Assembly (NCBI GenBank): GCA_017404785.1 | Contig: JAFRBQ010000008.1 | Location: 230,212-294,211, forward strand | Source: Erysipelotrichaceae bacterium | GTDB lineage: Bacteria; Bacillota_I; Bacilli_A; Erysipelotrichales; Erysipelotrichaceae | Length of the DNA: 64,000 nucleotides | Reading direction: 5' to 3' | Part shown: one piece after another, positions 1-64,000 of the stretch | Position numbering within the stretch: position 1 is the first letter of the stretch | How the letters are laid out: the number at the start of each line of letters is the position of its first letter | The notes under the pieces: model-generated | What the model was told of the DNA's origin: nothing | Databases searched by the model: none | What the model saw: only the letters and a program-made list of their open reading frames with translations | Position numbers and translations under genes: made by a program

Positions 1-1
1 A

Positions 2-583
2 TTCGAGACTTCTGAAACCCGCAGAAATGTCGTCTTTAAAGCGATCTTAAGAGGACTGATCATCGTCTTTGTCTGTGTCGTCATAGGCGGTTTTTTTGGC
101 GCCATGGCCAATGTCAACTACTATAATGACAAGGAATATGATCAGAATACCCTAGAAGACATCATGTGGGAAGATGAGAATCTGGAAAAGATCGAAAAAG
201 CCTATGCGGAAAATGACTTTGACACTTTGAGAAAACTGCTCAATCAGAACTATCATTTTGCCTATAACTGGGAACACTACACGGCTTTTACTCTGAAGGA
301 TGAGTTCAATAAACTTAATGAAAAAGAAAAGCTCGATGAATATGTCTTTGAAAATATGCTTTATTTCATCTTCCATCCTGATTACTATGCCAACACCAAC
401 AGGATGTCCAAGGAAGAATACCAGGAATATCTGAACAATAAAGCTGTCCTGATCGAAAAGATGAAAGGGTTCGGCTACAGTGAAGAAGAGATGGCTGAGA
501 TCTATGATTCCCTGAAGGATGATTACGGTTATATACATTCCTATGAACTAAGAGACAGGATGAAGGAGGCAGATAATGGTTAA
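2..583 (+). CDS. Partial single-pass membrane protein, C-terminal part
   Basis: The reading frame is open from base 2, so the gene starts before the window; an internal ATG at 104 is unlikely to be the start because it would cut off a membrane segment. The visible part begins with charged residues, then a hydrophobic stretch (ILRGLIIVFVCVVIGGFFGA, about residues 15-35 of the visible part), then about 160 mostly helical, acidic and aromatic residues. Its layout (basic stretch, one membrane helix, helical outer domain with a short aromatic EKAYAENDFDTLRKLL-like segment) matches the two genes that follow, and its last 8 bases overlap the next start. It is probably a paralogue of the next gene, with its own zinc ribbon upstream of the window. 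No function is recognised. Confidence 0.8.
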   Translation, partial: FETSETRRNVVFKAILRGLIIVFVCVVIGGFFGAMANVNYYNDKEYDQNTLEDIMWEDENLEKIEKAYAENDFDTLRKLLNQNYHFAYNWEHYTAFTLKDEFNKLNEKEKLDEYVFENMLYFIFHPDYYANTNRMSKEEYQEYLNNKAVLIEKMKGFGYSEEEMAEIYDSLKDDYGYIHSYELRDRMKEADNG

Positions 584-1295
584 CTGTAAGAACTGTGGAG
601 CTCCTTTGAGTCTTGATCAGGCCACATGTCCATACTGCGGCACGGAAAACAGGGAAGCTATCGAACATATCAAGAAACTTAAATCTTTAGAAAAGACCTA
701 CCGTAATGCCCAGAAGGAAGTTAGTGAAGAAGTATTCCGTTCAAGAAGATCGTACGGTCCGCTCATCGTTCTGGTCATTGTTCTATTGGCCAATCTTGTC
801 ATGCTTCCGCTTCATGGCGCAGCCTATGAGTTTGCGGGAAGAATAAGTGCCAGGAAGTATTCGATCGAAGATATCAATGCCAGACTGGATGAATTCCTTG
901 AAGAAGGAAAGTATGCTGAGCTTTATGAGTTCATCGATCACTATGATCTGCGCTATTCCGATTTTGAGGATTACTATCCATTCTTCAATATGTGTTCAAA
1001 CTACACCAGGATCCTTGATTTCATGAGCGATTATCGCTATGATGCGGAGTATTATACTGATCCACTGGTTAAGACCTGTGAAGCCATCAAAGATTATTAT
1101 GATGACTATAAGTATGAAGTTAAGCGTATAGAAAAAGTAAGATTCAAAGGATATTTGAATGAGCTGAACGATCGGATAGAGCTTATCCTTAAGACCTTCC
1201 TAAATTTCACCGATGAAGATATAGCCGCCATCGATGACATGAGTTCTGCCGAACTTGTGGTACTGGCAACAAGGAGGCTCAACAATGAAGAATAG
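576..1295 (+). CDS. Zinc-ribbon membrane protein
   Basis: This 239-residue protein opens with a zinc ribbon (CKNCG at residues 4-8, CPYCG at 18-22), followed by a charged helical linker to about residue 60, one membrane helix (PLIVLVIVLLANLVMLPL), and a helical domain of about 150 residues rich in Tyr, Asp and Glu. The zinc ribbon is predicted to be cytoplasmic and the rest outside. The start overlaps the previous stop by 8 bases and the end overlaps the next gene by 11, so the three genes are translationally coupled. The segment LDEFLEEGKYAELYEFI resembles segments in both neighbours. Many Bacillota have zinc-ribbon/TM proteins of this shape with unknown roles, so only an envelope function is inferred. 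Confidence 0.85.
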   Translation: MVNCKNCGAPLSLDQATCPYCGTENREAIEHIKKLKSLEKTYRNAQKEVSEEVFRSRRSYGPLIVLVIVLLANLVMLPLHGAAYEFAGRISARKYSIEDINARLDEFLEEGKYAELYEFIDHYDLRYSDFEDYYPFFNMCSNYTRILDFMSDYRYDAEYYTDPLVKTCEAIKDYYDDYKYEVKRIEKVRFKGYLNELNDRIELILKTFLNFTDEDIAAIDDMSSAELVVLATRRLNNEE

Positions 1296-1683
1296 TCTGC
1301 TGTCAAGATTGGTCAGAGTACTGATCGTCTTCTTCATGATCGTTCTGGTAATAAATTCCTTCCTGCTGGTCAGAGAGATCAAACGGGAAATGAATTTCCA
1401 GAACCGCAGCTATGGCCTAAGTGTCTTCAATGACTGGTTTGACAATGGCGAGTACTACAAGATCTATCTGCATACTCTGAAAAACGAACTGGTCGAAGAA
1501 AAACCGTATGTCGATGTTTCTGAATATGAGGCTTTCGGAAGATTCTACAATGCCTATCTCTTGGCCAAGATGTATCCGAATGAGCAGAAATATCGCACGA
1601 TGATGAAGATCGAGAAAGCCAATATAAGTCTTAAAAAGATCCGCAATGTAATTGCCTTGATGGAAGAAGATATATCTCAATAG
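1285..1683 (+). CDS. Small single-pass membrane protein
   Basis: This 132-residue protein starts at the ATG at 1285, which has AGGAGG eight bases upstream inside the previous gene; an in-frame ATG at 1255 has no ribosome site and would delay the signal anchor. It has a basic N terminus, one membrane helix (VRVLIVFFMIVLVINSFLLV) and a helical outer part in which NDWFDNGEYYKIYLHTL resembles the repeat-like segment of the previous two proteins. It lacks the zinc ribbon and looks like a shortened paralogue. It is the last gene of the coupled trio and is followed directly by a terminator. Confidence 0.8.
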   Translation: MKNSLLSRLVRVLIVFFMIVLVINSFLLVREIKREMNFQNRSYGLSVFNDWFDNGEYYKIYLHTLKNELVEEKPYVDVSEYEAFGRFYNAYLLAKMYPNEQKYRTMMKIEKANISLKKIRNVIALMEEDISQ

Positions 1684-1711
1684 AAAAGATCTCCGTACAG
1701 GAGATCTTTTT
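1684..1711 (+). terminator. Intrinsic terminator of the membrane-protein trio
   Basis: A perfect 11-bp stem (AAAAGATCTCC / GGAGATCTTTT) with a GTACA loop, ending in a T run. It begins directly after the stop codon at 1683. Confidence 0.85.
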
Positions 1712-1850
1712 AGACTTTTACATAAGCTACAGCGCAGGCATAAGGGCCGATATGGGCTCCGACTGTCGCACCGACCGGGATGATATCTTTTTCAGGGATA
1801 TCGTGACCTGCTTCAATTAGTTTTTCTCTCAGTTTGCAGTCATTGAACTG
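1710..1850 (-). pseudogene. Remnant of a degV-family gene (C-terminal end only)
   Basis: On the minus strand, a 46-codon open stretch lies between two in-frame stops and has no start codon at its head. It ends with PVGATVGAHIGPYACAVAYV, which matches the conserved C-terminal segment of DegV fatty-acid-binding proteins (the pattern G...GaHtGPga...). Only about a sixth of a normal 280-residue DegV is present; the rest has been deleted. The stop codon lies in the terminator hairpin of the opposite-strand genes. Confidence 0.7.
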
Positions 1851-1918
1851 TTATTATTCTAATATTTGGAAATAAGTTAGTAAAATGGTAAAATCATTCA
1901 TTGTGAGGTGTTTTGAAT

Positions 1919-4207
1919 ATGAATGAAAACATTATTAAAAGTATAGCTGATGAACTTAAGATCTCAGTTAAACAGGTAGAAACAGTCTTAAAGATGCTGC
2001 AGGAAGGAGATACAGTTCCTTTTATTGCCAGATATCGTAAGGAAGCTACCGGAGCTCTTGATGAAGAAGCTATCCTGTTTATTGAAAAACAGTATAAATA
2101 TGAACTCAATCTGGCTGAAAGAAAGGAAAGTGTCATCAACCTCATCGAAACACAGGGCAAGATGACTGAAGAACTCAGAAAACAGATCAATGACTGTACA
2201 AAACTGTCACAGGTCGAAGATCTTTACAAGCCATATAAGCAGAAGAAAAAGACCAGAGCCGGTATTGCGATCAAGAATGGTCTTGAACCATTGAGTGTCT
2301 ATTTATTGTCCTTGCCAGAAAACGGCGATCTTGAAAAGGAAGCAGAAAAATACATCAATGAGAACGTCAAGGATGTAAATGAAGCTATTCAGGGTGCCAA
2401 GGATATCGTTGCGGAGAATGTTTCCGATAACGCCAACCTGAGATGGAAATTCACGGATCTGATCGTCAAGGCGGGAGCCATTGTCACCAATATCAAGAAA
2501 GATGCTGTCGATGAGAAGAAAGTCTATGAAATGTACTATGACTATTCCGAAAAGATCTCCAATATCGCTGATCACAGAGTTATGGCGATCGATAGAGCTG
2601 AAAAGGAAAAGGTCATCAGTGTATCCATGTCTTATGATCTTGAACATATCAAGCAGCTGGCACATGAATTCTATCTCAAGAATAAACAGAGCAATCTTGA
2701 ATCATATCTGATTGATGCGATTGATGACGGTATCAACAGACTGCTGATGCCTTCGATTGAAAACGAGATCAGAAGCGATCTTTCCGAGAAGGCTCACAAT
2801 ACTTCGATCGAAGTATTCTCCCTGAATCTGGAAAAACTGCTTTCTCAGGCTCCGTTAAAGGGCAGAGTCGTACTGGGCTTTGACCCCGGCTACTATAACG
2901 GCTGCAAACTGGCCGTTCTTGATGAAACAGGCAAGATGCTGACAGTAGACAAGGTCTATCCGTTCAGAAAAGACGGTGAGATCGAAAAGAGTAAGAAAAA
3001 GCTCCTTGAAATGATCAAAAAGTATGCCGTCAAGATCGTGGCTATCGGTAACGGCACCGCTTCAAGAGAATCAGAAAAACTGGTTGCTGAACTGATCAAG
3101 GAAAATGATCTTCAGGTTGAATATGCGATCGTGTCGGAAGCCGGCGCTTCTGTCTGGTCAGCTCAGGAAGAAGCCCGTAAGGAATTCCCTGATCTGGCTG
3201 TTGAAGAAAGATCAGCTGTATCGATCGGCAGAAGACTTCTGGATCCGCTTGCTGAACTGATCAAGATCGATCCTAAATCGATCGGTGTCGGACAGTATCA
3301 GCATGATCTTCCGGAAAAGGCTTTGAATGAAAGACTTGATGAAGCGATCATGAAAGTCGTAAACAGAGTCGGCGCCGATGTCAATACCGCTTCAGTAGAA
3401 CTATTACAGCATATATCCGGTCTTAATAAAGGCATCGCAGCCGAGATCATCAACTACCGCAATGAAAACGGCAAGTTTACCAACAGACAGCAGCTTCTTA
3501 AAGTCAAGAAACTGGGTGCTAAAGCCTTTGAACAGTGTGCGGGATTCTTAAGGATCATCGATGGTGAAGAACCGCTGGATGCAACCAACATCCACCCTGA
3601 ATCATATGATCTTGCCAAGCAGATCATGAAGGTTTCCAATATCACTAAATTGGGTGATCCGGATATTACTTTCAACGAAGAAGAGATAAAGAAGCTGTCT
3701 GCCGATGAATATACGATCAACGATATAAAGGACTGCATTAAGGCTCCGTTAAGAGACTATCGTGATCAGTTTGACGGTGCAATTCTTAAATCAAATGTCC
3801 TGGAACTCAAGGATCTCAAGAAGGGTGATGAATTATCCGGAACAGTAAGAAATGTTGTCGACTTCGGTGCGTTCGTTGATATCGGTCTGCATGATGATGG
3901 ACTGGTTCATATCTCCAGAATGTCTATGAACAGAGTAAATCATCCAAGTGAAGTCGTATCTGTCTCTGATATCGTCAAGGTCTATGTCTATGATGTTGAT
4001 GAAGTCAAACAGAGAGTTCAGTTATCATTGCTTCCATTGGATGAACTCGCCAGAAGAGATGAAATGAAAAAGGAAAGATCTCTCAAGAAAGCTCATAACC
4101 GTCCTTACAGCAAGGAAAAGCAGAATAAGGAAAAACCGGTAGAGAAAGAGATCTCCGAAGAAGAAGCCATGAAGAGGCTTTTGGAAAGATTTGGTTCCAA
4201 ATACTAA
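1919..4207 (+). CDS. tex: Tex family S1 RNA-binding transcription accessory protein
   Basis: A 762-residue cytoplasmic nucleic-acid-binding protein with the full Tex architecture. The N-terminal helical Tex domain contains the family hallmark TVPFIARYRKEATGALDEE around residue 35. A YqgF-like RNase H fold begins near residue 314 (VVLGFDPGYYNGCKLAVLD), helix-hairpin-helix motifs follow around 490-560 (IAAEIINYRNENGKFTNR), and an S1 domain lies at about 635-705 (GTVRNVVDFGAFVDIG). The C-terminal tail is basic. Tex proteins bind structured RNA and DNA and affect transcription. The start is the ATG at 1919, with GAGGTG eight bases upstream; a TTG six bases earlier is less likely. It is a single-gene unit. 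Confidence 0.95.
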   Translation: MNENIIKSIADELKISVKQVETVLKMLQEGDTVPFIARYRKEATGALDEEAILFIEKQYKYELNLAERKESVINLIETQGKMTEELRKQINDCTKLSQVEDLYKPYKQKKKTRAGIAIKNGLEPLSVYLLSLPENGDLEKEAEKYINENVKDVNEAIQGAKDIVAENVSDNANLRWKFTDLIVKAGAIVTNIKKDAVDEKKVYEMYYDYSEKISNIADHRVMAIDRAEKEKVISVSMSYDLEHIKQLAHEFYLKNKQSNLESYLIDAIDDGINRLLMPSIENEIRSDLSEKAHNTSIEVFSLNLEKLLSQAPLKGRVVLGFDPGYYNGCKLAVLDETGKMLTVDKVYPFRKDGEIEKSKKKLLEMIKKYAVKIVAIGNGTASRESEKLVAELIKENDLQVEYAIVSEAGASVWSAQEEARKEFPDLAVEERSAVSIGRRLLDPLAELIKIDPKSIGVGQYQHDLPEKALNERLDEAIMKVVNRVGADVNTASVELLQHISGLNKGIAAEIINYRNENGKFTNRQQLLKVKKLGAKAFEQCAGFLRIIDGEEPLDATNIHPESYDLAKQIMKVSNITKLGDPDITFNEEEIKKLSADEYTINDIKDCIKAPLRDYRDQFDGAILKSNVLELKDLKKGDELSGTVRNVVDFGAFVDIGLHDDGLVHISRMSMNRVNHPSEVVSVSDIVKVYVYDVDEVKQRVQLSLLPLDELARRDEMKKERSLKKAHNRPYSKEKQNKEKPVEKEISEEEAMKRLLERFGSKY

Positions 4208-4230
4208 AAAACAGCTCAGCGAGCTGTTTT
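4208..4230. terminator. Bidirectional terminator between tex and the EIIC gene
   Basis: A 10-bp perfect stem, AAAACAGCTC / GAGCTGTTTT, with an AGC loop. T runs are present on both strands, and the stop codon of the converging minus-strand gene (4216-4218) lies inside the hairpin. Confidence 0.85.
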
Positions 4231-5304
4231 CTTTTGACGATGGGACAGATAACAGAAGATGAAACCGCTGGCGCATCCCAGGATCATAGCTACTGCCGCA
4301 TCTACGATCGAAGAATCAGGACCGATCGTAGTTAGAATGCCGAAGGTTCCAAATGAAGCCATGGCATATGATTTGACGCCTTTAAGTCCGGCATAGAGTC
4401 CGCCGATAAAGCCTCCGGCACTTAATGAAAGCAAGGCTTTCAGATCTTTCATAACGATGCCGAAGATTGCCGGTTCACTTGTTCCGCCAAGTGAAGCAGT
4501 GATTGCTGCGGCAAGTGTTTCACTGTTTCGATCTCTTACATATAAAGCAAGAGTTACAAAGCCCAGGATGTTGTTGTACAGGACATTGGCAAAAAACAGG
4601 ATCGGATCAACTCCGGTGGAAGCCAAAAGAAGCATAGCCGAAAGATTGGCTCCGCCAAGTCCGGCGATTGTTATATAAGGAATGATTGCACACATGATGC
4701 CGTTGCCTACAGGACCAAGATCCTTTAAGGCCATAATCAGTTTCACAAGGCCATTTCCTACCCAGACACCTAACGGGCCGATCAGACAGAAGGAGATCGG
4801 AACCATAATGATAATCGTTGTTAAAGGAAGTAGGATCGGTTTGAGGTTTTCGTTGAGATACTTTTCAAGAAAACTTACGACATAGGACATGATCCAGACG
4901 ATGATGATTGAAGATATGACCTGATTGCCATAAGTCGTAGAAGTGATAGGAATGCCAAAGACGGATAACGATCTTCCGCTTTCTATCAGTGATACAAAGA
5001 CAGGCGATAGAAGCATGGCTCCGCATAAGGCAGCGAGGAAACGATTGGTCTTGAAGGCATCGGCAGATGAAACTGCAATGTATATCGGCATGAAGTAATA
5101 GCCTGCATCAGCTACAAATGACAGTACGGTATAAGTATCTGATTCATAGCTTAGGATTTTGAGCACTAATGGTCCGGCAATAATCAATGCAACCTTAAGC
5201 ATACCGACTCCGATCATTATCGGCATAGTCGGTACTATACAGTCAACGATCTTATTCATGACTGCGGATACTGTTTTCTTTATTTTGTTTAATATCTTTT
5301 TCAT
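4216..5304 (-). CDS. Orphan PTS EIIC-type sugar permease domain
   Basis: This 362-residue polytopic membrane protein resembles the EIIC domain of the glucose/beta-glucoside PTS superfamily. It has about ten hydrophobic segments, the early CIVPTMPIMIGVGMLKV segment, GAMLLSPVF, and the substrate-site motif GGTSEPAIFGIV. There is no EIIB domain (no conserved Cys motif) and no EIIA domain, and neither neighbour supplies one, so phosphoryl transfer would need partners elsewhere, or the protein may work as a non-PTS carrier. The ATG at 5304 is preferred because it sits directly before the basic N terminus; a GTG at 5322 is also in frame. Neither has a good ribosome site. A TAATAT hexamer 8 nt upstream of the ATG hints at a leaderless start. 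Confidence 0.8.
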   Translation of the reverse strand: MKKILNKIKKTVSAVMNKIVDCIVPTMPIMIGVGMLKVALIIAGPLVLKILSYESDTYTVLSFVADAGYYFMPIYIAVSSADAFKTNRFLAALCGAMLLSPVFVSLIESGRSLSVFGIPITSTTYGNQVISSIIIVWIMSYVVSFLEKYLNENLKPILLPLTTIIIMVPISFCLIGPLGVWVGNGLVKLIMALKDLGPVGNGIMCAIIPYITIAGLGGANLSAMLLLASTGVDPILFFANVLYNNILGFVTLALYVRDRNSETLAAAITASLGGTSEPAIFGIVMKDLKALLSLSAGGFIGGLYAGLKGVKSYAMASFGTFGILTTIGPDSSIVDAAVAMILGCASGFIFCYLSHRQKKTAR

Positions 5305-5451
5305 ATAAGACAATATTAGCACGGAATGACTTTTACATCATTTTTATTAGTTCCGATTAACTATCAATTATGTTATTGCAATAAATATTTAAAGTAATTA
5401 ATTCATTTATGAACTTTAAATTTGTGACGGAAACAAAAAAACTAAATGAAA

Positions 5452-5480
5452 AACGGATATACTATTACCATATATCCGTT
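5452..5480 (-). terminator. Terminator after the DUF975 gene
   Basis: The stem AACGGATATA / TATATCCGTT (10 bp, 9-nt loop) is followed on the minus strand by TTTTTCATTT. A second smaller hairpin, CATACC/GGTATG at 5497-5514, lies between it and the gene. Confidence 0.75.
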
Positions 5481-5525
5481 TGTCAACAATCCGAATCATA
5501 CCATGTAAGGTATGTTTTTTCGTAC

Positions 5526-6293
5526 TTATAATACTTCTTTCAATCCTTCAGCGAATCCTTCAGGAACATCTTCATTAGCTATTTTGATCGCCTTGTACAG
5601 TTCGGCATCAGTAGCCTTTACATACGGTCCTACATAGAAGACCTGCGCAATACCTAAAGTAGCTGCAGCCAGCAAGCCCCAAGGAATGAATGAAAGATCC
5701 AATATGAAGGCTTCCTTCTTGTGGCCCATCATCATTTCTTCTGATTTCTTCAGTGCATCTTTTGGCGAGATATCAGGATCTTCCGCAAGGATGTAAGGAA
5801 CTAATGAGTAGGCATAAGACTTAATGATACCTGGAACGATCAGTAACAGTGTCCATAAGAAGATGTATAAATCTTTTAAGAACAGTGCCTTGACATTTCT
5901 CATGTAGTCAGGCTGGAAACCGTTTTTGATTTCATCAAGACTGGTGTTTGGATCATCAGAGTTCTTTAAGAAGAATGAACGGCAGCCCATTTCTAAAGGA
6001 TTAGTAACGAAGGCATCTGCAACTGATGAAACGATAATAATGATCACAACGATAGTGAAGATAACGCCGAGAACGATCGCTACGACTTCAGGGTTGGCCT
6101 TTGCGGCTTCAGAGAGTTCAGTTATGCTTTCGGTTTCGGTTGCCTCGGTTGCGCTATTGGTAGTGGCCTTGGCTGAAGAGCCGACTGTTGCGCCTGTTAT
6201 AAGCATCACTATCAGAGCTACTACGACACATCTCCAGTAGTTGGCCATGAAAGCAGCTTTGCCTCTTGCTTTAAGCTCTTTTCTGTCAATCAT
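5526..6293 (-). CDS. DUF975 family integral membrane protein
   Basis: This 255-residue membrane protein fits the DUF975 family. It begins MIDRKELKARGKAAFMANYW, the typical head of the family, and then has a membrane helix, a loop rich in Thr, Ser and Glu, a long hydrophobic helix (VVAIVLGVIFTIVVIIIIVS) and the family core GCRSFFL...LFLKDLYIFLWTLLLIVPGIIKSYAYSLVPYI, with a final membrane segment. The start has AGGAGG seven to eight bases upstream. It is monocistronic, bounded by a hairpin terminator and a divergent promoter region. The function of DUF975 proteins is not known; an envelope role is inferred only from topology. Confidence 0.85.
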   Translation of the reverse strand: MIDRKELKARGKAAFMANYWRCVVVALIVMLITGATVGSSAKATTNSATEATETESITELSEAAKANPEVVAIVLGVIFTIVVIIIIVSSVADAFVTNPLEMGCRSFFLKNSDDPNTSLDEIKNGFQPDYMRNVKALFLKDLYIFLWTLLLIVPGIIKSYAYSLVPYILAEDPDISPKDALKKSEEMMMGHKKEAFILDLSFIPWGLLAAATLGIAQVFYVGPYVKATDAELYKAIKIANEDVPEGFAEGLKEVL

Positions 6294-6550
6294 GTGTTTA
6301 TTTCCTCCTATTGATATACAGTATCTAATTATATTATAGGTGTTTTGTTAGAAAACTGTATTTTAACGATACATGTCTAGGGTTCATCATTTTGATGCAC
6401 TACTTACGTTTAAATAATTATCTGTAGACATAATTTTATCTGTAGAGAATTCTATTGTATTATTTAGGGTCAATTAATAACATTGTGGTTTAGGACATGG
6501 TTATATTGATTTATGTTATTATGAAAATATCTATTACGGAGGACTTGAAG

Positions 6551-7267
6551 ATGAAGAAAAAGATCCTGATCTGTTTGATGATCTTTTTGACGATATCATT
6601 GTTTTTATATGGCTGTAGAAAGAAAGATGAAGAAACTGAACCGGTAATTGAAGACAAACCTCAGGAACCGGAAGTTATAAAAAACTATGTCAAAGGAGAC
6701 CTCGTAAAGATTTCAGGCACGGTATGGTATGTTCTGGAAGACTGTCCTGAAAAGCAGAAGTCAATAAAACTCATGTCCCGCTATGACATAAATCCACTAG
6801 TATTGACCGATAATACATGTGACGAACTGTTTTATACTCCTGATGTTGCTGCAAACAATGAGATCATGCCTTTTGATATGGATGATTCAAACAGATATGA
6901 AAACTCTGAGACAAGAAAGCTTATGGAAGGCGATCTTAAAGACATAATCGAAAGAATACTAAATATTAAAGTACTGAGTATCGGTTTATGGGATTATAAA
7001 GTGTTTGAAGATCTTGGATGCAAAGTAGAAGTGAATGACTCTGAAGAAGTTTCCGCTATTGACTGTAGTTCTACAGATTACTACAAGGTAATTGCCAACG
7101 GATACTATACCTGGACGATAATTCCATCTGCAAGAAAAAGTGGTGGGAGCGCTATGGTCTGGATCGTAGGAAATGACGGTACATTCTATGAAGTGATTCC
7201 TGAAGGATTTGCCGATTACAGTATCAGACCGATCATAGAAGTTGATAAATCATCAATTGATAAATAG
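6551..7267 (+). CDS. Small lipoprotein
   Basis: This 238-residue predicted lipoprotein has a basic start (MKKKILICLM), a hydrophobic core and the lipobox FLYGC, with the acylated Cys near residue 22. The start at 6551 is chosen because CGGAGG lies 7-8 bases upstream; longer in-frame starts would bury the signal peptide. The mature part has a pro/glu-rich linker and then a domain beginning NYVKGDLVKISGTVWYVLED and ending in DYSIRPIIEVD. This start-and-end pattern resembles bacterial domains in which a formatted value is stated and a 'RP' segment closes the fold (DUF6273-like), a weak comparison. No catalytic residues are evident. Confidence 0.75.
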   Translation: MKKKILICLMIFLTISLFLYGCRKKDEETEPVIEDKPQEPEVIKNYVKGDLVKISGTVWYVLEDCPEKQKSIKLMSRYDINPLVLTDNTCDELFYTPDVAANNEIMPFDMDDSNRYENSETRKLMEGDLKDIIERILNIKVLSIGLWDYKVFEDLGCKVEVNDSEEVSAIDCSSTDYYKVIANGYYTWTIIPSARKSGGSAMVWIVGNDGTFYEVIPEGFADYSIRPIIEVDKSSIDK

Positions 7268-7437
7268 ATCGCATTGATAAGGAAAAATCACTCTTCGAAA
7301 TCTTCATGGAAGACGGGAAACCTGTCAAGGTAATAGTTATGCTGTATTATACGGCAGACAGGACTCTGGGTAATCAGGCAGATGAAACATATGAAGGCAG
7401 CGCATCGGTCGTCTTCGGCAGTCCGTTCTGGAATTAA
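7264..7437 (+). pseudogene. Short coding remnant
   Basis: A 57-codon stretch is open from just after a stop codon to TAA at 7435 and reads like protein (for example KPVKVIVMLYYTADRTLGN). It has no ribosome site or start at its head; an internal ATG at 7306 would give 43 residues. It fills the space between two lipoprotein genes. It may be the C-terminal tail of a decayed gene, but could also be a chance open stretch. Confidence 0.35.
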
Positions 7438-7449
7438 AAGGAGATAAGC

Positions 7450-10449
7450 ATGAAACAGCTCAGTATTATTAAAACATTAAGAAAAACAGTTATTTTACTG
7501 GTACTTTTATGTCTGTTAACTTCCTGCGGAACAGATAAACCCGGTGGCGGTTATGAATATAATGCAGGCGTCGGCGACAATACAGGTACAAGCAATTATG
7601 AGGACTGGTTGTTAGGCGGGAAAGCAGATTCTGCGGATAATGTCAATTCATTTGAAGGAAAGAGTGAAGCTCTTGATTATTCCCCCTGCGAAGGTGTATG
7701 GATAAAGGCTCCTGAGAATTCTCTTTATGAAGGAACTGTTCTGAAGATGGAAGCCATAGAGGGAAAAGACGAGAGAATAGACGAAATAGGTTTGGAAATG
7801 GTGGATAACGATTATCTGATGCTCAAGGCTTGGGACATCGATGCCGGCCTTGAACCTGATGCCACAATTCCCGGCTATCTTGATCTGACCATAGATCTGG
7901 ATACACTGGGGATAGATGAATCCATGTATCCAAACATAACAGCCTTCCGTATTGACGGCAATGACAACCTGATGGAATATGACGTTAAGGTTGAGGGGAA
8001 CAAGGCTTATTTCCGCACCAACCAGAACAGCAGCATCGTCCTTTCAATAGGACTGTTTACCCTGGTGGGAGTACTTGGTCTCAAGATGTTCCAGGGTTTC
8101 GAGAACCATGAAGCCAATAAGTACTTTAAGGACAGAAACAAGCAGATGCTGGAGTTTGACAGCCAGAACAGTTTCGGTTCCTATGTCATCCAGTATGCCA
8201 TCGAAGATATAGAACCAAAGCTGGTGGATAAGTATTACCGCATAGCAGAACTTGAAGTTGAATGCTTTAATGATGCTTACCAGCAGTACCTCAAGTCAGG
8301 AGGAACAGAGATAGGTGACAAGAATGCCAGTATTAAACAGATCTGTGAGAACAATGCCAAGCTGGCAGGAATGCTTGATCAGAAACTCAAGGCCAACAAG
8401 GAACTGAATGAACTGAAGAAATCAATTGAGGAACCTGAGATCATCACCTACACCAAGAGGTGCATCGACATTGCCTATGCCTATCTGGCAATAGAGACAC
8501 AGGTCCATCTTCCTTTATACAAGGTCGAGTTCAAGTGTCAGAAGAATGCCGGTCCTTTAGGCGAAGCAACAAACAGAAACTTCTCCCAAGGCTATATCAT
8601 CCTCAGGCCTGCTTCTTTGATTTCCGGAGATAAGGAGACAAGGGATGACTACCTGCTTACCATAACCCATGAACTGTTCCACCTGTGCCAGAACAGGTAT
8701 CGTTCGATCGGAGCTGGTGTCGGCGATCTCAAATATGATACTGACCTGACCAAATTTGATGAGCTAGGGGCTCCGATCGTGGAAAGGGATGCCTTTGAAT
8801 TCTACAAGAAGAAAGGCTACATCACTACCAACCCTTCCCTGACTCCGACAGATTACTGGGGAAGTCTTGCGATCCCGATGAATGTGGATTATGAGGACAA
8901 GAACGTTCAGATAGGTCAGGGTTATAACCTCGCTGACTTTGCGGAATACATTATGAAGGTCAAAAACAAGGAAATAACCGGCAAGACCTTAATGGACCTA
9001 AGACCATATTTCACTAAACCTGACATTGCGGATATCTTGTGCAAGTCTTTCGAAATCAAACAGGAGGACTTAGGTCAGTTGTGGGAAGATTACATTACGG
9101 CAAATGCAGAAAAAATAGATGATCAGTGGTATGACCAGAAGTTAACTTCGGTTCTGGTTCCCGCCACTAAGGCCATTGCCGGCAAACAGCTTGATATTAA
9201 ACTGAATTATGACGGCAACTATAAAATGGTCATGAGAGGATTCGGCCAGGATAATGCCAAACAGGAGATGCCTTATCTGATCATTGTTGAACCGTGGACT
9301 AACTCAGCATTTAAACTCCTTCTGACGGATGAACATGTTGAGATACCTGAAGGATACTATGCCTATGGTTACCAGGCAAAGACCATCCAGGAAAAGTATC
9401 ATATAGTACTGGAGATATACAAATACTTCTCCTATAATACGAGCCTGCCTAAAGGATATACTTTCTATGCTTTTGACAAGAGTGAAAAGCCCAAACTGAG
9501 CCAGGATTATCTGGAGATATCCCTGGAATATCCGAAAGTCAAGAATGAAGCGGCAAACAAGGTGATTGACGGCTTTGAGATAAAGGTGAAGTTCCCTGAT
9601 GGCAAGGTCATGACCAAGCATTACACCAACGACCCTACCGGAAAGTACATCAACATCCTTAAGACGGACATAGCTGATTTCCTCTATAAGAAAGGCGAAA
9701 AGAAGAAGAACGTCAAGGTAACGGTCACCGTATGTGAATACGTCAAGGATGAAAAAGGAGAGCGGTATTACGGAGTTGAATCCGATCCTTCAGAGATAAC
9801 CATTGAATTTGAGGAAAAGGAAGATAACGGTAACGGCACTCCTTATGTTGAGACAAACATCTCAGAGATACTGCCACTGGCAGGTGACGGTTTCAGCGGA
9901 TTTGAGTACTATGACTATCATGATGCCGAGTATAAGCCGCTGTCGCAGAACGCGCAGCCTTCAGGAAACTATTATTCAATCAATGGAGATCAGATCCACA
10001 TCCACATTGAAAACTTAAATTACAATGAGGAATGGAAGAGTTCCGAAGGAAAGACTGTTATCACCTACACAAGGGATGGCTTTGATCTGACCGGAACGTT
10101 ATATGAAGAGTATAACGGCGGTGACGGAGACATCATTGGAAGGATCGATATAGCTCCGTCGCATATTTCTGCCCAGGTGAATGAAAAGACCGACAATGAA
10201 TACGGAACAGAAATAAGAAAGGTCGAGTACATGTTGCGTGACGTCAATCTTGATAATTCAGGATTCACGATTGCGATCAGGGACGGCTCTGTCAAAGCCG
10301 TAAGAATAGACATCGGCGGAAATGTTCATTCCAAGAGCCATCTTGTCAGCAATGTCGGAAACGTGACTGACAATGAATGGGACACAGATTCAACATACAG
10401 GACGATATGGCTGGTGAATGTCGGCATGCCTGCTGATTCCCTTTACTGA
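7450..10449 (+). CDS. Large lipoprotein with HExxH zinc-protease-like domain
   Basis: A 999-residue predicted surface lipoprotein. The signal peptide ends in the lipobox LLTSC (Cys near residue 26), followed by a Gly/Asn-rich linker. A beta-rich segment spans about 70-200 and contains a hydrophobic stretch around residue 197-210. A helical segment precedes an HELFH motif at residues 407-411 in the context LLTITHELFHLCQNRY; a Glu at residue 445 (IVERDAFEFY) could be the third zinc ligand, as in gluzincins. The C-terminal half has two or more beta-sandwich-like modules (for example PYLIIVEPW..., then a fibronectin-like ISLEYPKVKNEAANKV... module). AAGGAG precedes the start. The likely role is a cell-surface metallopeptidase, but it fits no named family that I recognise. 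Confidence 0.75.
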   Translation: MKQLSIIKTLRKTVILLVLLCLLTSCGTDKPGGGYEYNAGVGDNTGTSNYEDWLLGGKADSADNVNSFEGKSEALDYSPCEGVWIKAPENSLYEGTVLKMEAIEGKDERIDEIGLEMVDNDYLMLKAWDIDAGLEPDATIPGYLDLTIDLDTLGIDESMYPNITAFRIDGNDNLMEYDVKVEGNKAYFRTNQNSSIVLSIGLFTLVGVLGLKMFQGFENHEANKYFKDRNKQMLEFDSQNSFGSYVIQYAIEDIEPKLVDKYYRIAELEVECFNDAYQQYLKSGGTEIGDKNASIKQICENNAKLAGMLDQKLKANKELNELKKSIEEPEIITYTKRCIDIAYAYLAIETQVHLPLYKVEFKCQKNAGPLGEATNRNFSQGYIILRPASLISGDKETRDDYLLTITHELFHLCQNRYRSIGAGVGDLKYDTDLTKFDELGAPIVERDAFEFYKKKGYITTNPSLTPTDYWGSLAIPMNVDYEDKNVQIGQGYNLADFAEYIMKVKNKEITGKTLMDLRPYFTKPDIADILCKSFEIKQEDLGQLWEDYITANAEKIDDQWYDQKLTSVLVPATKAIAGKQLDIKLNYDGNYKMVMRGFGQDNAKQEMPYLIIVEPWTNSAFKLLLTDEHVEIPEGYYAYGYQAKTIQEKYHIVLEIYKYFSYNTSLPKGYTFYAFDKSEKPKLSQDYLEISLEYPKVKNEAANKVIDGFEIKVKFPDGKVMTKHYTNDPTGKYINILKTDIADFLYKKGEKKKNVKVTVTVCEYVKDEKGERYYGVESDPSEITIEFEEKEDNGNGTPYVETNISEILPLAGDGFSGFEYYDYHDAEYKPLSQNAQPSGNYYSINGDQIHIHIENLNYNEEWKSSEGKTVITYTRDGFDLTGTLYEEYNGGDGDIIGRIDIAPSHISAQVNEKTDNEYGTEIRKVEYMLRDVNLDNSGFTIAIRDGSVKAVRIDIGGNVHSKSHLVSNVGNVTDNEWDTDSTYRTIWLVNVGMPADSLY

Positions 10450-10548
10450 TAAAGACAGATAATTAATATCTTATTTAAGGTCATATATAACAGGCCGAAA
10501 GGGGCAAAGAGTTTGTATTCATAGCCCCTAAGGCATCAGAGAGTTTTC

Positions 10549-10580
10549 AAGAATCTATTTCAGGAAAATAGATTCTTTTT
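10549..10580 (+). terminator. Terminator downstream of the 999-residue lipoprotein gene
   Basis: A 12-bp stem AAGAATCTATTT / AAATAGATTCTT with a CAGGA loop and a T run. It lies about 100 bases after the stop; a GGGGC/GCCCC pair at about 10500-10530 precedes it. Confidence 0.8.
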
Positions 10581-10655
10581 ATATGCGGAAGAGTCTATCG
10601 CTGCAAGAAGTGCTGAGTGTATCAGATAAACTATACTTCACGGAATGTGGCGTGC

Positions 10656-10783
10656 ATGCCAAAAGAAGAGTATGATAATTTGACAGTTTATACACAAAGA
10701 AAAATATGCTTACTGAAAATGAAAAATAACTAAAAGTTGGCAATGAAGTTGGCAATGAGAGACAGAATAATAAACTGATGTAT
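10656..10783 (+). other. Possible decayed integrase-like end next to tRNA-Thr
   Basis: The segment between the terminator at 10580 and tRNA-Thr holds a 25-codon open stretch (10656-10733, MPKEEYDNLTVYTQRK) and a tandem direct repeat of GTTGGCAATGA at 10736-10746 and 10748-10758. In one frame the repeat reads KVGNEVGNE. This basic/polar tail and the position just beyond the 3' end of a tRNA gene are what an abandoned integrase at an attachment site would leave. No intact recombinase is present, so the reading is tentative. Confidence 0.3.
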
Positions 10784-10818
10784 TAAAAAAGTCCCATTTT
10801 ATCATCTAATTTGGGACT
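10784..10818 (-). terminator. Terminator of the coaX-maf-tRNA-Thr unit
   Basis: On the minus strand, AGTCCCA / TGGGACT (7 bp, 15-nt loop) is followed by TTTTTTAAT. It lies 13 bases beyond the tRNA 3' end. Confidence 0.75.
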
Positions 10819-10830
10819 GAGCTATAAAAG

Positions 10831-10904
10831 TGGTGCCGACACCGTGAATTGAACACGGGATTCATCCTTACCATGGATGCGTATTACCACTATACTATGT
10901 CGGC
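10831..10904 (-). tRNA. tRNA-Thr(GGU)
   Basis: The 74-nt cloverleaf has the acceptor GCCGACA/TGTCGGC, a short D arm (GTAT/ATAC), the anticodon stem CATCC/GGATG with loop ATGGTAA (anticodon GGT), a T arm with TTCAATT, and an encoded ACCA end. C2-G71 fits threonine identity. It starts seven bases after the maf stop on the same strand and is probably co-transcribed with it. Confidence 0.93.
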
Positions 10905-10910
10905 GTGTAT

Positions 10911-11474
10911 CTATATGATACTATATTTTTTCAAACGATGATAGAGTTCTGCGACAGGTAATCCAACAATCGTATAATAATCACCGTTTATCGATTTGAT
11001 AAATTTGGCTGCATCACCCTGGATTGCATAGGCTCCGGCTTTATCCATCGGCTCATTGGTTGCGATATAATCATCGATTTCTTTATCGCTTAGAGGATAG
11101 AATGTTACCTGTGCAATCGAAGAGAATGTTTCGACCTTGCCCTGATACATGATAGTGACGCCAGTCACGACTTCATGAGTATTGTCAGAAAGCTCTTGCA
11201 GCATCTTTCTTGCCTGTTCAAAAGATTTCGGTTTGCCTAAGACATCATTGCCGATCTTGACGATCGTATCCGCTCCGATAACCAAGGCATCATCATGATT
11301 CCTGTAGACCGCTTCAGCTTTCTGATAAGACAGTTTTTCGATCTCCTTGACAAGATCGTTTTTATAATTGATCTGTTCATCAACTTCGGAAACAATGATC
11401 TCAAAAGGGATTCTGAGCATTTCCAGAAGTTCTTTTCTTCGTGGAGATTTGGAAGCCAAGATGATCCTAGTCAT
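10911..11474 (-). CDS. maf: Maf family nucleoside triphosphate pyrophosphatase
   Basis: A 187-residue cytoplasmic enzyme of full family length. It starts with the Maf signature (ILASKSPRRKELLEML, residues 5-20), has E30VDE-like residues after it, VIGADTIVKIGNDVLGKP near 65-83, THEVVTGVTI near 98-107 and the closing DKAGAYAIQGDAAKFI and GDYYTIVGLPV segments. Maf enzymes hydrolyse non-canonical or regulatory nucleoside triphosphates (dTTP, UTP and modified forms) to the monophosphate. The start overlaps the end of coaX by 8 bases, so the two are coupled. Confidence 0.95.
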   Translation of the reverse strand: MTRIILASKSPRRKELLEMLRIPFEIIVSEVDEQINYKNDLVKEIEKLSYQKAEAVYRNHDDALVIGADTIVKIGNDVLGKPKSFEQARKMLQELSDNTHEVVTGVTIMYQGKVETFSSIAQVTFYPLSDKEIDDYIATNEPMDKAGAYAIQGDAAKFIKSINGDYYTIVGLPVAELYHRLKKYSII

Positions 11475-12231
11475 TTGAATACCTTTGAGCTATATAATTC
11501 AAGCCTTTAGTGACAAAGTCCGGATCGTATTCGTTGAATACACCAATGTAAGGAGCAACCAGTTTGCCAAGACCTCCGCAGCCGATGATATAGATATCCT
11601 TTTTTCCAAGTTCTTTGCTGATACCATAGATCAGATACTTAAGCATGCCGATATAGCCCTGATAGATGCCGACATTCATGGCATCGACCGTGTTATCGGC
11701 CAGGAAGGTGTCTACGTGTTTCATTGTGAATTCCGGCAGCTGTGCCGCATTCTTCCAGAGAGTTTCCGATACCTTAGAGAAACCTGGTGCAATTATGCAG
11801 TGTTTGAATTCGCCGTCATCTGTAACATGGCAGATAACTGTAGCCGTGCCCATAGAGACGATCAGGCATTCACGATGATAAAGGTTATAGGCATAGGAGC
11901 ACATCGCAATCAGATCATCACCTGTATCTTCATGGTTAGGCATTACGAGCTTGATGCCGTAATAACGGTGCGGATTGATATCAATGAGGTTTCTTTCACC
12001 AACGATTGATGCCAGGGCATCGAAAGCATCATCATATACGCGCGGAACAACACATGACAGGATAGCCTTGTCGATCGCATCTTCTCTTATGTTTGCCTTA
12101 TAGATGAAAGATAAGAAAAGGGAACGGTGATTATCACTGATGCCGTCTATGCATGCAAAGGATTTGAGTGTATCGCCATCAAATAAACCTAATTTGGTAC
12201 TGGTATTTCCTAAATCTACTGTTAAAATCAT
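11467..12231 (-). CDS. coaX: Type III pantothenate kinase-like protein with altered motifs
   Basis: A 254-residue ASKHA-fold protein of normal CoaX length. CoaX phosphorylates pantothenate in the first step of coenzyme A synthesis. The phosphate-1 motif DLGNTSTKLGLF is intact at residues 5-16, and VVPR and GGLGKL are present. Two conserved motifs differ: the usual GxDR reads GDDL, and the usual DxGTAxT reads SMGTATV, so the Asp is replaced by Ser. The catalytic Asp of GxDR is kept. Activity is therefore uncertain. The start has a TATAAT 8 nt upstream and no ribosome site, so the transcript may have almost no leader. It runs into maf with an 8-base overlap. Confidence 0.85.
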   Translation of the reverse strand: MILTVDLGNTSTKLGLFDGDTLKSFACIDGISDNHRSLFLSFIYKANIREDAIDKAILSCVVPRVYDDAFDALASIVGERNLIDINPHRYYGIKLVMPNHEDTGDDLIAMCSYAYNLYHRECLIVSMGTATVICHVTDDGEFKHCIIAPGFSKVSETLWKNAAQLPEFTMKHVDTFLADNTVDAMNVGIYQGYIGMLKYLIYGISKELGKKDIYIIGCGGLGKLVAPYIGVFNEYDPDFVTKGLNYIAQRYSND

Positions 12232-12239
12232 ACTTACTT

Positions 12240-12245
12240 ATTATA
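12240..12245 (-). promoter_or_regulatory. -10 hexamer close to the coaX start
   Basis: TATAAT on the minus strand, separated from the coaX ATG by AAGTAAGT (8 nt). Transcription would begin zero to two bases before the start codon, leaving little or no leader. Confidence 0.5.
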
Positions 12246-12297
12246 TAGGTTATGGTTTGCTTTTTCTAGTTATTTATATTATTATTAATTAGCAATT

Positions 12298-12380
12298 CCG
12301 GGCTTGGCGGAACTGGTAGACGCGCTAGACTTAGAATCTAGTGGGCGACCGTGGGGGTTCGAGTCCCTTAGCCCGGACCA
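12298..12380 (+). tRNA. tRNA-Leu(UAG)
   Basis: An 83-nt class II tRNA with acceptor CCGGGCT/AGCCCGG, discriminator A and encoded CCA. The anticodon stem CTAGA/TCTAG holds the loop CTTAGAA (anticodon TAG), followed by a variable arm (TGGGCGACCGT) and a T arm with GTTCGAG. Confidence 0.95.
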
Positions 12381-12393
12381 TATAAGATAACCT

Positions 12394-12420
12394 GATCATC
12401 TGTTCGATGATCTTTTATTT
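12394..12420 (+). terminator. Terminator of tRNA-Leu
   Basis: GATCATC / GATGATC with a TGTTC loop, followed by TTTTATTTTT, 14 bases after the tRNA. Confidence 0.8.
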
Positions 12421-12509
12421 TTATGTTAATAATACTATCTAAAAATGTTTATTCAGCTGTTTTTCACAAGAGTATAATTATTTACGTATTGTAAAAAGAG
12501 GGGTTTTGT

Positions 12510-13781
12510 ATGAAAAAGGTTATGGTATGCGGATGTGGAGTACAAGGCTCTACAATATGTCGAAAACTTGATGAAGAACCGAATATAGAGGAAATAGTCT
12601 GTGCCGATTATGATCTTGATGCGGCGAAAGCTGTTTGCAGGATGATGAAAAAAGGCACACCTAAGAAAGTGAACGCCCAGAATCTTGAAGAGATCAAGGA
12701 AGCTGCCAGAGGCTGCGAACTTCTGATAAACGTCATGCCTTTGCAGTTTGGCGCCAACATGCTGAAAGCGGCCATGGATCTGGGCTGCTGTTATCAGGAT
12801 CTCGCGGCAGCTGAAAGCATTCCGGAAGTCATGAATATTGACCGTTACGATCGCTGGGTCGCCGGTATCAGGTATATGTATGAAAACTATGGCAAGGTCT
12901 TTGCGAAAAACAAAACAACCGCGATAATCGGCACAGGATCAGCTCCGGGAGTAATGTGCGTGATGGCCAGAAGATGCATGAAAGAACTTGATGAGTGCGA
13001 CACCATAAACATGATGGTCTATGAAGGCGTTGAAGCAAAACGCTTTCTGCCGTTCTGGTGGAGCACGGATGTGGCTTTAGCCGACATGCAGGAAGATGCC
13101 TTTGCCTATAAGGACGGAAAAATCGTGCGCACCAGACCTTTCAGTCATAAGATTTACAGGAAATGGCCGGAGTATGATATGCATCCCGTCATGATGTGTG
13201 AGCACGCTCATGATGAACCGGTCTATGTGGCATTCAACGCCGAAAAGTATTTCAAAGGCTGCAGGAACGCCTATTTCAAATATGGCGGTGTAGGTATCGA
13301 ATTCTCTGAACCGCTCTATCGTGCTGGCCTGTTAAGCTATAAGGAAGAGGAAATCAACGGGCAGAAGATTGTTCCGCATGAACTGGTTCTCAGACATGTG
13401 CCTTTGGCTCCTAAGGATCCTGAAGAGATCAAGGCAATCATTGATGAAGGGCTGATAGCTGACGGCGGAGCCTTTGTCATTGAGGCCTATGGCAAAAAAG
13501 ACGGAAAGGATGTCGTGGTCGAACTTCACCTTAATGCCCCGGGCCTTGTCGAATCATACGAAAAGGCTAAGATGACCGGGGAGATGTATCTGACCGGCCA
13601 GGGCGCCTTCCTTTATACCAGACTGTTTGTCAACGATATGATCGATCAAAAAGGTCTGATCTCGTCAGACATGCTGAACGACAAACAGGTGAAGCAGTAT
13701 ATCCAGTGGGCTGAAGAACTTGGCATCACTTACACAATAGAGGTCAAAGAAGGTACAGTTCCGGAAGATCTCAGACAGTAA
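12510..13781 (+). CDS. Saccharopine dehydrogenase family NAD(P)-dependent enzyme
   Basis: A 423-residue cytoplasmic oxidoreductase. The N-terminal Rossmann fold has the dinucleotide motif VMVCGCGVQGSTICRKL (GxGxxG, residues 4-20) and an acidic residue after the second strand (CADYD). The family pattern continues with ELLINVMPLQFGANMLKAAM and a Gly-rich turn GTGSAPGVMC. This resembles saccharopine and lysine-6-dehydrogenase-like enzymes, but substrate cannot be read. AGAGGGG precedes the ATG at 12510. It is monocistronic, between tRNA-Leu and a strong terminator. Confidence 0.85.
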   Translation: MKKVMVCGCGVQGSTICRKLDEEPNIEEIVCADYDLDAAKAVCRMMKKGTPKKVNAQNLEEIKEAARGCELLINVMPLQFGANMLKAAMDLGCCYQDLAAAESIPEVMNIDRYDRWVAGIRYMYENYGKVFAKNKTTAIIGTGSAPGVMCVMARRCMKELDECDTINMMVYEGVEAKRFLPFWWSTDVALADMQEDAFAYKDGKIVRTRPFSHKIYRKWPEYDMHPVMMCEHAHDEPVYVAFNAEKYFKGCRNAYFKYGGVGIEFSEPLYRAGLLSYKEEEINGQKIVPHELVLRHVPLAPKDPEEIKAIIDEGLIADGGAFVIEAYGKKDGKDVVVELHLNAPGLVESYEKAKMTGEMYLTGQGAFLYTRLFVNDMIDQKGLISSDMLNDKQVKQYIQWAEELGITYTIEVKEGTVPEDLRQ

Positions 13782-13798
13782 ATAAGATATAATCATTC

Positions 13799-13831
13799 AG
13801 ACAGATATGATGTTAGATATCTGTCTTTTTT
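13799..13831 (+). terminator. Terminator of the saccharopine dehydrogenase-like gene
   Basis: A 10-bp perfect stem AGACAGATAT / ATATCTGTCT with an 8-nt loop and a T6 run. Confidence 0.85.
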
Positions 13832-13846
13832 ATATTGGCAATATTA

Positions 13847-13904
13847 TTGACAGACTGTTATCTGACATTTTACAATTAGGCTAATGATCATTAGCCTAAG
13901 GAGG
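13847..13904 (+). promoter_or_regulatory. Promoter and palindromic operator of the TetR operon
   Basis: TTGACA (13847-13852) and TACAAT (13871-13876) are spaced by 18 nt. From 13876 to 13899 there is a perfect 24-bp palindrome with half-site TTAGGCTAATGA. It overlaps the -10 end, the expected transcription start and the edge of the AAGGAGG ribosome site (13898-13904). Its position and symmetry make it the likely autorepression site of the TetR protein encoded next. Confidence 0.8.
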
Positions 13905-13908
13905 TTTT

Positions 13909-14490
13909 ATGACAACCAAGGAAAGAATACTGGAAGAAGCACTAGGCCTTTTTTCACAGAATGGATATGACGGTACCAGCATGGAACAGATTGCTGAACT
14001 TGTAGGCATCAAGGCTCCATCTTTATATAAACACTTCAAGGGCAAGGAGGATATCCTCAATACTCTGCTGGATATCGCTGAGAAAAGATACGATGAGAAC
14101 TTCGGTTCAGCCGATAATGTGAAGATACCTGGCAGTATTGAAGAATTCATTGAAACTGCCATGAACAGTGTCACATTTACCGCGAGTGATCCGATGATCA
14201 GAAAAATGCGGATCTTTCTGGTCAAGGAACAGTTTCGAAATAAAAGACTGGCTAAGATAACGACCAGGCATCAGATCGATGGACTTCTCAAAATGTATAC
14301 CAGGATAGCTGAAGGCATGATGGAAAAGAAGCTCATCAGAAAAGATGATCCGTCGTTTGTCGCCATGGAGATCATTGCTCCATGTGTACTGTATATAGCT
14401 GAAGCTGATCGGGAACCTGAATGTCTTAAAGATGTATTGAAGGCGATCAGGGAACATCTGATACATATATGTGAACTCTACAGAGAGTAA
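13909..14490 (+). CDS. TetR/AcrR family transcriptional repressor
   Basis: A 193-residue regulator. The N-terminal helix-turn-helix domain is clear: TKERILEEALGLFSQNGYDGTSMEQIAELVG at residues 3-33, then APSLYKHFKGKEDIL, the recognition helix and TetR signature. The C-terminal ligand-binding part (residues 60-193) is helical and divergent. A perfect AAGGAGG sits five bases before the ATG. The palindrome overlapping its promoter suggests self-control. The gene overlaps or abuts the CPBP gene downstream (start 14510), so the regulator likely controls this three-gene operon; the inducer is unknown. Confidence 0.92.
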   Translation: MTTKERILEEALGLFSQNGYDGTSMEQIAELVGIKAPSLYKHFKGKEDILNTLLDIAEKRYDENFGSADNVKIPGSIEEFIETAMNSVTFTASDPMIRKMRIFLVKEQFRNKRLAKITTRHQIDGLLKMYTRIAEGMMEKKLIRKDDPSFVAMEIIAPCVLYIAEADREPECLKDVLKAIREHLIHICELYRE

Positions 14491-14509
14491 AGATGAAAGG
14501 AAGAAGAGA

Positions 14510-15346
14510 ATGATTAAAGAAAACAGAAAATGGAGCGATGAATCAGTAAAACTTTATATGATACTGGTTACAGTACTGTCTTTGATAGTAGAGACGATAT
14601 TTATATTGAGCGGAATCGGTTATCTGGTTCTGATACTGATGTGGGTTCCTGCTCTATGCGCCAATATTGCGAATATCGTTTCGATGAAACAGAAGGGTGA
14701 GAAATTTACTCTGAAAAAGCATTTAAGTGATCTGGGATTGAGGTTTTGTCACATTAAATACATACTGCTTGGTTTTATCATTCCTGTCACATATCTTCTG
14801 ATACCTTACATGATCTACTGGATGATGCATCCGGACAACTTTGCCTATCATGGCGTAGCTCTGAATCTGATATTGGCAGACTGTTTGCCGGTAATGCTTC
14901 TGGGCACGGTTATAAACATGCTTTCGGCTGCCGGTGAAGAGATAGGCTGGAGAGGTTTCATGGCCCCTTCTTTCATTGAAAGGATCGGATTAAAAAAGAC
15001 GTTGCTTTTTACCGGACTGTTCTGGGCTTTGTGGCATTTACCGTTACTGATATTCGGCGGATATATGGCTGAGACAGCAATGATCTACAGGATACCGGCA
15101 TTCATACTGTGCATCCTTCCGATCGGTATCATTGCCGGACTTCTGGCTTATAAAAGTAAAAGCGTATGGCCGGCAGTCGTCTTACATGCCGCGCACAACA
15201 ATCTTGATCAGAGCATACTCGATGTCATAACCCGCGGTGAAGACAGGATGTATTTTGTTTCGGAAACAGGAATCTTTACGATCATCTTTGCCTGGGTATT
15301 GGCGATCATCCTGTATATTACATTCGTAAGGAAAGAAGAAGTATAG
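14510..15346 (+). CDS. CPBP family intramembrane glutamic endopeptidase
   Basis: A 278-residue polytopic protein with about eight hydrophobic segments. It carries the CPBP (Abi/CAAX protease) motifs: AGEEIGWRGFMA (EExxxR) near residue 146, FWALWHLPL (FxxxH-type) near 175, and a third motif HAAHNN near 227. The start is the ATG at 14510 with AGGAAG upstream; the in-frame GTG at 14471 lies within the preceding gene and has no ribosome site. CPBP proteins cleave or bind membrane peptides and some confer immunity to bacteriocins. The gene lies between a TetR regulator and an Ntn hydrolase, so it may act on a small molecule or peptide that the regulator senses. Confidence 0.88.
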   Translation: MIKENRKWSDESVKLYMILVTVLSLIVETIFILSGIGYLVLILMWVPALCANIANIVSMKQKGEKFTLKKHLSDLGLRFCHIKYILLGFIIPVTYLLIPYMIYWMMHPDNFAYHGVALNLILADCLPVMLLGTVINMLSAAGEEIGWRGFMAPSFIERIGLKKTLLFTGLFWALWHLPLLIFGGYMAETAMIYRIPAFILCILPIGIIAGLLAYKSKSVWPAVVLHAAHNNLDQSILDVITRGEDRMYFVSETGIFTIIFAWVLAIILYITFVRKEEV

Positions 15347-15355
15347 GAGAAAAAT

Positions 15356-16387
15356 ATGTGTACAAGTATCGTAGTCAATAAGAAGAAGACGATCATTGGC
15401 TGGAATCTGGATATTCTGGATATGGAATATCGGATCAATGAGAATGACGATGGTGTCTACATCGAGATAAGCGATGCCAAAGAAGGCTGGATGCCTTTGT
15501 TTGGCGGTAACAGCCGAGGTGATTTTGTTGGCATGCCTACCTGCTGGCCCTTTGATCAAAGAAGCGATCCCATCTCAGATGAAATCAGTATCATAAACCT
15601 CGATATCGATCTGCTGCTCAAGAAAAAGACTTTGAAACAGATAAAGGAATACGTTGAAAACAATCCAGTCTGCAGTGTTCCTGGTATGACTTTCATGGGA
15701 GCTCTGTCGGATAAGGACGGCAATGTCCTGCATATAATTCCGGGACAGGGATTCAAATATTATGAAAGACCGGAGTATAAAATCCTGACCAATTTTTCGC
15801 CTTTTAAAGGAGACAGTGAAAAACATCCTTGGATGGGCCTTGATCGCTATGAAAAGGCAGAAGAGATGCTGAAAAAGGCAGGCGATGATTTTGCGGTAGC
15901 TGACTGCTTTGAGGTACTGAAAGCTGTATCTCAGGAAATATGTCCGACGGTCGTATCAATGGTATTTGATATTGATGAGAATACGATCTACTGGTGTGAA
16001 AACAGGGACTATGAAAATATAAAGAAACATTTATTCATAAAAGACAACAGAAACATCGGCTATTGCGGCATAGATTGTTTTAAATGTGATGCTTATCTGG
16101 CAACAGTAAACAACGATGATGAACTGCGTGAAAAGACAGCAAAACTGTGGAGTGAATTGAATCAGACCAAGATCTTTCCGGAACAGATCAACTGTCAGGG
16201 ATGCCGTTTTGACGGAAAGAAGACTTTCTTCTGTGATCAGCTCTGTGAGATCCGCAAATGTGCCATGAAAAACGATGTCGAAACATGCGCTTCATGCGAC
16301 AAAATGAATGATTGCGATATTCTTTCCAGGATCACTATCAACAATCCTGAAGCAAAAAGAAATCTTGAAAAGCTGAAGGATAATTAA
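15356..16387 (+). CDS. Ntn hydrolase (choloylglycine-hydrolase-like) fused to DUF3795
   Basis: A 343-residue two-domain protein. The N-terminal part starts MCTSIVVN, so removal of Met would expose a nucleophile Cys as in the linear amide C-N hydrolase/choloylglycine hydrolase family; GWNLDILDMEY, NSRGDFVGMP and VPGMTFMGALSD fit that fold. From about residue 232 a Cys-rich DUF3795 domain follows (NIGYCGIDCFKCDAYLAT, then CQGCR, CDQLC, CAMK and CASC), a probable metal-binding module. GGAG precedes the ATG. It is the third gene of the TetR operon. The fusion is unusual; the substrate could be an acylated small molecule or peptide, but this is inference. Confidence 0.78.
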   Translation: MCTSIVVNKKKTIIGWNLDILDMEYRINENDDGVYIEISDAKEGWMPLFGGNSRGDFVGMPTCWPFDQRSDPISDEISIINLDIDLLLKKKTLKQIKEYVENNPVCSVPGMTFMGALSDKDGNVLHIIPGQGFKYYERPEYKILTNFSPFKGDSEKHPWMGLDRYEKAEEMLKKAGDDFAVADCFEVLKAVSQEICPTVVSMVFDIDENTIYWCENRDYENIKKHLFIKDNRNIGYCGIDCFKCDAYLATVNNDDELREKTAKLWSELNQTKIFPEQINCQGCRFDGKKTFFCDQLCEIRKCAMKNDVETCASCDKMNDCDILSRITINNPEAKRNLEKLKDN

Positions 16388-16403
16388 ACAAAAAACAAAA
16401 GAA

Positions 16404-16439
16404 TAAAAAAAACAGCTATCCGGTTTTGGATAGCTGTTT
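16404..16439 (-). terminator. Terminator of the DUF4430 lipoprotein gene
   Basis: A 12-bp perfect stem AAACAGCTATCC / GGATAGCTGTTT with a 6-nt loop. The T run (complement of 16404-16410) is on the minus strand; the plus strand has only a short T tract. Confidence 0.85.
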
Positions 16440-16452
16440 GCATGATTATAGC

Positions 16453-17475
16453 TTACTTGGCATCAAGATAATAGGCCAGGTTGAGCAATGATGCGTTTTC
16501 GATTTTGGCGTTGCCTTCAAGATCTGCATACCATTGAACTACATAGATGTTGGTAACAGGATTCTGAGTGACAGTTTCACCTCTTACAATGCCAATGTAG
16601 TTGGTACCATTTACGACCTGTTTTGCGACCAGTACGATCGGATTGAACTTCATACCGGTATAGCTTTCCATGGCTTTTTCAAATGATGTCTGAGCAGCTT
16701 CATCTGAGAACATGCCTGCCTTGCCTGTAGTTGTGGCAGTCCAACCGCCGAACAGATGCTGATTTTCTTCGCCGGTAGTCAGGACATAGTCAGGTTCGAT
16801 CTCAATTGCCGAAAGCAATTCAACATCGCCTTTGGTATTCTTGTTGATCTTGACGATATAGAATGATTTCTTCGGGTTGGCTGTGACGGTCGTACCCTGA
16901 GCCAGATAGGCGTAGTTTGTACCATTTACGACCTGGGTAGCGATGACCTGGATCGGTGTATAGCCAACGCCTACCAGACCTTCGATAGCTTTTTCAAATA
17001 TCTGTTTTTCTTCTTCGCCTAACAGCTGAGTATATCCATCAACACCTTCCCAGCCGCCGACCTTTGTATCGGTTTTTTCAGCGGTATAGATGAATGAATA
17101 CAGGACGCCATCTTCGACCGGAACGTTTTCCACTGTTCTGTTTACTGATTCGCCACGGACACAGAAATCCCAGTATGTGCCCTGATCAAGCGATGTCTCG
17201 ATACCATTGATGGTTTTGACGACTTTGTAGCCGCCGATATCCATCGTGTCAAATGTGAAATTGGCACTCTTATCTGCTGAAAGTTCGTTCAGAACATCAT
17301 ATACCGTGCCGGCATCAGTAGCCAGATTATAGTTCTTTTCTTCACCGTTATTGTCTACGACTTTGATCATGACTTTGTTTTTGCCATTGCCGATGACTTC
17401 TTCCTTCTTGCCTGTGCAGGCAGAAAGAGTCAGACCCATCAGTAATGCCAATAATAATACAGTAATCTTTTTCAT
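16453..17475 (-). CDS. DUF4430 lipoprotein with two cystatin-like repeats
   Basis: A 340-residue lipoprotein. The signal peptide ends at LTLSAC (Cys near residue 20). Residues about 30-140 form a DUF4430 (transcobalamin C-terminal-like) domain: VMIKVVDNNGEEKNYN...GTVYDVLNEL...YWDFCVRGESV. Two repeats of about 105 residues follow, each with an identical QVVNGTNY motif (181-188 and 286-293), the same as the first binding loop of animal cystatins, and each ends in a long beta-strand segment (FYIVKIN / IYVVQWY). Each repeat also has a helix before the motif (EKAIEGLVG / EKAMESYTG). AGGAGG lies 8 bases before the ATG. It may inhibit Cys peptidases or bind small molecules at the surface; neither is proven. 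Confidence 0.82.
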   Translation of the reverse strand: MKKITVLLLALLMGLTLSACTGKKEEVIGNGKNKVMIKVVDNNGEEKNYNLATDAGTVYDVLNELSADKSANFTFDTMDIGGYKVVKTINGIETSLDQGTYWDFCVRGESVNRTVENVPVEDGVLYSFIYTAEKTDTKVGGWEGVDGYTQLLGEEEKQIFEKAIEGLVGVGYTPIQVIATQVVNGTNYAYLAQGTTVTANPKKSFYIVKINKNTKGDVELLSAIEIEPDYVLTTGEENQHLFGGWTATTTGKAGMFSDEAAQTSFEKAMESYTGMKFNPIVLVAKQVVNGTNYIGIVRGETVTQNPVTNIYVVQWYADLEGNAKIENASLLNLAYYLDAK

Positions 17476-17675
17476 TGAAAATAACCTCCTCTTATTATCG
17501 GTTTAGGGAACATAAACTGTTCCACTTAAATTATACGATAGAGAAAATAAACGTGTCAGTTGCCGATGTTTTCCGTTCAGATCTTTTTACTTCGTTTTTT
17601 TTATGGCACTTCTTGAAGATAAAAGGCTATATACTGAATATTTATTGGGCTGATATTTAGGTCAAAATACATTAA

Positions 17676-17681
17676 TATAAT
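17676..17681 (+). promoter_or_regulatory. Probable -10 site of the amidohydrolase gene
   Basis: TATAAT about 46 nt before the ATG, inside the 250-nt divergent region from 17476 to 17726. A clear -35 is not visible. Nothing else in this region is convincing. Confidence 0.4.
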
Positions 17682-17726
17682 ATTGAGCATATAAGTTTTA
17701 TCAAAATAATAGCGGGGGAACAATTT

Positions 17727-19007
17727 ATGAAATACGCATTTGTTAACGGGTATATTCTTGATGGCACCAGGGATATGGAGGCAATGAAAGACAAGATCGT
17801 CCTGGTAAATGGCAAGAAGATCGAAGATATCGTCGATAAGGGCCATGATCTAAGTAGTTATGAAGTCATTGATCTTCAGGGTCAGTATCTGCTTCCTGGC
17901 CTTATCAATATGCATGTCCATCTGGCCGGCAATGGCAAGCCGCAGAAAAAACAGCGGGACAATACCAAACTGGTCAATCTGATCTTCTCCAATCCGATCA
18001 GTGCCAGAGTCGCATATTATCTGGTCAGAGAATACGCCTCCATTGAATTGAACAGCGGTGTTACGACGATCAGAACTGTTGGTGGTCTAAAAGATCTTGA
18101 TTCAAAGATCAGAGATGAGATCAACGAAGGAAAGATCGCCGGTCCAAGGATCATCTGTTCGAATGAAGGCATATCCGTTCCGCATGGACACATGGCCGGT
18201 TCGGTTGCGATAACTGCCCGCAGTATCGAAGAAGCCAAGAAACATGTTGACCATCTGAAAGATAAGAAGGCCGATTTTATCAAACTGATGATCACGGGTG
18301 GTGTAATGGATGCCAAAGAAAAAGGCGTACCGGGACAGATGAAGATGGATCCTGAAATGATAAAAGAAGTATGTGACTATGCCCATAGTCTTGGATATAT
18401 CGTGGCAGCCCATGTAGAATCAAGCGAAGGTGTAAGAGCTGCACTTGAAAATGGTGTCGATTCCATCGAACACGGTGCTGTTCTTGATGAACATATGATC
18501 GAGCTTTTCAAGAAGAAGAATGCCTTTGTGACGACGACTATCTCACCGGCTCTTCCTTATGCGCTGTTTGATCGAAGCATCTCCAACGCTTCGGAAGTCG
18601 AACAGTATAACGGAAACGTCGTCTTTGAAGGTATCGTTGAATGTTCAAAGACCTGTATCGAAAACGATATCCCGGTCGCTTTAGGCAACGACGTTGGCTG
18701 TCCATGGGTCTCGCAGTATGACTTCTGGAGAGAGCTGGTATATTTCCATAAATACGTCGGTGTATCAAATCAATATGCTTTATATTCAGCTACTTTGAAT
18801 AATGCCAGACTGGCGGGGGTCGATGATGTGACCGGTTCGATAGAAAAAGGCAAGGATGCGGATCTGATCGTTGTAAAGGACAATCCTCTGGAAGATCTTC
18901 ATACCTTGAGAACTGTGAAGATGGTCATGGCCAGAGGCGATCTGTTGAAAGATCCAAAGGTCAAGAGAAAAGCTGAAGTTGACGAGCAGCTGGATAAATT
19001 CATGTAG
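17727..19007 (+). CDS. Amidohydrolase family metal-dependent hydrolase
   Basis: A 426-residue TIM-barrel amidohydrolase of the imidazolonepropionase/Xaa-Pro dipeptidase-like group. It has the N-terminal metal motif GLINMHVHL at residues 58-66, a carboxylated-Lys region FIKLMITGGV near 190, AAHVES near 228 and SIEHGAV near 248 as further metal ligands, and the closing Asp in GNDVGCPW near 318. It ends with the usual small beta-sandwich (GSIEKGKDADLIVVKDNPL). It has no signal peptide and should be cytoplasmic. GGGGG precedes the ATG by about eight bases. It probably cleaves a cyclic amide or a dipeptide; substrate is not determined. Confidence 0.9.
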   Translation: MKYAFVNGYILDGTRDMEAMKDKIVLVNGKKIEDIVDKGHDLSSYEVIDLQGQYLLPGLINMHVHLAGNGKPQKKQRDNTKLVNLIFSNPISARVAYYLVREYASIELNSGVTTIRTVGGLKDLDSKIRDEINEGKIAGPRIICSNEGISVPHGHMAGSVAITARSIEEAKKHVDHLKDKKADFIKLMITGGVMDAKEKGVPGQMKMDPEMIKEVCDYAHSLGYIVAAHVESSEGVRAALENGVDSIEHGAVLDEHMIELFKKKNAFVTTTISPALPYALFDRSISNASEVEQYNGNVVFEGIVECSKTCIENDIPVALGNDVGCPWVSQYDFWRELVYFHKYVGVSNQYALYSATLNNARLAGVDDVTGSIEKGKDADLIVVKDNPLEDLHTLRTVKMVMARGDLLKDPKVKRKAEVDEQLDKFM

Positions 19008-19031
19008 CTGTTTTTGGAGATATTCTTTTTT

Positions 19032-20033
19032 ATGAAGATAAAAAAAGGAAAACTTATTATGATCACAATGTTATCGACGATCCTGACGTTAGCACTTTTT
19101 GGCTGTCAGAAAGAGGAACCGGTCAGTGGAGGAACTACGGACAAGAGCGATCCCAACGCACCAAAAAAGATCGAGTCAAAAGATATAGCTGAGTTCAGTA
19201 TCAACTTCTATCATGAAACAAGAAAGAATGTGAATGAAGATCATTTCTTTGAGTTTGAGATCAAGAAGGATGAAAAGGATATTCTGAAGGCAAGCGAAAA
19301 AAGACTGGGCATAACTTATGAAGCTGACAGAAAACTGCTTGATGATCTGCAGAGCGTGATTGATAAATATGAACTGGTTTTACAGAATGGCTACTACAGA
19401 ATCACGGCTGGACTACCTCCCGAGTTTGATCCTTCGACTCTGTCAGTGATTTATGAATCGGGAGAAAAACTGAGCTTCACCAAAAACAATGATCCTTCCG
19501 ATAAATACACTGCAGCTTTCTATGATGTCTTTGCCGCGTGGTTTGCTGAAAAAGGCGATGATTCGCTCTATCCTCGAAAGATCGAAAAACCTTTAGTCAG
19601 GATAAATATCAGGATCTGTGAGAAGGATATCTATTATGAATACGGACCGATCAAGGTGATGCCGGAGGAGATGAAAGATGGTCAGGAATTCATGCTCCAG
19701 AAAAATATCTATGATGATATGAATAAGAAGAGCCTTGAGGACAGACTGATCGCTATTCCTGAAGACTACTATCAGAAGATCGACGAGATCCTGAATAAGT
19801 ATGATCTTTATCGCAGATATGAATTCAGTTATTTCAGCCACAGTGATGGATTCTATGGCTTCAATGAAGACTTTGATGAAAACGAAGAAGATAAGGCTGA
19901 TTTCATAGATATCTACATTCAATATGAAGACGGGCCGATCATGAACATCGAGACCAGAAAGGAAAGCGAAATAACAGCGATGAAGGATCTGCTTGATGAT
20001 CTTGCCGCATATCATGATGCGCTGTTTGAATAG
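19032..20033 (+). CDS. Lipoprotein, function unknown
   Basis: A 333-residue lipoprotein. The ATG at 19032 gives MKIKKGKLIMITML, a hydrophobic core and lipobox LALFGC; TTGGAG lies 12 bases before it, and a TTG at 19014 is in frame but less likely. The mature part is highly charged and aromatic (EFSINFYHETRKN, YDVFAAWFAEKGDDSLYP, YEFSYFSHSDGFYGFNED) and looks like two related beta-sheet halves, each beginning with a strand-rich acidic segment. I do not recognise the family. It follows the amidohydrolase by 25 bases, and may be co-transcribed. Confidence 0.75.
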   Translation: MKIKKGKLIMITMLSTILTLALFGCQKEEPVSGGTTDKSDPNAPKKIESKDIAEFSINFYHETRKNVNEDHFFEFEIKKDEKDILKASEKRLGITYEADRKLLDDLQSVIDKYELVLQNGYYRITAGLPPEFDPSTLSVIYESGEKLSFTKNNDPSDKYTAAFYDVFAAWFAEKGDDSLYPRKIEKPLVRINIRICEKDIYYEYGPIKVMPEEMKDGQEFMLQKNIYDDMNKKSLEDRLIAIPEDYYQKIDEILNKYDLYRRYEFSYFSHSDGFYGFNEDFDENEEDKADFIDIYIQYEDGPIMNIETRKESEITAMKDLLDDLAAYHDALFE

Positions 20034-20047
20034 TTATTTTAGAAAAT

Positions 20048-20452
20048 ATGGATAATTCAACTGAAGAGTATTTCATAAAAACTTTCATCAGAAAAAGCCG
20101 TCAGGAAAGACTGTTTCATGAACTGACAAATGAAAAGAAAAGGTACAGAGGTATTGACCGTTTCTGTCATCAGGCATCAGGACTTATCGACCTTTCAAAG
20201 GTAGTGATGAAAGATGATGATCTTGTATCCGGTAATGCTTTTGAAAAGTTCATTGAGAAACATGAACAGGATTGTTATGTGCTTTCTACGGATTCTTTTC
20301 TGAATGAAAGGATGATCTCTTTACAGGAGGCAGTTGATCAGGCAAATATGTCGACTGAAGCTGTTTTGATCATCGGAAAAGGCTTTGCGATCGTGTTTGG
20401 CGAAGCGATGAAGAAAGGAAGAGACAGATTCTTACTTGCGGAAGAAAAATAA
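20048..20452 (+). CDS. Small cytoplasmic protein, function unknown
   Basis: A 134-residue soluble, helical protein beginning MDNSTEEYFIKTFIRKSRQE. It has no signal peptide or membrane helix. The ending (ISLQEAVDQANMSTEAVLII..., FGEAMKKGRDRFLLAEEK) has a mixed alpha/beta look. There is no good ribosome site; the stop of the previous gene lies 14 bases before its start, so translation may be coupled. I do not recognise the family. Confidence 0.65.
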   Translation: MDNSTEEYFIKTFIRKSRQERLFHELTNEKKRYRGIDRFCHQASGLIDLSKVVMKDDDLVSGNAFEKFIEKHEQDCYVLSTDSFLNERMISLQEAVDQANMSTEAVLIIGKGFAIVFGEAMKKGRDRFLLAEEK

Positions 20453-20539
20453 GAGAAAGACTTGTCAATTCAGGCTGATGGTATTGGTATATAATTAGAT
20501 TAAGAATACTGTTATATACAATTTATAGAAGGGGGACTT

Positions 20540-21361
20540 ATGGGTTTATTTGATAAGAAATACTGTGATATCTGTGGCAATGAGATTAAATTCTTGGGAA
20601 ACAAGAAACTTGATGACGGCAATATGTGCAAGGATTGCGCAGCCAAGCTCTCGCCATGGTTCAGCGGCAGAAGACACACAAGTGTAGCGGCGATCAAGGA
20701 ACAGCTGGAATACCGCGCCAAGAATGAAGAACAGCTGAAATTCTTCAATCCTTCCAAGATCATCGGCAAGAGATACAAGGTTTATATTGATGAAGGCAAG
20801 AGGCAGTTTGCGGTAAGCAGTTCCTCAAACTGGCGCAATGCCAACCCTGATCTGATCAGTTTCGATGCGATCAGAGATATCAAGATCGATATCGATGAAG
20901 ACAGAGATGAGATCATGGATAAGGATGCTGAAGGCAAGGAGATCAGTTTCAACCCGCCAAAATACGAATACGAATACAAATTCAGTGTCAATATCGGTGT
21001 TGTAAACAAGTTCTTTGATGATATGGATTTTGAGCTTACCAGCGATCGTCCTGAAGATCCGGTCAGCGAACCATACAGAGAATATGTCGAAATGGCCAAG
21101 GATATCGTCAAGACTCTTACCGGCAAGGACTTTGTCGAAGACCGCAGTGAATTCACTTATCCAGGCAATGGAACAGCTGCAGAAGCTGATGGTGAATGGT
21201 ATTGCCCTAAATGTGGAACCAAGAACAATGGCAATTACTGTATGAAATGCGGAACAGAAAGACCTAATGTCTTTACACCGTTCTTCTGTTCAAAGTGCGG
21301 CGAAAAGATCACTTCGCCGGATATGGCTTTCTGCCCTAAGTGTGGAAATAAACTGAAATAA
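20540..21361 (+). CDS. DUF4428-like zinc-ribbon protein
   Basis: A 273-residue soluble protein with a zinc motif at each end. The N-terminal part (residues 9-33: CDICGNEI...DGNMCKDC) matches DUF4428. A beta-rich middle domain (residues 70-205) has a YKFSVNIGVV strand. Two zinc ribbons close the protein: CPKCG/CMKCG around 218-235 and CSKCG/CPKCG around 251-270. AGAAGGGGG lies 6 bases before the ATG. A middle region of this type (PH-like) binds ligands in other families, but no target is evident. It is monocistronic; weak hairpin sequence follows the stop. Confidence 0.82.
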   Translation: MGLFDKKYCDICGNEIKFLGNKKLDDGNMCKDCAAKLSPWFSGRRHTSVAAIKEQLEYRAKNEEQLKFFNPSKIIGKRYKVYIDEGKRQFAVSSSSNWRNANPDLISFDAIRDIKIDIDEDRDEIMDKDAEGKEISFNPPKYEYEYKFSVNIGVVNKFFDDMDFELTSDRPEDPVSEPYREYVEMAKDIVKTLTGKDFVEDRSEFTYPGNGTAAEADGEWYCPKCGTKNNGNYCMKCGTERPNVFTPFFCSKCGEKITSPDMAFCPKCGNKLK

Positions 21362-21432
21362 TGATGAGCTCCTTAGCGAGCTTCTCATTTCCAATCTGTT
21401 AGAATTAAATTAGAAAAGAGGAGAATAATATA

Positions 21433-21807
21433 ATGGAAATGAAGTTTTATCGTTGTGCTAAGTGCGGCCAGATGGTTGCGATAGTTGAAAAGAAGGGCTG
21501 CCCGATCATGTGCTGCGGTCAGGCTATGGAAGAGATCATTCCTGGCACTACTGATGCAGCTGCTGAGAAGCATGTCCCAGTCATCAGACAGGAAGGCAAC
21601 CTTGTTACAGTAACAGTTGGCGAAGTTGAACATCCAATGATCCCTGAACATTACATTGAATGGATCGCTTTACAGACCAAACAGGGCAATCAGCGCAAGA
21701 AACTGAATCCGGGCGAGAAACCTGAAGCTGTATTTGCGCTGGTCGATGGTGACGAAGTAGTTGCGGCCTATGCATATTGCAACCTGCACTCACTCTGGAA
21801 GGCATAA
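21433..21807 (+). CDS. dfx: Desulfoferrodoxin (superoxide reductase)
   Basis: A 124-residue two-iron protein. Residues 8-29 hold the desulforedoxin-type centre (CAKCG at 8-12 and the CC pair near 27-28). The superoxide reductase domain has the conserved His/Cys iron ligands in EKHVPVI, VEHPMIPEHYIEWI and CNLHSLW, so it is complete. It reduces superoxide to hydrogen peroxide without producing oxygen, as in anaerobes. GAGGAG lies about nine bases before the ATG. The gene stands alone between a zinc-ribbon gene and a CDF transporter. Confidence 0.96.
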   Translation: MEMKFYRCAKCGQMVAIVEKKGCPIMCCGQAMEEIIPGTTDAAAEKHVPVIRQEGNLVTVTVGEVEHPMIPEHYIEWIALQTKQGNQRKKLNPGEKPEAVFALVDGDEVVAAYAYCNLHSLWKA

Positions 21808-21835
21808 TAACTTAAAAAATAAGGCATAACACTAG

Positions 21836-21861
21836 GCCCTGCGAAAGCAGGGCGTTATAAT
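21836..21861 (+). promoter_or_regulatory. GNRA hairpin and leaderless promoter of the CDF gene
   Basis: GCCCTGC / GCAGGGC with a GAAA tetraloop (21836-21853) is probably the dfx terminator, though its T run is short. Directly after it TATAAT (21856-21861) stands 7 nt before the ATG of the next gene, which has no ribosome site. That arrangement predicts a leaderless message. Confidence 0.55.
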
Positions 21862-21868
21862 ATTTGAT

Positions 21869-23002
21869 ATGAGCTTAATATATAAACTGTTTAAATTGGA
21901 TAGAAATTCAAGGGAAGGCGTTGTATCAGCAACATCCATCCTTTCGATCATCGTCAATATCTCGGTTGCCTTGCTTAAGGTCGTTGTCGGTATTCTGGCA
22001 GCATCCATCGCCATTATTTCCGAAGGTGTCAACAACGCTACGGATGCTCTGTCATCACTATTGACACTTATCGGCATCAAACTTGCCAACCGCAAGCCAA
22101 ACAAGGAACATCCTTTTGGCTATGGCCGCATGGAATATATCACCAACCTGATCATTTCTGCGATCATCATTCTTTCCGGTACTTATACATTGAAGGATTC
22201 CGTTGTGAAGATCTTCTTCCCGGAAGAGCTGAATACGACACTTCTTTCGATCATCCTGGTGGCAGTTTCTGCAGTGATCAAGTATGTGCTTGGTACCTAT
22301 ACGATATCTCAGGGCAAGAAGGTCAATTCCGATACTCTGATCGCTGTCGGTATGGATTGCCGCAACGATTCCTTTGTCTCACTGGTGACTATCGGTGTTT
22401 CGCTTGTCTATATCCTGTTTGGCAAGAATATCGATGCCTTTGCGGGTGTCTTTACTTCTTATCTGATCCTTAAAGCCGGTTATGAGATCATGTCCAAGAC
22501 GATCTCTGAACTTCTGGGTCAGCCAGCCGATGAAGAACTGGCCAGAGAACTGTACAGAAAGATCAGATCGACCGATGGTGTAATCAATGCGGTAGATATG
22601 GTCCTTCACAACTATGGACCGGATATGTATACCGGTTCAGTGAACGTTGAAGTCGATCACAAGATGACAGCTGCCCAGATCTTTGAATTCCTGAGAGTTC
22701 TGCAGGGCAAGATCTATGAAGAACATCGTGTCGCCATGGTCTTTGGTATCTATGCGGTCGATAATGATTCAAAGGATAACAAGAAACTCAGAAAACAGAT
22801 CACTGATTTTGCGAAAAGCAATCCGCATATCAAGTCTTACCATGCGGTATATTCTGATGCGAAGTCCAACAGTATCTATTGCGATATCGTCGTTGACTAT
22901 GATGCCGACCGTAAACAGATCTATCAGGATTTCTCCGCCTATCTTCAGGAACTTTATCCTGACAAGAACATTCAGGTCAATCTTGATACCGAATTTGTGT
23001 AG
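21869..23002 (+). CDS. Cation diffusion facilitator transporter
   Basis: A 377-residue transporter: six membrane helices (residues 20-195) and a C-terminal cytoplasmic domain. The metal-site region of TM2 reads SEGVNNATDAL and that of TM5 GMDCRNDSFVS, so metal-site A is N/D and D/D type rather than His-based, which resembles manganese- or iron-type members. The signature HPFGYGRMEYI follows TM2. The C-terminal domain (EHRVAMVFGIYAVD...) is longer than in typical CDF proteins and appears duplicated (a second RKQITDFAKSNPHI...VVDYDADRK segment). It has no ribosome site; see the leaderless promoter immediately upstream. Confidence 0.9.
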   Translation: MSLIYKLFKLDRNSREGVVSATSILSIIVNISVALLKVVVGILAASIAIISEGVNNATDALSSLLTLIGIKLANRKPNKEHPFGYGRMEYITNLIISAIIILSGTYTLKDSVVKIFFPEELNTTLLSIILVAVSAVIKYVLGTYTISQGKKVNSDTLIAVGMDCRNDSFVSLVTIGVSLVYILFGKNIDAFAGVFTSYLILKAGYEIMSKTISELLGQPADEELARELYRKIRSTDGVINAVDMVLHNYGPDMYTGSVNVEVDHKMTAAQIFEFLRVLQGKIYEEHRVAMVFGIYAVDNDSKDNKKLRKQITDFAKSNPHIKSYHAVYSDAKSNSIYCDIVVDYDADRKQIYQDFSAYLQELYPDKNIQVNLDTEFV

Positions 23003-23008
23003 TATCTG

Positions 23009-24784
23009 ATGACTAAAAAGAAGTTTTACAATACCTATATATGTTTTTTAGTGCTTATTGGAATAATAAGCATTTTCTTTTTGCGTGAAGAGAAGATCGT
23101 CAATGTCCTGGCTCCGGAAATTGATGGCGACATCATTGAACATGAAAGTCAGGAACAGCTACTCGATACCAGTATCAAGATCATGGCGGAAACCGTTGAT
23201 AATGGCTATGACATCTTCAAGCCTCTGGCCGGATCGTCAGGTTACCGCTATGGACCTTCGATCATCTATTACGAAGATGGCAGTATGGATGCCTGGTACG
23301 CTTCACCAGGAAACAACAACAGCGAATGGGACTGGATAAGCTACCGGCACTATGATGGGGAGCTCTGGAGCAGAGAAAAGATCGTCTTGCAGCCAAACGG
23401 CGGCAGTCTTGATACCTATTCGACCTGCGATCCTGGCGTGATCCATTTTAATGACTACTACTATCTTGCCTATACCTCAACGATCTGTTCGACTGACGGC
23501 GGTATAAACAACTCCATCTTTGTCGCCCGAAGCGCAAATCCCGATGGACCGTTTGAAAAGTGGAATGGTGAAGGCTGGGGTGGCGATCCATGGCCCTTGA
23601 TTCATTTTGAAGAGAATAATACAAACTGGGGTGCAGGTGAACCGAGCTTTGTCATCGCCGACAACAGGCTTTATATCTATTATTCCTGGAACTGCAAGGA
23701 AGGCTTTACTTTGAGATTATCTACAGCGGAACTTGTCGATGACTGGCCAGCTACAATTCATTATGAAGGAACGATTGAAGGCAAGAACGGCGACTCAATC
23801 GACGTATGTTTCGATGAGGAACACCACAAATTCATCGCCATCAATATCGAGGACTTCATGAACGACAATTCCGGCATCAAGTTCATGGAATCGGATGACG
23901 GTTTCAATTTCAAAAGATCGGGAGTCATCAGAGAAGGTATCTCTCAATATGCCCACAGCTGCGGTATCGCCAAACAGAAAGACGGCCATATCGAACTGGA
24001 TAAGGATCTGCTTATAGGCTATGCCTACGGGGCAAACTGGGGACAGTGGGCTTTACATGTGCAGAATATCAGGCTGAGTGCCTATCTTGGCCAGAGAAAG
24101 GCATTTTCAACTGAAAACAATATCAGAAGAGATCCGCGTGATCACGAAGGAGGATCATCCAACCTGGCCGGAATCAGTGTGGCACCGCGGGTGATCGATG
24201 TCGATATCAGTGATCGTTACGCAGATATACCGGTATACGGCTATTCAAGATATAGATACATCATCGATATAAATGAAAACGAACTTTCCTATTCCGATTA
24301 TGACGAAGATATCATTGAGATATCCAAAGGAAGGATCATTCCCAAAAGTCCCGGCATAAGTAATGTCAGAGTTTCCTATGATGATAAATACACGACCTTT
24401 AAAGTTGTCGTCCATGACAAAGACTATGTATACAGGAAATATCCTGAAGTCTTGAGCATCTCGTCATTGAACACGGAGCGGACCTGGTATATGGAAGATG
24501 AAGGTGTTCAGCACGAGATCCAGATCAGGTCCTACATGGTGTTTGAAGATGGAAGAGTATCAGAAGGATATAATGATGTGAGTGCAGATCATCCATCCTA
24601 TCCGGTCAGAGCTGATGGCTCGGTATACCATTTTGAATACGAATCAGCCAATGAAGATATCCTGACCATTTCGGATACCGGTGATGTCCATCTGCACAGA
24701 CCTGGCAAGACAAATATCACCGTAAGGCTAGGGGAACTCTCTTACGAGATCGAAGTAACAGTCAATAAAAGAAGGCTCAATTAA
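23009..24784 (+). CDS. Membrane-anchored beta-propeller glycosidase-like protein with Ig-like domains
   Basis: A 591-residue extracellular protein with an uncleaved-looking N-terminal helix (YICFLVLIGIISIFFL). Residues about 70-370 form a five-bladed propeller-like region typical of GH43/GH32/GH62-type glycosidases: YRYGPSIIYYEDGSMDAWYA, a repeated blade start (DPGVIHFNDYYYLAYTST) and WGAGEPSFVIADNRLYIYYSW. The catalytic acids are not certain. The rest has Big_2-like sandwich modules (VKVSP-like IIDINENELSYSDYDEDIIE, GKTNITVRLG). It starts six bases after the CDF stop without a clear ribosome site and may depend on coupling. A terminator follows. Confidence 0.72.
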   Translation: MTKKKFYNTYICFLVLIGIISIFFLREEKIVNVLAPEIDGDIIEHESQEQLLDTSIKIMAETVDNGYDIFKPLAGSSGYRYGPSIIYYEDGSMDAWYASPGNNNSEWDWISYRHYDGELWSREKIVLQPNGGSLDTYSTCDPGVIHFNDYYYLAYTSTICSTDGGINNSIFVARSANPDGPFEKWNGEGWGGDPWPLIHFEENNTNWGAGEPSFVIADNRLYIYYSWNCKEGFTLRLSTAELVDDWPATIHYEGTIEGKNGDSIDVCFDEEHHKFIAINIEDFMNDNSGIKFMESDDGFNFKRSGVIREGISQYAHSCGIAKQKDGHIELDKDLLIGYAYGANWGQWALHVQNIRLSAYLGQRKAFSTENNIRRDPRDHEGGSSNLAGISVAPRVIDVDISDRYADIPVYGYSRYRYIIDINENELSYSDYDEDIIEISKGRIIPKSPGISNVRVSYDDKYTTFKVVVHDKDYVYRKYPEVLSISSLNTERTWYMEDEGVQHEIQIRSYMVFEDGRVSEGYNDVSADHPSYPVRADGSVYHFEYESANEDILTISDTGDVHLHRPGKTNITVRLGELSYEIEVTVNKRRLN

Positions 24785-24803
24785 GTCACGAAAGTGACTT
24801 TTT
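24783..24803 (+). terminator. Terminator after the propeller protein gene
   Basis: AAGTCAC / GTGACTT with a GAAA tetraloop and a T5 run; it begins at the stop codon. Confidence 0.85.
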
Positions 24804-24884
24804 AATTTCAGTTTTTCTTCATTTTCAGTTCAGATAGAGTTCACACAGGAAAAATAAGATATTAACCGTAAGGAGGGAAAAAGG

Positions 24885-25559
24885 ATGGAGACATTCAGAA
24901 GATATGAAAAGAAATACCTGCTTGAACAATCCCAGTATCTTGAACTTATGGATAAGCTGAAGGACAGGATCAGTAAGGACAAATTCTTTGAGGCAGATAT
25001 CCGTTCGATCTACTACGATACAAAAAAGTTTGAACTGATCAGAAGATCGATCGAAAAACCTGAATACAAGGAAAAACTCAGGATCAGATCCTACAATGAG
25101 CCAAAAGTAAATGATCTCGTATTTGTGGAACTGAAGAAGAAGCTTGATGGCATCGTCTATAAGCGAAGGACCAAAGCCTATATCGAAGATGTTCTGAATG
25201 ATATCTATGAATGTCAGTTCAAGGACCCCCAGGTCGGTGAGGAGATCAAATATGCCTTGAACTATTATGATCATCTGAAACCTGCTGTCTATATCGGCTG
25301 CAATAGAACATCGTATGTCGCCAATGATGACAGAGATCTCAGGATCACCTTCGACAAGGATGTCAGATACAGGATGAAACATCTTGATCTGAAAGCATCG
25401 AAAGATGACAAGCCCGTAACGGAAAAGATCATTATGGAGCTCAAAGTAAGAAATGCCATGCCGCTGTGGCTTACAGAAGCATTGGACGAAGTAAAAGCTT
25501 ACCCAAGAGGATTTTCAAAAGTGGGTACAGCGTTCTTGAAAGAAATAAGAGGAGAATAA
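24885..25559 (+). CDS. VTC domain polyphosphate polymerase-like protein
   Basis: A 224-residue protein consisting of a VTC/CYTH tunnel domain, as in the yeast vacuolar transporter chaperone catalytic subunit. The motifs are present: FRRYEKKYLL at the N terminus, SIYYDTKKFE, EKLRIRSYNEP with basic residues that line the tunnel, FVELKKKLDGIVYKRR and a closing MELKVRNAMPLWL. Other bacterial VTC proteins make polyphosphate from ATP or bind other polyanions; the substrate here is not known. AAGGAGGG precedes the ATG. It is followed by a DUF4956 membrane gene four bases later, a typical pairing. Confidence 0.88.
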   Translation: METFRRYEKKYLLEQSQYLELMDKLKDRISKDKFFEADIRSIYYDTKKFELIRRSIEKPEYKEKLRIRSYNEPKVNDLVFVELKKKLDGIVYKRRTKAYIEDVLNDIYECQFKDPQVGEEIKYALNYYDHLKPAVYIGCNRTSYVANDDRDLRITFDKDVRYRMKHLDLKASKDDKPVTEKIIMELKVRNAMPLWLTEALDEVKAYPRGFSKVGTAFLKEIRGE

Positions 25560-25563
25560 GAAG

Positions 25564-26238
25564 ATGGAGAACATTTTATCAAGTATTTTCACAGGTTCAT
25601 TGACCCTTGGACAGTTCCTGCTGGCGATTGGTGCCAGCATGATCCTGGGATTCATTGCCGCAATGGTATTCATGTACAAAAATACATACACAAAATCATT
25701 TATCACCGCACTTATCTTGATCCCAGCGATCGAGACCGTGGTAATCATGCTGGTAAACGATAATCTGGGTGTCGGTTTATCCGTAGCCGGATCGTTCGCT
25801 CTGATCAGATTCCGTTCCGTTAAAGGCAATGCCAAGGAACTGGCGGCTGTCTTCCTGGCCATGACGATCGGTATCATCTGCGGTACAGGCTATATCACGA
25901 TCGCAGCGATCTTCACTCTGATGCTTTGTGTGGTAATGTTCCTACTGGCTCTGACCGGTTTTGGCAAGACTTCAGAGAACGACAGATATCTCAAGATCAC
26001 GATCCCGGAATCCTTGAATTATGACGAAGTATTTGAAGGTGTTCTGGCTAAATACTGCACAAACTGGGAACTGGATTCAATCAAGACTCTGACTTTAGGT
26101 TCATTGTTCAGAGTCGACTATAAAGTAACTTTGAAGGATGCTTCACATACCAAGAAGATGATCGACGAGATCAGGACCAGAAACGGAAATCTTGAGATCA
26201 TGTGCAGCAGACCTGCGACAAACAGAGAAGAATTATAA
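25564..26238 (+). CDS. DUF4956 family membrane protein
   Basis: A 224-residue protein with four to five N-terminal membrane helices (residues 12-145), the DUF4956 core LSVAGSFALIRFRSVKGNAKE and a soluble ferredoxin-like end (residues 150-224). Such proteins occur next to VTC-domain genes and are thought to be their membrane partners, possibly exporting or anchoring the product; this is association-based inference. The start has AAGAGGAG upstream. Confidence 0.9.
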   Translation: MENILSSIFTGSLTLGQFLLAIGASMILGFIAAMVFMYKNTYTKSFITALILIPAIETVVIMLVNDNLGVGLSVAGSFALIRFRSVKGNAKELAAVFLAMTIGIICGTGYITIAAIFTLMLCVVMFLLALTGFGKTSENDRYLKITIPESLNYDEVFEGVLAKYCTNWELDSIKTLTLGSLFRVDYKVTLKDASHTKKMIDEIRTRNGNLEIMCSRPATNREEL

Positions 26239-26249
26239 AAAGTAAGATT

Positions 26250-27641
26250 ATGAAAAAATTACTGATACTATTTATCACCGTGCTGCTTCTAAGCGGCTGC
26301 AGCACCGTGATATCCGACAATAAAACAGCTTCAGATGGCGAAGCTGCGAACTACAATATGAGTTTTACGGAATCAGAAACAGATTCCTCATACTCGATCA
26401 ACGGTTCAACTTATGTGACACTTGGCGATGATGATCTGAATATCAGAAAGGGTGGCACATATATCCTTGAAGGTACTTTGAATGGCAGCATCATCATCGA
26501 AGTTTCCGAAAAGGAAGATGTTCAGCTTGTCCTGAATAATGTGACGATCAATTCGGGCGATTTTGCGGGCATCTACATCATCGAAGGTGACGAGATAACG
26601 ATCACTCTGGCAGAAGGTTCGGAAAATACGATCGTTGATTCAGGTGAATATGTACAGATCGATGACAATGATGTCGATGCGCTCATATATTCCAAGGCCG
26701 ATCTGATCATCAACGGATCAGGAACACTGAATCTTGGTTCTAAATACAATCATGGTATCGTATCCAAGGATGATCTTGTCATAACTGGCGGAAACTTCAA
26801 TATTGATGTCGCAGGTCAAGGCTTGAGAGGCAAGGACTGTGTCAAGATCCTGGACGGAACCTTCAACATCAGCAGTGACAAGGATGCGATCAAATCCGAT
26901 AATGATGAAGACGAATACAGAGGCTATGTCTATATTACGGGTGGAACATTCTCTATCGATTCGAAAGCCGATGGCATTTACGGATATAATCTTGTAAATA
27001 TTGAAGGCGGAACATTCGATATAAAGACCAGCACTTCTGCAGATGCCGACTCATATAAGGCGATCAAATCTGATTATTCGATCACGATAAGTGGAGGCAG
27101 CTTCATAATCAACAGCACCGATGATGGTCTTAACAGCAATAATGACTTATATATAAGTGGCGGAGAATTTGATATCACCTCCAGTGATGATGCCATCCAT
27201 GGCGATGCGACAGTTACGATCGATGATGGTGAATTCACCATTAATGCTGCAGAAGGCATTGAAAGTACCTATGTGACGATCAATGGCGGAAATATCTCCA
27301 TTAACGCTTCCGATGACGGTATCAATGCCGGACAGAAGGTTGAGACCTACACGCCAACTGTAGAGATAAACGGCGGCAATCTGACCATTGTTATGGGACA
27401 GGGCGATACTGATGGTATCGATGCCAACGGCAACATCTATGTCAATGGCGGAACAGTCAATATTACAGGTCAGTTCGCATTCGATTTTGACAATGTTGCT
27501 GAACATAACGGCGGCACGATCATCGTTAATGGCGAAGAGATCGATGAGATCACCGGCCAGATGATGGGTGGAGGCATGCAAGGAATGGGTGGCATGAATC
27601 CTGGTGGCATGAATCCGGGCGGATTTGGCCACGGACATTAA
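26250..27641 (+). CDS. Beta-helix carbohydrate-binding-like lipoprotein
   Basis: A 463-residue lipoprotein. The ATG at 26250 gives MKKLLILFITVLLLSGC with the acylated Cys near residue 17; earlier in-frame starts would lengthen the head unnaturally and lie within the preceding gene. From about residue 55 there are at least ten similar strands spaced about 22-27 residues with ITGGNFNI / YISGGEFDIT / TINGGNISIN patterns, which build a right-handed parallel beta-helix as in Cthe_2159-like polysaccharide-binding proteins. Acidic pairs at loop ends could bind calcium. It ends with a Met/Gly-rich tail (MMGGGMQGMGGMN). It follows VTC and DUF4956 in one operon, with a terminator after it. Confidence 0.8.
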   Translation: MKKLLILFITVLLLSGCSTVISDNKTASDGEAANYNMSFTESETDSSYSINGSTYVTLGDDDLNIRKGGTYILEGTLNGSIIIEVSEKEDVQLVLNNVTINSGDFAGIYIIEGDEITITLAEGSENTIVDSGEYVQIDDNDVDALIYSKADLIINGSGTLNLGSKYNHGIVSKDDLVITGGNFNIDVAGQGLRGKDCVKILDGTFNISSDKDAIKSDNDEDEYRGYVYITGGTFSIDSKADGIYGYNLVNIEGGTFDIKTSTSADADSYKAIKSDYSITISGGSFIINSTDDGLNSNNDLYISGGEFDITSSDDAIHGDATVTIDDGEFTINAAEGIESTYVTINGGNISINASDDGINAGQKVETYTPTVEINGGNLTIVMGQGDTDGIDANGNIYVNGGTVNITGQFAFDFDNVAEHNGGTIIVNGEEIDEITGQMMGGGMQGMGGMNPGGMNPGGFGHGH

Positions 27642-27660
27642 AGCTCGCAAGAGCTTTTTT
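27641..27660 (+). terminator. Terminator of the VTC-DUF4956-beta-helix operon
   Basis: AAGCTC / GAGCTT with a GCAA tetraloop and a T6 run directly after the stop. Confidence 0.8.
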
Positions 27661-27742
27661 GTTTATCTGCGATATCGTTTTTTTGACTATTGATATTTTC
27701 AAGTGTCTAAAAGATTGTATAATAAGAATTAAGGTAGACAAA

Positions 27743-28783
27743 ATGAGTGAATTAAGAGATTTCAAGTGTCCAAACTGTTCTGGTGCCTTGGAATTTGACA
27801 CGAAGAGTCAGAAGCTTAAGTGTCCTTATTGCGATGGAACTTTTGACCCGGAAGTCTTCAATGAAGGTACTGATTTCACAGTAAATAATGAAGAATGGAA
27901 TGATGACAACATCATTGTTTATTCGTGCAGATCTTGTGGCGGTGCGATCATGGCTGACAGGGATACGGCAGCTACCAGTTGTCCATATTGCGGAAATCCG
28001 GTCGTTATGACCAGCAATGTTTCCGGTGTCTTCAAGCCAAAGAAGATCATTCCTTTCAAACTGGATAAAAAACAGGCAAAAGAGCGCTACAAGAAGCATC
28101 TTCTCAATAAATATCTGCTTCCTGATGCCTTTACCAGTGAAGCAGCGATCGATGAGATCAAAGGTGTCTATGTGCCATACTGGCTCTTTGATGGCCGCGC
28201 CAATGCCAGAATGTGGTTTGATGCGACAAGGGTGCGTTTCTATACGGAAGGTGATTATGACTGTACAGAGACCAGTTACTACAAACTGTTCCGTGCAGGT
28301 TCGGTAAGATTTTTGGATGTGCCTGTCGATGCATCGAGCAAGATTCCTGATGAACTGACTCAGTCGGTTGAGCCATATGATAATGCGGAGTCAAAGGATT
28401 TCAACACTTCCTATCTGGCCGGCTATGTGGCCGATAAATATGATGTTGATGTGGCGGAATCAAGAGATATCGCCAACAGCCGTATCAGCAATTCCACTTC
28501 GGCACTGTTCTCCTCAACGACGATGGGCTATGATTCGGTCATTCCGACTTCAAGTTCGATCGCGATCACCGAGGGCAATCAGGAATATGTCATGTATCCG
28601 ATGTGGCTTCTGAATGTTGACTACAACGGCAAGAAATATACTTTTGCGATGAATGGCCAGACCGGCAAGTTTGTCGGCGATCTGCCTTCTGATAATGGCA
28701 AGCTCATCAAAGCTATGGCCCTGGTATTCTTTGGTATAACGATCCTGGGAAGTCTTATCCAGTTTATCCTGACGAGGTTGTGA
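27743..28783 (+). CDS. Zinc-ribbon protein, YdjG-like
   Basis: A 346-residue protein. The N terminus has two zinc ribbons: CPNCSG/CPYCDG at about 9-29 and CRSCGG/CPYCGNP at about 63-86. A beta-rich middle part (IPFKLDKKQAKERYKKHLLNK, YVPYWLFDGRANARMWF) is followed by one membrane helix at the C terminus (MALVFFGITILGSLIQFIL). The start is the ATG at 27743, with AAGGTAGA upstream and TATAAT at 27718. It stands two bases before a TPM gene and is part of a zinc-ribbon/TPM/SPFH operon like ydjG-ydjH-ydjI of Bacillus. It is thought to help organise the membrane under stress; this is by analogy. Confidence 0.83.
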   Translation: MSELRDFKCPNCSGALEFDTKSQKLKCPYCDGTFDPEVFNEGTDFTVNNEEWNDDNIIVYSCRSCGGAIMADRDTAATSCPYCGNPVVMTSNVSGVFKPKKIIPFKLDKKQAKERYKKHLLNKYLLPDAFTSEAAIDEIKGVYVPYWLFDGRANARMWFDATRVRFYTEGDYDCTETSYYKLFRAGSVRFLDVPVDASSKIPDELTQSVEPYDNAESKDFNTSYLAGYVADKYDVDVAESRDIANSRISNSTSALFSSTTMGYDSVIPTSSSIAITEGNQEYVMYPMWLLNVDYNGKKYTFAMNGQTGKFVGDLPSDNGKLIKAMALVFFGITILGSLIQFILTRL

Positions 28784-28784
28784 T

Positions 28785-30008
28785 ATGAAGAAAGTTCTAA
28801 TGATATTACTGATCTCGTTAATGATGTTGTTAAGCACAAACACATTAAGTGCTGCCGGCGAACATGTGGTGATCAAAACCGAACCGGAAGTCATCAGCTA
28901 TGAACAGCTCAATGAACTTGAAAACGATCTTATCCATATCGACCAGGATTATGGAATCTCGATCTATGTTATCTTCGATCAGAGCATTGATGATCTGGTG
29001 GCCTATGCGGATGATTTCTCCGCCCGTTATTTCGATAATACGAATAATGTCGGCCTGTTCATCAATTCGCAATACTATTACGTTTTAGCTGAAGGATCTG
29101 CCAGCGATGTCATCGAAGAGAATATCGACAATCTCTGGAATGATTTCCTGTATTATGCACAGGCTGCCAGCTCACCTGAAGATGGCTACCTGTTCAAAGC
29201 CATCCAGACCTTCTATCAGAGCTGTGTGAGACTGATCAACGGCGAAGTCTATCAGAGCAATGTGCCGGGGGTCGTCGTAGCCACTCCATATGTCAACGAC
29301 TTTGCGGATCTGTTGAGTGACAGTGAGGAACTTGAACTCAACAAGAAGCTTCTGGCCTACAAGAACCGCTATGGACTGGACGCGGTCATCGTAACGACAA
29401 ATTCGACCAACGGTATGTATATCAGTGATTATACAGACGATTTCTATGACTACAACGGTTATGGAAACGACGGCATCATCCTGGTGCTGGATATGGGCGA
29501 AAGAGACTGGTGGTTCTCGACCAAAGGAAAGGGCATTACCTATTTCACGGATTACGGCATCGACACGATCATCGATGATATGCTGGATGATCTAAAGAGC
29601 GGTCGTTACTACAGTGCTTTCAATACCTTTGCGAATGATGTCGAATACTTTACCCAGAAAGGCATTGAAGGAAGCGTCATTGATTATACGCCTTCCAAAG
29701 CCACATTCGGTATCGACAATGTCGTGATCTCTGCTGCTATTGGCCTGATCGGTGCTCTGATAACAATGGGTATCCTCAAAGGTCAGATGCGCAGTGTATC
29801 AAGACAGTATATGGCTCACAATTATGTCGTCAACAATTCATTCATGTTGACAGGTGCTTCGGATCTGTTTGTAAACAGACACGTTACCCGAAGCAGAAGA
29901 CCTGAGCCGACAAGGAGCAGCGGCGGAGGAGGCGGCTACTCAGGCGGTTCATCAACTCATACGTCTTCAAGTGGATCCAGCCATGGCGGACATGGCGGTC
30001 ACTTCTAG
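28785..30008 (+). CDS. TPM domain membrane protein, YdjH-like
   Basis: A 407-residue exported protein: signal peptide (MKKVLMILLISLMMLLSTNTLSA), an N-terminal TPM-like fold (residues 35-150), and a more canonical TPM domain at about 165-300 with DGIILVLDMGERDWWFSTKG. A membrane helix follows (VVISAAIGLIGALITMGIL near 320) and the end is a Gly/Ser/His-rich tail (GGGGGYSGGSS, HGGHGGHF). It is the second gene of the YdjGHI-like operon, two bases after the first. TPM proteins take part in membrane assembly processes; the TPM phosphatase activity known in plants need not apply here. Confidence 0.85.
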   Translation: MKKVLMILLISLMMLLSTNTLSAAGEHVVIKTEPEVISYEQLNELENDLIHIDQDYGISIYVIFDQSIDDLVAYADDFSARYFDNTNNVGLFINSQYYYVLAEGSASDVIEENIDNLWNDFLYYAQAASSPEDGYLFKAIQTFYQSCVRLINGEVYQSNVPGVVVATPYVNDFADLLSDSEELELNKKLLAYKNRYGLDAVIVTTNSTNGMYISDYTDDFYDYNGYGNDGIILVLDMGERDWWFSTKGKGITYFTDYGIDTIIDDMLDDLKSGRYYSAFNTFANDVEYFTQKGIEGSVIDYTPSKATFGIDNVVISAAIGLIGALITMGILKGQMRSVSRQYMAHNYVVNNSFMLTGASDLFVNRHVTRSRRPEPTRSSGGGGGYSGGSSTHTSSSGSSHGGHGGHF

Positions 30009-30042
30009 ATAAATAATAATTAAATCGAAGGAGGAATAAATA

Positions 30043-31104
30043 ATGGGTTTAATTAAAGCTTTGGCTGGTTCTGTTATCGGTACAGCTCTTGAGACTTGGA
30101 AGGACTATTTTGTCTGCGATGCGTTGGACAATGAAACCCTGATGGTCAAAGGAATCAAGAGAGGTGGTTCAGGTTCAAATGAAATCATCACTAATGGTTC
30201 AGGTATCGTTGTAAACGACGGACAGTGCGCTATCGTTGTTGAAGATGGTACGATCATTGAAGTCGCTGCAGAACCAGGAAATTACACCTTTGATACATCT
30301 ATCTCTCCAAGTGTGTTTGATGGTGGATTCGAAGGTATCAAGAATGCATTCTTTGATGCATTGGGAAGATTTACTTACGGTGGTGAAGTAAATAAATCAC
30401 AGAGAGTTTACTACATCAACACCAAAGAGATCATGGGCAACATGTTCGGTACAGCTACTCCGATCCCATTCAAGATTGTTGACAGAAACATCAACCTTGA
30501 TGTCGATGTATCTGCAAGATGCAATGGCGAATACTCATTCAAGATCGTCAACCCTGTAACTTTCTACAAGAACGTTGTAGGCAATACAAGAGACAGATTT
30601 GAAAAAGAAGAGATCGCTTCAATGATGAAGGCTGAAATGATGAACACATTGAACGTTGCCTTCTCAGAAGTTTCATCAAAGAATCTGCGTGTTTCTGATC
30701 TGCCTGCTCAGACAGAAGAACTCTCTGCAGCATTGAATAATGCTTTGAATCAGAAGTGGACTGAAGGCAGAGGTATCGCATTCTGCAATATCGCTTTCAA
30801 CTCAATCACTATCCCTGAAGAAGATCAGAGAAAGATCTCTGAACTCCAGATGATCGCTGTCAACAGAGACAAGGGTATGGCTGATGCTACTATCATCTCT
30901 GCTATCAAGGATGCAGCCAATAACGAAGGTGGCGCAACTGTCGGTTTCATGAACCTGAATTCAGCTGCCAATACCGTTGCCGGCATTCTCAACAACAATC
31001 AGTCTGCAGCTCCTCAGGGTGCTACAGCATTCTGCCCTCACTGCGGTGCTGCTGTAAGTCCAGAAGACAAATTCTGCAGAAACTGTGGCAAACCTCTTCA
31101 GTAG
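30043..31104 (+). CDS. SPFH domain virion-core-like protein, YdjI-like
   Basis: A 353-residue SPFH (stomatin/flotillin-like) protein of the YdjI type. Residues 1-30 are an amphipathic helical start (GLIKALAGSVIGTALETWKD), the SPFH core runs from about 50 to 230 (VNDGQCAIVVEDGTIIEVA, YSFKIVNPVTFYKNVV), and a C-terminal zinc ribbon ends it (CPHCGAA/CRNCGKP). GGAGG lies 8 bases before the ATG. It ends the operon with two envelope proteins. In Bacillus, YdjI-like proteins pair with PspA for membrane stress; no PspA gene is present here. Confidence 0.87.
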   Translation: MGLIKALAGSVIGTALETWKDYFVCDALDNETLMVKGIKRGGSGSNEIITNGSGIVVNDGQCAIVVEDGTIIEVAAEPGNYTFDTSISPSVFDGGFEGIKNAFFDALGRFTYGGEVNKSQRVYYINTKEIMGNMFGTATPIPFKIVDRNINLDVDVSARCNGEYSFKIVNPVTFYKNVVGNTRDRFEKEEIASMMKAEMMNTLNVAFSEVSSKNLRVSDLPAQTEELSAALNNALNQKWTEGRGIAFCNIAFNSITIPEEDQRKISELQMIAVNRDKGMADATIISAIKDAANNEGGATVGFMNLNSAANTVAGILNNNQSAAPQGATAFCPHCGAAVSPEDKFCRNCGKPLQ

Positions 31105-31123
31105 AAAAAACATCTGAGACACT

Positions 31124-31148
31124 AAACTCCGGGTAAACCGGAGTTTTT
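31124..31148 (+). terminator. Terminator after the SPFH gene
   Basis: A 9-bp stem AAACTCCGG / CCGGAGTTT with a GTAAA loop, followed by TTG. Confidence 0.82.
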
Positions 31149-31174
31149 GTTTAAGAAGGAAATAACTGATATGA

Positions 31175-31180
31175 TATAAA
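31175..31180 (+). promoter_or_regulatory. Leaderless-type -10 of the Na/Pi cotransporter gene
   Basis: TATAAA stands 6 nt before the ATG at 31187 and no ribosome site is present. Confidence 0.5.
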
Positions 31181-31186
31181 TAACAG

Positions 31187-32797
31187 ATGAAATTTACTGA
31201 TATATTGTCTGTGCTTACCGGTTTAGCGATCTTCCTTTATGGCATGGAAGTCATGGGAAGTGGCTTCAAACATATGGCAGGTGGAAAGCTTCAGGGCTTT
31301 CTGGAGAAACTGACCAAGAAACCGATCGTCGCTTTACTTGCAGGCTTGCTCGTAACAGCATTAGTCCAGTCTTCAGGCGCCACGACAAGTATGCTCGTGA
31401 GTTTTGTCAATGCCGGGATCATGCGCGTTGAACAGACGGTCTACGTTATTCTGGGAAGCAATATCGGTACAACGATCACCGGCCACCTGATGGCTCTTGA
31501 TGTCGGACTGGTTGCGCCTTTTCTGGCTTTTATCGGTGTCTGTCTGATCATGTTTGTCAAAAACGACTATCTCAATGCGATAGGCGAGATCATGATGGGC
31601 TTGGGCTTTGTCTTTATCGGTATGGATACGATGTCGTCCGGTCTCGCTCCTTTGGGACAGTCGGAATTCTTCCTGAAGATCCTTTCCAGCATGCAGAATC
31701 CGATCTTCGGTATCCTGATCGGTTTTGTCCTTACGACGATCGTTCAGTCTTCTTCCGCATCCCTTGGTATCATACAGTCTCTGGCCAAGAGCGGTCTGGT
31801 CATGATCAAGGACGTCATGTATTTCAACCTGGGCCAGAACATCGGTTCGTGTACGACAGCCATGTTGGCATCACTCAGTTTCAACAGAGATGCCAAACGG
31901 GTCTCAATAATAAACTTTACCTTCAATATCGTGAATGCCTTGCTGTTTACGATCCTTTATTCGATCCTGCCGTTTGACAGATGGTATGAAGCACTTGCTC
32001 CGGGAAACGTCGTCAAACAGATCGCCTTTATGCATACGATAACCAACGTGATAACATCGGCTGTCTGCTTCCCGATCGCGAGGACACTGGCCAAAGTTGC
32101 CTATCTGATCATCCCTGATCAGGGCACCAAGAAATCCCTGCAGCCGGAGATCGTCGCAACACCGGAGATCGAAAACAACGCACCATTCAACATCTTCGGT
32201 ATCAATATCGAGATCAACAACATGTTTGAGATCATCAAACAGAGTATCTATATCAGCTTTAATGCTCTGCTTGAACATGTTTCGATCATCGAGGCGGTAA
32301 ACCAGAATGAACTTCAGGTCAACCGCATAAACAAGGGTATCACCAGAAACCTGCAGCTGTTGATGGCGTCCGATACCAATATGCAGGAAGCAAGACAGGC
32401 TTCCGCATTGTTCTCGATCAATATCGATCTTGAAAGAATTTCCGATCATACAGTCAATATCGCCGAAGCAGAAGAGAGCCTGATCAGAATGGACTCTCCG
32501 CTATCGCTGGAAGCCTATGATGAATTGAGTGAGCTTATGGATATCATCATGCAGTCCTTGAGAGCGATCGAAGATATGGCGACCGAAGACAGGGGAAAAC
32601 TGCTGGAGCTCGTCAGGGAAAATGAAGAACGGATCGATAAGATCTGTCAAAGGAACCGCGAGGCAGAGATCGAAAGAATGAGAAAGAGAAAAGATGAACC
32701 TAATTCAGGTATCATCTATTCCGAGTTGCTGATCGATGTCGAAAGGATCGGAGATCATCTGATCAGCGTAGCGGAAAGTTTGGCTCAAAACAGTTAA
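31187..32797 (+). CDS. Na/Pi cotransporter family protein with PhoU-like domain
   Basis: A 536-residue protein. Residues 1-310 hold two repeated transporter halves with QSSGATTSMLVSF (62-75) and QSSSASLGIIQSL (186-198), the QSS signatures of the NPT2 phosphate carriers; GSNIGTTITGHL and GQNIGSCTTAML mark the matching pair. A PhoU-like helical domain covers 350-536. It should take up phosphate with sodium. The start is predicted to be leaderless. It stands between two hairpins, so is monocistronic. Confidence 0.93.
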   Translation: MKFTDILSVLTGLAIFLYGMEVMGSGFKHMAGGKLQGFLEKLTKKPIVALLAGLLVTALVQSSGATTSMLVSFVNAGIMRVEQTVYVILGSNIGTTITGHLMALDVGLVAPFLAFIGVCLIMFVKNDYLNAIGEIMMGLGFVFIGMDTMSSGLAPLGQSEFFLKILSSMQNPIFGILIGFVLTTIVQSSSASLGIIQSLAKSGLVMIKDVMYFNLGQNIGSCTTAMLASLSFNRDAKRVSIINFTFNIVNALLFTILYSILPFDRWYEALAPGNVVKQIAFMHTITNVITSAVCFPIARTLAKVAYLIIPDQGTKKSLQPEIVATPEIENNAPFNIFGINIEINNMFEIIKQSIYISFNALLEHVSIIEAVNQNELQVNRINKGITRNLQLLMASDTNMQEARQASALFSINIDLERISDHTVNIAEAEESLIRMDSPLSLEAYDELSELMDIIMQSLRAIEDMATEDRGKLLELVRENEERIDKICQRNREAEIERMRKRKDEPNSGIIYSELLIDVERIGDHLISVAESLAQNS

Positions 32798-32823
32798 GGA
32801 TATTTGAATAGTAGTGATCTTTG

Positions 32824-32850
32824 AAACTGAACTAAAAAGTTCAGTTTTTT
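32824..32850 (+). terminator. Terminator of the Na/Pi cotransporter gene
   Basis: A 10-bp perfect stem AAACTGAACT / AGTTCAGTTT with an AAAA loop and T6 run. Confidence 0.87.
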
Positions 32851-32886
32851 AAATAAAATGTGAAAGAATAGTAAATGAGGATCGGA

Positions 32887-33387
32887 ATGGAAAGCGAAAG
32901 ACTGATTATTGATGAGATAAGACAAAGCGACAAGGAAGACTACTTCAGAAATATCTCACATGACAGAAAAGTGCTGGAGACCTTCATCTGCCAATATGCA
33001 GATGATCTTCAGGGTTTCGATTTTTCATCCTATCTGAGCAATAAAGATTTATTTGCCATAAGACTCAAGGATACGGGAAAACTTATCGGTATCATCCTAT
33101 ATTTTGACGAAGCTGAAGGAAGGTGTGAGATAGGTTACGGTATCGGTTCTGATCACTGGACCAGGGGATATGGAAGTGAAGCCGTAAAGTGTTTTATTGA
33201 ATACCTGTTTAAAGAAAAGGATATGAAGGTCATCTATGCTTCTTTTTTTCCAGAGAACCATGCTTCAAAAAGGATCATGGAGAAATGCGGAATGACATAC
33301 GATCACTTTGTGAAAGAAGAGCTTGAATATCTGGGCAGAAAAAGAGATCTTATATATTATTCGATCACAAATCCTTATAATGAATGA
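32887..33387 (+). CDS. GNAT family N-acetyltransferase (RimJ/RimL-like)
   Basis: A 166-residue GNAT enzyme. It starts MESERLIIDEIRQSDKED, as ribosomal-protein-type acetyltransferases do; the ATG at 32887 has GAGG six bases upstream. An in-frame ATG at 32875 is possible too. The acetyl-CoA loop reads GYGIGSDHWTRGYGSEA near 90-106 and the closing strand SFFPENHASKRIMEKCGMTYD near 124-144. Target unknown. It overlaps or abuts the next gene, with which it probably forms an operon. Confidence 0.88.
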   Translation: MESERLIIDEIRQSDKEDYFRNISHDRKVLETFICQYADDLQGFDFSSYLSNKDLFAIRLKDTGKLIGIILYFDEAEGRCEIGYGIGSDHWTRGYGSEAVKCFIEYLFKEKDMKVIYASFFPENHASKRIMEKCGMTYDHFVKEELEYLGRKRDLIYYSITNPYNE

Positions 33388-33407
33388 TAGAAACAAGAGG
33401 GATAATC

Positions 33408-36284
33408 ATGAAGAATCATGCGTTTAAAACCATTGCCTGTATTTCAGCCGTGTTGATCACGACTGTTTTACTTTGTTTTCCATTAAGAAGCATCACAACG
33501 AGGTTTTCAAAATACTATACTGACAGAGTTGTAACACAGTTCGATGATTTTTCCGAAACGATCGAAAGTGCGCTACTTAAAGAGAACATCAGCAAAAACG
33601 AATTCAATACCAGCGTTAGCAAGGGAATGGAGATCGTTAAAGCCATGCTCAGGGACGACTTTGATGGTGATGAGTTCAAAGGCAAATGGCTTTATAAAGA
33701 CGGCATGGTAGTAAAGTATGCCGATGGGGTTCTGGAACTCCCGGAAACAAATGGCCAGGGTGTTCCGCCGATCACTGCCGACGATATTAAAAACTTTAAT
33801 GGTATTTTCTATTCGAGGATCGTTACTGAACAACAGAACTACAATGTCTATGTTAATATCGACAGGATCAAAGGGGACTACTATTATGTCGATTGGGGCG
33901 AGGAAGACGAATTTGATGCTTTCTATTCCACAAGCAGCAGGATCTATACGATCTTTAATACCTTTGAATCGGAATACAACTGTCTTCTGAATGTTGTAGA
34001 TGAAAAAGGCACAGAAAAATACATTTCTGCACCTCTGCGTCAAATAAAGGAAGCCGGAACGCTCGATCTCGATACTGAAGATGGCGACTATGTCATTATA
34101 AATGAAGTTCTGTATGTGCACAGGATCCTGCATTCGAAAAACACAGACTGGAAGATTGATGCCTACATCAACGTGAACAATTCCAGAGTTGAAGGGATGC
34201 AATGGATCGGGGTTTTCGTTTCTCTGACTCTGGTCATCGTCATCACCATGATCGTGTGGAACCTGGCTGTACAGAATCTGGTCAAGAATCATGTGTTGTC
34301 GGAAAGTCAGGAAAGAAGATACAATCCGGCCGCTGTTGAAAGATACAATATCATCGCTGGTATACTGGCAGTGCTGTTTGTCTTTCTCTGTTCATTGTTT
34401 GCCTACAACATGAACACGATGCGCAAAGACATCGAAAGAGGAGCAAATTCATTAAAGATCATTAAAAACGGTCTGTTTGAAGACGATCTGCTAAACGGCT
34501 TTGAAATAGATGAAAAACTGCAATGGTATGTCTATTACGGGCAGAAGATATCTGAACTAATTGAAAGCAGTACATATCCGATCAGCAAGGAAAAACTGCA
34601 GGAACTCAAGGAAATCATCGGTATGCAGTATCTTACTCTGTATGATGAATATGGCAAGGAGATCTGCAGCAGTGCCGATTATATCGATATCGAACTTGGA
34701 ACAAGCCAAGAAGATCCGACAACTGATTTCCGCCGTTTGTTGCATGGAGTGGATCACATAATCAAAGAACCATTGTTAGACAGCTTTACCGGACTTTCAA
34801 CGCAGTTCATCGGCATCAGAACGACAATGAAGGATTCGGGAAAGTATGGAGCTTTACTCATGGCTTTTGATGATTATCTTTACTACAGTGGGATTGAAGA
34901 TAATGTCACGGAAAGGACCAATGCCTTGCCTTCAAAAGACGATATCCTGTTCATGGTAGGCAAGGATACAGGTTTGATTGAATATTCCAGCCGCAGCCAA
35001 TATGAATACATGCATCTGTCAGATCTTGGTATCGACTTTGAAAACAGAGTCAATAACCAGATGAATATCTATAGTATTGCCGGTAACAGATACTATGTGC
35101 AATCATCGGATGTGATCCTAGACAGATGGTTCTGTTACTATCTTTCAGCCGACAGCAACAGTTTTGTTTCGGCAGCCAGGAACTGTCTTATCATCGCCGG
35201 TTTCTTCCTGGTGGTCTATGTTTTGGGCATCAGCATCATAACCCGCGGTTATGATCAGAAATACTTTGAAGAAAACGTCCTGACAGGTGCTCCGCCGATC
35301 AGTGGCGGGGTGATGAAGATCATGCTGAACGACGGTCGTTACAAGCAGACAAAAGATGTCTCAGAGAGATTCTCCTTTGTACCTCGCTTTTGGAACAGCA
35401 TGCTTCCTGAACAGAAAGCCCTGATCGTCTTTGACTTCCTGGTTGCTATCCAGATAATCGTAATTTTTTCTAGGATCAACAGTGGCTATGATTCAAACAA
35501 TGACTATCTGTTCTCCTACATCATGCGCGGTCAATGGAACAAAGGTTTCAACCTTTATGCATTTTTCTCGATCGCTCTGCTTACAGCGGTTATCGTTCTG
35601 GGAATGATCTTTATCAGAAGTGTTCTGCTGATTCTGTCGATGGTCACTGACACCAAAGGCGAAACAGTTCTTAGGCTCCTTTACAACGGCCTAAAATATG
35701 TTGCATTGATCGTTTTCCTGTATTATGCGTTTGGCTATCTGGGCTTTGATACACGCGGCATCCTGGCTTCTGTAGGCCTCATAACCCTGGCTATCTCTCT
35801 TGGTTCAAAGGATCTGGTAGCTGATATCGTTGCCGGTCTTACGATCGTTTTTGAGGGCGAATTCCAGGTAGGCGATATGGTTGATATCGATGGTTATCGT
35901 GGTCAGGTCCAGGAGATAGGCGTGCGTTCGACCAAGGTCATCGGTAGAGGCAATAATGTCAAGATTATCGGCAATCATGAAGTCAAGAATGTCATCAACC
36001 TGACCAGGAACAATTCCTGGATCCCTCTGGAGATCCGCATTCCTGTCGATCAGCCGTTGGATGATGTCGAAAAGATCCTGGAAGAAGAACTGCCAAAGAT
36101 CACAAAGAAGATCCCTGCGATCCTCAGCGGTCCTTACTACTATGGCATCCTCGGTTTTGACAAGGGCAGTGTCCGTCTTTCGATCCTGACTGAATGCAAC
36201 GAAGAAGACTATCATAGCATTGAACGCAGTCTGTATAAGGAACTGTATAAACTGTTAAAGAAGAATAAGATCATGATCGGATAA
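33408..36284 (+). CDS. Large mechanosensitive-channel (MscS) family protein with two extracytoplasmic regions
   Basis: A 958-residue membrane protein. An N-terminal membrane helix (residues 8-27) is followed by an outer region of about 230 residues, a helix pair near 265-285 and 315-335, a second outer region of about 250 residues to a helix near 590 (LIIAGFFLVVYVLGISII), then further helices. The MscS pore and cytoplasmic domains are at the end (ILASVGLITLAISLGSKD, EFQVGDMVDIDGYRGQV, near 780-850). The two outer parts look like sensor (Cache-type) domains. The start at 33408 has AGAGGG upstream; a 33384 ATG overlaps the GNAT stop. Most MscS proteins are below 500 residues, so this is large. 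A signal-gated channel is inferred. Confidence 0.85.
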   Translation: MKNHAFKTIACISAVLITTVLLCFPLRSITTRFSKYYTDRVVTQFDDFSETIESALLKENISKNEFNTSVSKGMEIVKAMLRDDFDGDEFKGKWLYKDGMVVKYADGVLELPETNGQGVPPITADDIKNFNGIFYSRIVTEQQNYNVYVNIDRIKGDYYYVDWGEEDEFDAFYSTSSRIYTIFNTFESEYNCLLNVVDEKGTEKYISAPLRQIKEAGTLDLDTEDGDYVIINEVLYVHRILHSKNTDWKIDAYINVNNSRVEGMQWIGVFVSLTLVIVITMIVWNLAVQNLVKNHVLSESQERRYNPAAVERYNIIAGILAVLFVFLCSLFAYNMNTMRKDIERGANSLKIIKNGLFEDDLLNGFEIDEKLQWYVYYGQKISELIESSTYPISKEKLQELKEIIGMQYLTLYDEYGKEICSSADYIDIELGTSQEDPTTDFRRLLHGVDHIIKEPLLDSFTGLSTQFIGIRTTMKDSGKYGALLMAFDDYLYYSGIEDNVTERTNALPSKDDILFMVGKDTGLIEYSSRSQYEYMHLSDLGIDFENRVNNQMNIYSIAGNRYYVQSSDVILDRWFCYYLSADSNSFVSAARNCLIIAGFFLVVYVLGISIITRGYDQKYFEENVLTGAPPISGGVMKIMLNDGRYKQTKDVSERFSFVPRFWNSMLPEQKALIVFDFLVAIQIIVIFSRINSGYDSNNDYLFSYIMRGQWNKGFNLYAFFSIALLTAVIVLGMIFIRSVLLILSMVTDTKGETVLRLLYNGLKYVALIVFLYYAFGYLGFDTRGILASVGLITLAISLGSKDLVADIVAGLTIVFEGEFQVGDMVDIDGYRGQVQEIGVRSTKVIGRGNNVKIIGNHEVKNVINLTRNNSWIPLEIRIPVDQPLDDVEKILEEELPKITKKIPAILSGPYYYGILGFDKGSVRLSILTECNEEDYHSIERSLYKELYKLLKKNKIMIG

Positions 36285-36366
36285 ACCATAAGTTTATCAA
36301 ACAGGAAATGCTCATAATTTATCTTTGATATATAATTATGACAAGTAAATTATTTTAGGAGGCTAT

Positions 36367-36927
36367 ATGAACGATAAGAAATATTTACCATACAAGATAC
36401 TGCATCTTATATTGATGGTCGCAACGATGTTTATCACTGCTGTCGGACTGTTTCAGATGTTGGGAAAGATCGGCGGTGGCCAGGACTGGCCTTTACTGAT
36501 CAGGATCATCTCAAGTATCGTGCGTATCATAGCTATGGGCGTCGGAATACTCTATATGCTGTCTGGATACAAGAAGAGTTCAGCAGGATACTATAAACTG
36601 TTCTTCTGTCTGATGGTCGTTGTGCTGATCTTAAGAACAATGGTGTTTGTTTCAACAGGCAAGAGTGTCATCATGATTATCGGAAGTATCCTGACGATCA
36701 TTCTGGCTTTTGTCCTGCTTGTAGGCAAGGATCTGGGAAGAGATGTATCACTGATCCTTTTGACAGCTCTGATCGTTATTGAAGTACTGCTGAAACTTCC
36801 GTTCAGTCTGAACGATGTATCGATCGGTCAGCTTGGCGGTGAATTATCAATGTTCATGGTGTTCGGCACAGCTGGTTTCATGATCACTGCCAAATATATC
36901 GACAAGGAATTAAGAGGAACCAAATAA
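36367..36927 (+). CDS. Polytopic membrane protein, function unknown
   Basis: A 186-residue protein of about six membrane helices, with short basic loops and ending KYIDKELRGTK. AGGAGG stands seven bases before the ATG. It has a single-gene layout, with a promoter-like TATATAAT upstream and a strong terminator. No motif is recognised. Confidence 0.78.
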   Translation: MNDKKYLPYKILHLILMVATMFITAVGLFQMLGKIGGGQDWPLLIRIISSIVRIIAMGVGILYMLSGYKKSSAGYYKLFFCLMVVVLILRTMVFVSTGKSVIMIIGSILTIILAFVLLVGKDLGRDVSLILLTALIVIEVLLKLPFSLNDVSIGQLGGELSMFMVFGTAGFMITAKYIDKELRGTK

Positions 36928-36949
36928 CTCTGCAATCAAATGTCTGATA

Positions 36950-36976
36950 AAACACGTCAATCTGACGTGTTTTTTT
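36950..36976 (+). terminator. Terminator of the 186-residue membrane protein gene
   Basis: A 10-bp stem AAACACGTCA / TGACGTGTTT with an ATC loop and a T7 run. Confidence 0.87.
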
Positions 36977-37094
36977 GTTATTCTAAAGCTCTTTTTTAGA
37001 AAAATATATGTGTACCATAACATTTTTACAGATATTTGATAAAAATTTCACATATTTATTTCATATTTCTGTATAATGTTTATGGAGGTAAACA

Positions 37095-38063
37095 ATGAAT
37101 AAGAATAAAGTTGTTGTATTAGGTGGTGGTGTTCTTGGAACACAGATTGGTCTTGCCTGCGCATATCAGGGCTATGATGTAACTTTCTGGCTTAGATCAG
37201 AAAGCTCTGTTGGCCGTACTACCCCGAAAATTGAAAGGTATTCTGCTTTGATGCTGGAAGACCTGGCTAAGGCCAAAGCGCTTGTTGGAAGCCCGATGGG
37301 TGCCTTCGTTTATCCACGTGGACTGGTCAGAGACTGGTCCAGTGCTACTGCCGAATCATTGGAAGCATTATATGAAACCGGCAAGAAGAATCTGCAGGAG
37401 AATGTCCACATCGAACTGGACAAGGCAGCTGCCGTAAAAGACGCATATATCGTCATTGAATCAATGTCTGAAGATCCAAAGGCCAAGATCGAAGTCTATA
37501 CGCAGTTCAAAGACCTTCTGGATGAAGATACAATCCTGGTTACCAACTCTTCTACTCTGTTACCAAGCATGTTCGCTGAATACACAGGCAGACCTGACAA
37601 GTACTGTTCATTACACTTCGCTAACACGATCTGGAAGAACAACACCGCTGAAGTAATGGGTCATCCTGGAACCAGCAAGGAAACCTATGATGAAGTCGTA
37701 AAATTTGCCGACAGCATTGGTATGGTTCCACTTCAGTTGCACAAGGAACAGCCTGGCTATATCCTGAACTCCATGCTGGTACCATTCCTGTCAGCTGCTC
37801 AGGGACTCTGGGCTAATGACGTAGCTGATGTCGAAACTATCGACAAGACCTGGGAGCTTGCCACATCTGCTCCAGCTGGACCTTTCAAGATCCTGGATAT
37901 CGTCGGTCTTGAGACAGCCTACAACATCAACCAGATGAAACCAGCCGCTCAGCAGGAAGGTACGATCGAAAACAGAATCGGTAAGCTGCTGAAGGAAAAG
38001 ATTGATAAGGGCGAAACTGGCGTCAACGCTGGTAAAGGCTTCTACGATTACACAAAGAAATAA
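37095..38063 (+). CDS. 3-hydroxyacyl-CoA dehydrogenase family protein
   Basis: A 322-residue NAD-dependent enzyme. The N-terminal Rossmann fold has VVVLGGGVLGTQIGLACA (GxGxxG, 6-23). The family continues with VIESMSEDPKAKIEVY, TNSSTLLPSMFAEYTGRPDKYCSLHFANTI (the catalytic region with His near 176), PGYILNSML and the C-terminal dimer domain ending GKGFYDYTKK. It oxidises a 3-hydroxyacyl-CoA or a related hydroxy acid. GGAGG lies about eight bases upstream of the ATG. No beta-oxidation gene is near. Confidence 0.9.
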   Translation: MNKNKVVVLGGGVLGTQIGLACAYQGYDVTFWLRSESSVGRTTPKIERYSALMLEDLAKAKALVGSPMGAFVYPRGLVRDWSSATAESLEALYETGKKNLQENVHIELDKAAAVKDAYIVIESMSEDPKAKIEVYTQFKDLLDEDTILVTNSSTLLPSMFAEYTGRPDKYCSLHFANTIWKNNTAEVMGHPGTSKETYDEVVKFADSIGMVPLQLHKEQPGYILNSMLVPFLSAAQGLWANDVADVETIDKTWELATSAPAGPFKILDIVGLETAYNINQMKPAAQQEGTIENRIGKLLKEKIDKGETGVNAGKGFYDYTKK

Positions 38064-38075
38064 TCATACGAAACT

Positions 38076-38107
38076 GATGCAAAGCTTAAAGCTTTGCATC
38101 TTTTTTT
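38076..38107 (+). terminator. Terminator of the hydroxyacyl-CoA dehydrogenase gene
   Basis: An 11-bp perfect stem GATGCAAAGCT / AGCTTTGCATC with a TAA loop and a T7 run. Beyond it, 38108-38376 holds no visible gene. Confidence 0.9.
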
Positions 38108-38376
38108 GTGCTTTGAATGAAGTAATGTTTATTTTATTTACAGGTTATTTCTCAACGATCATGAAAAGTCTGTTTTTTGTTTCTGCACGTTTAAAATGGG
38201 ATAAAAGGTCTGTGATGTTACAATTATTTTAAGAGAATTCATAATGCCAGAAGAGAAAATAATTTGTCATAGCTGGCTTTAATTGAAAAAGCAGATTAAG
38301 GCTGATCACTGCGATAAGAGGCTATAACCAAACACTGGAAGAATAGTAATCATTAAATCTGGAAGGGGATTAAAAG

Positions 38377-39762
38377 ATGCTCACAATAACTGAATACGAC
38401 TATAATCACAATTTCCGTAAACTCAATAATGATCCAAATGTTTTTCATAACGCTCTGTATCATGTTTTAAGAGGAGAAAAACGTTTTCATGTGGAAGGAG
38501 AGGGTTATGACTATGATCTTGTCTTTGAAGAAAACGATGTCAGAGCCAAAAACGATCCATCTTTCCCTAACAGTGATTTCTTTTTAAGCGAGATGCTGTA
38601 TCCGCCTTATTATTTCTATGATGAAAATGATCTGAGCAAGATCAATATGGATCTTTTGAATGGCTTTGATGAGATCTTCTTTGAAGAAGCCAACGAGTAT
38701 TCGGCTGTCATCGCTGCTCTGGCTTTGAAACATACAGCTCTTAAAGTGACTTTCAGAAATGCGAATATCCGTCTTTTCCCTTGGCTGGCCGATAAAGTTG
38801 AATGTCATGCCCAGCCTCGTACAGAAAATGCGCTTTATGTTCAGCATGAATACTATCCTGATTTTTCAGATCCTTCAAGATACAGTACGATCGATCTTTT
38901 TCACTGCTTATTCATCATGCAGTGGCTGACAGAACTGCCATTAGATAAGGTCAAATATCTGTCTATGATGATCCGCAAGACTGAAGGTATCGGAAGTATC
39001 ATGTCTACCTTCAGCCAGACATCTCAGGCTCTGGAAAAGTTTGGTATCAAGCCTTTCATTGAACCTAACTCAACCCGTTTCAGCAATGAACTTTTGACTA
39101 AATACTTCAATATCGGTGAAGTTCCTGAAGATTCTACAGAAGAAAACACGATCTATGTGAAATCTTTCAACAGTTTCCTGCTCAATCACTTTGTCGACAT
39201 GTACCAGGCTGATGTCAATCTGAGGATGCTTAAGCCAGAGTTCATCGATCAGATGAAGGAATATGCCGACAGTGTCATAGGAGACAGGAAGGTATTGGGG
39301 GTACTTTTAAGAGGAACGGATGTCGTCATAGCGAATTATAAAGGCAGTTACAGACCTGCTCCGATTGAAGACTGCATCAGGATCATTGGTGACAGAGTCA
39401 AAGAGCACGGCTATGAAAAGATCTTTGTCGCAACCGAAGATTCATACTATCTTGAAAGGATAACTGCAGCCTTCCCGGGCAAGATACTTGCTGTAGCACA
39501 GGAACGACATCGGATCTCCGAGTTCCAGGGCATCAAGTATATCTCCGATCTTGAGAAAAAGAACTATTCAGGGAATGCCTATTATGCCTCAGTCGAGGAT
39601 ACAACAGTTAATTACCTTTATGCGGTATACATGCTTTCAAGATGTGAAAGCTTCATCTCCAACTGCATGTGTTCAGGTGCAAAACTGGTCACTTCCTTCA
39701 ATGAAGGCAATTTTGTCAGAAATGAGATCGTTTCGGAAATGCTTATGGAGAATGATCAGTAA
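38377..39762 (+). CDS. Fucosyltransferase-like glycosyltransferase (putative)
   Basis: A 461-residue soluble protein. The C-terminal half has KVLGVLLRGTDVV (residues near 304-316), EKIFVATEDSYY and CESFISNCMCSGAKLV, which resemble the nucleotide-sugar-binding motifs of alpha-1,6-fucosyltransferases and the wider GT11/GT23-like O-fucosyltransferase class. The N-terminal half (residues 80-160) has a Rossmann-like (EEANEYSAVIAALALKH) stretch. It has no signal peptide and likely acts in the cytoplasm. GGAAGGGG precedes the ATG. No other polysaccharide gene is adjacent. The call rests on short motifs. Confidence 0.6.
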   Translation: MLTITEYDYNHNFRKLNNDPNVFHNALYHVLRGEKRFHVEGEGYDYDLVFEENDVRAKNDPSFPNSDFFLSEMLYPPYYFYDENDLSKINMDLLNGFDEIFFEEANEYSAVIAALALKHTALKVTFRNANIRLFPWLADKVECHAQPRTENALYVQHEYYPDFSDPSRYSTIDLFHCLFIMQWLTELPLDKVKYLSMMIRKTEGIGSIMSTFSQTSQALEKFGIKPFIEPNSTRFSNELLTKYFNIGEVPEDSTEENTIYVKSFNSFLLNHFVDMYQADVNLRMLKPEFIDQMKEYADSVIGDRKVLGVLLRGTDVVIANYKGSYRPAPIEDCIRIIGDRVKEHGYEKIFVATEDSYYLERITAAFPGKILAVAQERHRISEFQGIKYISDLEKKNYSGNAYYASVEDTTVNYLYAVYMLSRCESFISNCMCSGAKLVTSFNEGNFVRNEIVSEMLMENDQ

Positions 39763-39871
39763 GCAAAAAACATTCATGAAATAATGATGGATCGTAAAAC
39801 TGAACTATAATTGTAGGAAATTTTGTAGTCTAAAAGTGATATTATTGAATTATAGATAATAATGTTTAATC

Positions 39872-40669
39872 ATGGAAGATACAATTATTAAAACAGATAC
39901 GAAGGCAATATTCTTCGATATAGACGGAACTCTTCTTTCGCATGCAACAAGAAGTGTGCCGGAGAGTACTATCAGAGCAATCAGAAAAGCCAAGGAAAAG
40001 GGCATAAAAATAGTTGTTGCGACGGGCAGAGTTATTGAAGAGATCAAGAAATTGCCTTTGCAGGACATTGATTTTGATGCTTATCTGACACTTAATGGAA
40101 ATGTCTGTCTGGATAAGGATCTGAAGATGTTTGCGGGTCATGAGATTGACCATGGTGAGACGGAAATACTGGTTAGTATCTTCAAAGCCAGCAGGATCCC
40201 ATTTGTGCTGATCGGTGAAAACAGCCGTTATATCAACTATGTCGATGATGTAGTCATCAGAACACAGATGTCTACTCACGGAACGATCCCTGATATCGAT
40301 CAGTATCATGGTGAAAAGATCTATCAGTGTCTGGCCTTTGTTGATCATGAAATGCGCATGAAGCTCGACAACATTCTTGATGAATGCAAGATCACAAGCT
40401 GGAACGAAACAGGTATTGATATCATCTCCAAAAACGGCGGCAAGGATGCTGGCATTCAGAGTTTCCTGGATAAAGAAGGAATTCTTCTGGAGCAGACCAT
40501 GGCATTTGGCGATGGTGAGAACGATGCACAGATGCTGGAATATGTTAAGATCGGTGTTGCAATGGGCAACAGCAAACCTTTACTTAAGGAGATTGCTGAT
40601 TATGTGACCGCCGATATCGATGATGATGGCATTGAAAAGGCCATGATCCATTTTGGTCTGATTGAATAA
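39872..40669 (+). CDS. Cof-type HAD-IIB family phosphatase
   Basis: A 265-residue HAD hydrolase. Motif I is FFDIDGTLL (16-24), motif II VVATGRV near 49-55, motif III a Lys (GGKDAGIQSFL near 189) and motif IV FGDGENDAQMLEY near 210-222. The cap is of the IIB type. Such enzymes dephosphorylate sugar phosphates and vitamin B6 or flavin phosphates. There is no clear ribosome site; GATAAT lies 11 nt before the ATG, suggesting a very short leader. A terminator follows. Confidence 0.92.
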   Translation: MEDTIIKTDTKAIFFDIDGTLLSHATRSVPESTIRAIRKAKEKGIKIVVATGRVIEEIKKLPLQDIDFDAYLTLNGNVCLDKDLKMFAGHEIDHGETEILVSIFKASRIPFVLIGENSRYINYVDDVVIRTQMSTHGTIPDIDQYHGEKIYQCLAFVDHEMRMKLDNILDECKITSWNETGIDIISKNGGKDAGIQSFLDKEGILLEQTMAFGDGENDAQMLEYVKIGVAMGNSKPLLKEIADYVTADIDDDGIEKAMIHFGLIE

Positions 40670-40694
40670 AATTATTTGACTTTAATTGTTTTAT

Positions 40695-40733
40695 AACCGC
40701 AGTTTCATCGTCTGCGATAATGACTGCGGTTTT
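40695..40733 (+). terminator. Terminator of the Cof-type phosphatase gene
   Basis: A 9-bp stem AACCGCAGT / ACTGCGGTT with a 19-nt loop and a T-rich end. Confidence 0.7.
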
Positions 40734-40861
40734 CTTATGTACTATTATGTATGATGGTTCTTTATCAATTGATAGTTGTTCTGCTTGAATTTCTGAAAAA
40801 ATGAAAAGAGTCGCTGTTTAAAACATAAAAAGAGATAATATTAAAGTAAGAGGTATGAATT

Positions 40862-43192
40862 ATGAAGATCGCAATAAACAATGACTGGCGTTTTATTGAA
40901 AAATGGGATGATTCCTTTATCAAGGGAAAGATACCTAGAGGTGTAAAAGTACGTATCCCGCACAGTGTCAAGGAACTTCCTTTACATTATATTGATGAAA
41001 AGAGCTATCAGATGGTCTCGGCTTACTATAAGAAGCTTGAGATCCCAGATGAAGCGAAAAATAAAAGAGTTTTCCTTTATTTTGAAGGAGCAGCTCATAT
41101 CGCTACAGTCTATATCGATGGGGTAGAACTGACTACTCATCTTGGCGGCTATACAGCTTTCAAGGTCGAGATAACCAAGCAGATAAAAGGCAAGAAGGAG
41201 TGTGATCTTCTGGTCAAACTGGATTCAACGGAAAACGAAAAGATTCCGCCTTTCGGTTTTGTCATAGACTATCTTACCTATGGCGGCATCTATCGTCCTG
41301 TCAGCATGTTTATTGAAGAGAAGACCTATATTGAAGACATCTTTGTCACGACACCAAAGACAGATACTGTTTCTTTGAAAATCAGTGTTGATGGCAAGCA
41401 GGATCTCAAGAAGACGATCAGGATCCTGGATAAGAATGGTGAAGTGGTCTATGAGACACAGAGCGAAGATAATGAACTCACTTTTAAAGTTGATGGAGTT
41501 AAAAAATGGAGTCTTGATCATCCTGAACTCTACTATTGTGAGGTTGTATTAAGCAATAAAGCTTCCAGAAAAGTACGTTTCGGTTTCAGAACGATCCGCT
41601 ATGAAAGCAATTCCTTCTACCTGAACGATGAAAAAGTCATAATGCGCGGCCTTGACCGCCATCAGTGCTATCCATATACCGGATATGCGGTAAGTGATTC
41701 ATTACAGAAAGAAGATGCCAGGATCCTTAAGGAAGAGCTTTCCTGCAACGCTGTAAGGACCTCCCACTATCCGCAATCCCAGGCTTTCATCGAAGCCTGT
41801 GATGAACTGGGACTGCTGGTATTTACCGAGATACCGGGCTGGCAGCACATAGGCGACAAAAACTGGCAGGATGTAGCGTGTGAACATACAAGAGAAATGG
41901 TCTTACAGTACCGGAACCATCCTTCGATCGTTTTGTGGGGCGTCAGAATCAATGAATCCCAGGATAACGATGAATTCTATACCAGGACCAATCAGATCGC
42001 TCATGAGCTCGATCCAAGCCGCCCAACATCCGGCGTGCGCTATATCACCAAGAGTTCGCTTCTGGAAGATGTTTATGCCTTCAACGATTTTATCCATGAG
42101 GGTGGAAAGAAGATCATCAGAAGAAAATCGGAAGCTTCTTCAAGCAGGAAGAAACCGTTACTGATCTCTGAAGCCAATGGTCACATGTTTCCGACCAAGA
42201 CTTTTGATAAGTGGCTGGATCGTGAAGAACACGCTCTGCGTCATGCACGCGTCATGAATGCAGCACTTGGATCAAATGAACACATTGGTGTCTTCCAGTG
42301 GTGCATGTTCGATTATCCGACTCACAAGGATTTCGGCAGTGGCGACCGCGTCTGTTACCATGGCGTCATGGATGCCTTCCGCAATCCGAAACTTGCTGCA
42401 TATGTCTATGCCATACAGGAAGAAAACAATGATGTTCTGGAAATCTCATCACCTCTGGATATTGGAGATTATCCAGGCGGTATGATCAAAAACTATTATG
42501 TCTTTACCAACGCTGACAGCGTAAAACTCTATAAGAATGGCCGTTTTGTCAAGGAATTCTCCAACAGTTCTTTCAGATCGCTCAAGCATGGTCCGATTCT
42601 GATTGATGATACAGTCGGTGAACTGTTAAAGAGTGAAGAAGGATTTGAAGGAGAGAAGGAAGAACTTGTTCACAGCATACTTGTGGCAATGATCAAATAT
42701 GGTCATATAAACCTTCCTTTAAGAGTCAAACTGAAAGCTTTGATAGCCATGTTTAAATACGGAATCACGATTGCTGATCTTACTGATCTTTATGGCAAAT
42801 ATGTCGGCAACTGGGGCGGTGAAGCAACAAAATGGCGCTTTGATGCCATAAGAGATGGAAAGGTCGTTTCAAACAGAACTGTCTGCCCAAGTGCATCATT
42901 GCATCTGGAAGTCAAGTGTTCAGCCTACGAGCTTCATGAAGGCGATACGTATGATATGGCTGCCATCAGGATCAGAGTCCTTGATGAATATGATAATATA
43001 GCGCCATACGCTCAGCTTCCAGTAAGTTTTGAAGCCGAAGGTGCAGTTGAACTTGCCGGCCCTGAACTTGCAGTACTGGAAGGCGGTATGAGCGGTGCTT
43101 ATGTCAAGACGACAGGAAAGAAGGGCAAGGGAAAACTGCACATCAAAGCTTCCGGTCTTGAAGAAGTAACAGTTGACTTTGTGGTCAGATAA
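40862..43192 (+). CDS. Glycoside hydrolase family 2 protein
   Basis: A 776-residue protein of GH2 layout. An N-terminal sugar-binding jelly-roll (residues 1-170; YFEGAAHIATVYIDG) is followed by an Ig-like domain and a TIM barrel from about 260 (GLDRHQCYPYTGYAVSDSL). The acid/base region is VLWGVRINESQDN (Glu near residue 364), somewhat divergent from the usual WSxGNE, and the nucleophile region LLISEANGHMFPT (Glu near 436). Additional beta-sandwich modules end the protein (KTTGKKGKGKLHIKASGL). It has no signal peptide, so should act on sugars taken into the cytoplasm. GAGG lies 8 bases before the ATG. Confidence 0.9.
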   Translation: MKIAINNDWRFIEKWDDSFIKGKIPRGVKVRIPHSVKELPLHYIDEKSYQMVSAYYKKLEIPDEAKNKRVFLYFEGAAHIATVYIDGVELTTHLGGYTAFKVEITKQIKGKKECDLLVKLDSTENEKIPPFGFVIDYLTYGGIYRPVSMFIEEKTYIEDIFVTTPKTDTVSLKISVDGKQDLKKTIRILDKNGEVVYETQSEDNELTFKVDGVKKWSLDHPELYYCEVVLSNKASRKVRFGFRTIRYESNSFYLNDEKVIMRGLDRHQCYPYTGYAVSDSLQKEDARILKEELSCNAVRTSHYPQSQAFIEACDELGLLVFTEIPGWQHIGDKNWQDVACEHTREMVLQYRNHPSIVLWGVRINESQDNDEFYTRTNQIAHELDPSRPTSGVRYITKSSLLEDVYAFNDFIHEGGKKIIRRKSEASSSRKKPLLISEANGHMFPTKTFDKWLDREEHALRHARVMNAALGSNEHIGVFQWCMFDYPTHKDFGSGDRVCYHGVMDAFRNPKLAAYVYAIQEENNDVLEISSPLDIGDYPGGMIKNYYVFTNADSVKLYKNGRFVKEFSNSSFRSLKHGPILIDDTVGELLKSEEGFEGEKEELVHSILVAMIKYGHINLPLRVKLKALIAMFKYGITIADLTDLYGKYVGNWGGEATKWRFDAIRDGKVVSNRTVCPSASLHLEVKCSAYELHEGDTYDMAAIRIRVLDEYDNIAPYAQLPVSFEAEGAVELAGPELAVLEGGMSGAYVKTTGKKGKGKLHIKASGLEEVTVDFVVR

Positions 43193-43209
43193 AACCTGAA
43201 TGTTAAGGA

Positions 43210-43273
43210 AAAGAGCTGTGAATTTTTGAACCGATGGATAATCAATCAGCAGGTTTCGTTACAGCTCTTTTTT
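43210..43273. terminator. Terminator between the GH2 gene and a minus-strand CPBP gene
   Basis: A 10-bp perfect outer stem AAAGAGCTGT / ACAGCTCTTT flanks a 41-nt loop that contains a smaller GAACC/GGTTTC pair. A T run is on the plus strand; the minus strand has TTTTCC. The long branched loop is unusual. Confidence 0.65.
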
Positions 43274-43291
43274 ACGCAAGATGGAAAAATA

Positions 43292-44227
43292 TTACAGATT
43301 AGTCTGCCTTATTTTTTTGAAATCATAGTCGGCATAAACATCGATCGGTTCCTTATTTCTCTTTTTACCAAAATACCAGAGCAGAAGGCAGACAAGTGCC
43401 TGAACAAGAACCGCGACAATGCTGCTTTCAATACCAAAGTTTATATCATAGGCAAAAGAGTTGACCGCATTGGCGGTATCGAGTTTGAAGATCGAATAGG
43501 GAACGACTTTGCCGCTGTTAGGCAACCCAAGCAGGATTGATTGTGTAAAGTTCCAGCCGGTATGCATTCCAAAGGCCATCCATAGTGAATCAAAATAATA
43601 GACCGCCAGTGAAAACATGATACCTGAAAAAAAGATTCCCAATAAAGCAAGATTGTTGACACCATTGTTTCCGGCATGCATCAAACAGAAAGCCAAAGAG
43701 TTACCGATTATCGCGACCCACTTGCTGCGATAGCCTTTTTTCAAAGTCTGAAAATAAAAGGCACGTTCAACAAGTTCTTCGCTTGATGACTGTACAAAAA
43801 CCGCGAAAAGCAACAGCAGGAAATATAAAGGGTTGAAATTGTCAAAAGATACATGGATATCCCTGTGGATCATTGCCACCAGGGCACAGAAGATGTTTGT
43901 TCCGAAACCGATCAGTAAACCGATCAGCAGGTGTTTGACAGTATTTCCTTCTGGCTTGCTGCCGATCGCATTCAGGATTGGACGGCGATGAGCAAATATC
44001 CGCATATGCAGTATCATAATGATCCAGACACCGATTGAAACGAAATACAAGGTAAAAGTAGTACCAAAAGGTGAAGTCCAGCCAACAACGTTTTTTAAAA
44101 GGCGGCCGATCATCAAACCGATGTTCTCCCCAAAAATAACCAGTATGAGTGAAATCAGACCGACGATAAAGAACTCGTCATACCAGCGGAATCGTTCAGT
44201 ATATATCTTCTGTAAAAAATTTTTCAT
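43292..44227 (-). CDS. CPBP family intramembrane metalloprotease-like protein
   Basis: A 311-residue polytopic protein with eight or nine membrane helices. CPBP motifs: SSEELVERAFYFQ (EExxxR near residue 157), FCLMHAGNNG (FxxxH near 189) and HTGWNF (third motif near 228). The signal is basic at the start (MKNFLQKIYTERFRWY). AAGGT lies before the ATG. It stands alone, and its start faces away from a gene for a possible double-glycine-leader protein on the plus strand (44474), so a protease-immunity relation can be proposed. Confidence 0.86.
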   Translation of the reverse strand: MKNFLQKIYTERFRWYDEFFIVGLISLILVIFGENIGLMIGRLLKNVVGWTSPFGTTFTLYFVSIGVWIIMILHMRIFAHRRPILNAIGSKPEGNTVKHLLIGLLIGFGTNIFCALVAMIHRDIHVSFDNFNPLYFLLLLFAVFVQSSSEELVERAFYFQTLKKGYRSKWVAIIGNSLAFCLMHAGNNGVNNLALLGIFFSGIMFSLAVYYFDSLWMAFGMHTGWNFTQSILLGLPNSGKVVPYSIFKLDTANAVNSFAYDINFGIESSIVAVLVQALVCLLLWYFGKKRNKEPIDVYADYDFKKIRQTNL

Positions 44228-44473
44228 AAGGACCTTCTTTACTATTAATGGATATTATTATTCTATTATAGAGAGATTTAAATCAATCTGGAAAGATTTT
44301 AGCGAGGGAAAGAATGCTTCAAGCCACTAAAAAAAGGCAAACCTGAGAAAAAAGACATAAGAAAAAAGAAAAAAGATTTATTGTTTTATCATACCATGCT
44401 GTTGCCATTTGCCCGCCCTGTTACGTATAAATTATGAAATGTTATAGAATTAATATAGAAGGAGATAAGTAAC

Positions 44474-44806
44474 ATGGAAAAAGACAAAAAAATCATTAAG
44501 GATATAGACCTGGATTCCGTATATGGTGGAACACAAGAAGAAATCGATCAGATCGTTGCTGTATTCAGAAAACATGGTTTCGAAAATGAAGCTAAAAAAC
44601 TTGAAAAAGGCGGTGTATTCTTCTTTAAGGACGTCTTTGAAAGCGTAATGAAAAGTTTAGGTTATGAACATCAGCTTACTACATATGCTGATGATGAAAA
44701 ATATAACTATAACATTTATAACGGCAATCTGGTAGGACAAATGAAATTCATAGAAATTCTGGATGAGTTCCTGTATAGAAAAGCCAATGGAATTGAATGG
44801 TGGTAA
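44474..44806 (+). CDS. 110-residue protein with a double-glycine-leader-like N terminus
   Basis: The protein begins with 19 charged residues ending DSVYGG at residues 14-19, which resembles the leaders of bacteriocin precursors cut after Gly-Gly. The remaining 91 residues (TQEEIDQIVAVFRKHG..., ending NGIEWW) are long for a classical peptide, charged in the first half and aromatic in the second; they lack membrane segments. The ribosome site is AAGGAG, 10 bases upstream. No C39 peptidase-transporter gene is adjacent. It could instead be an ordinary soluble protein with a chance VYGG, so the leader reading is only suggestive. Confidence 0.7.
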   Translation: MEKDKKIIKDIDLDSVYGGTQEEIDQIVAVFRKHGFENEAKKLEKGGVFFFKDVFESVMKSLGYEHQLTTYADDEKYNYNIYNGNLVGQMKFIEILDEFLYRKANGIEWW

Positions 44807-44884
44807 TAGCTCTGGTTGCTATCTGGACATACATACCAAATCCAGACGTAAAGTAAGTAAAAAACAGCAAATGAAATTTGATTC

Positions 44885-44921
44885 AAACAGGATCAGGAAA
44901 ACTGATACCTGTTTTTTTATA
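44885..44921. terminator. Convergent terminator between the 110-residue gene and the phosphoesterase gene
   Basis: AAACAGGATCAG / CTGATACCTGTTT with one bulge and a GAAAA loop; T runs lie on both sides. Confidence 0.75.
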
Positions 44922-44936
44922 CTTTAATTTTTCTGC

Positions 44937-45473
44937 TTACAGGTATTCATCATCACGAACCTTTACGCCGAAGAAATCGATGATCGCATCCAGCGAGACC
45001 GGAAAGTAATTATTGGCATCGACACCGACATCAAATCGTCTGATACCATTTTTAAGATTCTTGAGATTGTAATCAACACCTGCATGGATGTGCCCATGCA
45101 GATGTATGCTGCCTTTTTCCTTTTCCGGCCAATCCAGCAGGGGATAATGCATCAGGACAAAACGAACTCCATGATATGTAAACCGTTTGAAGTCTCTGAT
45201 CTCAACGAAAAGTTTCGGATCATAGCCCTTATCATTATTACCAAGCAACAGGTATTTCTTTCCCTTCATTTTGCTGATTATCTCATTAGCCAGTTCAAGT
45301 CTAAGATGTCGACAGAGATCACCGAGGATATAGACAATATCTTCATCACGGACTATCGAATTGTAGTTTCTCAGCAGTGTTTCGTTCATCTCTTCAACTG
45401 ACGCAAATGGTCGATCATGAGAACCGATTGCCCATTTATGTCCAAAATGAAGATCGCTGGTAAGATAGATCAT
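44937..45473 (-). CDS. Metallophosphoesterase (YfcE-like)
   Basis: A 178-residue calcineurin-type phosphoesterase. The metal motifs are complete: SDLHFGH at 6-12, GDLCRH at 51-56, GNND at 78-81 (the variant of GNHD), LMHYPL at 107-112 and LHGHIHAG at 124-131. It hydrolyses a phosphodiester or phosphomonoester and is cytoplasmic. A GGAGG-type ribosome site is at 45480-45486. The substrate is not evident. Confidence 0.92.
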   Translation of the reverse strand: MIYLTSDLHFGHKWAIGSHDRPFASVEEMNETLLRNYNSIVRDEDIVYILGDLCRHLRLELANEIISKMKGKKYLLLGNNDKGYDPKLFVEIRDFKRFTYHGVRFVLMHYPLLDWPEKEKGSIHLHGHIHAGVDYNLKNLKNGIRRFDVGVDANNYFPVSLDAIIDFFGVKVRDDEYL

Positions 45474-45605
45474 TCTCTCTGCCTCCTTTACCTGTTATAA
45501 AAATGTTTTACCTTCTTTATTCTAAACAAAAGCAGATAAAAAGTTTACCAAAGTTTAAAAAGATCAGTATTTATCATGTTTCATTGAATTTAAATAAAAA
45601 ATAAA

Positions 45606-45625
45606 ACATCTCGATTAAGAGATGT
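45606..45625 (-). terminator. Terminator of tRNA-His
   Basis: ACATCTC / GAGATGT with a 6-nt loop, followed on the minus strand by TTTATTTTTT. Confidence 0.75.
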
Positions 45626-45637
45626 CTATTTCACATA

Positions 45638-45716
45638 TGGGGCGAACGATGGGGCTCGAACCCACGAAATGCCAGAGCCACAATCTGGTGTGTTAACCAA
45701 CTTCACCACGTCCGCC
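45638..45716 (-). tRNA. tRNA-His(GUG)
   Basis: A 79-nt tRNA with G-1 paired to C73, acceptor GCGGACG/CGTTCGC, anticodon stem CCAGA/TCTGG around loop TTGTGGC (anticodon GTG), GTTCGAG in the T loop and encoded CCA. Confidence 0.95.
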
Positions 45717-45761
45717 ATGTGCTTTATTATTCTAACATAAGAATAATTTTATTTTCAATGT

Positions 45762-45767
45762 TAGAAT
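45762..45767 (+). promoter_or_regulatory. Leaderless-type -10 of the YgjP-like gene
   Basis: TAGAAT is 6 nt before the ATG at 45774, which has no ribosome site. Confidence 0.5.
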
Positions 45768-45773
45768 AGTTTT

Positions 45774-46448
45774 ATGTTGGAAATTAAAGGCATCCGATTT
45801 GATGTTAAGATAAACCGCAAGAAGATCAAAAATCTGTATCTGCGTCTTAATAGCAATACCGTTATTGCCTCAGCTCCTTTGAGAATGCCGGAGTATGAGA
45901 TATACAGATTCATAGAAACAAGAAGAGACTGGATCTACAGAGTATACGATTATCAGGCATACAAGAGCAGGGTAAGCAGACTGTATAGCGGAGGAGATAC
46001 TTTCTATATCTATAACGTTCCCTATAAACTGGAATTTCTTTATGGAAGGAAGAATGTCGCGATCAAAGGCAATACGATCTATCTGACATACAAGGATGAC
46101 AGTGAAGACAGGATCAAATATCTTTATAAGTATCTTGATAAGTATCTTCTGATCAAAGCCAATGATTATCTTGATAAACACATCGGTTTTTTGAAGGATT
46201 ACGGATATGAACTCTATCCGGAGATCGGCTGCAGGATCATGAAGACCAGATGGGGAGTGTGCTATACCAGAAAAAACAGGATCTCAATATCTTCCTATCT
46301 GATCCATTATCCTTTTGAATGTCTCGAATATATCATTGTTCATGAGCTTACACATTTTATAGTTCCAAATCATTCAAAACGCTTTTACAGCATCGTTTCC
46401 AACAATATGCCGGACTATAAAAAGGCAGTTGAAAAACTGAAACTATGA
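45774..46448 (+). CDS. YgjP/WrbP-type (M48-like) metal-dependent hydrolase
   Basis: A 224-residue soluble protein. The zinc signature is HELTHFIVPNHSKRFY at about 193-208 (HExxH plus a downstream H as third ligand). The preceding segment with WGVCYTRKNRISIS and IVHE is the usual YgjP pattern (SRWGSC... and LIHL). The protein has no signal peptide. The peptidase activity of this family is not well characterised. It has no ribosome site, and a -10 hexamer stands 6 nt from the start. Confidence 0.9.
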   Translation: MLEIKGIRFDVKINRKKIKNLYLRLNSNTVIASAPLRMPEYEIYRFIETRRDWIYRVYDYQAYKSRVSRLYSGGDTFYIYNVPYKLEFLYGRKNVAIKGNTIYLTYKDDSEDRIKYLYKYLDKYLLIKANDYLDKHIGFLKDYGYELYPEIGCRIMKTRWGVCYTRKNRISISSYLIHYPFECLEYIIVHELTHFIVPNHSKRFYSIVSNNMPDYKKAVEKLKL

Positions 46449-46473
46449 AAAAATTTTACATTTGTCTTTTTCC

Positions 46474-46487
46474 TTGAAACGCTTTCA
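46474..46487 (+). promoter_or_regulatory. cre-like sequence
   Basis: TTGAAACGCTTTCA agrees with 12 of 14 positions of the catabolite-responsive element consensus TGWAARCGYTWNCW. It lies about 30 bases before the micro-ORF and 190 before the ankyrin gene. No CcpA gene is present in the window, so the call is weak. Confidence 0.3.
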
Positions 46488-46518
46488 TTAAGAAGGTAAA
46501 ATTATATACAAGAGGAAA

Positions 46519-46608
46519 ATGTTTAATAATATGAACACGGTAATAGTAAAGGATAATAAAACTATCTTAGGGGTCGCTGACTCTTTACTTGTGTTTGTTT
46601 CAAATTAA
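46519..46608 (+). CDS. Micro-ORF of 29 codons
   Basis: MFNNMNTVIVKDNKTILG... with AAGAGG close upstream (3-nt spacing), ending TAA at 46606 and followed by a terminator hairpin at 46619. The string KTILGVADSLLVFV recalls the end of a mannose-1-phosphate guanylyltransferase-like protein, but a 29-residue match is weak. It may be a real small protein or a remnant. Confidence 0.35.
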   Translation: MFNNMNTVIVKDNKTILGVADSLLVFVSN

Positions 46609-46618
46609 ACTTTTTTGA

Positions 46619-46645
46619 GTGGACGCCGCATAGCGTTCACTTTTT
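46619..46645 (+). terminator. Terminator or attenuator upstream of the ankyrin gene
   Basis: GTGGACGC / GCGTTCAC (one G-T pair) with a 6-nt loop and a T5 run. It separates the micro-ORF from the ankyrin gene, so the two need not be co-transcribed. Confidence 0.7.
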
Positions 46646-46674
46646 ATTAACGTTTGATAAGGAGGATATTTGAA

Positions 46675-47346
46675 ATGGGTCAAACACTGAATGACGCGCT
46701 TCTTGAAGCATGCAGCAGCGGTCATCTGGATGAAGTCAACAGGCTTATTGAACACGGAGCTGACGTTAATTGCAAGAACGGAGATGGACGTACAGGTCTG
46801 ATGAGAGCTTCGAAGAGAGGATATGAGGATATTGTCAGGAAACTGCTTGAATGCGGAGTCAATGTAACAGCCAGAGACAAGAACAACGATACAGCGCTGA
46901 TGGGTGCGGCAAAACACGGTTATACCTCGATCTGCAGGATGCTGGTGGAAGCCGGAAGCGATGTCAATGCACATGATAATGAAGGTAGAACATCTTTGAT
47001 GAGAGCGGCATTCAAAGGCGAATCGGCTGTCGTTGAATACCTGGTTGAAGCAGGTGCCGAACTTGATGCCAAAGACGCAAAAGGCCGTACAGCGCTGATG
47101 GATGCAGTACTGGCGTTCAAGGTCGATGTCATTCATTACCTTCTGGCGAAGGGTGCTGATGTAAACTTGAGAGATAACGAAGGTTGCACATGCTTGATGC
47201 GTGCAAGCTACGGTGGTTATAATGATTTAGCGGTATATCTGCTCAACAGGGGCGCAGATAAGTATGTAAAAGACAATGCCGGCAGAACGGCTGTCGATTA
47301 CGTAAGAAATCCTGAAAATACGGAATTAATCAATTTACTTAAATAG
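46675..47346 (+). CDS. Ankyrin-repeat protein
   Basis: A 223-residue soluble protein made of about six to seven 33-residue ankyrin repeats, starting DALLEACSSGHLDEVNRLIEHG. Each repeat shows the DxxGRTxLMxAxxxGxxxxVxxLLxxGAxV pattern; the last is degenerate (GRTAVDYVRNPENTELI). There is no signal peptide. It binds proteins, partner unknown. TAAGGAGG lies 8 bases before the ATG at 46675. It is 12 bases before the EF-G-like gene, so the two are probably co-transcribed. Confidence 0.9.
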   Translation: MGQTLNDALLEACSSGHLDEVNRLIEHGADVNCKNGDGRTGLMRASKRGYEDIVRKLLECGVNVTARDKNNDTALMGAAKHGYTSICRMLVEAGSDVNAHDNEGRTSLMRAAFKGESAVVEYLVEAGAELDAKDAKGRTALMDAVLAFKVDVIHYLLAKGADVNLRDNEGCTCLMRASYGGYNDLAVYLLNRGADKYVKDNAGRTAVDYVRNPENTELINLLK

Positions 47347-47358
47347 AGGGGAACAATT

Positions 47359-49371
47359 ATGAAAGAGTATTTATCAAAAGATGTAAGAAATGTTGTACTG
47401 CTTGGACACTCCGGTGCCGGCAAGACAGCAATGGTCGAAGCTGCCTTGTATCTTACAAAAGCGATCGACCGCATGGGCAAGACCAGTGATGGTACTGCAG
47501 CAATGGACTTTGATCAGGAAGAAGCAAAAAGAGGCGTTTCTGTATTTACAGCATTGGGGCCTGTAGAATACAAGAACACCAAGATCAATTTCATTGATAC
47601 TCCGGGATATCTGGACTATGAAGGTGAAAAAGTATCCGGAACTGCAGCTGCTGACCTGGCAGTCGTTGTCGTTTCAGCAAAGGACGGTATCGAATCAGGT
47701 ACTGAAAGTGCTGTGAAGCTGGCTAAGAAAAATGATATTCCAATCGTTTTCTTCATCAACAAGCTCGATGATGAAAACGCTGATTTTGAAAAGACCGTAA
47801 ATGATATCAGAGCCAAGTTCGGTTCTTCAGCTGTTCCGTTTGAAGTTCCAGTAATGGAAGGCAAGAAGATGACCGGTTCCAACAAGGTCCTCGATGATGC
47901 AGGCAATCCTCATTATGATCAGATTGCCGAAGCGATCGCTTCTGCAGATGATGCCCTGATGGAAAAATTCTTTGAAGGCGAAGCATTCACTCCGGAAGAG
48001 ACTTCCAAGGGTCTGAAGCTTGCGCTCAAGTCAGGCGATGTTAAGCCGATCTTCGGTGGCAGTGCGGTAAACTCACAGGGTATCGAACAGCTCCTTGATT
48101 TCTTAAAGGAAAACTGCCCGGTATATGTTGACTATGGCACAGTTAAAGATGCAAACGGTACAGAACTCAAGACCGATGATTCAGAAGCATTCTCAGCTCT
48201 GGTCTTCAAGACTGTCGTTGATGCTTTCGTCGGCAAGATCTCCTATGTAAAAGTCTTATCAGGAAATCTGACTTTACAGACTCCTTTATTCAACTCCAAG
48301 AAAGATCAGGCTGAAAAGGCCGGTGGTCTCTTCGTTCTTTGCGGCAAACAGCAGATCGCAGTAAACAAGATCTCCTGCGGTGATATCGGCGCTTTAACAA
48401 AGCTCGCTGTTACGGAAACAAACGATACGCTCTGCACCAAAGACAAGAAGGTCGTCTATCCTGATATCGAATATCCTAGACCGATGCTTGGTGTTGCCGT
48501 ATCACCTAAGACAAAAGATGATGAAGACAAGATGTCTGATGCCTTAAAGAAGGTATTGATCGAAGACAAGTCTCTCAACTTTGTCAGAAACGGCGAAACT
48601 GGTGAACAGGTATTATACGCTGTCGGTGATCAGCAGATTGATGTTGTTGTAAGCAAACTGAAGAACAGATACAAAGTCGAGATCGCCCTCAAGGAACCTA
48701 AGGTTCAGTATCGTGAGACGATCAGAGGCAAATCTGAAGTTCAAGGTAAATACAAGAAACAGAACGGTGGTGCAGGCCAGTATGGTGATGTCTGGGTAAG
48801 ATTTGAACCTAACCCTGATTCAGAAGAAATGGTCTTCGCTGAAGAAGTATTCGGTGGTGCCGTACCAAAGAACTACTTCCCATCTGTTGAAGCAGGCTTA
48901 AGAGGCTGTATGGCCAAGGGTCCTTTAGCCGGATGCAAGGTCGTCAATGTCAAGGCTACATTGTATGATGGATCTTACCACCCGGTAGACTCAAAACCTA
49001 ACTCATTCGAAGCTGCCGCAAGACTGGCTTTCAAGGCTGGTATTCCAAAGGCCAATCCGATCCTTCTTGAACCTATCGGCAAGGTAACCGTCATCTGTCC
49101 GGAAGAATACACTGGTGATATCATCGGTGACTTCAACAAGAGACGTGGTATGATCCTGGATACAGGTTCTGCAGAACCGGGCGAAGCCAAGATCGATGCC
49201 GAAGTTCCAATGGCAGAAATGCTGAAGTACGCAACAGAACTTCGTTCAATGACCAAAGGTAGAGGTACATATGTAATCGACTTCGACAGATATGAACCAG
49301 CTCCTCAGAACGTCACTGATAAGGTCGTAGCTGCTACAGCTGCTGAAAGAAAAGACGAAGACGACGACTGA
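47359..49371 (+). CDS. EF-G-like (FusA2-type) translational GTPase
   Basis: A 670-residue GTPase. The G domain has GHSGAGKT at 16-23 (P-loop), a RGVSVFTA switch, DTPG near 76 and NKLD near 135. Domain II (GNLTLQTPLFNSKKD), III, IV (NGGAGQYGDVWVRFE near 472) and V (ELRSMTKGRGTYVIDFDRYEP) are in order, so the protein is full length. The P-loop lacks the usual D/H pair of the housekeeping EF-G and it fits the alternative EF-G family. Its exact role is not known; some such proteins act in ribosome recycling or stress. AGAGGGG precedes the ATG. The high GATC frequency of the neighbouring genes is shared. Confidence 0.88.
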   Translation: MKEYLSKDVRNVVLLGHSGAGKTAMVEAALYLTKAIDRMGKTSDGTAAMDFDQEEAKRGVSVFTALGPVEYKNTKINFIDTPGYLDYEGEKVSGTAAADLAVVVVSAKDGIESGTESAVKLAKKNDIPIVFFINKLDDENADFEKTVNDIRAKFGSSAVPFEVPVMEGKKMTGSNKVLDDAGNPHYDQIAEAIASADDALMEKFFEGEAFTPEETSKGLKLALKSGDVKPIFGGSAVNSQGIEQLLDFLKENCPVYVDYGTVKDANGTELKTDDSEAFSALVFKTVVDAFVGKISYVKVLSGNLTLQTPLFNSKKDQAEKAGGLFVLCGKQQIAVNKISCGDIGALTKLAVTETNDTLCTKDKKVVYPDIEYPRPMLGVAVSPKTKDDEDKMSDALKKVLIEDKSLNFVRNGETGEQVLYAVGDQQIDVVVSKLKNRYKVEIALKEPKVQYRETIRGKSEVQGKYKKQNGGAGQYGDVWVRFEPNPDSEEMVFAEEVFGGAVPKNYFPSVEAGLRGCMAKGPLAGCKVVNVKATLYDGSYHPVDSKPNSFEAAARLAFKAGIPKANPILLEPIGKVTVICPEEYTGDIIGDFNKRRGMILDTGSAEPGEAKIDAEVPMAEMLKYATELRSMTKGRGTYVIDFDRYEPAPQNVTDKVVAATAAERKDEDDD

Positions 49372-49395
49372 TCGTTTTCCGGAAAATGTATGTAT

Positions 49396-49424
49396 AGGCC
49401 AGTCAATCAAGACTGGCCTTTTAT
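49396..49424 (+). terminator. Terminator of the EF-G-like gene
   Basis: AGGCCAGTC / GACTGGCCTT with an AATCAA loop and a T run. Confidence 0.87.
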
Positions 49425-49434
49425 AATGAAAAGA

Positions 49435-49457
49435 AAAGCTCACTTTTAGTGAGCTTT
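49435..49457 (-). terminator. Terminator of the HtrA gene
   Basis: A 9-bp stem AAAGCTCAC / GTGAGCTTT with a TTTTA loop, followed on the minus strand by TTTTCTTTTC. Confidence 0.85.
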
Positions 49458-49463
49458 GATTGA

Positions 49464-50561
49464 TTAATCTCTGGATGTTGCCTTGAGTTCGACCTGGAAC
49501 TTCATTTCCTTGTCATCTCTCATTACAGTTACAGTGACGACATCACCGATCGCTTTGGCATCAAGAGCTTTGGACAGATCAGCGTATGAATTTATCTCTA
49601 CATCATTGATAGCTGTGATGACATCATACTGCTGGATGCCGGCTTCATCGGCGCCACCGCCATCGATTACCGCTGAGATCACGACACCTTTTGTCACGTA
49701 ATACGAAGAATTGGTATATACTCTTACTCCCAATGATGCTCTGTCTTTAACATAGCCGTTTTCGATCAGTTCGTTGATGATCTTAACAACAGTATTGGAA
49801 GGGATCGCATAGCCCATACCTTCGATCGTGGTTGTAGAATAGGCAGAAGACTTCTTGGCATTGACGATACCGATCAGATTGCCGTTGATGTCAAACAGAC
49901 CACCACCGGAGTTTCCGGAGTTGATAGCCGCATTGGTCTGAATGACGGTCATGTAGACATTGTTGATATAGATCTCTTTTTCTAAGGCCGAAATAATGCC
50001 GTTGGAGCACGAAATGCCAAGTCCTAACGGATTACCGATGACGATCGCATCCGATCCCAGAGCCAGTTCTGATGAGTCTGCAAACGATGTGTATGGCAGA
50101 CCATCAAGATCGATCTTGATCACAGCCAGATCGGTTCTGGAATCTACACCAATCACCTTGGCCTGATAGGTCTCACCATTGTAGATCTTGACTTTGATCG
50201 TATTCTCATCGATCAGATTTTCCAAGACGTGTGCATTGGTCACGATGTAGCCATCTTCCGAGAAGATTACGCCTGAGCCTGTTGAAATGGCCGTCTGTGT
50301 GCCGCCGAAGAAGAAGCCTGAAGTATCAGCCTGAACCTTGCAGCTTACCTCTACGACAGTGTTGTATGCTTTTTCGATTGCTTTTGTATATTCGGTCTTT
50401 TCAACATTGGTATATTCAACCTCGTTGATCACAACATTGTCAGACTGAACAGGACTACCGTTTTTCTGAGTATAATACGATAAAACGCCAAATGTGCCTA
50501 AGCCCGAGCCAAGTAAGGCAACCAGAAAGATAATAAGAACAGTTTTAATATTTACTTTCAT
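49464..50561 (-). CDS. HtrA/DegP-type serine protease
   Basis: A 365-residue envelope protease. It has a short cytoplasmic start, one N-terminal membrane helix (LIIFLVALLGSGLGTFGVLS) and a trypsin-like domain. The catalytic triad is H111 (TNAHVLENL), D144 (SRTDLAVI) and S218 (NSGNSGGGLF). A PDZ domain closes it (ISAVIDGGGADEAGIQQYDVIT at about 280). It degrades misfolded proteins outside the membrane. The ATG at 50561 is chosen because GGAGGTGAGG lies directly before it; the earlier ATG at 50576 overlaps that site. Confidence 0.94.
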   Translation of the reverse strand: MKVNIKTVLIIFLVALLGSGLGTFGVLSYYTQKNGSPVQSDNVVINEVEYTNVEKTEYTKAIEKAYNTVVEVSCKVQADTSGFFFGGTQTAISTGSGVIFSEDGYIVTNAHVLENLIDENTIKVKIYNGETYQAKVIGVDSRTDLAVIKIDLDGLPYTSFADSSELALGSDAIVIGNPLGLGISCSNGIISALEKEIYINNVYMTVIQTNAAINSGNSGGGLFDINGNLIGIVNAKKSSAYSTTTIEGMGYAIPSNTVVKIINELIENGYVKDRASLGVRVYTNSSYYVTKGVVISAVIDGGGADEAGIQQYDVITAINDVEINSYADLSKALDAKAIGDVVTVTVMRDDKEMKFQVELKATSRD

Positions 50562-50684
50562 ATTCCTCACCTCCATACACTAATATAATTATCCAATGTG
50601 AACTTAAACTGAACTTTTATCAAATCGAAGTGAAATTGTATCTAAGAAAAGATCTCTAAATTTTACTTAAAAATCGATAAAATA

Positions 50685-50690
50685 TATAAT
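50685..50690 (+). promoter_or_regulatory. Leaderless-type -10 of the second CPBP gene
   Basis: TATAAT stands 6 nt before the GTG start at 50697. TTTACT 17 nt upstream is a weak -35. No ribosome site is present. Confidence 0.55.
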
Positions 50691-50696
50691 CAATAT

Positions 50697-51617
50697 GTGG
50701 ATAAAAAAGCACGAAAAGTCTCTAAGAGATATGCCAAGCACTGGTTCAGTGCCGTTGGCATATTTCTTATCATGTATACATTGTTTGTCTTACTGATACC
50801 GTATGTATTCCATCTGTATCTGGTAGAGGTAGATTCCAGTATCCTGAAGGATACCTATCTTTATTACGGGATCTATTTCCTGATGCTGCAGTTTGGCACC
50901 CTGATACCATTCTTTCTGATGCGCAAGACCTTCAAGATCAAAATCAGAAGTTTCTCCAGAGAAGTCAAAGCCACTTTCAAGGATCTTTTTGTTCAGTCTA
51001 TCGTAGTCTTTACGATCTGCATAGGCATGATCTATGCGTCAAATATCATCTTTTCCTATCTTGGCGTTGAACCGAAACTGCTTTCAAGTATCGGTCTGAC
51101 TTTTGATGATGCCAACCTGAGTAATGTGCTTTATGTCTTCATGCTGCTGGTTGCTACACCGCTAATTGAAGAATATGCCTTCAGAGGTGTGCTCATCCAT
51201 TCCTTATCAAAGTATGGCAAAGGATTTGCCATGTACATGTCGGCGCTGATCTATGCTCTGGCACATCTCAACTTTGTGGAATTCATTCCTTCTTTTGCGA
51301 TGGCTTATCTGCTGGGCAAGATCTCACTTAGATACAGAAGCATTATCCCGACGATACTCATACACATACTGTTCAACGTCTTCATCTATGCGCTTTGTGT
51401 GATACCTTCAAGTATCACTCAGTATATGGCGTATGGACTTGTAGCGATCGTCGGCATAGCAGTATATTTGATCCTATCCGGTCGTTATGAATTCATCAAG
51501 ATCCAGAAGACCCGCAATGAAAAGACGGCTTATATGCTGTTTCTCTCAAGGCCGACTGTCATTATTGCGATCGCCTTGATGGTAGCCGATACCGTCCTGT
51601 TCATGTTTGTGAACTGA
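50697..51617 (+). CDS. CPBP family intramembrane metalloprotease-like protein
   Basis: A 306-residue polytopic protein starting at GTG. CPBP motifs: IEEYAFRGVLIHSL (EExxxR near 155), ALAHLNFVEF (FxxxH-type near 183) and HILFNVF (near 222). Two extra helices lie at the end. It has no ribosome site and is predicted to be leaderless. It stands between the divergent HtrA gene and two terminators. A role in peptide or signal-protein cleavage, or in resistance to antimicrobial peptides, is inferred from the family. Confidence 0.88.
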   Translation: MDKKARKVSKRYAKHWFSAVGIFLIMYTLFVLLIPYVFHLYLVEVDSSILKDTYLYYGIYFLMLQFGTLIPFFLMRKTFKIKIRSFSREVKATFKDLFVQSIVVFTICIGMIYASNIIFSYLGVEPKLLSSIGLTFDDANLSNVLYVFMLLVATPLIEEYAFRGVLIHSLSKYGKGFAMYMSALIYALAHLNFVEFIPSFAMAYLLGKISLRYRSIIPTILIHILFNVFIYALCVIPSSITQYMAYGLVAIVGIAVYLILSGRYEFIKIQKTRNEKTAYMLFLSRPTVIIAIALMVADTVLFMFVN

Positions 51618-51641
51618 GCTGATCTGAATAACGATAAACAG

Positions 51642-51680
51642 ACTGTCTTGTTTCCTGATAGGGGACAGGACAGTTTTTTT
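51642..51680 (+). terminator. Terminator of the second CPBP gene
   Basis: ACTGTCTTGTTTCC / GGGGACAGGACAGT with a TGATA loop (three G-T pairs) and a T7 run. Confidence 0.8.
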
Positions 51681-51696
51681 GTATGAACAAAAATAA

Positions 51697-51725
51697 AAGA
51701 CCTCATCCTTTTGGAATGAGGTCTT
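51697..51725 (-). terminator. Terminator of the CW_7-repeat gene
   Basis: A 10-bp stem AAGACCTCAT / ATGAGGTCTT, followed on the minus strand by TTTTATTTTTG. Confidence 0.82.
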
Positions 51726-51740
51726 AAGAGAAGTTCTGGC

Positions 51741-52304
51741 TTATTTCAGCAGCTTGTTTACAAGATCCTGAACTTTAGAGTAATCATAGCCTGCAGCTGT
51801 CAGCTTGTCTTTTCTTTCCTGACCATTGCCCCATTTGCCCTGGATTACTTCCTTGGCGATCTCTTCAAGTTTCTTTTCAGCATCGCTGACGCCATGAAGA
51901 ATGTCGTTGACCTTGTTCTGAACTGCAGTGTAGTCGAAGCCGGCAGCTGTCAGTTTTTCTTTTCTTTCCTGACCATTGCCCCATTTACCTTCGATAACTT
52001 CCTTGGCAAGATCTTCAATGCTCTTCTTTGCGCCTGCAACAGCAGCAGCTTTTCTTTCTTCAGCAGCCTTTGCAGCCTCTGCAGCGATCTTCTTAGCCTG
52101 TTCAGCTACTTCTTTAAGACGAGCAGCTTCCTTCTTGATCTCTGTGAAGTTGTCATAGCCGGCAGCCTTCAGATTGTCTCTGATCTCGAATTCGTTTTTG
52201 CCCCATTTGCCATCATTCCATTCCTTGGCTAATGTAGCAAGATCCTTCTTGACCTGTTCGATCTTCTGTTCTTCCTTTTTCTTGAAATTATCAAATAAAC
52301 CCAT
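51741..52304 (-). CDS. Cytoplasmic protein with three CW_7 (Cpl-7-like) repeats
   Basis: A 187-residue protein made of a short head (MGLFDNFKKKEEQK), a long Ala/Glu/Lys coiled-coil (residues 60-93) and three CW_7 repeats. Two are nearly identical (IEGKWGNGQERKEKLTAAGF around 105-125, IQGKWGNGQERKDKLTAAGY around 150-170). The first (WNDGKWGKNEFEIRDNLKAA around 29-48) is divergent and stands before the coil. CW_7 modules bind peptidoglycan in phage endolysins, but this protein has no signal peptide, no catalytic domain and no membrane helix. AGGAGG precedes the ATG. It may be cytoplasmic, released, or bind something else. Confidence 0.85.
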   Translation of the reverse strand: MGLFDNFKKKEEQKIEQVKKDLATLAKEWNDGKWGKNEFEIRDNLKAAGYDNFTEIKKEAARLKEVAEQAKKIAAEAAKAAEERKAAAVAGAKKSIEDLAKEVIEGKWGNGQERKEKLTAAGFDYTAVQNKVNDILHGVSDAEKKLEEIAKEVIQGKWGNGQERKDKLTAAGYDYSKVQDLVNKLLK

Positions 52305-52331
52305 AAAATACCTCCTATTATTTATTCTCTT

Positions 52332-52353
52332 GAGACTCAGCTCAATGAGTTTC
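52332..52353. repeat. Inverted repeat upstream of the CW_7-repeat gene
   Basis: GAGACTCAGCTCAATGAGTT and its partner form an imperfect 8-bp inverted repeat about 30 bases before the start of the minus-strand gene. It may be an operator or a 5' leader hairpin. Confidence 0.35.
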
Positions 52354-52414
52354 TTTATATTTATTATATATTAGTTTTTATGCAAGTGCTATTTTCTGTA
52401 TGAAAATTCTGCTC

Positions 52415-53146
52415 CTAGAGGATAAGCAGGATAACAAACGACAGAAGACCGCAGATAAAAACGACCGGTATCAGATATAAGAGCGGTTTTGGATAGAAAG
52501 CGTAAAGTTTTTCCAAGAAGGCATTATCCGGATACATCGTAAAATCGTAATTAGCGATCGGATTGAGACCGGTTTTGACCAGGATGACATTGAGGATATG
52601 ATCAATGATCCCCGAAACCAGTATCATCAGCGCATTCCATAAGGCATCTATGAGCTGAGGTTTGTATAAACCAAGCGTATAGAAACTCAGACATGTCACT
52701 ATGAGCAATCCGTGATAGAAATAGAAACCAAAAGTCTGGACCGAATAAAAACGCTGATTGACGAGACATTTATCAGGGAAGGTGAAAGCCAGAAGAGAAC
52801 CTCCTGTGCCAAGAATGATACAGAAAGCCATGAGATGGGTATTGTTGGTCAAGGCTGCAATGATGCACATGATCGTTGACTGATTGCACAGATAACATGG
52901 CAGATCGGTAAAATAGTTGTAATCTTTATGCGTGCGCATCATATAGTGTTTATAGAATCTTAAAAAGATGAATTCCAGAATACTGGTGATGAGGATCAGT
53001 TTACGTCTTTCTTCCATAGGAAGAGTATTTCCATACGCACTGAACAGAATAAGACCGACTATTGTAAGGCCAATATAAAACCACCAGCCTTTATTGAATG
53101 TATTGATTCTTAGATCTTTCGGAAACAACTTGTATAAAAGTTTCAT
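52415..53146 (-). CDS. YwaF/TIGR02206-like membrane protein
   Basis: A 243-residue protein of about six or seven membrane helices. The family signature FTDLPCYLCNQSTIMCI is at residues 77-93, HGLLIVTC near 149 and FYFYHGLL is the next conserved helix. A TATAAT stands 7 nt before the ATG at 53146 (MKLLYKLFPKDL), so this is chosen as start. A longer frame from 53224 is open, but its ATG lies inside the terminator hairpin of the preceding gene. Function is unknown; the family is widespread in Bacillota. Confidence 0.75.
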   Translation of the reverse strand: MKLLYKLFPKDLRINTFNKGWWFYIGLTIVGLILFSAYGNTLPMEERRKLILITSILEFIFLRFYKHYMMRTHKDYNYFTDLPCYLCNQSTIMCIIAALTNNTHLMAFCIILGTGGSLLAFTFPDKCLVNQRFYSVQTFGFYFYHGLLIVTCLSFYTLGLYKPQLIDALWNALMILVSGIIDHILNVILVKTGLNPIANYDFTMYPDNAFLEKLYAFYPKPLLYLIPVVFICGLLSFVILLIL

Positions 53147-53153
53147 CAACCGC

Positions 53154-53159
53154 ATTATA
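53154..53159 (-). promoter_or_regulatory. Leaderless-type -10 of the YwaF-like gene
   Basis: TATAAT on the minus strand, 7 nt (GCGGTTG) before the ATG at 53146. Confidence 0.55.
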
Positions 53160-53204
53160 TCGTTAAAAGCAATAATAATAAAGATTACGTAGGATACTTG
53201 AATA

Positions 53205-53238
53205 TAAAAAAGGTCTGTCATCATGTGACAAACCTTTT
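53205..53238 (-). terminator. Terminator of the 157-residue membrane protein gene
   Basis: AAAAGGTTTGTCA / TGACAGACCTTTT (13 bp, one G-T pair) with a T6 run on the minus strand. The loop includes an ATG of the longer downstream frame. Confidence 0.8.
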
Positions 53239-53261
53239 CAAATCATCTGTGATTCTTCTGA

Positions 53262-53735
53262 TTATTCAGCAGCTGGAGCAGCTAAAACTGACTGTTTTAC
53301 CTTGTTTACCAGATAGAAGATGACGCCGTTGAGTGCAAGAGATACGATAGCGTTGACGATATCCTGTGTTGAATTGTTCTTAGTGAAGAGAACGCTGAGC
53401 ATTCCCAAGCAGCTGAGAATAACACTGACCAGAGTAACGACCCATGCTGGTTTGTACTTTGTAGCATCGTTGGCAACTCTTTTTAATAAGATCCAGTCAA
53501 TGATGTTTGTTACAGCTGAGAAGATCGTGAAAAGACCTGTAATAATGAATAAAGCAGAGAATTGGCCAACCTCTTCAGCTGTGGCAGTAGTATCCGAAAC
53601 GATTTCGTTGAGATTGCCTGCTGCAACACCACCACCCACGATCATCATTACACCGAAAACCAGGGCGATGATACCAAAGATAAGCGAGATGATACTGAAA
53701 ACCTTTAAGGCTTTCTGCTCCTTTGAAACATCCAT
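53262..53735 (-). CDS. Four-helix membrane protein, function unknown
   Basis: A 157-residue protein with four hydrophobic segments (about 12-35, 58-82, 98-116 and 126-145), a short acidic-Ala tail (LAAPAAE) and a basic inner loop. AGGAGG precedes the ATG. It is not in a recognised family. Its gene is bounded by hairpins. Confidence 0.8.
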   Translation of the reverse strand: MDVSKEQKALKVFSIISLIFGIIALVFGVMMIVGGGVAAGNLNEIVSDTTATAEEVGQFSALFIITGLFTIFSAVTNIIDWILLKRVANDATKYKPAWVVTLVSVILSCLGMLSVLFTKNNSTQDIVNAIVSLALNGVIFYLVNKVKQSVLAAPAAE

Positions 53736-53830
53736 TTAAATAACCTCCTATTTTATAAAGACATTATAGAACAGTTTATTACTTTTTAAAATCATAAATC
53801 GGTTGTAAAGTATCTTACTAATCAATAAAT

Positions 53831-53865
53831 AAAGAGTCCCCGTTTTTCGAGGACTCTTTATGACC
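53831..53865 (-). terminator. Hairpin between the solute-binding protein gene and the 157-residue gene
   Basis: AAAGAGTCC / GGACTCTTT with an 11-nt loop; on the minus strand a TTTATTTATTG run follows. It ends the solute-binding protein/kinase operon. Confidence 0.8.
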
Positions 53866-53892
53866 ATGTTTTTATAATATGGTATTTCAGTT

Positions 53893-55182
53893 CTATTCAA
53901 AGCTTCCGTACATCTTTACAGCATCATCGATACTGATCTGGCCTTTTCCTACCTGGAAGGCAGCGATTCTGACCTGAACTGTAAGCGGATCAGTTATACC
54001 GAGCACTTCTGGAGAAATGGTTAGTTCTGATGGCACCTGACCAAATGGTGCATATACAGAATCAAGAGGCATATTTGCGGTTGGAGTAACCAGACGCTTG
54101 ATCGAAGCCATTTCATTGAGCGCTTCCTCGCTGATCAGAAAACGCATGAATTCATTTGTCATATCCAGATCATCACAGCCCTTGTTGACAGAGAACTGAA
54201 TGGAAGGGCTGTCAATGAAGTATCCGCCTTTATCCGTAACCGGGATTGGTGAGAAGGTGTAATTGAAAGGTGTCTTGGAGAACGCTTCAGACTGACTCTC
54301 ACGCTTTTTGGTTCCGGATACGGTATCGGCAGTACAGATCATCATTGGCACATCGCCTTCAAAGAAGCGCAGGATGACCTGAGTGTAGTTGTCTTCGATC
54401 TTGTCACATTCATCTATATTGATACAGCCACTGTTGACCAGATCCAGGACTTTTTCCAGTGCGGGACGCAGATATTCACCGGCAGCCGGATCAAGCTTGT
54501 TGGCCAGTTTGAGAGCTTCAGGATTTTCAGCGAGCGCAGCTGTAAACAGAGGGTAGGCGATCGTATTCATGAAACAGCTTGATGATTTAAGGCTGTAGCC
54601 CATCATCGGATTGGCATAACCTTTGTTTTTGAATTCGTCACATACAGCTTTCAGTTCGTCCCATGTGGTCGGGATACTCAGGCCTTCCTTTTCAAACAGA
54701 TCGTTGTTTACCAGCATGCCATAGGTCCTGGAGAATACCGGCACCAGCATTACCCGATCCTGTGCATCGTGATTGATCAGACCTGGTCGGATGCAATTGA
54801 GATCAAAACCAAGATCAGGGTTTGAAAGATCTTCCATATGTGCATATACCGGAGCGTATTGATCATTGCCGATCATCCAGGTGTAGGAGAAGAAAATGTT
54901 CGGTTTGTCATTTCCTTCAAGTACTGTAGCCAGCATATTATTGTAGTCGTCGAGTTTGACATAGCTCAGTTTGACGTTCGGATATATTTCGTTGAAACGG
55001 TCAAATTCAGCTTCAAGTGCCTCGAAGTTATCGTAGTTTCCGGCTACCGTGATCTTGCAGTCGGTCTCGGTATCAAGAGCCGGAACAAATCCTTCCGGGG
55101 TCTCTTCCTGTTTCTTGTCATTGCAGGCACTCAGCGATACAAGCATACAGATGAATAAAATGATGCAGAGCAGTTTTTTCAT
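53893..55182 (-). CDS. Extracellular solute-binding lipoprotein
   Basis: A 429-residue lipoprotein: signal peptide and lipobox SLSAC (Cys near 20), then an ABC-type binding fold ([22 protein letters not shown]..., then [23 protein letters not shown] and [20 protein letters not shown]) of the sugar-binding family. No permease or ATPase gene is near. The start overlaps the end of the histidine kinase gene by four bases (ATGA), so the two are coupled and this protein probably presents the ligand to the kinase, not to a transporter. Its transcription follows that of the kinase. Confidence 0.9.
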
Positions 55183-57713
55183 GATCTCTCCTCCTTGATT
55201 CTGCGAATTTCTTTTATAACAAGCTTAATATCTATAGGTTTTGCGATATGTCCGTTCATACCGGCATTGAGACATTCGGTGACGTTTTCCGAGAAGGCGT
55301 CTGCCGTCATGGCAATGATCGGGATGTTGGCTGCCCATGGATCATCCAGTTTACGGATTCTCCTTGTAGCTTCAAGTCCGTTCATCTCCGGCATCTGAAT
55401 ATCCATGAAGATCAGTTCATAATCGCCTTTTTTAGCGTTGGTGATCTTGTCAAGACAAATGCGTCCATTTTCAGCACGCTCCGTTTTGATGCCGAACATG
55501 CCAAGCATGGCGGAAATGATCTCCCAGTTGATGTCGTTGTCTTCGGCAATGAGGATATTCATGCCTTCAAGATCGGAATAGTCATTTTCCATTTCGACGG
55601 TCTTGACTTCCGTTCCCAAGAGGCTGTTGATCGTATAGTAGAGTTTTGAACGGAATAATGGTTTGCTTATGAAGCCGTTTGCGCCGGCTTCCTTGGCCTC
55701 ATCTTCGATATCCGACCATTCATAAGCGGAGATCAGCAGGATCGGTACCTTATCTCCTATCTGAGCACGGATACGGCGTACTGTTTCAACACCATCCAGA
55801 TCAGGCATCTTCCAGTCAAGGATCACAACGTTGTAGTCCTGACCCGTCTGATGTTTCTCTATGATCATGTCGATCGCCTGCAGTCCGCTTCTTGCGCTGT
55901 ATGCCGTTACACCAAGCGACTCCAGGGTATCGACTGCCGTTTCCAGAAGCACTTCATCGTCATCGACGATCAGGATATCCATCGGCTCCAGCGTCATCTC
56001 ATCCGTCTGTCTGTCAGCTAATGGAAGATCAAGAGTTACGGTGAATGTCGTTCCTTCTCCCTGCTTGCTCTGACAGTCGATGGTGCCTTCCATCAGATCG
56101 ACCATCTGTTTGGTGATGGCCAGTCCAAGTCCCGTACCCTGAATGCTGTTGACACGGCTGTCAGTCTGGCGGGAGAATGGCTGATACATGGTTTCCATGA
56201 ATTCCGGACTCATGCCTATACCGGTATCGGCGACTTTGTAGATCAGCCGCACACAGCCCGGTTTCGGACTCTCTTCCTCTGCCATATCTACACTGACCTG
56301 CCCGCCAGGTTCCGTATACTTGATGGCGTTGGACAGAATATTTATATAGATCTGATTCAGTCTCAGCTGATCAGCGTAGAAGTATTCTTTTTCCATTCTG
56401 GAGATACGGAAATTGAAATCGATATTCTTTTCCTTGATCATCGGCTGAGACAGATTCACGAGGTTTTCCACTGTTTCGACAATCGAGAAAGTCAGAGGGC
56501 TCAGATTCAGTTTTCCACTTTCGACCTTGGAGATATCCAGGATATCATTGATCAGGGTGAGCAGATGATTGCTGGCCATCGATATCTTACGCAGATTTTC
56601 ACCGACCGATTGGGTATCGCCAAGATTCTTTTCGGCGATCGTGGTCAGACCGATGATTGCGTTCATCGGTGTACGGATATCGTGAGACATTGTCGAAAGG
56701 AAATCGGTCTTTGCTTTATTGGCAGCTGCAGCTTCCTTGGCTGCTGCCTGAAGCTTCTTGTTGAAATTCTGCATGACAGACAGGTCGAATACCAGCAGGA
56801 TCAGAAGCCCGACGGAAACAAAACCGATCAAAAGCCAGTTTTCATTGCTAGCGTTGAGATCTTTCATTGGCATCAGACTTAAGAACGTCCATCCGCCAGC
56901 GGAAGTGACAGGAGTATAGGCCAGTATGCATTCTTCGCTGCGGGAGTTGGACATGGAGATCGAACCGGTTGAAGAAGTTATTGTTTTAAAAAGCTCCTGT
57001 GTATAGACAGGATCTGTCTTATTGTATGAGCGATAAAACTCAAAAAAGCTTGAATTCTTGAAGGAGTGGCCCTTGATTATGTAATCGCCGTCTATGTCGA
57101 TTATGGAAAGTTCGGCGTTTTCAAACTCTTCCTGCGGGAAGACCCACTTTTCTTCCAGTTCAGAAAGCGGCAGTACACGAAGCAGGATAGCCTTTTCCAG
57201 TTCACCGCTTTCAGGGTCGTGAAGGGTAATATAATTGCAGAAGGCGATGGACTGTTCACCATTGACCGGATTGGTATAGGCACGGGAAATGTTGATGGCT
57301 TCACCGATATCGTGGATCCAGCTCAGATCATTCAATAGATTCGTTCTTTCATAGGTGACGGAATAATCATCGGAATCGGCGTATCTCGATCTGGTGCTCA
57401 GACCAGCTAGAGTATCAGTGAAAACGATATGGGCAGAAGCATTCGGCAGAACATGGGAGATACGGATAAAGGAAACAGCTTCCTCAATGGTCATATCCTT
57501 GCTGTTGATGTAGCGTGCCCAGACGTCACAGATACGCTGTTCTCCCTCCAGATAGTTTTCTGTGACATGTTCCATGGTGATCGCAGTATTCTCGAAGTGT
57601 TCGATCTGCCTTTGGATGGTTTCCTTGTTCGTATAGTCAGAATAAAATACTACGAAGCTGAGCAGCGCGATCATGATGAGTATATTGACGATAATGATCC
57701 AGGTTTTTTTCAT
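55179..57713 (-). CDS. Hybrid sensor histidine kinase with two receiver domains
   Basis: An 844-residue membrane sensor. Helix one (residues 5-25), an extracellular Cache-like domain of about 240 residues, a second helix near 280-300, a HisKA domain with H344 ([14 protein letters not shown]), the HATPase (N box [19 protein letters not shown] boxes DTGIGMS and [11 protein letters not shown]), and two receivers with D633 ([10 protein letters not shown]) and D771 ([10 protein letters not shown]), both complete. No HPt domain or DNA-binding output is present or next to it, so the final target must be encoded elsewhere. The start has GAGAGGGAAAGAG upstream. Confidence 0.95.
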
Positions 57714-57932
57714 AGCTCTTTCCTCTCCCTCACGGATTCTTTCTATACGAGTCAGTCATTATTCAGAAGTAAAGAGTTTAAAATCTTTGTATAGCAATTA
57801 TACCATTAAGAAGTACTTCATTTATAGCCCCAAATGCCGATTGAATCAGGTAAATGACTTAATTGGAGTAACTTGTTACAATTAGACAGAAGAAGATATG
57901 TTCTTTTGATACCGGGAACAAAGAGGAATAAG

Positions 57933-58484
57933 ATGCTGTATATAATGCGACACGGAATGACTGAATGGAACAGACTTCATAAGCTGCAGGGACAAAGAGA
58001 CATTCCTTTGAATGAAGAGGGTCTATCAATGGCCAGAGCAGCTCATGATGAGTATCTGAATACTCATTTTGATATCTGTTTTTCTTCGCCGCTGAAACGT
58101 GCAGCTGAAACTGCCAGTATCCTCTTACAGGGAAGAGATGTTCCGATAATAATAGATAACAGGTTAAGGGAGATGTCGTTTGGTGAATATGAGGGAGTAC
58201 AGAATTCTTTTTTGTTACCTGATTGTCCGATCAATGTCCTCTTCAAAGATCCAGGATCATATAAGAAGTCGATTGGCGGAGCCGAAACATTTGCGGAACT
58301 GTTTTCACGTACGAACAGTTTTCTTTCCGAAATGGTCTTTCCTGAACTTCAGAAAGGGAAAGACATCCTGATCGTCGGACACAAGGGTTTGAATTCGGCG
58401 ATAATCAGTCAGATAAAGCAGATTCCGATCTCACAGTTCTGGAACAATGGTGTTGAACAGTGCAAACTGATGCGTCTTATATAA
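57933..58484 (+). CDS. Histidine phosphatase family protein
   Basis: A 183-residue enzyme of the phosphoglycerate-mutase-like group. The RHG motif is MRHGMTEWN (residues 5-13) with the nucleophile His, SSPLKRAAETA carries the second Arg, REMSFGEYEG the acidic residue, and GHKGLN the second His. The final Gly of GHG is Lys. A short cytoplasmic enzyme; substrate unknown. The ATG at 57933 has AGAGGAATAAG upstream; the longer frame to 57873 is not supported. Confidence 0.9.
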   Translation: MLYIMRHGMTEWNRLHKLQGQRDIPLNEEGLSMARAAHDEYLNTHFDICFSSPLKRAAETASILLQGRDVPIIIDNRLREMSFGEYEGVQNSFLLPDCPINVLFKDPGSYKKSIGGAETFAELFSRTNSFLSEMVFPELQKGKDILIVGHKGLNSAIISQIKQIPISQFWNNGVEQCKLMRLI

Positions 58485-58529
58485 ACATTGATTATTAACT
58501 ATAGATAAGTAAGATTTTTAAGGATGAAT

Positions 58530-58982
58530 ATGGAAGAACTTTCTTTTATCACATTAAGGGATGATCCGTCATATAAAGAAGCGCTGGCGGAATGGTTTCA
58601 TATTAAGTGGGGCGTTGCAAAGAAAGCTTATCTTGAATGCATGGATGCTTACCTGAGCGGAAACAGTGAACTTGGCTGGTATCTGTGCAGGGATGGAAAT
58701 AGAATTGTTGGCGGACTGGGAGTTATTGAAAACGACTTTCATGACAGAAAAGATCTATCACCAAACATCTGTGCTGTCTACATAGAAGAAGCCTATCGAA
58801 AAAAGGGCATTGCGGGGAAACTTCTGAATATGGCCGTGGAAGATCTGCGCCAGAAAGGGATCACACCGGTGTACCTGGTCAGTGATCATATCGGATTCTA
58901 TGAACGCTATGGCTGGGAATTTTTCTGCCTGGTTCAGGGAGATGGCGAACTACATAAGACACGCATGTACATTCACAGATAG
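58530..58982 (+). CDS. GNAT family N-acetyltransferase
   Basis: A 150-residue GNAT enzyme. Its acetyl-CoA loop is EEAYRKKGIAGKLLNMA near 90-106, and YLVSDHIGFYERYGWEFF near 115-132 is the last conserved strand and helix. AAGGA stands six bases before the ATG at 58530. A two-codon longer start at 58524 is possible. Substrate unknown. Confidence 0.87.
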   Translation: MEELSFITLRDDPSYKEALAEWFHIKWGVAKKAYLECMDAYLSGNSELGWYLCRDGNRIVGGLGVIENDFHDRKDLSPNICAVYIEEAYRKKGIAGKLLNMAVEDLRQKGITPVYLVSDHIGFYERYGWEFFCLVQGDGELHKTRMYIHR

Positions 58983-59029
58983 ATCTCTGTGTCCTAAAGA
59001 AAATAAATCAGTTAAGGAGATATGTATTT

Positions 59030-60043
59030 ATGGAAAGTGGCAATAAGAAAGAGAAAAAGAAAAGGAATCTGAAAAGAGTATTAAAAATAATCGCAATCAT
59101 CATTGTTGCTTTGATCGCAGTTGATCTATGTCTTACCGCAATATATACAAGAAAGATCCCACATCGTTATGCTTCTGCGCAAGAAGGAAAAGAACTGATG
59201 CTATCAAATACGGATTACTATTCCAACTTTACAAAGAATGACATTGAATTCAGACTGAAAAGAACCGGTGCAACAATGGATGAACTGCTGGCAGCATCAA
59301 CTGACGAGGTCCGTGATTATAATCTCATCGAAAAATACTTCATCGATCATGAGATCGCAAAAATGGGCAGAAAACTTGCATGGAATGGATACGTGCTACC
59401 CGAGATAGGCGAGATCGTGTTTGTCAAGACAGACATGTCTGTGGAAATGGGGAACAGCGGATATACTCATGGCAAGCAGATCTATCTCAATTCCGGTTTT
59501 GTAACCATATATTCTCTGCTCAGTATCATTCCGGGTTTTTCGAATTATTTTGATGAGTTGCTGTGGCATGAGTATTTCCATTGTCTCAGCAGAAATGATC
59601 CTGAATTCAGAAGCAGGATGTATGCTCTCATTAATTTCACGATTGCAGATTCTGATTTTAAAATGCCGCCTAGTGTACTTGAACGTTATCTCAGCAATCC
59701 GGATGTTGAACATCATGATTCTTATGCGACTTTCGTTATTGACGGAAAGGAAACTGATTGTTTTACTGCCTGGATCACAACGATGGACTATGAAAAAGCA
59801 CAGTATGAAGAAGACTCGTGCACGGAAGTTGCGCTTGTTCCAATTGATGGCTCAGATACTTATTACAGAAGAGAACAGGCATCCAACTTCGATGATGTGT
59901 TTGGAACAAACTCCAGATATATGATCGATCCGGAGGAATGCATGGCCGACAACTTCGCATATGCGATGTTCCATGGCATTAAGGGCAAAGATTATCCTAA
60001 CCCCGAGATAATTCAGGGCGTAATCGATGCCGTGAAACATTGA
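59030..60043 (+). CDS. Membrane-anchored HExxH (gluzincin-like) peptidase
   Basis: A 337-residue protein: a basic head, one membrane helix (IIAIIIVALIAVDLCLTAIY at 22-41) and an outer domain. HEYFH is at residues 180-184 (ELLWHEYFHCLSRND), and DPEECMADNFAYAM near 300 resembles the third-ligand region of gluzincins with E/D residues. It may be a surface zinc peptidase. AAGGAGA precedes the ATG. The family is not one I recognise. Confidence 0.78.
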   Translation: MESGNKKEKKKRNLKRVLKIIAIIIVALIAVDLCLTAIYTRKIPHRYASAQEGKELMLSNTDYYSNFTKNDIEFRLKRTGATMDELLAASTDEVRDYNLIEKYFIDHEIAKMGRKLAWNGYVLPEIGEIVFVKTDMSVEMGNSGYTHGKQIYLNSGFVTIYSLLSIIPGFSNYFDELLWHEYFHCLSRNDPEFRSRMYALINFTIADSDFKMPPSVLERYLSNPDVEHHDSYATFVIDGKETDCFTAWITTMDYEKAQYEEDSCTEVALVPIDGSDTYYRREQASNFDDVFGTNSRYMIDPEECMADNFAYAMFHGIKGKDYPNPEIIQGVIDAVKH

Positions 60044-60092
60044 CAGCTGTAAAACTGTGAAATAGATCATATAGTCAACAATTTTTTTCATG

Positions 60093-60126
60093 AAGGTTTC
60101 TGATTTATCATCAGGAACCTTTTTTG
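60093..60126 (+). terminator. Terminator of the anchored peptidase gene
   Basis: AAGGTTTCTGAT / ATCAGGAACCTT (one G-T pair) and a T6 run. Confidence 0.82.
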
Positions 60127-60173
60127 TAAAATATAAAGAGATAGACAATTATTGTTAACTGAGGTAATCATCA

Positions 60174-60812
60174 ATGGAAAAACAGCTTAGTTATAGAAAA
60201 CTCTTTGTGTTAATGCTTGTTGTAATTGCAGTTATGATGACTTTTTGTGGCTGCAGCACAAAAAAACAACAGGATCAGAAAAGCTTGTCTCTTAACGAGT
60301 ATCTAAAGGAAACTGACGAAAAATGGTTTCTGACAGGAAAAAAAGAATATACGATACAGGCTATGATGGTCTCCAAAGAAATGACTTTTCACAATGATCT
60401 GGAAGTTGTGGATCTGACTGCCAGTGACGATGGAGAAACTGTAGTACTGAAGGGAACCAGAGATGAGATCTGGACGTCTCCATTGCCGAAGGTCGTTTCC
60501 AGATATAGAAAACCGGACGGCAGTGAACTCAGCATAGATGATTTTGCAGTCAAAGATGTGTTTATCGACATTGAAACGATCCCGGCTCTGGATTCGTATT
60601 ATGCCATGCATGTTCCAAAGGATATTAATGTAATTGTGGAAACTCCTCAAGGAGATATATTGAACACAAATCTTCCTAATGCTCCGCATGGCGAAGGAGA
60701 TTATCTGATCTGTATGATCGGGAAAGACGGAGGACCGGATCTTTCAGATGTCTGGGTCCTGAACGGATTGATCTTTCCGGATTGCTATGATACCTCTCAT
60801 ATAGATGAGTAA
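60174..60812 (+). CDS. Small lipoprotein, function unknown
   Basis: A 212-residue lipoprotein: MEKQLSYRKLFVLMLVVI, then the lipobox TFCGC (Cys near 25-26). The mature part is beta-rich and acidic, with MVSKEMTFHNDLEVVDL and SIDDFAVKDVFIDIET. GAGG is about eight bases upstream of the ATG. No family is recognised. It is followed by about 150 bases without a visible gene, before the converging acyltransferase gene. Confidence 0.75.
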   Translation: MEKQLSYRKLFVLMLVVIAVMMTFCGCSTKKQQDQKSLSLNEYLKETDEKWFLTGKKEYTIQAMMVSKEMTFHNDLEVVDLTASDDGETVVLKGTRDEIWTSPLPKVVSRYRKPDGSELSIDDFAVKDVFIDIETIPALDSYYAMHVPKDINVIVETPQGDILNTNLPNAPHGEGDYLICMIGKDGGPDLSDVWVLNGLIFPDCYDTSHIDE

Positions 60813-60959
60813 CATCTGGCAATAGGGACACCTGATCTTTTCACATTATACAGTTCTGTATTTACTTTATTGTGATTTGAAGACAGATTAAAAACCCCGA
60901 ATCTTTCCTTATAGGCATTGAAGATATTCTGATACCTTTTTTACAAAACATTTATCTGC

Positions 60960-62402
60960 TTAATCAAGCAGATTTTTTATCATTATCGCTTCCAGTTCTT
61001 TTGTTTTTGTACTGGTCGCTATATTTATTCTGACTTTGTTCGCATATGTTGCCACGGTACAATACATCTTGTTGTCATAGATAGGAATTATTATGAAATC
61101 ATAATAATCAATAAAGTCAGATGTCTTTTCTCCATTATCAACTGTACCGATATTTGAAAGTATTGCAACAGCGGCGTTGTAGTCTAATTTTTTATAGATC
61201 GGTTTCAACATGTGCTTTATAAGGTTAAAAGGGACATAGGAAGCCAGTTTCATGAGCTTTGTCGTTTTTGATATCGTCACGTCCAGTGTGTTTTTGTCTG
61301 AAGATTTTTTCAACTGGCAAGAAATTGATTCATATAAGGTTTTTTCATCTTTGATCATTTCCAGTTTTTCAGAGATAAAAGAAAACATTGAAAAATTCCT
61401 TATCGTTGCTGAATTATAGAACTTCCTCATATTTACCGGAACCTGGATGTTTATGATTCCTTTTTTTCCGTCCATCACTTCTTTTATTGATAAGAACATT
61501 TTTGCCAATAAATAAGTACTGATCGTCACACCTTTTTCTTTAGCCAGAACTTTCAGTTTATTCAGATCGGCAGTTATGCTGTTTATTCTTTTTGTTTTAT
61601 GCTCATCTGGCGAATCTGCAATCTGCTGAGATGGTGGCGAAAGCAGATTTCTTCTTTTTTCATGAGAAACTACCTTTTTATATTCGTCTTCGTTTTCTCT
61701 TTCATCTATGTCAGAATTGCAGTCTATATATGTTTCCGGAAACTGAACTTCAGCTTCTGTCAGTCTTGCATATTCTCTGACTATGCTTTTCAGATATGTC
61801 AGCGCTCCTGATGCATCGGTGATCGCGTGAGATACTTCCATGCTGATCGTTTTTGCTTGGTAAAAAACAGTGTATGACCTGTTTTTCCTTTCTTGCTCTG
61901 TAAGCGAAACGCATGGAAAGTTGCCATCTTTTCTCAGCAGAGGTACATTGACATTTGTTTCCATATAAGGCCACATTATGCTGTCTTTGATTATGCATGA
62001 AAAGATCGGGAATCTTTTTTCTGCAAAGATCAGAGCCATTTGAAGAAGCTGCGGAATCACATCTTCTTTTAATGTTACTGATACGCGAAACATCGTCATA
62101 TCATTTGCTGACAATCCCAGAAGATATCCTACTGCGGTATTATCCAGTTCATATCTTCTTTTATGTGATCCACAATAATGGTCACCCAGATATTTAACAT
62201 CTAACAGTTTCAGAATTTTACTAACTGATAGACCCTGTCTCAGATAACAGTTTATTGCTTCCAGATACTTTTCTTTTATCTGTATATTGTTTTCCTGATT
62301 TGTTGCATTATCTAGACGGGATAATAAGGCAGATAAATCAGCTCTGTCTTTATCTGAAATGTTCATAAATAAGGCTTGTTCATCTTTGTTGAAGTCTGTC
62401 AT
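60960..62402 (-). CDS. Condensation-domain-like (CoA-dependent) acyltransferase
   Basis: A 480-residue soluble protein. The active-site motif HAITD (HxxxD) lies in SMEVSHAITDASGA near residue 195, the signature of condensation domains, PapA and alcohol acetyltransferases. KGIINIQVPVNMRKFY and a FMSFxxG-like DFGW-replacing region (YNAAVAILSNIGTVDN) follow. There are no adenylation or carrier domains next to it. Its base composition is more AT-rich and its GATC frequency lower than its neighbours, hinting at transfer. No ribosome site; TATAAT 6 nt before the ATG predicts a leaderless start. Confidence 0.78.
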   Translation of the reverse strand: MTDFNKDEQALFMNISDKDRADLSALLSRLDNATNQENNIQIKEKYLEAINCYLRQGLSVSKILKLLDVKYLGDHYCGSHKRRYELDNTAVGYLLGLSANDMTMFRVSVTLKEDVIPQLLQMALIFAEKRFPIFSCIIKDSIMWPYMETNVNVPLLRKDGNFPCVSLTEQERKNRSYTVFYQAKTISMEVSHAITDASGALTYLKSIVREYARLTEAEVQFPETYIDCNSDIDERENEDEYKKVVSHEKRRNLLSPPSQQIADSPDEHKTKRINSITADLNKLKVLAKEKGVTISTYLLAKMFLSIKEVMDGKKGIINIQVPVNMRKFYNSATIRNFSMFSFISEKLEMIKDEKTLYESISCQLKKSSDKNTLDVTISKTTKLMKLASYVPFNLIKHMLKPIYKKLDYNAAVAILSNIGTVDNGEKTSDFIDYYDFIIIPIYDNKMYCTVATYANKVRINIATSTKTKELEAIMIKNLLD

Positions 62403-62408
62403 GCCTTA

Positions 62409-62414
62409 ATTATA
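62409..62414 (-). promoter_or_regulatory. Leaderless-type -10 of the acyltransferase gene
   Basis: TATAAT on the minus strand, with TAAGGC (6 nt) before the ATG at 62402. Confidence 0.55.
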
Positions 62415-62744
62415 TCTGCTTTTAATTTGGTAAAGAAACAGAAACAGGAACATATGGTAAAAAAGCGGGATAATGGATCCCATATACTGTTTTTTAGTTT
62501 TATTGATGAAGAAATTATTTACTTGGATGTCTGCACAGCTTGCAGCTGCAAAGTGAATGTTTTTTTAGTTTCTTATGTTTGGTTTTTAGACATCGCCATC
62601 AACGGATTGTATCAAACTTTATCGGGAACGTTCCTGCGATTTCTTGCATAATTTCATGGACTAGATCTGCTCTAATGATTTATGAAGGCTGATTGGCTGA
62701 ATGTTCAAACTGTAATACAATGTTATACACGAGGAGATATACTT
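62415..62744. other. Intergenic region without a convincing gene
   Basis: About 330 bases between the acyltransferase start and the ribbon-helix-helix gene. A 91-codon open stretch across 62376-62651 has no ribosome site and overlaps the divergent gene, so it is not accepted. The ribosome site GAGGAG of the next gene is at 62731-62736. Confidence 0.5.
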
Positions 62745-62954
62745 ATGACTATATCACTAAGACTCTCTGAAGAGGATGCCAAGCTGAACAAAGATTATGC
62801 CAAAATCAACAATATCAGCGTTTCCGACCTGATTCGTCAGGCTGTGATCGAAAAGATAGAAGATGAGATCGATCTTACGGCATACAATAAAGTAGTCAAG
62901 GAAGTTTACAGTAAATCGGAATCTGTAATGATGAGAGGATCAGACAGCAAATGA
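62745..62954 (+). CDS. Ribbon-helix-helix protein (RelB/DUF6290-like)
   Basis: A 69-residue DNA-binding protein. TISLRLSEEDAKLNKDYAK and NNISVSDLIRQAVIEKIEDE form the strand-helix-helix of the family that includes antitoxins. GAGGAG lies eight bases before the ATG. The end overlaps the next start by four bases (ATGA). An antitoxin would normally be followed by a RelE-type toxin; here a histidine phosphatase gene follows instead. Confidence 0.85.
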   Translation: MTISLRLSEEDAKLNKDYAKINNISVSDLIRQAVIEKIEDEIDLTAYNKVVKEVYSKSESVMMRGSDSK

Positions 62955-63559
62955 AACACATTATTACGGTTCAACATCCACAATCTGTTCACCACACAAA
63001 CGGAATGGTAGGTTCGTGGACGGATTGGGATCTGACGGAACTCGGAAAGAAACAGGCAGACAATATCGGAACGAAGCTGGCAGAGGAACTTGTGGGCAAG
63101 AGCGTTGTTGTTTATTCATCAGATCTGAAACGTGCGAAACAGACGGCGGAAGCAATTGCCAAGCATCTGGGAACAGAACCGATCTACAGGCAGGAACTTA
63201 GAGAAAGAAATCTTGGAAAAGCCTGCGGTAAAACTGTGGAGTGGCTTCGAGGGAACATTGAGCATCCGGAGAAGACCATCGATGACAGACTGTTTTCCGA
63301 CGCGGAAAGTAGACGTGATGCCTGGAATCGTCTTTGGCCTTTTTATGAAGAAGTGATCACAAATGATGAAGAAAATGTCATCATCGTATCCCATGGAGAT
63401 CTTTTGAGTATTTGGAATGCCATGTATATAGGTCTTCCTGCCGAGTCCTATTATCAGGTAGAAATTCACGGTCCAGCCGGAGGGGTATCACATATGTTCG
63501 TTGACGATGATGGAAAACATCGGATAAGACATATCAATGATATGTCTTATATCTTATAG
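62951..63559 (+). CDS. Histidine phosphatase family protein with altered RHG motif
   Basis: A 202-residue enzyme of the same superfamily as 57933. The usual RHG reads QHP (ITVQHPQSVHH), so the nucleophile His is kept but the Arg is replaced by Gln and the Gly by Pro. The other motifs are present: SSDLKRAKQTAEAI, RERNLGKACG and VSHGDLLSIWNA. It overlaps the ribbon-helix-helix gene by four bases, so the pair is translationally coupled. Substrate and role are unknown. Confidence 0.85.
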   Translation: MKHIITVQHPQSVHHTNGMVGSWTDWDLTELGKKQADNIGTKLAEELVGKSVVVYSSDLKRAKQTAEAIAKHLGTEPIYRQELRERNLGKACGKTVEWLRGNIEHPEKTIDDRLFSDAESRRDAWNRLWPFYEEVITNDEENVIIVSHGDLLSIWNAMYIGLPAESYYQVEIHGPAGGVSHMFVDDDGKHRIRHINDMSYIL

Positions 63560-63639
63560 ATACCTAAAACAGGAACGACAAGTCTCGGCTTATTCTATTT
63601 ATGTTTCATGCAAATCTTCGGATGTGTTTTATAAACAAA

Positions 63640-63663
63640 ACAAAAAGCCCGTAAACCGGGCTT
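63640..63663 (-). terminator. Terminator-like hairpin for a minus-strand transcript
   Basis: AAGCCCG / CGGGCTT with a TAAAC loop. A T-rich tract (complement of 63635-63646) lies on the minus strand, and not on the plus strand. Confidence 0.55.
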
Positions 63664-63681
63664 AACTCACTCTGGCTACGG

Positions 63682-63776
63682 ATGAAGGAGGTTTTCCTTG
63701 AAACGCACACTATACGTGATCTTATAACGACTTATTTGATCTATTCTTCAAAACCTTTATTTTAAAGGTTTTTCTT
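63682..63776 (+). other. Short leader-like region with ribosome site and terminator
   Basis: AAGGAGG (63685-63691) stands six bases before TTG at 63698, which opens a nine-codon frame (MKRTLYVIL, stop 63725-63727). A perfect 9-bp hairpin AAAACCTTT / AAAGGTTTT with T's follows at 63750-63776. This looks like a leader peptide or attenuator, but could be chance. Confidence 0.3.
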
Positions 63777-64000
63777 TTAGTTTCGTATCTTCAGTTTGTT
63801 TGACATTGTCATCAGATATTGGACTTTATTTAACTTTGTGAAGACCGATCTTGCTGAAATCTTGCATAGAATTTCAAACTGTTCATAACAATAATATAAA
63901 AGTCAAAAGACATAAAACATTGCAAATATCAATTAATTAAATTAATCAATCGATTAAACCGATGATCAAGACTGTAAATATCAAAGTCTAATTGACGTAC
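63777..64000. other. End of window, nothing visible
   Basis: AT-rich sequence with no long open frame or clear RNA. A minus-strand micro-frame of 18 codons has no ribosome site. Confidence 0.4.

Follow-up and report, generated by a model that had tools for sequence, protein, structure and literature searches.

The window, a stretch of 64,000 nucleotides from an Erysipelotrichaceae bacterium, carries at 16453..17475 on the minus strand an open reading frame whose translation is a surface lipoprotein of 340 amino acids, with a DUF4430 domain followed by two stefin-like domains. Residues 1-19 form a signal peptide (17419..17475, minus strand) with the lipobox LSA-C, Cys20 being encoded at 17416-17418, and lipoboxes are present in the majority of the orthologues within the genus. 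On the same strand, a ribosome-binding site, AGGAGG, lies at 17485..17490, a promoter-like site (CTGACA-18-TATAAT, 11 of 12 positions, by consensus match only) at 17530..17559, and an intrinsic terminator-like hairpin at 16410..16439. The gene looks monocistronic. Profile searches of the genome, which is 76% complete, found it as the sole DUF4430 gene and the sole member of its family.

The neighboring genes encode a TetR regulator, a CPBP/CAAX protease, a DUF3795 protein, and an amidohydrolase, and no gene for a C1 protease or other partner protease was seen among them. Synteny was confined to the closest relative (loci L032 and L003), and the flanks were short at many other loci, so the gene context is uninformative on function. 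One gene in the window, at 15356-16387 on the plus strand, encodes an N-terminal half that resembles a C59-type Ntn hydrolase by eye and has no Pfam match, fused to a Cys-rich DUF3795 domain.

The DUF4430 match (PF14478) covers residues 57-123 (17107..17307, minus strand) and is indicated by both the Pfam profile and the fold; it scored 24.7 bits in the genome search, where the cut-off is 23.8, and 21.4 bits in an hmmscan of the protein. In the predicted structure, the domain extends over approximately residues 31-134 and is of the transcobalamin beta-domain type, akin to one portion of the proteins that carry vitamin B12. This part of the model matched 3u7z with a Z of 15.8 at 1.8 Å and the beta-domain of transcobalamin and intrinsic factor with a Z of ~15. 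A phmmer search of the whole protein against the PDB returned a sole, weak match, of intrinsic factor to the DUF4430 part (E 0.11). The initial annotation had described a secreted lipoprotein in which DUF4430 precedes the repeats, and the lipobox, the domain match, and the fold all agree with that description.

Cystatin-like character of the two repeats

The remainder of the protein consists of two repeats of ~90 residues each, which are 36% identical and in each of which a GGW is followed by a QVVNG motif. Repeat 1 spans residues ~139-229 (16789..17061, minus strand; profile E 2.5e-28; a helix and four strands in the model) and repeat 2 spans residues ~241-336 (16468..16755, minus strand; profile E 7e-26; modeled as a single domain); these E-values are biased in favor of the repeats, since both were included in the 30-row profile. 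The motif QVVNGTNY was confirmed to occur twice, identical in all eight residues and 105 residues apart, as had been noted initially: at residues 181-188 (16912..16935, minus strand), in a turn between two strands of the model, and at residues 286-293 (16597..16620, minus strand), in a hairpin turn of the single-domain model. Both are predicted to be the first binding loop. Because both 8-mers occupy the equivalent position of two homologous repeats, the recurrence is not due to chance. At the DNA level, the two motif stretches (16597-16620 and 16912-16935) are identical at 23 of 24 positions, despite the ~36% protein identity of the repeats, possibly through local gene conversion or by chance. 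In L003, the closest relative, the motif of repeat 1 reads QLVNG.

An hmmsearch of the PDB sequences was carried out with a profile (A2) of 30 sequences of the stefin-like domain and its bacterial relatives. The top 22 matches were all cystatins or stefins, with the N-terminal Gly and QxVxG in register, and the best were the secreted Fasciola type-1 cystatin 6i1m (6.4e-8), Cystatin-A2 (3e-5), and stefin A (1.2e-4). The gathering score of the Pfam Cystatin family (PF00031) was not reached by any single sequence, the window protein scoring 11.0 bits and the best relative 21.4 bits against a cut-off of 22.2; this miss reflects the library threshold and is not a biological feature. Neither repeat contains a Cys residue, and thus disulfide bridges are absent, as in type 1 stefins. 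As a candidate for the second binding hairpin, a beta4-beta5 hairpin was predicted; its Y and G columns are conserved, and it has no PW. We use the name stefin-like since the window protein is a lipoprotein, whereas type 1 stefins are cytosolic and have no signal peptide.

The AlphaFold model of the full-length protein (pLDDT 88.8) showed a helix and four strands in each repeat, and the model of repeat 2 alone (pLDDT 89.3) showed the alpha+beta4 cystatin fold with a loop-1 hairpin. The repeat 2 model superimposed on cystatin E/M with a Z of 9.3 (2.9 Å over 89 residues), on CsStefin-1 with a Z of 8.5, on chicken cystatin with a Z of 8.3, and on papain-bound stefin B with a Z of 7.7, and cystatin C was also included among its best structural matches. 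Cystatins also ranked at the top of a Foldseek search with repeat 2 alone, with weak E-values (best, 9e-3), and the VIA-align Z of 8-9 for cystatins left a small margin over monellin-type folds (~7), latexin, fetuin, and monellin being among the structural matches. Several single cystatins aligned with the full-length model over a range covering both repeats, so that an exchange of strands between the repeats is possible. The initial annotation had likened the repeats to animal cystatins, and this reading was supported by the profile homology to solved cystatins and stefins, by the alpha+beta4 fold predicted both in the full-length protein and for repeat 2 alone, and by the conserved N-terminal Gly and QxVxG; the motif loop is predicted to be a beta-hairpin turn and not a metal site. 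Judged from profiles and models, the repeats are genuinely cystatin-like.

Distribution and conservation of the family

Searches with the repeats found relatives in the genus to which the window belongs (26 of 61 genomes; one genus out of 17). In a sample of the phylum, relatives were found in three of 392 genomes, two of which belong to the same genus, the third being a marginal match. The relatives in a species collection came from Erysipelotrichaceae, Clostridia, Synergistota, Fibrobacter, Pseudomonas, Shewanella, Pseudoalteromonas, Chryseobacterium, and others, and most of the closest named relatives originate in the gut of ruminants (rumen, omasum, duodenum, and jejunum). The architectures comprised single domains of 85-100 amino acids without a signal peptide (as in Pseudomonas and Chryseobacterium), lipoproteins with one or two of the domains, two-domain proteins that end in a lipocalin-like tail, and DUF4430 with a double domain. 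At L034:932-2053 and L037:4815-5954, two stefin-like domains are followed by a C-terminal Lipocalin_4-like domain, with no N-terminal DUF4430. In a lipoprotein at L024:1318-3150, a single stefin-like domain precedes a Listeria-Bacteroides repeat and a weak Hint-like domain, an unusual architecture for a protease inhibitor.

A phage origin of the family was rejected after a search of 50,697 phage records yielded no match, and so was plasmid carriage, as the Pseudomonas form has relatives on only three plasmid records. Annotated copies on plasmids are labeled hypothetical or uncharacterized and the Pfam Cystatin profile misses the family, which therefore merits a profile of its own.

Conservation was assessed on a non-redundant set of 51 domains from the genus, collected by whole-domain homology; the loci of the species collection were kept out of this comparison because QVVNGTNY had been one of the search patterns there, which biases them. 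Conservation peaked at the N-terminal GGW and at QxVxGxNY: the G of QxVxG was invariant (100%), Q and V were present in 94% and 92%, and the N-terminal Gly and W in 90% and 92%, whereas the average over all columns was 50%. QxVxG was found in 46 of the 51 domains, being missing from five, and the N-terminal Gly likewise in 46. The orthologue at L018:516-1580 has lost QxVxG from both repeats (RLVSG and RVGDG) and, from its sequence, is possibly non-inhibitory. In a tree across the genus, in which many inner forks were weak, the first repeats clustered together and the second repeats likewise, indicating that the tandem is an old duplication of which both copies have since been kept. This old tandem, together with a motif largely kept in both copies, argues that an inhibitory function may have been retained in both repeats.

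Proposed function and relation to known systems

The computations show the homology to cystatins, the fold as predicted, the conservation of the binding residues, the signal of a lipoprotein, and the tandem duplication, while protease inhibition, bivalency, the target, and the benefit to the cell are inferred. The protein is probably a two-domain inhibitor of papain-family (C1A) cysteine proteases, anchored in the membrane and facing outward. In each repeat, the N-terminal Gly trunk and QxVxG hairpin would wedge into a papain-like active-site cleft, and one molecule could block two protease enzymes, one per stefin-like repeat, with the DUF4430 domain serving either as a spacer that holds the inhibitors off the membrane or as a ligand binder.

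It seems rather unlikely that the inhibitor regulates papain-like proteases of bacteria, its own or those of neighboring bacteria, instead of eukaryotic ones. Large C1 peptidases are encoded by some members of the genus, and C1A enzymes occur widely among bacteria (PMC10380794). However, the only C1-family match (PF00112) in the window genome, at 76% completeness, covered 40 residues of a 444-amino-acid, PepC-like cytoplasmic protein, which ruled it out as a secreted papain. In 22 genomes of the genus searched for both, the stefin was found in two of the five with strong C1 peptidase matches and in 13 of the 17 without them, and as its presence does not track these matches, there was no sign of self-regulation. 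An external target is favored, since no partner protease adjoins the gene and the C1 enzyme of its own genome is only this cytoplasmic one.

We also regard it as unlikely that the cystatin fold has been reused for binding unrelated to proteases, such as adhering to a surface or capturing a ligand, in which case DUF4430 would be a further binding module. The transcobalamin-type domain and the reused cystatin-like folds among the structural matches are compatible with such a role, but the N-terminal Gly and QxVxG, which would wedge into the protease, are among the best conserved positions, including in the genus set collected independently of the motif. An intramolecular swap of segments between the repeats, by which the loops would be straightened and the protein would be mainly structural or inactive until opened, appears very improbable: the alignment of many single cystatins across both repeats of the full-length model fits a swap, whereas repeat 2 alone models as a complete domain with the loop-1 hairpin, loop 1 of repeat 1 also breaks between strands in the full model, and single-domain relatives exist.

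The targets of a two-domain inhibitor of C1A proteases would most likely be foreign, either digestive cathepsins of bacteria-eating gut ciliates or host cathepsins. Entodinium caudatum, a rumen ciliate that feeds heavily on bacteria, expresses 41 C01A transcripts, with cathepsins among its abundant proteases (PMC6925433), and among the lysosomal proteases that Tetrahymena induces on bacterial prey, papain-like enzymes are the most abundant (PMC7232342). Phagosomal cathepsins of bacteria-eating ciliates would be the best-fitting target. Cathepsins of the animal host are a possible one, and predatory ciliates are no less plausible, given that the close relatives come mostly from ruminant guts. 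We tentatively raise the possibility that a bivalent stefin on the surface shields gut bacteria from digestion by blocking the phagosomal cathepsins of ruminant-gut ciliates, that is, that it acts as a dedicated anti-predation inhibitor.

The protein is less unusual than the initial annotation had suggested, as relatives occur in many bacteria and bacterial stefins were reported in 2009 by Kordis and Turk, who found them in eight bacterial phyla and proposed that they inhibit cysteine proteases of eukaryotes and serve in defense against host proteases (PMC2784779). Their stefins came from Clostridia, Shewanella, Pseudoalteromonas, and others, with Clostridia as the only group within the Firmicutes (PMC2784779). 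The literature has documented bacterial stefins as sequences ever since, and no functional or biochemical test of any of them was found. Secreted, duplicated stefins, whose kin are found mostly in ciliate-rich ruminant guts, offer a system for asking why bacteria keep eukaryotic-type protease inhibitors.

With the type-1 cystatins (stefin A/B and Fasciola 6i1m), the repeats have in common the N-terminal Gly, the QVVxGTNY loop, the absence of disulfides, and the alpha+beta4 fold, whereas most animal stefins are single domains located in the cytosol, with low sequence identity to the repeats, which miss the Pfam cut-off. Kininogens and plant multicystatins likewise carry several inhibitory cystatin domains per chain, but they are eukaryotic, are not lipoproteins, and have no DUF4430. 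The DUF4430/transcobalamin beta-domain proteins (3u7z of Ruminococcus gnavus, transcobalamin, and intrinsic factor) share the fold of the N-terminal domain; the window protein, in contrast, has no cobalamin-binding alpha barrel and carries stefin-like repeats fused to that domain. Like the bacterial stefins described previously (PMC2784779), it has a stefin-type domain with conserved inhibitory motifs, and it differs from them in being found in Erysipelotrichaceae and in being lipid-anchored, tandem, and DUF4430-fused. What is new is the combination of two stefin-like domains and a DUF4430 domain of the transcobalamin type in one surface lipoprotein, present in a single genus of Erysipelotrichaceae that come mostly from the ruminant gut.

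Follow-up and report, generated by a model that had tools for sequence, protein, structure and literature searches.

The window (the whole stretch of 64,000 nucleotides of Erysipelotrichaceae DNA that was analysed) contained, in order, genes for a cation diffusion facilitator (CDF) transporter, a membrane-anchored propeller protein, a VTC-domain protein, a DUF4956 membrane protein, and a Cthe_2159-type beta-helix lipoprotein (Table 1). All five ORFs of the initial annotation were recovered with the same boundaries; four of them belonged to named Pfam families, while the propeller ORF had no Pfam family above cut-off. The five genes were organised as two independent transcription units, CDF–propeller and VTC–DUF4956–Cthe_2159, and not as one unit, with intergenic gaps of 6 bp (CDF–propeller), 100 bp (propeller–VTC), 4 bp (VTC–DUF4956), and 11 bp (DUF4956–Cthe_2159). 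Each unit ended at an intrinsic terminator identified in a scan that returned 13 terminator-like sites in the region against 6.4 expected by chance. A GC-rich hairpin in front of the CDF gene probably closed the preceding unit; its T tail was weak, and it was absent from the list of the terminator scan.

Table 1. Features of the two transcription units, of the second box-carrying promoter in the window, and of the candidate regulator gene
Feature	Position	Strand	Evidence or description
GC-rich hairpin between desulfoferrodoxin and CDF genes	21836..21853	+	GCCCTGC-GAAA-GCAGGGC; read from sequence
CDF cation efflux transporter, gene 1 of two-gene unit	21869..23002	+	Cation_efflux PF01545, E 3.4e-40
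Glycoside-hydrolase-like propeller protein, membrane-anchored, Ig-like region at C terminus	23009..24784	+	591 aa
Intrinsic terminator of CDF–propeller unit	24783..24800	+	Terminator scan
Proposed response-regulator box, four TTCA units with period 11	24807..24845	+	TTCAGTTTTTC TTCATTTTCAG TTCAGATAGAG TTCACA
-10 element of VTC promoter	24855..24860	+	TAAGAT, 15 nt after start of last TTCA
VTC-domain protein, triphosphate-tunnel polyphosphate polymerase type	24885..25559	+	VTC PF09359, E 1.8e-35
DUF4956 membrane protein	25564..26238	+	PF16316, E 1.1e-15
Cthe_2159-type beta-helix lipoprotein	26250..27641	+	PF14262, E 6e-97
Intrinsic terminator of VTC operon	27640..27657	+	Terminator scan
htrA, second box carrier in window, 25 kb from VTC	49464..50576	-	TIGR02037, E 1.6e-71
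TTCA box upstream of htrA	50597..50613	-	TTCAGTTTAAGTTCACA; -10 TATATT at 15-nt offset
OmpR-type response regulator gene of own genome	G000:C3:339-992		

The CDF protein also scored above the cut-off for TIGR01297. The propeller protein displayed a single N-terminal hydrophobic segment in the hydrophobicity analysis, and its AlphaFold structure predicted from the single sequence was poor (pLDDT 36). A propeller profile composed of six sequences (its own, four congeneric ones, and one Clostridia MAG sequence) had its best matches, both partial, with two PDB entries: (i) 5ta7, named 'Glycoside Hydrolase' (E 4.5e-12), and (ii) the 3,6-anhydro-alpha-L-galactosidase 3p2n (E 1.1e-9), both presumably of the GH117 type; weaker matches were arabinanases (4kcb, E 1.6e-6) and a chain named family 43 (4kc7, E 0.071). 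The protein had initially been described as GH43-like: its resemblance to glycoside hydrolases was retained, but its membership of GH43 was dropped because other glycoside hydrolases scored better than the family 43 chain.

The VTC protein reached 123.1 bits against PF09359 (cut-off 23), and its profile matched the structure 3g3q of eukaryotic Vtc4 (E 3.3e-19). Residues R66, R68, E82, K84, K86, R141, R153, E185, K187, S211, and K212 were invariant in 18 sequences; R66/R68 aligned with the RLR motif of Vtc4, and E185 aligned with a Vtc4 glutamate within a weak 2.4-bit segment. The choice of catalytic residues followed general background on these enzymes and a Vtc4 study (PMC9911596). An inactive Vtc4 was made there by R264A/R266A/E426N, and Vtc4 R264/R266/E426 were taken to be R66/R68/E185 of the window protein; judged by these residues, the VTC tunnel would make polyphosphate from ATP. 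The VTC domain and the aligned residues were thus held in common with the eukaryotic VTC complex (Vtc4, 3g3q), but the window VTC (224 aa) had no SPX domain, and the membrane part was a separate protein with no convincing match in the PDB. In this DUF4956 protein, residues 4 to 129 contained the hydrophobic segments and the C-terminal part was soluble (hydrophobicity); its profile gave nothing convincing against the PDB (best 2ko1, E 0.03), and its single-sequence AlphaFold model was poor (pLDDT 50). Polyphosphate synthesis in yeast is coupled to membrane translocation (PMC9911596), and by analogy DUF4956 would be the natural candidate for the translocation part here. The Cthe_2159 gene more likely started at ATG 26250 (MKKLLILFITVLLLSGCS) than at GTG 26202, and a lipobox LLSGC was read by eye in the protein beginning at that ATG. 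The lipoprotein was strongly acidic (73 D/E against 20 K/R); binding of cations, or of a polyanion by way of cations, is therefore more likely for it than direct contact with a polyanion. PPK1 was found in only 6/28 of the genomes searched and was not found in the own genome, which is only 76% complete.

VTC was common in the family (88/145 genomes). The sequence comparison was applied to 58 VTC loci, 57 fetched ones and the window, which were part of all VTC places, complete for the own genus and selected by choice for the rest. DUF4956 lay beside or near VTC in 56/58 loci and directly after it in 54, and Cthe_2159 was the second gene after VTC in 25/58; the VTC/DUF4956/beta-helix group proposed in the initial annotation was accordingly a genuine recurring module, with a VTC that kept the residues a polyphosphate polymerase should have and a lipoprotein that was acidic and exported. 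The five-gene combination, suspected at the outset to be unusual, was seen in this window alone among the loci examined. Families were given to third partners at a few loci only: CotH in L023, L029, and L055, and no family in L025, while in L046 the gene preceding VTC had LTD domains without CotH. The third gene of the window operon was PF14262 and not a CotH kinase; the paralogous VTC operon C22 of the own genome had a CotH partner. The tree of the 58 VTC proteins separated, with 100/100 support, into groups of 25 and 33, and the window VTC fell in the clade of 25, which contained 23/25 of the Cthe_2159-linked genes, the remaining two being in the other clade. The own genome harbored three VTC genes: the window one in the first clade, and C22 and C4 in the second.

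The VTC promoter of the window carried TTCA units repeated every 11 bp, and the triple at this period occurred at three positions in the whole own genome, two of them at this promoter. For the comparison of promoters, VTC starts were taken as the last ATG before a conserved motif. The exact pair TTCA-N7-TTCA was present in 15/25 promoters of Cthe-class VTC genes, against 3/33 other VTC promoters and 5/866 other upstream regions of the same loci (window htrA being among the 866); other periods from 6 to 16 gave 0-7/25 in the Cthe-class VTC promoters. Genome-wide, the triple was mildly enriched: over 26 genomes it had 42 matches and its reversed control 24, so the triple pattern alone was not specific. 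Its matches included two genes each for response regulators and for HtrA. A position weight matrix (PWM) was constructed from 27 sites of the regulator and htrA classes, VTC sites being kept out; the htrA pairs of L179 and L182, among 29 box-bearing promoters, were left out of it as doubtful and kept in the counts. At a threshold of at least 10 bits, this PWM recovered 17/25 Cthe-class VTC promoters (8/25 remaining without a box), 3/33 other VTC promoters, and 8/866 controls, and the top-scoring control was htrA of this window. Within the window, the VTC promoter scored 22.0 bits, and the upstream regions of the CDF and propeller genes scored 2.4 and 0.7 bits, respectively.

The window htrA was located with an HtrA query and reached 241.5 bits against TIGR02037, below the curated cut-off of 416.2. 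The regulator displayed generic OmpR-family matches, and none of the best 25 of its 94 models reached its cut-off; it was therefore called CiaRH/CssRS-like in role and a member of neither. Protein searches for the regulator and HtrA were run in 28 genomes, and among the 30 loci returned per search the exact period-11 TTCA pair was found in 14/30 regulator loci and 15/30 htrA loci; other periods from 6 to 16 gave 0-1/30 and 0-3/30, respectively. When the two previously seen cases of each were removed, 12/28 regulator and 13/28 htrA loci remained (Fisher 3e-16 and 9e-18), P values that serve as a guide only and overstate the case because the genomes are related and the counts are not independent. 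The genus pattern TTCANWTNRANTTCAC had 13 matches in 4/6 genus genomes, all upstream of regulator, htrA, or VTC genes; each of these four genomes had the box at all three genes, and the own genome had it also at the second VTC (C22). The reversed pattern gave one match in the six genus genomes. Since the pattern was drawn from sites already seen, its positive matches were partly obtained by construction, while the lack of matches elsewhere was not.

Among the 23 genomes in which all three genes were assayed, the exact pair was present at 17 VTC, 13 regulator, and 15 htrA promoters, at all three genes in 11/23 genomes, and at VTC plus one other gene in 15/23 (13 without G050 and G132, whose htrA pairs were doubtful). 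The remaining patterns were as follows: (i) the pair at VTC only in G038 and G115, at the regulator only in G128, and at htrA only in G140; (ii) no exact pair at the regulator of G050, G111, and G132; (iii) no exact pair at any assayed gene of G006, G018, G060, G082, G088, and G112; and (iv) likewise none at any assayed gene of G059 and G072, both of which were without a VTC of the window's clade. The box was also phased with the promoter: a -10 element (TANNNT) lay at offset 15 from the last TTCA in 22/47 promoters, with lesser peaks at offsets 26 (8 promoters) and 37 (10 promoters), namely one and two more periods. By class, offset 15 was found in 11/14 regulator, 5/15 htrA, and 6/18 VTC promoters (all six of the own genus), and the VTC, htrA, and regulator promoters of the own genome displayed it alike. 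The box-bearing regulators did not form one clade, and the genus group was placed on a long branch; therefore, the box has switched from one paralogue to another, or else the regulator of the genus is something other than a strict orthologue.

The initial annotation took the whole of 21869-27641, with the pump and propeller as members, for a single cluster that might make or alter a polyanion coat on the cell surface. All five genes do lie on one strand, with only 6 bp between the first two and 100 bp before VTC, and in G135 a CDF gene (67% identical) directly precedes VTC, DUF4956, and Cthe_2159, with a terminator-like hairpin seen by eye between CDF and VTC and the propeller gene on another contig. 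However, a terminator and a separate promoter intervene, the TTCA box is found at the VTC promoter only, and the pump and propeller were accordingly removed from the VTC group. The CDF pump and the anchored propeller were a local, weakly conserved pair. The propeller query matched in 4/145 family genomes, one match spanning only the C-terminal Ig-like part, so that the propeller domain was present in 3/145, all of the own genus, against 88/145 for VTC; the propeller contigs of the other two genus genomes had no VTC match, and a further search of contigs gave one relative (L022) with no VTC in the 11 kb examined. CDF lay within five genes of VTC in only 3/58 loci, one of them on the opposite strand; in G059 the CDF gene (54% identical) was on a contig different from those of the VTC genes, and the best CDF relatives in G002, G092, and G115 were 34-36% identical. 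In relatives, the groups thus proved largely separate and independently regulated, the CDF gene only partly so because it adjoins VTC in 2/6 genus genomes. The single-cluster reading is already largely refuted and is the least probable of those considered here.

A PHO box, making the operon phosphate-regulated as might suit a polyphosphate polymerase, would have the 11-bp period and the OmpR-family geometry in common with the TTCA repeats; PhoB models give the regulator good scores, though below their cut-offs, and the one weak pstS match of the own genome carries neither box. Nevertheless, the pstS-type genes of the relatives (30 loci, giving 25 distinct genes after loci of the same gene were joined) had the TTCA pair in 0/25 and TTWACW-N5-TTWACW (period 11) in 10/25, and the TTCA form occurred at htrA and at the regulator gene. 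The TTWACW repeats at period 11 are what we take to be the classical PHO form, and phosphate control of the window operon is judged very unlikely, scarcely less so than the single cluster. A better candidate, still on the unlikely side, is that the module helps to make or modify a polysaccharide, as accessory genes of Pel loci may do, and that the VTC domain does not serve polyphosphate synthesis. The pelDEADAFG genes of streptococcal and clostridial species have genes of the CotH, polyphosphate polymerase, and DUF4956 types beside them (PMC7112168), and in Streptococcus intermedius Pel levels and aggregation change on deletion of SIR_1592, whose membrane protein takes the DUF4956 position, and of the CotH-like SIR_1594 (PMC12345266); in addition, Pfam labels Cthe_2159 as carbohydrate-binding. 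Against this, a scan of the ten genes between 20540 and 31101 found no glycosyltransferase family, an anionic glycan would be ill matched with a strongly acidic lipoprotein, and the VTC residues are conserved.

The preferred reading, considered probable, is that the VTC module is an operon with an htrA-type box, activated by the OmpR-type regulator in an extracytoplasmic or secretion-stress response and not in phosphate starvation. Because the box is common to htrA and the regulator gene and is not that of pstS, an HtrA-linked envelope-stress two-component system most likely has the module among its outputs. In the proposed mechanism, the OmpR-family regulator would bind TTCA units every 11 bp (in the genus about TTCANWTNRANTTCACA), placed 15 nt ahead of the -10 element, and would activate rather than repress the VTC operon while also driving its own gene and htrA; the cytosolic VTC polymerase domain would then make its product, putatively polyphosphate, the adjoining DUF4956 membrane protein would guide or export it, and the acidic surface lipoprotein may bind or organise it outside the cell. 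A further step, speculative and improbable as it stands, is that VTC polyphosphate exported by DUF4956 acts as an inducible extracytoplasmic chaperone, one system answering misfolded exported protein with HtrA plus a stabilising polyanion that the acidic beta-helix lipoprotein would hold at the surface, possibly through divalent cations. In the sister operons, the secreted CotH kinase could draw its phosphate from the exported polymer, there being little ATP outside the cell. The trigger and role of bacterial VTC are unclear in the literature consulted, and the shared phased htrA box points to stress of the envelope or of secretion as a concrete trigger; it makes VTC function testable and sets the operon apart from phosphate starvation and from the neighbouring sugar-enzyme-like gene. 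No report of regulator or htrA control of VTC/DUF4956 genes was found in the subset of open-access literature searched, and as far as that literature shows, both the Cthe_2159-type VTC clade and its proposed control by an htrA-type box are new.

The proposed system resembled CiaRH and CssRS in having an OmpR-type regulator with htrA as a target. CiaR controls htrA (PMC12826053), the streptococcal CiaR box being the direct repeat TTTAAG-N5-TTTAAG with period 11 (PMC8186281), and Streptomyces CutR, a controller of htrA genes, binds TAWATAAA (PMC12802291). Unlike in CiaRH and CssRS, the box here was TTCA(C/G)A and the proposed targets included the VTC operon; the likeness is put forward as one of role. 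The accessory genes of Gram-positive pel loci were alike in combining a VTC-type polymerase, a DUF4956-type membrane protein, and an exported third partner (PMC7112168 and PMC12345266), but this partner was CotH in the pel-locus set, while the window operon had the Cthe_2159 beta-helix lipoprotein and an htrA-type promoter box. PMC12345266 reports an unsuccessful search for its three genes together outside the Pel locus; VTC–DUF4956–CotH was present here, for example, in L023 and L055, and pel genes may lie near some of the loci, as annotation covered a minority of the neighbours. Clostridium perfringens NELoc-2 has genes in the order VTC, 'tubulin/FtsZ', CotH, a 685-aa protein, and HEAT (PMC2879425), and its 'tubulin' proteins of 222-226 aa would correspond to DUF4956. 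NELoc-2 resembled the second-clade VTC clusters in order and size (CotH, a protein of about 700 aa, a HEAT protein, and a GT2 glycosyltransferase), while the window operon belonged to the VTC clade other than that of the NELoc-2-like clusters (100/100 support).

A second VTC-DUF4956 operon of the source genome (locus L023) carried the box TTCAGTTAGAGTTCACA, of the same type as that of the window VTC operon, and its -10 offset from the box equaled that of the window VTC promoter; this operon contained a CotH-kinase gene, and its VTC came from the other clade than the window VTC. A further strong box-like site, TTCAGCTGTTTTTCACA (18.2 bits against the PWM), was located within the window upstream of an ORF whose product had the appearance, by eye, of a saccharopine dehydrogenase-type protein; this site may be a further target or may have occurred by chance.

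Box-like sites were also associated with other response-regulator genes, both recognized by eye: (i) a gene divergent to the VTC operon in genome G006, with its own site of 13.3 bits (PWM), and (ii) a 222-aa gene in genome G082, preceded by three TTCA units with a period of 11, unlike the different G082 regulator assayed for the box, upstream of which no TTCA units at this period were found.

The propeller protein was present in locus L033 as two tandem copies without the C-terminal Ig-like region, and a short paralogue in the source genome resembled these copies. Genome G112 harbored three VTC genes with identical scores and a spacing of exactly 71,006 bases, representing either a tandem triplication of ~71 kb or an assembly artefact.

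Coordinates of the additional sites and genes
Feature	Location	Strand	Basis
Box-like site	window 12452-12468	+	PWM
Saccharopine dehydrogenase-type ORF	window 12510		by eye
TPM-domain protein, downstream of VTC operon	within window 28785-32797		family search
SPFH/Band 7 protein with zinc ribbon, downstream of VTC operon	within window 28785-32797		family search
Na/phosphate cotransporter-like protein with PhoU-like tail, downstream of VTC operon	within window 28785-32797		by eye only
Box of second VTC operon	L023 (G000:C22:3500-3515)		
Response-regulator gene, G006	L037 8285-8962	-	by eye
Response-regulator gene, G082	L139 797-1465	-	by eye
Tandem propeller copies	L033 (G115:C74) 4756-7049		
Short propeller paralogue	G000:C4:4888		
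Repeated VTC genes	G112:C1:2346850, 2417856, 2488862
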